From Anaerolineales bacterium (lineage in GTDB: Bacteria > Chloroflexota > Anaerolineae > Anaerolineales > Villigracilaceae): a DNA stretch of 14,744 bases. Both the position numbers and the translations under genes were made by a program. The stretch lies in NCBI GenBank assembly GCA_025966435.1, contig JAICRQ010000029.1:1-14744 (forward strand), read 5' to 3'. Shown here one piece after another: positions 1-14,744 of the stretch. Below the pieces are notes generated by a model, which searched no databases, had not been told where the DNA came from, and worked only from the letters and a program-made list of their open reading frames with translations. Position 1 is the stretch's first letter. Every line of letters begins with the position of its first letter.

Positions 1-1189
1 GCAGGAGTGAAGGATCATCTTTCAGCAGGGTAATGGCTTTTCGGGCAAGCTCCAATGCCAGTGTGTGATGCTCCGCTGTGGCAGTCGATTCGCCTGCTCT
101 GGCAGGGTCTGTTACCAACATGGGGTTGAGAATACCAAATTTTTGTTTGGCTTCGAAGATTCGCAGAACGGAGGTATCGAGCTGTTCTCGTGACACCTCG
201 ACATCTTCGATGGCCCGCACAAGGTTTGTAAAGGCTTCCCTGTGCATGGCATGATCACGATTGAAAAGCAGTATGTCTGCTCCAGCGGCAAAGGCAAGCA
301 GCGCACCCACGGGAGGTGGATAACCGTTAACTGCCAGCGCCCCCATCTCAAGCGAGTCGGTGGCGATGATGCCTTTGAAGCCAAGATCATCACGTAAAAG
401 ACTAGTTAACACCAAGCGGGATAATGTAGCAGGCATGCCTGGGCTCGGGTCAATGGCGGGAAAGGTCACGTGCGCAGACATGATTCCTGCAAAGCCTCCT
501 TGAATGGCACCCCGGAAAGGGACAAGTTCGATCTCGTTAAGACGGGTACGATCATGCGGAATGAGGGGTAGATCAATATGAGAGTCAATGGCGGAATCGC
601 CATGACCGGGAAAATGTTTGCCAAATGCCAGCACCCCGTTTTCCTGCAACCCTTGTGCAAACGCGATCCCATATTCAGCCACCTTAGCCGGATCTGAGCT
701 AAAGGAACGGGTGCCAATCACCGGATTAGATGGGTTATTGTTTACATCAAGATCGGGGGCGAAATCTACGTTGATGCCCACCGCGCGCATTTCGACTGCC
801 ATCGCCGCAGCCATGCGGCGGGCGTTCTCCGGGTCGCCCGTCGCTGCAAGAGCCATAGCAGAAGGAAATTCGGTGAAGCCGGTGTCCTCCGTGAGACGAG
901 CGACGCGGCCTCCTTCCTGATCGATCGCGATAAACAACCCGGGGTGCCCGCTTTCCAGGGCGATCGTTTGCAGCTCATTCGTTAAGCGCGCAACCTGCTC
1001 CGGCGATTGCACATTGCGCGCAAACAAGATCACGCCGCCGACGTGGTAGTCAGTGATCATGGCACGCAGTTCGGCATCGACAGCCGTGCCGTCGAAGCCA
1101 ATAATCATGAGCTGACCAACTTTTTGGTCAGTGGTCATACTTGCGAACGGGGTTGTTGGTTTTGGTGTAGCGGAGCCGGGGATCAGCAT
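1..1189 (-). CDS. nagZ: NagZ-type beta-N-acetylglucosaminidase (GH3), 3' partial
   Basis: Glycoside hydrolase family 3 enzyme expected to remove non-reducing GlcNAc from muropeptides or GlcNAc-MurNAc saccharides. The reading frame is open to the left edge, so the C-terminus is missing. Visible marks are the core start DQKVGQLMIIGFDG, the IDQEGGRV motif, KHFPGHGDSAIDSH (the His/Asp acid-base loop typical of NagZ) and ATDSLEM with the nucleophile Asp. After the barrel it continues into ARKAITLLKDD, the start of a second GH3 domain, as in two-domain Bacillus NagZ rather than single-domain E. coli NagZ. The start is uncertain: ATG at 1189 gives a short Pro/Thr-rich leader, ATG at 1138 begins at the core (MTTDQK), and GTG at 1228 is the earliest in frame; none has a good ribosome site. 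No signal peptide is visible in this frame. It is the last visible gene of the operon, 132 nt after the binding-protein gene. Confidence 0.9.
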   Translation of the reverse strand, partial: MLIPGSATPKPTTPFASMTTDQKVGQLMIIGFDGTAVDAELRAMITDYHVGGVILFARNVQSPEQVARLTNELQTIALESGHPGLFIAIDQEGGRVARLTEDTGFTEFPSAMALAATGDPENARRMAAAMAVEMRAVGINVDFAPDLDVNNNPSNPVIGTRSFSSDPAKVAEYGIAFAQGLQENGVLAFGKHFPGHGDSAIDSHIDLPLIPHDRTRLNEIELVPFRGAIQGGFAGIMSAHVTFPAIDPSPGMPATLSRLVLTSLLRDDLGFKGIIATDSLEMGALAVNGYPPPVGALLAFAAGADILLFNRDHAMHREAFTNLVRAIEDVEVSREQLDTSVLRIFEAKQKFGILNPMLVTDPARAGESTATAEHHTLALELARKAITLLKDDPSLL

Positions 1190-1272
1190 GGTATCACATT
1201 CAGTAAAGAACAGGTCAAGAAGAAACACGCGCTAGCGGTGAACAATTCACACAGCATAACCTTGAGCATAGG

Positions 1273-1305
1273 CCGACGCGGTCTCTTTTGCAAAGACCGC
1301 GTCGG
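1273..1305 (-). terminator. 12-bp perfect hairpin between binding protein and nagZ
   Basis: The arms CCGACGCGGTCT (1273-1284) and AGACCGCGTCGG (1294-1305) are exact reverse complements around a 9-nt loop. It lies 17 nt after the stop codon of the binding-protein gene. Neither strand has a T-run after the stem, so it is not a textbook intrinsic terminator. It may protect the 3' end of the abundant binding-protein message or partly attenuate read-through into nagZ; both roles are inferred. Confidence 0.55.
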
Positions 1306-1321
1306 TCTACACAGCTATAGC

Positions 1322-3238
1322 CTATTCAATCATCTGGATGTCCCAATCCTCGGCGAAGAAGGGAACATAGACACCTTCGTTCACATCATAGAACGTAAGG
1401 GGTGGGTACAGGAAAGTACTGAGCACCGCGCCTTGAAGCAGAACTGTATCTGGCGAATACAGGTTGTAGTTTCCCGCGGGAGGTTGGATGTACGGATAAC
1501 TCGTTTTGAACTCTTTCGCAGTGTTGGTTTCGCTGGGCTGCAATATACCGGTGAGGAACTGGCGCGCCACAGGCGAGTTGTTCTGGTTGTTGTTATAGAT
1601 CGGGTCATCGGGCGGCAGCCAGCCAACAACACGCGTTTGAGTATCCACAGGGTCAGTGAGGTAACGCTCGAACATCTGCACGACCGGCAGGTTCTCGTTG
1701 AACATGGAAGCCATGTCGGCAACGTATGGTTTCTGAGCTTCGATATCGAACCCTTCTGCCATTTTGTCGACCCATTCCTTGATGTTGATCTCTTTGCCGT
1801 CCGCCGTCATCTGCTCGTACGGCATGTTCATACCGCGTTCGCCTTCTGCTCCTTCTGGATCATTCTTGAAGCCAATGCCGGGACGCACGTTGTAATCATA
1901 GGACACGAACGGGTGGAAATAGGTAAAGCGCATGCCGATATCCATGGACATCTCATAATCGCCGGCTTTGTGTTTATCATTGCGCTCGGCAGATGGGTAC
2001 GGCTGGACGTTGACCACGATCCCGAATTCGGCGAGCTGCTGCGCCACGTTCTCGGAGGACGCCAGGTACTCGGTGAAGTCGGCTGGTACGCTTAGACTGA
2101 ACTCCATCCTGTTGCCCTGATCATCTACCCAGACGCCGTCACTGCCCTTTGTGAAGCCCAGGCCGGTCAGCAATTCCTCAGCTTTCGCCAGATCGTAGTC
2201 ATAGGTATTGAGAGCGGCAATCTGGTCCTCTGAAAGCCAGGTCGGCACTGCGGCATCGGTGAAGCCGACCATATACTGGATCGGGCGGCAGCTTTCCCCA
2301 AAGGCGACGGTGCAGTTCTCCACGCGGTCAATGGCGTAGGCGATTGCCTGGCGCACTTCTTTCACGCCCAGCGGGTACACATCATGGTTGAAGTAAATGC
2401 CGGGACCATTCGTTGCCGGACCGCCGAGAACGACAATATGAGGGCCCATGGCGCGAATCGCTTCCAGATTTGCCGGACTGTAGGCATTCGAGGAATAGTC
2501 CATTTCGCCGGAGAGATAGAGCGGCATATCCTGGGCGGTGTCACCCCAGTAGACCGTGACCGTGTCAAAGTCGATCTGGTCGGCGTTGAAGCCGGTCGGT
2601 ACCTTCACCATCGAGAGCTGCGCTTCCGTGACGGAGGCTGGGTCAATATTATACGGACCATAAACAACGCCAGACTCAGGCAGGAACGCATTCAACTCAT
2701 CATTGACAGCCGTGACCTCGGCGCCATCACGATCAGCGCCCTCTGCACGGAATGCAGCCGCCGCGTCCATCCACTGCCCATATTGAGAATAGGGCCGCGG
2801 CGAGTTGGAACGGACGATGGCGTCCAGAACAGCCGGACCAGGGGTGATAATCTGGAATTGAACTGTCTGGTCATCCTTGGCAACCACATCAGCCAGCGAG
2901 TCCCAGGTCCCGCTCTTGCGCATCCATAAAATGTCCCAGGTGCCAACAAGATCTTTGGAGGTTAAAGGGGTGCCATCACTCCATGTAGCGCCCTCGGGCA
3001 ACGTGATGGTGATGACGGCTGTGACGCCCTCCGGGAACTCCTCCGCTGGCACCTCTGTTGCTTCGGCAGTTGCTGGGGCTTCAGTGGGTTCAGAGGTTGG
3101 TGGTTCCGTAGCTGGCGGCTCGGTGGCCGGCGGGTCCGTGGCTGCCGGTGGCTCGGTAGCGGGAGGTGCACCACACGCACTTAACACTAGCGCGAGCAGG
3201 ACGATCAGGCTGAAAAGGGTAGAGACTTTCTTGGACAT
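1322..3238 (-). CDS. Extracellular solute-binding lipoprotein, family 5, apparently circularly permuted
   Basis: Membrane-anchored substrate-binding protein of the peptide/nickel ABC class, 638 aa from the ATG at 3238. That start is preferred over an upstream in-frame codon at 3298 because a purine-rich AGGAG site precedes it and because MSKKVSTLF then begins a clean lipoprotein signal with lipobox LSAC (Cys22). Residues 24-65 form a low-complexity PPATE-type linker. WSDGTPLTSKDL, a motif usually found about 80-100 residues into the mature protein after an N-terminal lobe, is at residues 86-97, directly after the linker. The expected N-terminal lobe elements (NLYSPD, STFLYPPLTFYD, YVPFFAEDWDI) are instead at residues 588-638, after the normal C-terminal region (VVGWLPPDDP, about 540-550). 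Family membership is secure, permutation is inferred from motif order, and the ligand is unknown; operon context suggests muropeptides. Confidence 0.9.
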   Translation of the reverse strand: MSKKVSTLFSLIVLLALVLSACGAPPATEPPAATDPPATEPPATEPPTSEPTEAPATAEATEVPAEEFPEGVTAVITITLPEGATWSDGTPLTSKDLVGTWDILWMRKSGTWDSLADVVAKDDQTVQFQIITPGPAVLDAIVRSNSPRPYSQYGQWMDAAAAFRAEGADRDGAEVTAVNDELNAFLPESGVVYGPYNIDPASVTEAQLSMVKVPTGFNADQIDFDTVTVYWGDTAQDMPLYLSGEMDYSSNAYSPANLEAIRAMGPHIVVLGGPATNGPGIYFNHDVYPLGVKEVRQAIAYAIDRVENCTVAFGESCRPIQYMVGFTDAAVPTWLSEDQIAALNTYDYDLAKAEELLTGLGFTKGSDGVWVDDQGNRMEFSLSVPADFTEYLASSENVAQQLAEFGIVVNVQPYPSAERNDKHKAGDYEMSMDIGMRFTYFHPFVSYDYNVRPGIGFKNDPEGAEGERGMNMPYEQMTADGKEINIKEWVDKMAEGFDIEAQKPYVADMASMFNENLPVVQMFERYLTDPVDTQTRVVGWLPPDDPIYNNNQNNSPVARQFLTGILQPSETNTAKEFKTSYPYIQPPAGNYNLYSPDTVLLQGAVLSTFLYPPLTFYDVNEGVYVPFFAEDWDIQMIE

Positions 3239-3334
3239 GAGGTTCTTTCTCCTTTCTCCTTTGTTTGATTTGTGAATCGAAACGAACGAAAGACTCAAAA
3301 CCGGTACTCTTATGTGGCTCGGTCACCTCCTCCT

Positions 3335-3523
3335 TTATGGCTTCTTGCGGCGAACCAGAACGACGATTATGCCGATGAACAACAGGCCACTCAGCAATGT
3401 AACCACGGACATGACCCGTTCGGCGCTACCGGGCTCGGTGAGGATCACCAGGGCCACAGATACCACAGTGAGCATCATGGCGATCCGAAACCATGCCTGT
3501 CCAGCTTCAGGATTCATTTGCAT
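3335..3523 (-). CDS. Small two-helix membrane protein
   Basis: Unrecognised 62-aa protein (MQMNPEAGQAWFR...), or 60 aa if the second ATG at 3517 is used. Two hydrophobic stretches are seen, about residues 14-29 and 37-57, separated by a short polar turn (TEPGSAERV), with a basic tail (VRRKKP) that suggests a cytoplasmic C-terminus. The start lies inside the end of the upstream ATPase gene (overlap about 11-17 nt) and no clear ribosome site precedes it, so translational coupling is likely. It sits between the last transporter ATPase and the binding-protein gene, so it may be an accessory subunit or a stabiliser of the importer; that role is inferred only from position. Immediately after its stop codon is an AGGAGGAGG run without a convincing start codon at the right distance. 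Confidence 0.65.
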   Translation of the reverse strand: MQMNPEAGQAWFRIAMMLTVVSVALVILTEPGSAERVMSVVTLLSGLLFIGIIVVLVRRKKP

Positions 3524-4493
3524 GTACCAGGTGGCAGGCAGCCTCACTTCCCCAGTTGGCTTTTTCGAGCGGAGGTACGATGTTTTCGCACACTTCGCCC
3601 GCAAAGACCGGACAGCGGGGATGGAACGTGCAGCCCGTCGGCAGTCGTAACAGACTGGGCATATCTGTGCTGCGCAATGCGACACGCGGCTTGGCGCGGG
3701 TCGCATCTGGATCTGCTTCGGGAATGGCTGACAATAACACCTGGGTGTATGGATGCTGAGGATGCTCTACCACCTGCCGCGCCGGACCGATCTCCACCAG
3801 CCTGCCGAGATACATCACCCCGATGCGTCCCTCCCAGGCGAAATATTTTGCCAGCGCCAGGTCATGAGTGATGAGCAGCACTCCTACTCCCATTTCATCC
3901 TTGAGCCGTGCGAACATATTCAACAGACTAATACGGATAGAAACGTCCACCATGGATACAGCTTCATCCGCTACAATGAACGTGGGCAGCACCGTCAGGG
4001 CACGCGCCACTGAGACGCGCTGGCGCTGTCCGCCGCTAAGCTGGTGCGGGTATTTTTCCAGAAAGTCGTCGGGTGGGGTCAGGTCTACGATCTCCAGCAA
4101 GTGGCATATACGACGCTTCGTCTCATATTCACCGCGTGTAAAGCCGTGGTGTTGTAGCGGCGCCGCCAGGATGTCGTAGATGGTTTGGGTTGGGTTGAGC
4201 GAGGCGTAAGGATCCTGATGCACCATCTGCACTCCGAGGCGATACGCTTTGCGGTCATTGCCTGCGATGGTCGCGATATCCTTGCCGTGATACAGGATGC
4301 GCCCGGCGGAGGTCGGCAACAAGCCGGCGATCATCTTGCCCGTCGTCGTCTTGCCGCATCCTGACTCGCCCACCAGACACAACATCTCACCCTGAGGAAT
4401 GGTCAGGTTGACATCGTCTACAGCCTTAATGGTCTGCCCCTTAACCGTGAAGGTCCGCGTGACGTGCTCCAGTGTAATCAGTGGCTCAGACAT
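3507..4493 (-). CDS. Peptide-type ABC transporter ATPase (DppF/OppF-like)
   Basis: Second nucleotide-binding subunit of the importer, 328 aa. The start is set at ATG 4493 (MSEPLITLEHV), with AGGA upstream; an in-frame TTG at 4520 is an alternative. Walker A GESGCGKT is at 42-49, the Q-loop MVHQDP at 90-95, the signature LSGGQ at 152-156, Walker B FIVADE at 172-177 and the switch His at 210. The Walker B tail reads DEAVSMVDVS, with Ala where Pro is usual. The C-terminal oligopeptide-transporter tail carries Cys288, Cys294, Cys302 and Cys320, the set that can hold an iron-sulfur cluster in related ATPases. It starts 40 nt after the DppD-like gene and overlaps the next small gene. It should pair with the DppD-like ATPase under the two permeases. 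Confidence 0.95.
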   Translation of the reverse strand: MSEPLITLEHVTRTFTVKGQTIKAVDDVNLTIPQGEMLCLVGESGCGKTTTGKMIAGLLPTSAGRILYHGKDIATIAGNDRKAYRLGVQMVHQDPYASLNPTQTIYDILAAPLQHHGFTRGEYETKRRICHLLEIVDLTPPDDFLEKYPHQLSGGQRQRVSVARALTVLPTFIVADEAVSMVDVSIRISLLNMFARLKDEMGVGVLLITHDLALAKYFAWEGRIGVMYLGRLVEIGPARQVVEHPQHPYTQVLLSAIPEADPDATRAKPRVALRSTDMPSLLRLPTGCTFHPRCPVFAGEVCENIVPPLEKANWGSEAACHLVHANES

Positions 4494-4533
4494 GAATGAT
4501 CCTGCTATGTTCCATTGCAACTTTTGGTGAACA

Positions 4534-5583
4534 TTAGGTCTCCGCTCGATAAGCCTTCAGGGCTTCCCGCGCGTGTGTCCAATGCCAGCAAGCCACGTGA
4601 TGCCCGGGCTCTACTTCGATCAGCGCAGGCTCTTCTTGTTGAGAGCGCTCATCAGCCAGAGGGCAGCGCGGATGGAACTTACAGCCGGTTGGAAGTTGGA
4701 TGAGATCAGGCGGCGAACCGGGTACGGAGACGAGGCTGGACTTGTCACTGGTAAGGGTTGGCACGGCCTTGATCAAGCCGATCGTATACGGGTGATACGG
4801 GCGGCGGAAGATAGTCCGCACATCGCCGACTTCGATGATCTTCCCCGCGTAGACGGTAGCCACCCGATCCGCCAGTTCGGCAGCCAGCGCCAAGTCGTGC
4901 GAGATAAAGAGCATCGAGAAACCAAGCTTGTCACGCAGCTCTTTTAGCACATCCATGATATTGCGCTGAGTGAGGATATCGAGCGCAGTGGTCGGCTCAT
5001 CGAGGATTAACAGTTGGGGTTCGAGCAGCAATGCCAGGGCAATTAGTACGCGCTGGCGCATCCCGCCGGAGAGTTCATGCGGAAACGAGCGCCAAACCCG
5101 CTCCGGGTCGAGCCGTACCATCGACAGCAACTGCCACGACCGTTCACGCAGCGCGGTCCCCTGCCGATACCCGGACAGATACCCGTGCGCTTTTGCCGTA
5201 TCTGCAAAGTGCTCCGAGATACGTAAGACTGGGTTTAAGGCGTTCAGGGCAGACTGAAACACCATGGCACATTCGCGCCAGCGAAACTGGCGCAGGTTAT
5301 CGCCCTTCAATGCCAACACTTCGGTCTCGCGACTAGCCGAGTTCGAGCCATTCTTGTAGCGGCGATAAACAATGCTGCCGCCGATAATATTAGCCGTCGC
5401 AGGCAATAAGCGCATCAGTCCCAAGCCTACAGTGGTCTTGCCGGAGCCGCTTTCACCGATCAATGCCACAGCCTCACCGCGCTCGACATCGAAGGAGATG
5501 TTGCGCACTGCCTGCACCTGACCGCGTCTCGCTTGATAGACAATGGAAAGATCGCGGACGGAAAGTGTAGGTTCAGCCATCAT
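4534..5583 (-). CDS. Peptide-type ABC transporter ATPase (DppD/OppD-like)
   Basis: First nucleotide-binding subunit, 349 aa. GAGGAG precedes two consecutive ATGs, and the second (5580) has better spacing from it, so the true protein may be one residue shorter. Walker A GESGSGKT is at 43-50, the Q-loop VFQSALNALNP at about 108-118, the signature LSGGM at 171-175, Walker B LLILDEP at 191-197 and the switch His at 229. A polar insert around residues 74-90 (YRRYKNGSNSASRETEV) makes the region before the Q-loop longer than usual. The C-terminal tail has Cys301, Cys307 and Cys332, but a Ser (about 314) stands where the third cluster Cys is expected, unlike its partner. It starts 11 nt after the DppC-like gene. 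Confidence 0.95.
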   Translation of the reverse strand: MMAEPTLSVRDLSIVYQARRGQVQAVRNISFDVERGEAVALIGESGSGKTTVGLGLMRLLPATANIIGGSIVYRRYKNGSNSASRETEVLALKGDNLRQFRWRECAMVFQSALNALNPVLRISEHFADTAKAHGYLSGYRQGTALRERSWQLLSMVRLDPERVWRSFPHELSGGMRQRVLIALALLLEPQLLILDEPTTALDILTQRNIMDVLKELRDKLGFSMLFISHDLALAAELADRVATVYAGKIIEVGDVRTIFRRPYHPYTIGLIKAVPTLTSDKSSLVSVPGSPPDLIQLPTGCKFHPRCPLADERSQQEEPALIEVEPGHHVACWHWTHAREALKAYRAET

Positions 5584-5594
5584 TCACTCCTCAG

Positions 5595-6482
5595 CTATAC
5601 ACCTGTGCGCAACCGTGGGTTGAATACCTCGTCCAGCGATCGGGCAAACGACACCAGAGCAAGCTGAAAGAGGACAATTGCAGCCATCGGTGCAAGGATG
5701 CTCCAGGCTGCCTGTGGGTTGAACAAAACCCCGCGCCGTTCTGCTGCGCTGATCATCACCCCCCAATTAGCGCTGGAATAGGGAACGATTCCAAGAAAGA
5801 CCAGCCCGGTCTGCTGGTAGATGGCATGGGTCATTTCGAAGATCGTCGAGATGGCAATGAACGACATCATGTTGGGCAGCAGCTCCCGGAAGACAATGCG
5901 CGGCGTACCCAGATCCAACATAGTGGCAGCCTCAATATATTCGCGGCTCTTCAGCGATAACACCTGGCTGCGCACTTGCCTCGCCAGAGCGGGCCAATCG
6001 AGGAGCGCCATCAACACCGACAACATAACAACATCCTTGAGTGCCAGCACTGTAGCCAACACAGCCAGCAGAGGAAACTTCGGAATGGTCAACCAGATAT
6101 TGACAAACTCCATCAGTATGCTGTCCACCCGTCCACCAATAAAGGCGCTGAACGAGCCAACCACGACCGCGATCAGCATGGAGAGCACACCGGTGACCAG
6201 CGCTATGGTGACAATATCCCTGCCGCCATTGATGATTTTGCGCAGGTTGTCTTGACCCTGAAAATCGGTTCCCAGCCAGTGCTCGGGCGAGCTGCCTTTA
6301 TTGATCTGAGCCACGTTGGCGGACGTCTCAGGCGGCCATAAAAGTGGGCCGATAAACGAGATTAGGATAATCAGCAAAGTCATGATAAAACCAAAGAGTC
6401 CCATTTTGTTGCGGCTCATAATTTTGAACGTCTTAAGGCTCTCGCGCCAGAAGCTGGTGATAAAGTCGTGGAAGGTATGCAT
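5595..6482 (-). CDS. Peptide-type ABC transporter permease (DppC/OppC-like)
   Basis: Inner-membrane permease of 295 aa with a cytoplasmic N-terminus, a first helix at about 27-50 (GLFGFIMTLLIILISFIGPLL) and the DppC-family extracellular segment containing HWLGTDFQGQD. The ATPase-coupling EAA loop is seen as REYIEAATMLDLGTPRIVF followed by ELLPN. Several further hydrophobic helices follow, ending near the C-terminus (ILAPMAAIVLFQLALVSFA). Its ATG directly abuts the TAG of the upstream permease with no spacer, a strong sign of coupled translation and 1:1 assembly of the two permeases. Confidence 0.95.
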   Translation of the reverse strand: MHTFHDFITSFWRESLKTFKIMSRNKMGLFGFIMTLLIILISFIGPLLWPPETSANVAQINKGSSPEHWLGTDFQGQDNLRKIINGGRDIVTIALVTGVLSMLIAVVVGSFSAFIGGRVDSILMEFVNIWLTIPKFPLLAVLATVLALKDVVMLSVLMALLDWPALARQVRSQVLSLKSREYIEAATMLDLGTPRIVFRELLPNMMSFIAISTIFEMTHAIYQQTGLVFLGIVPYSSANWGVMISAAERRGVLFNPQAAWSILAPMAAIVLFQLALVSFARSLDEVFNPRLRTGV

Positions 6483-7556
6483 CTAGTTCTCTTCTCCCAT
6501 GATGTGAACGCGTGGGTCAAGCCAGCCATACACATAATCAGCCAGCAGATTCGCAAAGACCACGGAGATGGTAATGATCAGGAATACACCCTGCATGACT
6601 GGATAGTCCCGTTCTGAGATGGAGCGAGCCAGCAAAAACCCGATTCCCCGGTAGGTGAACAACGTCTCCAGTAGTACCGATCCCCCTACGACGAATCCAA
6701 CAGAGATCGCCAGGCGTGTGAATAGCGGCAGTGTCGCGTTGCGCCCCACATACGCCGTAAGAATACGGCCATCCGTGAGCCCGCGCGCCCGCGCCACAGT
6801 GACATAATCCTCGCCCAGAGTCGCTACGGTATTGCTCTTCATTTGCAGCATCCACGAACCAATTGACGAAAGCACATATACTAGAAGCAGGACGCGTACG
6901 TGCCTGAATACATCGGTCAGGAACTCGAGCGTGAATCCCGGCTTGATTCCCGGCGACATTGCCCCTCGCATATCCATGATCGGAACGAGTTTCCAGGTGA
7001 GTCCCAGGAGAAGGATGGCGAGCAACCCGATGAGATAAGGCGAAATGGCATCCAGCGTGGCTGCGACGTTGCTCAACAGATGGTCGATCCAGGTGTCACG
7101 TTTGTATGCCATAATCGTTCCCAGCGCGATCCCTACGACAAAGGTTATCAGCAATGCCAAGCCGACGCTGAACAGCGTCCACGGTAATACCTGCACGATC
7201 ATGTCGGTTACCGACAAGCCGGCTGATTTATATGAGTGGCCGAGATCGCCGCGCAGTGTATTACCCAAGTAATCCAGATATTGCCCTGCCAGCGGTTGGT
7301 CAAGATCGATGTTCATCAGCGCCGCCGCCTGGTTCTTGGCGTCTTCGGCTGACATACCCTGTGCGGTCAACTCCTGAATCAAGATATCCACCGCGTTGCC
7401 CGGCATAGCCCGGATCACGAAAAAAGTGATGGTGGCAACCAGCCAGATACTGAACAAAGCCTTCGCCAGCCGCCGCCATAGATAACTGGATCTGATCTTT
7501 TGGATAGTACTCCACAATGTGGATGGGGTCGTCTGGGAGGTTGTAATCGTGGTCAT
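6483..7556 (-). CDS. Peptide-type ABC transporter permease (DppB/OppB-like)
   Basis: Inner-membrane permease of 357 aa. The start is set at ATG 7556 (MTTITTSQ); a longer in-frame version from 7628 would overlap the NamZ gene by about 60 nt and adds non-typical sequence. It has an N-terminal polar extension of about 30 residues, a first helix (ALFSIWLVATITFFVIRAMPG), a long extracellular loop rich in Ala/Gln/Asp (about 55-95), and the EAA loop EDYVTVARARGLTDGRI. The family-typical TYRGIGFLLARSISERDYPV near the C-terminus identifies it as the DppB-type subunit. It follows the NamZ gene by 11 nt without a clear ribosome site. Confidence 0.94.
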   Translation of the reverse strand: MTTITTSQTTPSTLWSTIQKIRSSYLWRRLAKALFSIWLVATITFFVIRAMPGNAVDILIQELTAQGMSAEDAKNQAAALMNIDLDQPLAGQYLDYLGNTLRGDLGHSYKSAGLSVTDMIVQVLPWTLFSVGLALLITFVVGIALGTIMAYKRDTWIDHLLSNVAATLDAISPYLIGLLAILLLGLTWKLVPIMDMRGAMSPGIKPGFTLEFLTDVFRHVRVLLLVYVLSSIGSWMLQMKSNTVATLGEDYVTVARARGLTDGRILTAYVGRNATLPLFTRLAISVGFVVGGSVLLETLFTYRGIGFLLARSISERDYPVMQGVFLIITISVVFANLLADYVYGWLDPRVHIMGEEN

Positions 7557-7567
7557 AAGATAATCAA

Positions 7568-8701
7568 TTATCCATACATCAGGTACGCTTCTCTTTGCCG
7601 GAGGAACGTGGAGATCGTTTCTTCCCAATTCGCAATCATTTCAGTCACACTCCTTCCCTCCTCCAGTGCTGAGCTGACGCTATTGCTGCCGACCAGCCGT
7701 TCGAAATGCGGGTTCCACATCCAGGCATCTCCGGACAAACAACGCGCGATGGCAATCAAATGAAGCGCCATCTCCACCGGGCGAAGGGAGTCGCGGTCGG
7801 TAACATGCACCTGCACACCGTGACACTCAGCCCCGGCATGGGTAGACGTGGCGGGGGTGAATGCGGTCGCTCGAAAGCGGACTCCCGGGAGTTGGAGTCT
7901 GTTCAACGCTTCTGCCAGAGCATAGCCATCGGCCCAGGGCGCGCCACATACTTCAAATGGCAACGCAGTCCCGCGTCCCAGAGAAAGGTTGGTACCCTCG
8001 AGTAAACACATCCCCGGGTAGAGCGTCGCCGTGGAAAGATGCGGCATGGCGGGAGAAGTAGTTACCCAAGGTAGAGCAGTTTCGTCAAACCACATCTGGC
8101 GCTGCCAGCCTTGCATACCGATCACATGCAAGTCCGCATCGAGCGCGTATTCCTTGTTCATATAGCGCGCCAGCTCACCAAGCGTCATCCCATGGCGTAT
8201 CGGAATATTGATGATGCCTACGAACGACTCGAACCCTGGCAGGATAGCTCCACCTTCGATCAGGCTCCCGGTAATCGGGTTGGGGCGATCCAGCACAAAG
8301 ACCGGTTTGCCCGCTTTGCCTGCGCCAAGTAGAACATAGAAAAGCGTACTCAGATACGTATAAAAACGCACGCCAACATCCTGCATATCAAAGACAAGTA
8401 TATCCACGTTGGCGAGCATTTCAGCGGTAGGCACGCGGACCGCGCCGTATAAACTGAATACAGGCAGACCAGTTCGTGGATCAGTGGCATGACCAATCTG
8501 CACGCCGTCTGCCGCCGCGCCATCAAAGCCATGTTCAGGTCCAAAAAGAGCAGTGACGATAACACCTGCACCGCCTAGAGCATCCACCGAAAAGGTAAAG
8601 TCTGGCAGGACAGCCGCAGGCATCGAGACAAGCCCCACTCGCTGGTTTACCAGGAGGTGAGACTTCTCATGCACAAGAATGTCGAGCCCGGTTTTGACCA
8701 T
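7568..8701 (-). CDS. namZ: NamZ-type exo-beta-N-acetylmuramidase (DUF1343, GH171)
   Basis: Member of the DUF1343 family whose founding enzyme, NamZ (YbbC) of Bacillus subtilis, releases MurNAc from the non-reducing end of peptidoglycan fragments. The protein is 377 aa, full length for the family without a signal peptide. Conserved blocks are ALFGPEHG (51-58, Glu56 a likely active-site acid), LPVFSLYG, FDMQDVGVRFYTYLS (104-118), VLDRPNPITG (136-145), IPIRHGMTLGEL, and YPGMCLLEGTNLSLGRGT (228-245), then FEVCGAPW. The N-terminus MVKTGLDILVHEK enters the catalytic domain at once, so no export signal is present, unlike the secreted Bacillus enzyme. ATG 8701 is 8 nt after the regulator stop, with AAGG overlapping that stop. 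Pairing with the downstream NagZ supports peptidoglycan-sugar recovery. Confidence 0.93.
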   Translation of the reverse strand: MVKTGLDILVHEKSHLLVNQRVGLVSMPAAVLPDFTFSVDALGGAGVIVTALFGPEHGFDGAAADGVQIGHATDPRTGLPVFSLYGAVRVPTAEMLANVDILVFDMQDVGVRFYTYLSTLFYVLLGAGKAGKPVFVLDRPNPITGSLIEGGAILPGFESFVGIINIPIRHGMTLGELARYMNKEYALDADLHVIGMQGWQRQMWFDETALPWVTTSPAMPHLSTATLYPGMCLLEGTNLSLGRGTALPFEVCGAPWADGYALAEALNRLQLPGVRFRATAFTPATSTHAGAECHGVQVHVTDRDSLRPVEMALHLIAIARCLSGDAWMWNPHFERLVGSNSVSSALEEGRSVTEMIANWEETISTFLRQREAYLMYG

Positions 8702-8709
8702 ATTCGGCC

Positions 8710-9438
8710 TTAGGATTGGAGCGTCGTATGGAATTTATAGCGATCGCCGCGATATGCGGACTTCACATATTCAACGAGCGTATTCTGCGCGTTGTAAGAG
8801 AGACGTTCAATTCGCAATACGGGGGATGGTGAGCTGATTTTGAGAAGCTCGGACTCTTCAGGAGTAGCCAGACCGGCTTCCATCGTCTGTTCGGCGCGGA
8901 CCAGAATCGTGTTATAGCGGGTGGCAAGCACATTGTACAGGCTTTCTTTCGAAAAGTCATAGTCAAGGATACCAGGGCATACCCGGTGCAAGATGTGCGC
9001 TTCTTCGATTGCCAGTGGGATGCCATCCGAAAGACGTAAACGTGAAAGCAGCACAATTTCGGTGTTCATTGGCACCGCGAAAATCGCAGCAAGCATTAGC
9101 GTTGCCGGAATGACCCGCGCCTCCAGCATCTGCCCGGATGCCACCGTGCCGCGCGCTGCCATATCCTGGCTGAAACCCGTTAATGTTTGCAGCTCCTGCT
9201 TGATCTTTGATTCGCTGACGTAAGTGCCTTTTCCCACCTGAGTATAGAGAATGCCTTCGCGGATCATTTCAGTCAACGCCTGACGAACCGTCATGCGACT
9301 GACCTTGAACTTCTCCCCCAGTTCGCGCTCGGACATCAACCGCTCATGAGGCTTATAGTGTCCGGCGCCTATATCCGCGACGAGCGCATTCTTTAGCTGT
9401 AAGTAAAGCGGTGTGGGAGCTTCGCGCCTGAGCCTCAT
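8710..9438 (-). CDS. GntR-family transcriptional regulator, HutC subfamily (UTRA domain)
   Basis: Cytoplasmic DNA-binding regulator of 242 aa. Residues 8-74 form the GntR winged helix: PLYLQLKNAL, the recognition region LMSERELGEKFKVSRMTVRQ, and the wing GKGTYV. Residues of about 85-240 match the UTRA effector domain, with the typical features LLSRLRLSDGIPLAIEE and VEYVKSAYRGDRYKF. In this subfamily several members (NagR/YvoA, DasR) sense amino-sugar phosphates; the ligand here is inferred from neighbours. It is the first gene of the operon, and a perfect palindrome over its promoter implies autoregulation. The ATG at 9438 is preceded by AGGA at good spacing. Confidence 0.95.
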   Translation of the reverse strand: MRLRREAPTPLYLQLKNALVADIGAGHYKPHERLMSERELGEKFKVSRMTVRQALTEMIREGILYTQVGKGTYVSESKIKQELQTLTGFSQDMAARGTVASGQMLEARVIPATLMLAAIFAVPMNTEIVLLSRLRLSDGIPLAIEEAHILHRVCPGILDYDFSKESLYNVLATRYNTILVRAEQTMEAGLATPEESELLKISSPSPVLRIERLSYNAQNTLVEYVKSAYRGDRYKFHTTLQS

Positions 9439-9448
9439 GGTATATCCT

Positions 9449-9476
9449 GATATAACTGGTATGTACCAGTTATATC
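9449..9476. promoter_or_regulatory. 28-bp perfect palindrome, likely GntR/HutC operator
   Basis: GATATAACTGGTA (9449-9461) and TACCAGTTATATC (9464-9476) are exact inverted copies around a 2-nt centre. The core GGTA-TG-TACC fits the GT...AC dyad that HutC-type regulators bind. It lies 10 nt upstream of the regulator start codon and covers the predicted -10 box, so bound protein should block transcription. No second full copy was found in the window. Confidence 0.8.
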
Positions 9477-9497
9477 AAAACACACAGCAAAAAGCAA
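9469..9497 (-). promoter_or_regulatory. Predicted sigma-70-type promoter of the recycling operon
   Basis: On the minus strand, TTGCTT (9492-9497) and TATAAC (9469-9474) are separated by 17 nt, five of six matches at the -10. The -10 lies inside the palindrome. No comparable promoter is seen in the short gaps between the downstream genes as far as nagZ, which suggests one long transcript. Confidence 0.6.
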
Positions 9498-9582
9498 TAG
9501 GTTAATTGTTATGGAGGGAGCAATACTGACGGCTTACGAAGGAGACATTCCCTCCCAAGATTTCAGCACTGCCCATCACCTG

Positions 9583-10431
9583 CTAACCATTCCTTCTCAC
9601 CCGCTCCTGAACATCCGTGGCAAACCGTTGAATGAACTGACCAACAAATTCAGCTGGACTGAGCTTCATAGCATCCATCAAAGGTGTCATATCCATTCCA
9701 TAGTTGAGGGCCGTTGTTGCATCCACACCGTGTGAGCCAAGATAAGTGGCATTCGCGCGGCGGCGTCCCATCGAAGCCAGGTCATACCGTTTGCCACCTG
9801 CAATTTGCGAATCAAATACGCCCAATAAGGCAAACTGCAGATTCTCATGTCCGGAGAGATCCATCAGCACTTTATCCGAGTCGACCATCCAATCCAACGC
9901 CCGCCAGACTTCACACCCAATAACTCGCTCGGGACGTTCCGCCAGATCTAGTTTCCGCAAGGCTTCGATCACCCGGAGAGCGACTGCCACGTGCGTATCG
10001 TGCTTATCCGCCAGATTGTGAGTATATACAAACCTGGGCTTCGTTGCCTGAAGGATTGCAAGGATATCATCCACAGGCCCGCGCTGCGAGCCGTCCTTCA
10101 TCACCTTGCTGGGAATATCCAGCATGATCTGTGCTGCGAACTCCCCAACAACTGCCGCTTTACGCTGTTCCTTGAAACGGACCAGGCGCATTTCCTCATC
10201 TGTGTAATCTTTATAGAGACTGTCACGCGGTGAGCCGCGGCCGTCTGTCACGACCACGCCGGTGAACCATTGATCCGGTTGTTGAAAACATTCAAGGATT
10301 GGCTGTGCCGCCATGATCTCAATATCATCCTGATGCGCGGCAAAACATAGATGCGTTGTTCGCGCCAATGCCTGTTCTTCAGGCGTCTGATCGGGAATGT
10401 AAATCTCAGCTGTGCTAAGATGGAATTTCAT
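9583..10431 (-). CDS. PIG-L/LmbE-family deacetylase
   Basis: Putative zinc-dependent N-deacetylase of 282 aa; the family acts on N-acetylglucosaminyl groups (GlcNAc-PI, MshB and BshB substrates, chitobiose and others). Metal-site motifs are AHQDD (His33, Asp35, Asp36), where most relatives have AHPDD, and HDTH (His144, His147). The conserved RFKEQRKAA helix follows TDGRGSPR. No signal peptide is seen, so it is probably cytoplasmic. The start at ATG 10431 has AGAGG upstream at about 8 nt. It lies upstream of the regulator on the same strand, but a 144-nt gap holding the operon promoter separates them, so it is probably its own unit. Amino-sugar deacetylation would fit the neighbouring operon, but the substrate cannot be read from sequence. 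Confidence 0.88.
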   Translation of the reverse strand: MKFHLSTAEIYIPDQTPEEQALARTTHLCFAAHQDDIEIMAAQPILECFQQPDQWFTGVVVTDGRGSPRDSLYKDYTDEEMRLVRFKEQRKAAVVGEFAAQIMLDIPSKVMKDGSQRGPVDDILAILQATKPRFVYTHNLADKHDTHVAVALRVIEALRKLDLAERPERVIGCEVWRALDWMVDSDKVLMDLSGHENLQFALLGVFDSQIAGGKRYDLASMGRRRANATYLGSHGVDATTALNYGMDMTPLMDAMKLSPAEFVGQFIQRFATDVQERVRRNG

Positions 10432-10484
10432 AATAATTTCCTCTTCTCAGATGAATTGCCAGTCGCTTTGACTTCAACAAATGA

Positions 10485-10534
10485 TTGAGTCCATACATTT
10501 TCATAATCGATTTATATCACTCTATTGGACTCAA
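10485..10534. promoter_or_regulatory. Spaced 9-bp inverted repeat in divergent intergenic region
   Basis: TTGAGTCCA (10485-10493) and TGGACTCAA (10526-10534) are exact inverted copies 32 nt apart, in an AT-rich stretch between the divergent deacetylase and aminotransferase genes. On the plus strand TTGGAC at 10525-10530 could serve as a -35 with TAAACT 18 nt further on. The repeat may be a paired regulator site serving both genes; no cognate regulator can be named. Confidence 0.4.
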
Positions 10535-10629
10535 GTGCGTTTTTGGGATAAACTTTAACCGCATTTGCAGCCATAAAATACAAGATCACAATATCCCGCG
10601 TTCGTCGAACCAAACTGACCTCTCTGTCG

Positions 10630-10708
10630 CGATCTCAATGGAAACGAGATCGTATTTGGCGGCGTTCCGCTGCAACCAGTTCCTCTCAGCGCCGGCTGGA
10701 TGGAACGC
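10630..10708 (+). other. Possible structured leader of the aminotransferase gene
   Basis: The 300-nt gap upstream of the aminotransferase contains two short dyads: CGATCTC/GAGATCG (10630-10636 and 10646-10652) and GCGTTCC/GGAACGC (10662-10668 and 10702-10708), the latter with an inner CCAG/CTGG. It ends 23 nt before the start codon, which lacks a clear ribosome site at usual distance. It matches no riboswitch class I recognise. Confidence 0.2.
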
Positions 10709-10731
10709 GAGGATGAGATACATCTAAAATC

Positions 10732-11916
10732 ATGAGTGATACTACATTTGATATTCTTCGTGCTCGTCAGGACACACCTGGCTGCGAGCAGGTTTTGCAC
10801 TTCAATAATGCAGGTGCCGCTCTCATGCCGAACCGGGTCCTGGACGCGGTCACAGGGCATCTGCGGCTGGAGGCGGAAATCGGCGGTTATGAAGCCGCGG
10901 AGTCAGCGCACGACGCAGTCGAGCATGTCTACGATGCAATCAGCCAGCTGATCGGTAGCCAGCGTGATGAGATCGCCATTATCGAGAATGCAACCCGCGC
11001 CTGGGATATGGCATTCTATTCTCTGTCATTTAAACCGGGCGATCGTATCCTGACTTCCATTGCCGAATACGCGAGCAACTACATTGCCTTCCTGCAAATC
11101 GCGCAGCGAACCAGCGCCACGGTGGAGGCGATTCCAAACGACCAACATGGACAGGTCTCTGTAGAAGCGCTGCAACGTATGATCGATGAGCGCGTTAAAT
11201 TGATTGCGATTACGCATGTGCCAACGAACGGCGGTCTCGTCAACCCGGCTATGGAGATCGGTAAGATTGCGCGGCAAGCCAACATACTCTATCTTCTGGA
11301 TGCCTGTCAATCGGTCGGGCAAATGCCCTTGAACGTGCAGGTGATCGGCTGCGATATGCTTTCCGCGACAGGGCGCAAGTATTTACGTGGTCCGCGCGGC
11401 ACGGGGTTTCTCTATGTGCGGCGCGATCTCATCGAACAATTAGAGCCGCCTTTCCTCGACCTTCACGCGGCAACCTGGGTGACGAAGGACAGGTATGAAA
11501 TTCGGGCTGATGCCCGCCGCTTTGAGAACTGGGAAACGAATTACGCAGGCAAAATAGGGTTGGGTGTAGCCGTCGATTATGCCCTCGCCTGGGGTTTAGA
11601 GGATATTTGGACCCGTGTATCACACCTCGCAAGTACCTTGCGAACCCGTTTAAGTGATATTCCACAGGTTCAAGTCCATGATCTGGGCGTTCAGAAATGC
11701 GGCATAGTTACGTTTACAGTTGCCGAACGGGATCCGCTAGAGATCGGTTATAAACTCGCCGGGCAAAAGATGAATGTTTCCGTCTCTGCCACGGCAAGTA
11801 CCCGGCTCGATATGGAGCAACGCGGACTTGCCAGTGTCGTCCGCGCCTCGGTCCATTACTACAACAGTGAGGAAGAAATAGAGCGTTTCTGCGATTTCGT
11901 TTCTCGCATAGGGTGA
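10732..11916 (+). CDS. Class V PLP-dependent aminotransferase family protein
   Basis: PLP enzyme of 394 aa in the fold-type I class V group that includes cysteine desulfurases, isopenicillin-N-epimerase-like proteins and kynureninase. FNNAGAALMP (24-33) is the substrate-side N-terminal motif, THVPTNGG at 161-168, LLDACQSVGQ at 188-197 holds the ring-binding Asp190 and Gln193, and SATGRKYLRGPRGTGF at 211-226 carries the Schiff-base Lys216. The C-terminus has STRLDME and VVRASVHYYNSEEEIERF. There is no obvious conserved desulfurase Cys loop, so a sulfur-mobilising role is not favoured. The substrate is unknown. The ATG at 10732 is the only suitable start because an upstream ATG runs into a stop. 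Divergent from the deacetylase gene. Confidence 0.92.
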   Translation: MSDTTFDILRARQDTPGCEQVLHFNNAGAALMPNRVLDAVTGHLRLEAEIGGYEAAESAHDAVEHVYDAISQLIGSQRDEIAIIENATRAWDMAFYSLSFKPGDRILTSIAEYASNYIAFLQIAQRTSATVEAIPNDQHGQVSVEALQRMIDERVKLIAITHVPTNGGLVNPAMEIGKIARQANILYLLDACQSVGQMPLNVQVIGCDMLSATGRKYLRGPRGTGFLYVRRDLIEQLEPPFLDLHAATWVTKDRYEIRADARRFENWETNYAGKIGLGVAVDYALAWGLEDIWTRVSHLASTLRTRLSDIPQVQVHDLGVQKCGIVTFTVAERDPLEIGYKLAGQKMNVSVSATASTRLDMEQRGLASVVRASVHYYNSEEEIERFCDFVSRIG

Positions 11917-12064
11917 TGATAACAGGCATCGATCTTAGCCTCCTTAAAGCCGCGCGACAATTCATTGCTGCCAGCTTGCTACAGCGCGATTTCAAATCAT
12001 CCCAGGTTATGACTCCTGTCTGTTTCAGCCGAATATTTCCATCTGATTCTGTAAGGAGAAACCC

Positions 12065-13402
12065 ATGAGTCGAACAAGTAAACTTTTCTTCACGTTCAGC
12101 CTGCTGGCACTCCTAGTATTGACCTTCAGCAGGCCTGCAAGCGCATTCGATGGCCGCTCCGGCGAAAACATCGTGATCCAGAGCGATGAAGTGATCGATG
12201 ATGATCTTTACATCACCGCCGGGACGTTCGTTTTGGACGGTACAGTAAACGGCGATCTGATTGCTGTAGGCCAGACCATTACCATCAACGGCAGAGTAGA
12301 TGGCGATGTGCTGGCGGCCGGGCAAACCATCGCCGTTCATGGCACAGTGACCGGCGCGATCCGTATGGCGGGTTCCATCTTGCTCCTCGACGAGCAAGCC
12401 AGCATCGGCGGGGACATCATTGCGGCGGGCTATAGCTTGGAGACCCGGGAAGGAAGCGCGATCGGTCAGGATCTTGTGTTCGCGGGCGGGCAGACCCTGC
12501 TGGCGGGCGCCGTGACGCGTAATGTGCATGCAGCCACCGGAGCGTTCGAACTGCGTGGTACGGTAGGAGGTAGCATCAATGCAGAAGTCGGAGAAGCGGA
12601 TGCAGGCTATGCTGGCCCGCCGCCGACGCTCTTCATGCGCCCCTCAGTCTCCGTGCCGAAAGTGGCTCCCGGTCTCACGATTGCCCCATCGGCAAAGATC
12701 GAAGGAGATCTGGAGTATACGCAATCCAGAGAGCTTGCCATCCCGGCAGGTGTCGTCGTAGGGGAAGTCACCCGCGACCAGCCGGCGACAAATACAACCG
12801 CGCCGGGTCAGGAGACCACCGGTGAAAGAATTCTGAATTGGGGCGTAAACCTGTTGCGCACGAGCATCACCCTGATTCTGATCGGCTTGTTCCTGCTCTG
12901 GTTGTTCCCGTCGTTTATGCGGGGTTTGAGCCTGAAGCTGCAATCGGCCACCTGGCCCAGCCTGGGATGGGGTGTCGCAGCGTATGCGGGCTTTTTCTTT
13001 GTGTTGCTGCTCATCGTTGCCGGAACGATCGCAGGCGGACTGCTCTTCGGCGTATTGACCCTGGGCGGGCTAGCGGGCACCGTCGTCTGGGTCGGCATCC
13101 TTTCACTTTTCGCCCTGGTCCTCGGGTTTGTGCTGGTCACTTCTTTCGTCGCGAAGATCGTATTCGGTCAGGCGCTCGGGAGATGGCTCCTCAGCCGCGC
13201 AAGCTCACCACTGGCTGAACACCGCTTCTGGCCGATGGTCATTGGCGTGATCGTTACGGTTGCGGTGATTGCCCTGTTTCGCTTTCCTCTCATCCCCGGG
13301 TTCCTAGGTGGATTGCTGAATTTTGCGGTCATTCTGTTTGGCTTGGGCGCGTTCTGGCTCTGGGGACGTGAACGAATTGTTCGCCGGTCTGTCGCGCCGT
13401 AG
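12065..13402 (+). CDS. Exported bactofilin-like beta-helix protein with C-terminal membrane domain
   Basis: Predicted envelope protein of 445 aa. Residues 1-27 form a signal peptide ending PASA. Residues of about 37-235 are short beta-helix-like repeats of about 17-19 residues, of the type DGTVNGDLIAVGQTITI, NGRVDGDVLAAGQTIAV, HGTVTGAIRMAG, as in polymer-forming bactofilins. After a Thr/Pro-rich stretch (about 240-255) come about five or six hydrophobic helices from residue 268 to the basic tail (RERIVRRSVAP). The polymer-like part would therefore face outside, unlike classical cytoplasmic bactofilins. A strong AAGGAG sits 6 nt before the ATG. It follows the aminotransferase by 148 nt, in which I see no clear terminator or promoter. 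A surface or envelope-structural role is inferred. Confidence 0.88.
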   Translation: MSRTSKLFFTFSLLALLVLTFSRPASAFDGRSGENIVIQSDEVIDDDLYITAGTFVLDGTVNGDLIAVGQTITINGRVDGDVLAAGQTIAVHGTVTGAIRMAGSILLLDEQASIGGDIIAAGYSLETREGSAIGQDLVFAGGQTLLAGAVTRNVHAATGAFELRGTVGGSINAEVGEADAGYAGPPPTLFMRPSVSVPKVAPGLTIAPSAKIEGDLEYTQSRELAIPAGVVVGEVTRDQPATNTTAPGQETTGERILNWGVNLLRTSITLILIGLFLLWLFPSFMRGLSLKLQSATWPSLGWGVAAYAGFFFVLLLIVAGTIAGGLLFGVLTLGGLAGTVVWVGILSLFALVLGFVLVTSFVAKIVFGQALGRWLLSRASSPLAEHRFWPMVIGVIVTVAVIALFRFPLIPGFLGGLLNFAVILFGLGAFWLWGRERIVRRSVAP

Positions 13403-13421
13403 GTTCGAGAGGGTGCTGGAG

Positions 13422-13455
13422 ACTCTATCTGAAAAGAAGGTTTCTGCTTCAGAGT
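13422..13455 (+). terminator. Weak imperfect hairpin after bactofilin-like gene
   Basis: CTGAA near 13429-13433 can pair with TTCAG at 13448-13452, with further pairing through flanking ACTCT/AGAGT and a bulge, followed by GTTTCTCC. It could end the plus-strand transcript, but the stem is imperfect and the T-run is poor. Confidence 0.2.
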
Positions 13456-13498
13456 GTTTCTCCATTCAAGATCAACCTTTGTTTTCACACCCATAGAT

Positions 13499-13529
13499 AG
13501 ACTGGCAGATCGTAAGGATCTGCCAGTCT
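13499..13529. terminator. 13-bp perfect hairpin between convergent genes
   Basis: AGACTGGCAGATC (13499-13511) and GATCTGCCAGTCT (13517-13529) pair perfectly around the 5-nt loop GTAAG. It lies 97 nt after the bactofilin-like gene and 18 nt after the stop of the opposing gene, so it could stop transcription from both sides. Neither strand shows a T-run after the stem, as with the hairpin at 1273-1305. Confidence 0.6.
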
Positions 13530-13547
13530 GCATTCAGGAGGACCGGT

Positions 13548-14744
13548 TTACTTAAATTGATTTTGGAACTGAGCGACGATGCCTTCCGTCAGCATGTGCG
13601 CCATTTGAAGGATCTCGTCGTGAACCTTATCATAGGCGACGACGTCGCCAGCCCAGTCTGCATTCAGCCGAGCTGAGGCTTCCTCCAGAGTCAAATCCAG
13701 GTGCATACTCATCATGGACTGCATTTCAGCCAGCTGCCAGTGCCTGGGATTGGCACTGTTCAGGAACGCCGCAATGTCATCTGCATTTTGGTACCAGCGC
13801 TCATTGGCATCTTCGAACCTAGCTGTATCGCCAGCCTTCGCAGCAGCGAGGAGATCCGCGGCAATCAGGATATGCTCATTGAGCAGGGATGTCAGTTGTT
13901 TACCAGCTTTATCCCCATAGAATGGTTTGACTGCGTTTCCAATGTCCACCTGGTTTTGCAAAAGACGTGCCGCAGCGGCATCTGCATCCGGCAGATCACT
14001 GGTGACGCTCATAATATAAAGGCGGGTCCAGGTAACATGATCCTCCCACAGTGCATCCATTGCCAAAGTGAGCCCAATCTCCTGCTGGGAGGCTTTCTGG
14101 TTGGCGAAACTCTTAGGGAACTGTCTGATGATCCCGTCAGAGATCATATCAGCCATATGGAGGATCTCATTGTGAACCTTGTCATAGGCGACGATGTCGC
14201 CAGCCCAGTCCTCATTCAAACGAGCAGTGGCTTCCTCCAGAGTGAGGTCTAAATGATCTTTCATCATCGTCTTCATTTCATCCAGCCGCCAGTGCCTGGG
14301 ATTGGCGCTGTTCAGGAAGGCTGCAATGTCATCTGCATTTTCGTACCAGCGTTTATTTGCATCTTCGAACCTGGCTGAATCGCCAGCCTTCGCGGCGGCA
14401 AGAAGGTCAACTGCGATCAGGATGTGGTCTTCCAGTAATGCAGTTAGCTGCTCGCCGGCCTCGTCACCGTAGAACGGTTTGACCGCGTTTCCAATATCTG
14501 TCTGGCTTTGCAATAACCGTTGGGCAGCGGCATCCGCTTCGGGCAAGTCCGCGAGGGCGGCAATGATATAAACGCGGGTCCAGGTGACATGATCCTCCCA
14601 GAGTTTACGGACCGCCTGCTGGAATACAAGCGGATCAATTTTCTTATTTTTGTTTGCCGTTTGTACGAAGTCAAAAATCTCCACGTGAGATATGGATTCG
14701 GCAGGGTTCAGCGTTGTCTCGTGTGATTCCGCATGAGAATGAAC
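13548..14744 (-). CDS. Tandem-duplicated helical protein of unknown function, 5' end not resolved
   Basis: At least 378 aa if it starts at GTG 14684. The frame is open to the right edge (HSHAESHETTLNPAES upstream) and no ribosome site precedes the GTG, so the true start is probably outside the window. It consists of two copies of a roughly 160-residue unit, residues 28-187 and 212-371 counted from the GTG, joined by a short linker. Each begins LWEDHVTWTR and contains DIGNAVKPFYGD, DDIAAFLNSANPRHW, HLDLTLEEA and VAYDKVH. The units look wholly alpha-helical, and acidic-His pairs recur in most helices (EDH, EDH or NEH, HLDL, VHNE or VHDE), which could form a metal site. No membrane helix is seen in the visible part. 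I know similar single-unit proteins as an uncharacterised bacterial family with unreliable names, so no function is assigned. Confidence 0.85.
   Translation of the reverse strand, partial: VHSHAESHETTLNPAESISHVEIFDFVQTANKNKKIDPLVFQQAVRKLWEDHVTWTRVYIIAALADLPEADAAAQRLLQSQTDIGNAVKPFYGDEAGEQLTALLEDHILIAVDLLAAAKAGDSARFEDANKRWYENADDIAAFLNSANPRHWRLDEMKTMMKDHLDLTLEEATARLNEDWAGDIVAYDKVHNEILHMADMISDGIIRQFPKSFANQKASQQEIGLTLAMDALWEDHVTWTRLYIMSVTSDLPDADAAAARLLQNQVDIGNAVKPFYGDKAGKQLTSLLNEHILIAADLLAAAKAGDTARFEDANERWYQNADDIAAFLNSANPRHWQLAEMQSMMSMHLDLTLEEASARLNADWAGDVVAYDKVHDEILQMAHMLTEGIVAQFQNQFK
13572..14051 (-). repeat. Internal repeat unit 2 of the helical protein
   Basis: C-terminal 160-residue unit. 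Aligned by eye without gaps to unit 1 it agrees at about 124 of 160 positions. The period between units is 184 codons (552 nt), and the DNA is also visibly similar, for example around the LWEDH and RFEDAN codons. Confidence 0.9.
14124..14603 (-). repeat. Internal repeat unit 1 of the helical protein
   Basis: N-terminal unit of the duplication. Differences from unit 2 cluster in the second helix segment (VYIIAALADL against LYIMSVTSDL) and near the unit end, while the His/acid-rich motifs are identical or conservatively changed. Confidence 0.9.

Follow-up and report, generated by a model that had tools for sequence, protein, structure and literature searches.

The locus and its substrate-binding protein

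The window, i.e., the whole stretch of 14,744 nucleotides that was analyzed, carries a transporter gene set of the OppBCDF type, in which two permeases and two ATPases lie beside the gene of a lipid-anchored substrate-binding protein (SBP) of 638 residues (Table 1). In other parts of the window, a 378-aa protein (13548-14684) consists of two highly similar halves (a repeat of about 180 aa, judged by eye) and has only a sub-threshold Pfam match. A 445-aa secreted or membrane protein (12065-13402), for which no NCBIfam match was found, has a repetitive N-terminal half, which we take to resemble polymer-forming proteins. A small ORF with hydrophobic stretches (3335-3706; DUF202 21.7 bits, cut-off 23.4) overlaps the OppF gene in another frame.

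Table 1. Features of the window and of the further permuted SBP genes of the same genome
Feature	Position	Strand	Evidence or remark
Substrate-binding lipoprotein ORF, 638 aa	1322..3238	minus	ATG at 3238, stop at 1322-1324, intact
Signal peptide and lipobox (LSAC, Cys22)	3173..3238	minus	sequence
Pro/Thr/Glu-rich tether, residues 23-68	3035..3172	minus	AlphaFold pLDDT <50 over residues 21-57 and 59-63
SBP_bac_5 core, residues 74-569 (normal-order profile 64-550)	1532..3019	minus	480.5 bits with normal-order profile; PF00496 141.1 bits
First core strand, residues 74-79, predicted second strand of cut hairpin	3002..3019	minus	matches E135-140 of normal-order model
Junction of old C-terminus (GILQPSETNT) and old mature N-terminus (AK/EF...)	1514..1549	minus	ends of normal-order relatives
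Displaced N-terminal block, residues 575-638 (normal-order profile 2-60)	1325..1516	minus	27.9 bits as second piece; block profiles match in both directions
Last strand, residues 631-636, predicted first strand of cut hairpin	1331..1348	minus	matches E124-130 of normal-order model
OppF-like ATPase	3507..4520	minus	PF00005 and PF08352
OppD-like ATPase	4534..5583	minus	PF00005 and PF08352
OppC-like permease	5595..6482	minus	PF00528 and PF12911
OppB-like permease	6483..7628	minus	PF00528
NamZ-type exo-beta-N-acetylmuramidase	7568..8701	minus	PF07075 260.5 bits, PF20732 176.2 bits; no signal peptide visible
GntR/UTRA regulator	8710..9438	minus	PF00392, PF07702
PIG-L family deacetylase	9583..10431	minus	PF02585 56.1 bits
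Type II permuted SBP, DppA/HbpA-like	L155:641-2407 (G000, contig C608)		cut at about DppA precursor residue 151
Type III permuted SBP	L156:1442-4066 (contig C423)		cut near the crossing from lobe I to lobe II
Type III permuted SBP	L157:666-3518 (contig C158)	minus	48% identical to L156

In the SBP, residues 75-93 (VITITLPEGATWSDGTPLT) come directly after the lipobox and the Pro/Thr-rich linker, and AVITITLPEGATWSDG stands behind the Pro/Thr/Glu-rich linker. The N-terminal-type block KEFKTSYPYIQPPAGNYNLYSPD...YVPFFAEDWDIQMIE makes up residues 575-638, i.e., the C-terminal end of the protein, and is preceded by both VVGW (537-540) and GILQP (564-568). In normal-order relatives, the domain starts with EFHGAWPY-like residues and ends with GTLKP-like residues. 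A canonical SBP_bac_5 protein has its N-terminal lobe-I block ahead of the W-DG core, whereas here the block (575-635) lies behind the core (74-569), and the protein is a permuted variant of SBP_bac_5 (cluster C) rather than a canonical collinear member. A lipoprotein linker leading straight into the core, and an N-terminal-type block standing at the C-terminus after VVGW and GILQP, had been proposed from the letters of this DNA alone (hereafter the original prediction); both were confirmed, the former by the succession of lipobox LSAC, linker and core from about residue 74 and the latter by the intact ORF and a two-piece profile match.

Profile searches and predicted structure

The core showed homology to Pfam PF00496 (SBP_bac_5, cut-off 32.4 bits) over residues 75-434 with 141.1 bits, the profile being entered only at position 18. 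With the block placed first, the profile start moved from 18 to 3 and the gain was only 2.4 bits, as most of the block falls outside the PF00496 model. Since Pfam alone was not decisive, a family-specific profile was built from 47 of 55 normal-order proteins, with eight divergent or truncated rows dropped. In its native order, the window protein matched this profile in two pieces (profile 64-550 at residues 74-569, 480.5 bits; profile 2-60 at residues 575-635, 27.9 bits). A search with the C-terminal block moved to the front, a check suggested in the original prediction, returned one continuous match to profile 2-550 with 520.4 bits, approximately 40 bits above the native order. Chance can be excluded, because neither 200 shuffled blocks (at most 486.4 bits, a gain of about 6) nor 23 core segments moved to the front (483.8 bits at best) came near this score and because a six-frame scan of the raw window with the normal-order profile found the same two pieces (474.6 bits, and 25.9 bits with E 1e-9). 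Over 121 permuted sequences, the block-first gain in the best domain averaged 45 bits (minimum 3.7) and exceeded 10 bits in 120.

The homology of the block could be traced in both directions: a profile of the permuted C-terminal block matched the N-termini of normal-order proteins with 9.5 to 51.2 bits, and a profile of the normal N-terminal block matched the window protein at 576-635 with 37.0 bits. The block matched three individual solved chains of the TM1223 type weakly (-1.0, -0.9 and 4.1 bits), so that the sequence case depends on the closer normal-order family; the A1 profile scored -0.3 and -0.1 bits against TM1223-type chains. These matches also bear on an alternative raised by the authors of TpMglB-2 for their own protein (accessible text of PMC4990184), namely that the C-terminal block was acquired from another binding-protein gene after loss of the original one, in which case the product would be permuted all the same. 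While a block taken over from a closely related paralogue in this family could not be told apart, the block bears the signature of its own family (..YPY..PP.G..N), is homologous to the normal relatives' N-termini, and its profile is unmatched by the SBP ORFs tested from its own genome (best score -0.7 bits over eight loci, at one of which, L007, the sole ORF obtained was an ATPase), and we consider such an acquisition unlikely.

AlphaFold2 models were obtained for the window protein (53 sequences; pLDDT 89.3, pTM 0.82), with confidence extending across the block, and for the normal-order relative L083 (23 sequences; pLDDT 87.5, pTM 0.82), and were compared by their secondary-structure elements. 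Among the displaced elements, strand 71-75 of L083 corresponds to strand 576-581 of the window protein, helices 94-97 and 99-104 to 603-610, and strands 110-113, 118-121 and 124-130 to strands 615-618, 623-626 and 631-636, after which comes the turn holding the cut. Beyond the cut, strand 135-140 corresponds to strand 74-79, and helices 154-166 and 170-173 to helices 94-106 and 110-114. In these models, the cut is predicted to fall in the beta-hairpin turn between strands 124-130 and 135-140 of L083, and the originally proposed site between AEDWDI and AVITITL is borne out by the profile alignment and the two models.

Sequential alignments of the model to solved structures, in the 50 matches listed by VIA-align, began between residues 55 and 73 of the model and between residues 47 and 100 of the chain, and ended at 566-573 in 49 of them, the moved block being omitted; the exception, 2o7i_A, ran to residue 638, and none of these 50 listed matches aligned a solved structure over the moved block in place. 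Judging by titles, the listed structural matches (50 by VIA-align and 50 by Foldseek) look like family 5 binders, and the model of the window protein has the bilobed fold of cluster C. As predicted, this fold should be unchanged, with residues 575-638 filling the normal N-terminal part of lobe I. It is also conceivable, with nothing in favor beyond that, that the displaced block completes a neighboring molecule in a domain-swapped dimer instead of its own lobe I, but the junction of only a few residues and the confident monomer model over the block make this very improbable.

Relatives in both orders and the origin of the permutation

A scan of 84,980 species genomes yielded 237 stretches encoding a relative, the best 80 of which were used as loci. 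Some matches reached query residue ~635, while others ended at ~570 or before. In normal-order proteins, the domain opens with EFHGAWPYKVPPEGHFNTF...WVPLLFTSWEY..., continues with FVVHLRKGVKWSDG and closes at GTLxP, whereas permuted relatives start at the ITITL strand and have the homologous block after GxLKPS. As a few normal-order rows also matched the query to ~634, which we read as their own N-terminal block being counted, order was assigned by block position and not by match range. The classified set comprised 120 proteins, the ORFs of the 80 best loci and the window protein, some sequences being present twice, as protein and as locus; among its ORFs of at least 500 aa, 121 were permuted, 55 were normal and two (L075 and P0096) were unclassed, and relatives with both orders, for which the original prediction had suggested a search, were thus found.

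All trees were unrooted and drawn at the midpoint. In the core tree (83 rows, 28 permuted and 55 normal), one branch divides the two orders (SH-aLRT 100), the permuted group is nested within the normal-order family at the midpoint root, and all named rows of the permuted group belong to Chloroflexota. The ATPase tree of the operon also splits 15 permuted from 45 normal rows, at 99, with some normal rows very long-branched. Comparison at the sequence level demonstrates the altered order, the homology of the block, its conservation, the single group in the tree and the shared gene neighborhood; the profile alignment, the core tree with normal-order relatives and the two models support the central claim of the original prediction, a circular permutation in which the lipoprotein anchor is kept. 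The rearrangement is easily overlooked, the names given in the sources being those of ordinary substrate-binding or hypothetical proteins.

The source assembly of the window is a draft (80% complete, 635 contigs), and none of the sampled mates from its genus or family was found to carry the SBP type of the window (type I), both of which might suggest an assembly or annotation artefact. This reading was rejected and has a negligible probability: the frame is single and uninterrupted, 0 or 3 residues follow the block in 112 of 121 permuted rows, and the order recurs on numerous contigs from different sources, one of them a 4.1-Mb record of Longilinea arvoryzae KOME-1. Of 396 sampled genomes from the class to which the window genome belongs, 12 contain the full junction, and reading showed every one of these to be permuted; 66 further class genomes (78 matched in all) were hit by part of the junction only, and those of their loci that were read, 17 as well as L097, show the normal order. 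In a phylum-wide draw, the full junction occurred in 1 of 400 genomes, the window's own, and 23 other loci from that search have the normal order. The best-scoring relative of the operon's OppC among 17 genus mates searched is 34% identical. Given the distant OppC relatives and the absence of type I in sampled mates, the window contig may have been gained horizontally or mis-binned; at 54.5%, its G+C content is like that of other contigs checked (53.0-56.4%), which is not decisive.

The gene order GntR-NamZ-OppB-C-D-F-SBP was seen with both SBP orders (9 of the 55 normal loci inspected), and the operon order varies, with the ATPases first in permuted L021 and the SBP before the permeases in normal L060 and L077. 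The transporter operon of the window includes a NamZ gene, as do those at 7 of the 11 permuted loci that could be tested; none was found at the other four. No signal peptide is visible in the window copy or the other readable N-termini. The exo-beta-N-acetylmuramidase activity of NamZ is taken here from its Pfam name, and we take ybbC to be namZ of B. subtilis. PMC5061867 places ybbC in the MurNAc recycling cluster and gives its function as unknown. The frequent presence of NamZ in the operon, together with mannoside and chitooligosaccharide binders as the best structural matches, makes an amino-sugar oligosaccharide a plausible, still tentative candidate for the ligand; this could be, for instance, a fragment of peptidoglycan that cytoplasmic NamZ would cleave afterwards.

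With regard to the anchor, a simple lipobox pattern matched 104 of 121 permuted rows; 13 of the 17 rows missed have one by eye (LNAC in 11), which raises the count to 117 of 121, and the four without (L015, P0047, P0069 and P0088) have truncated or odd N-termini. The same pattern had no match in 34 of 55 normal-order relatives (L043, L045, L050, L052, L060-L084 and others); in a large Anaerolineae group among these rows, the block stands almost directly behind the signal peptide. The linker of the window protein is long and of low AlphaFold confidence. Across the rows with a pattern lipobox only (104 of 121 permuted, 21 of 55 normal), the median linker length was 50.5 residues in permuted versus 44 in normal proteins, and this similarity argues against a large tethering effect. 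The idea put forward in the original prediction, that the permutation might change tethering or the closing of the domains, is conjectural.

Taken together, the window very probably encodes a functional lipid-anchored SBP of an OppBCDF-type importer, the permutation of which goes back to a single in-place event in a Chloroflexota ancestor. Inheritance with the transporter after a single event in place is most likely because normal-order relatives hold the same position beside OppBCDF, some with NamZ, and because the core and ATPase trees agree. Such an event would have linked the former C-terminus to the former mature N-terminus through a short stretch of residues and opened the gene anew in the turn of the lobe-I beta-hairpin, so that the domain now starts there, immediately after signal peptide, lipobox and flexible linker. 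Gene duplication, fusion and trimming may have produced this arrangement, considering that only few joining residues lie between the old ends and that the second signal peptide and linker are gone. At E < 1, no two-block intermediate turned up in the set described above (120 proteins, ORFs of 80 loci and the window protein), and a tblastn search of the window for traces of the original gene gave short weak matches only, hence no remnant. By analogy with the permuted cluster B protein TpMglB-2, for which experiments report binding and closing (accessible text of PMC4990184), the protein would be expected to bind its ligand normally and deliver it to OppBC.

Further permuted types in the same genome and known systems

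A Pfam search of the same genome revealed other SBPs with profile parts in the wrong order, designated types II and III (Table 1). In the type II protein, residues 502-583 correspond to 64-151 of E. coli DppA (precursor numbering; 41% identity) and 80-459 to 152-529 (26%); against HbpA (3tpa), 477-578 correspond to 17-125 and 80-459 to 131-507. For type III (L156 protein), 549-761 correspond to 105-306 of 7fi3 and 151-324 to 402-585. Type III has an extra C-terminal domain that appears beta-rich by eye. The L155, L156 and L157 proteins keep a signal peptide, lipobox and linker (by eye). The signal peptide and TEAP/PPAT-rich linker are alike in the window SBP and the L155 and L156 ORFs (49% over 65 residues, type I versus II), reflecting either low complexity or a common cassette. 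A W/F-x-DG-type motif lies towards the C-terminal side in 116 of 120 listed type II homologues (none found in the other four) and in all 115 listed type III homologues of at least 780 aa (five shorter ones left out), and no such motif was found in the first 250 residues of the listed homologues of either type. At E <= 1e-10, the type II junction profile matched 119 of 298 sampled class genomes (including single-contig G005, G208 and G609) and that of type III 72 of 298 (including single-contig G005, G112 and G616). Ten loci of each type were fetched; the seven of type II and the five of type III that were inspected all have the expected ends. Occurring in about two fifths and a quarter of the sampled class genomes, respectively, these types are more than an oddity.

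The nearest kin of type I are TM1223-like proteins and chitooligosaccharide binders, and those of type II are HbpA and DppA. A small cross-type tree, from which eight normal-order and four permuted rows had been removed (cutting patterns) and which was used only for its deep split, separated type I from types II/III at 100/100, with normal-order rows on either side and a warning about long branches; in it, five type I rows were not separated as a group from two normal rows (37% of bootstraps). Because normal-order rows flank both sides of this split, types I and II/III look independent. Types II and III have different cut sites and each form their own group, and there were at least two, probably three, independent permutation events. 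Several permuted types with different cuts in one genome raise the testable question of why the tethered SBPs of this lineage tolerate or favor permutation. One speculative answer, which we regard as doubtful, is that selection has repeatedly favored permutation among the tethered cluster C SBPs of Anaerolineae: three subfamilies would have been reopened independently, at different points but always immediately after lipobox and linker and with fusion of the former ends, since a shifted attachment of the lipid tether would alter docking or opening.

The literature searched contained the cluster B precedent described below, but no naturally permuted cluster C protein was found there; most subscription papers lie outside that literature, so this absence proves little. 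Among characterized cluster C proteins, the sugar binders TM1223 (1vr5, 4pft) and the Vibrio chitooligosaccharide-binding protein (5yqw, 6lzq) have the normal order and ~19% identity to the window protein. E. coli DppA and Haemophilus HbpA, the yardstick for type II, belong to the same Pfam family and are likewise of normal order, DppA being distant from the window protein (20.5% identity, E 0.002). Much closer is the normal-order family of Chloroflexota, Bacillota and Thermotogota (WPY..PP.GHFN start), with 36-41% identity for L083, L046, L036 and L041, which resembles the permuted family in its OppBCDF neighbors, with NamZ in some, and differs from it in having the block at the N-terminus and the protein end at GTLxP. 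Natural permutations traceable to close normal-order relatives in the same operon type are informative, because the event, the cut site and the retained partners are directly comparable.

The naturally permuted Tp0684 (TpMglB-2) of Treponema pallidum has been proposed as 'Type Ic / Cluster Bc', and glucose binding and a conformational change on binding are reported for it in the accessible text of PMC4990184. Like TpMglB-2, the window protein is a lipidated ABC binding protein with N-lobe strands shifted to the C-terminus, a likeness of architecture and not of membership. According to PMC4990184, TpMglB-2 has the cluster B/type I fold, three moved N-lobe strands, an extra hinge crossing and a moved part that matches poorly (13% identity). 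The window protein, in contrast, is predicted to have a cluster C/family 5 fold; its moved part is clearly recognizable by sequence, and near relatives of normal order exist in operons of this type.
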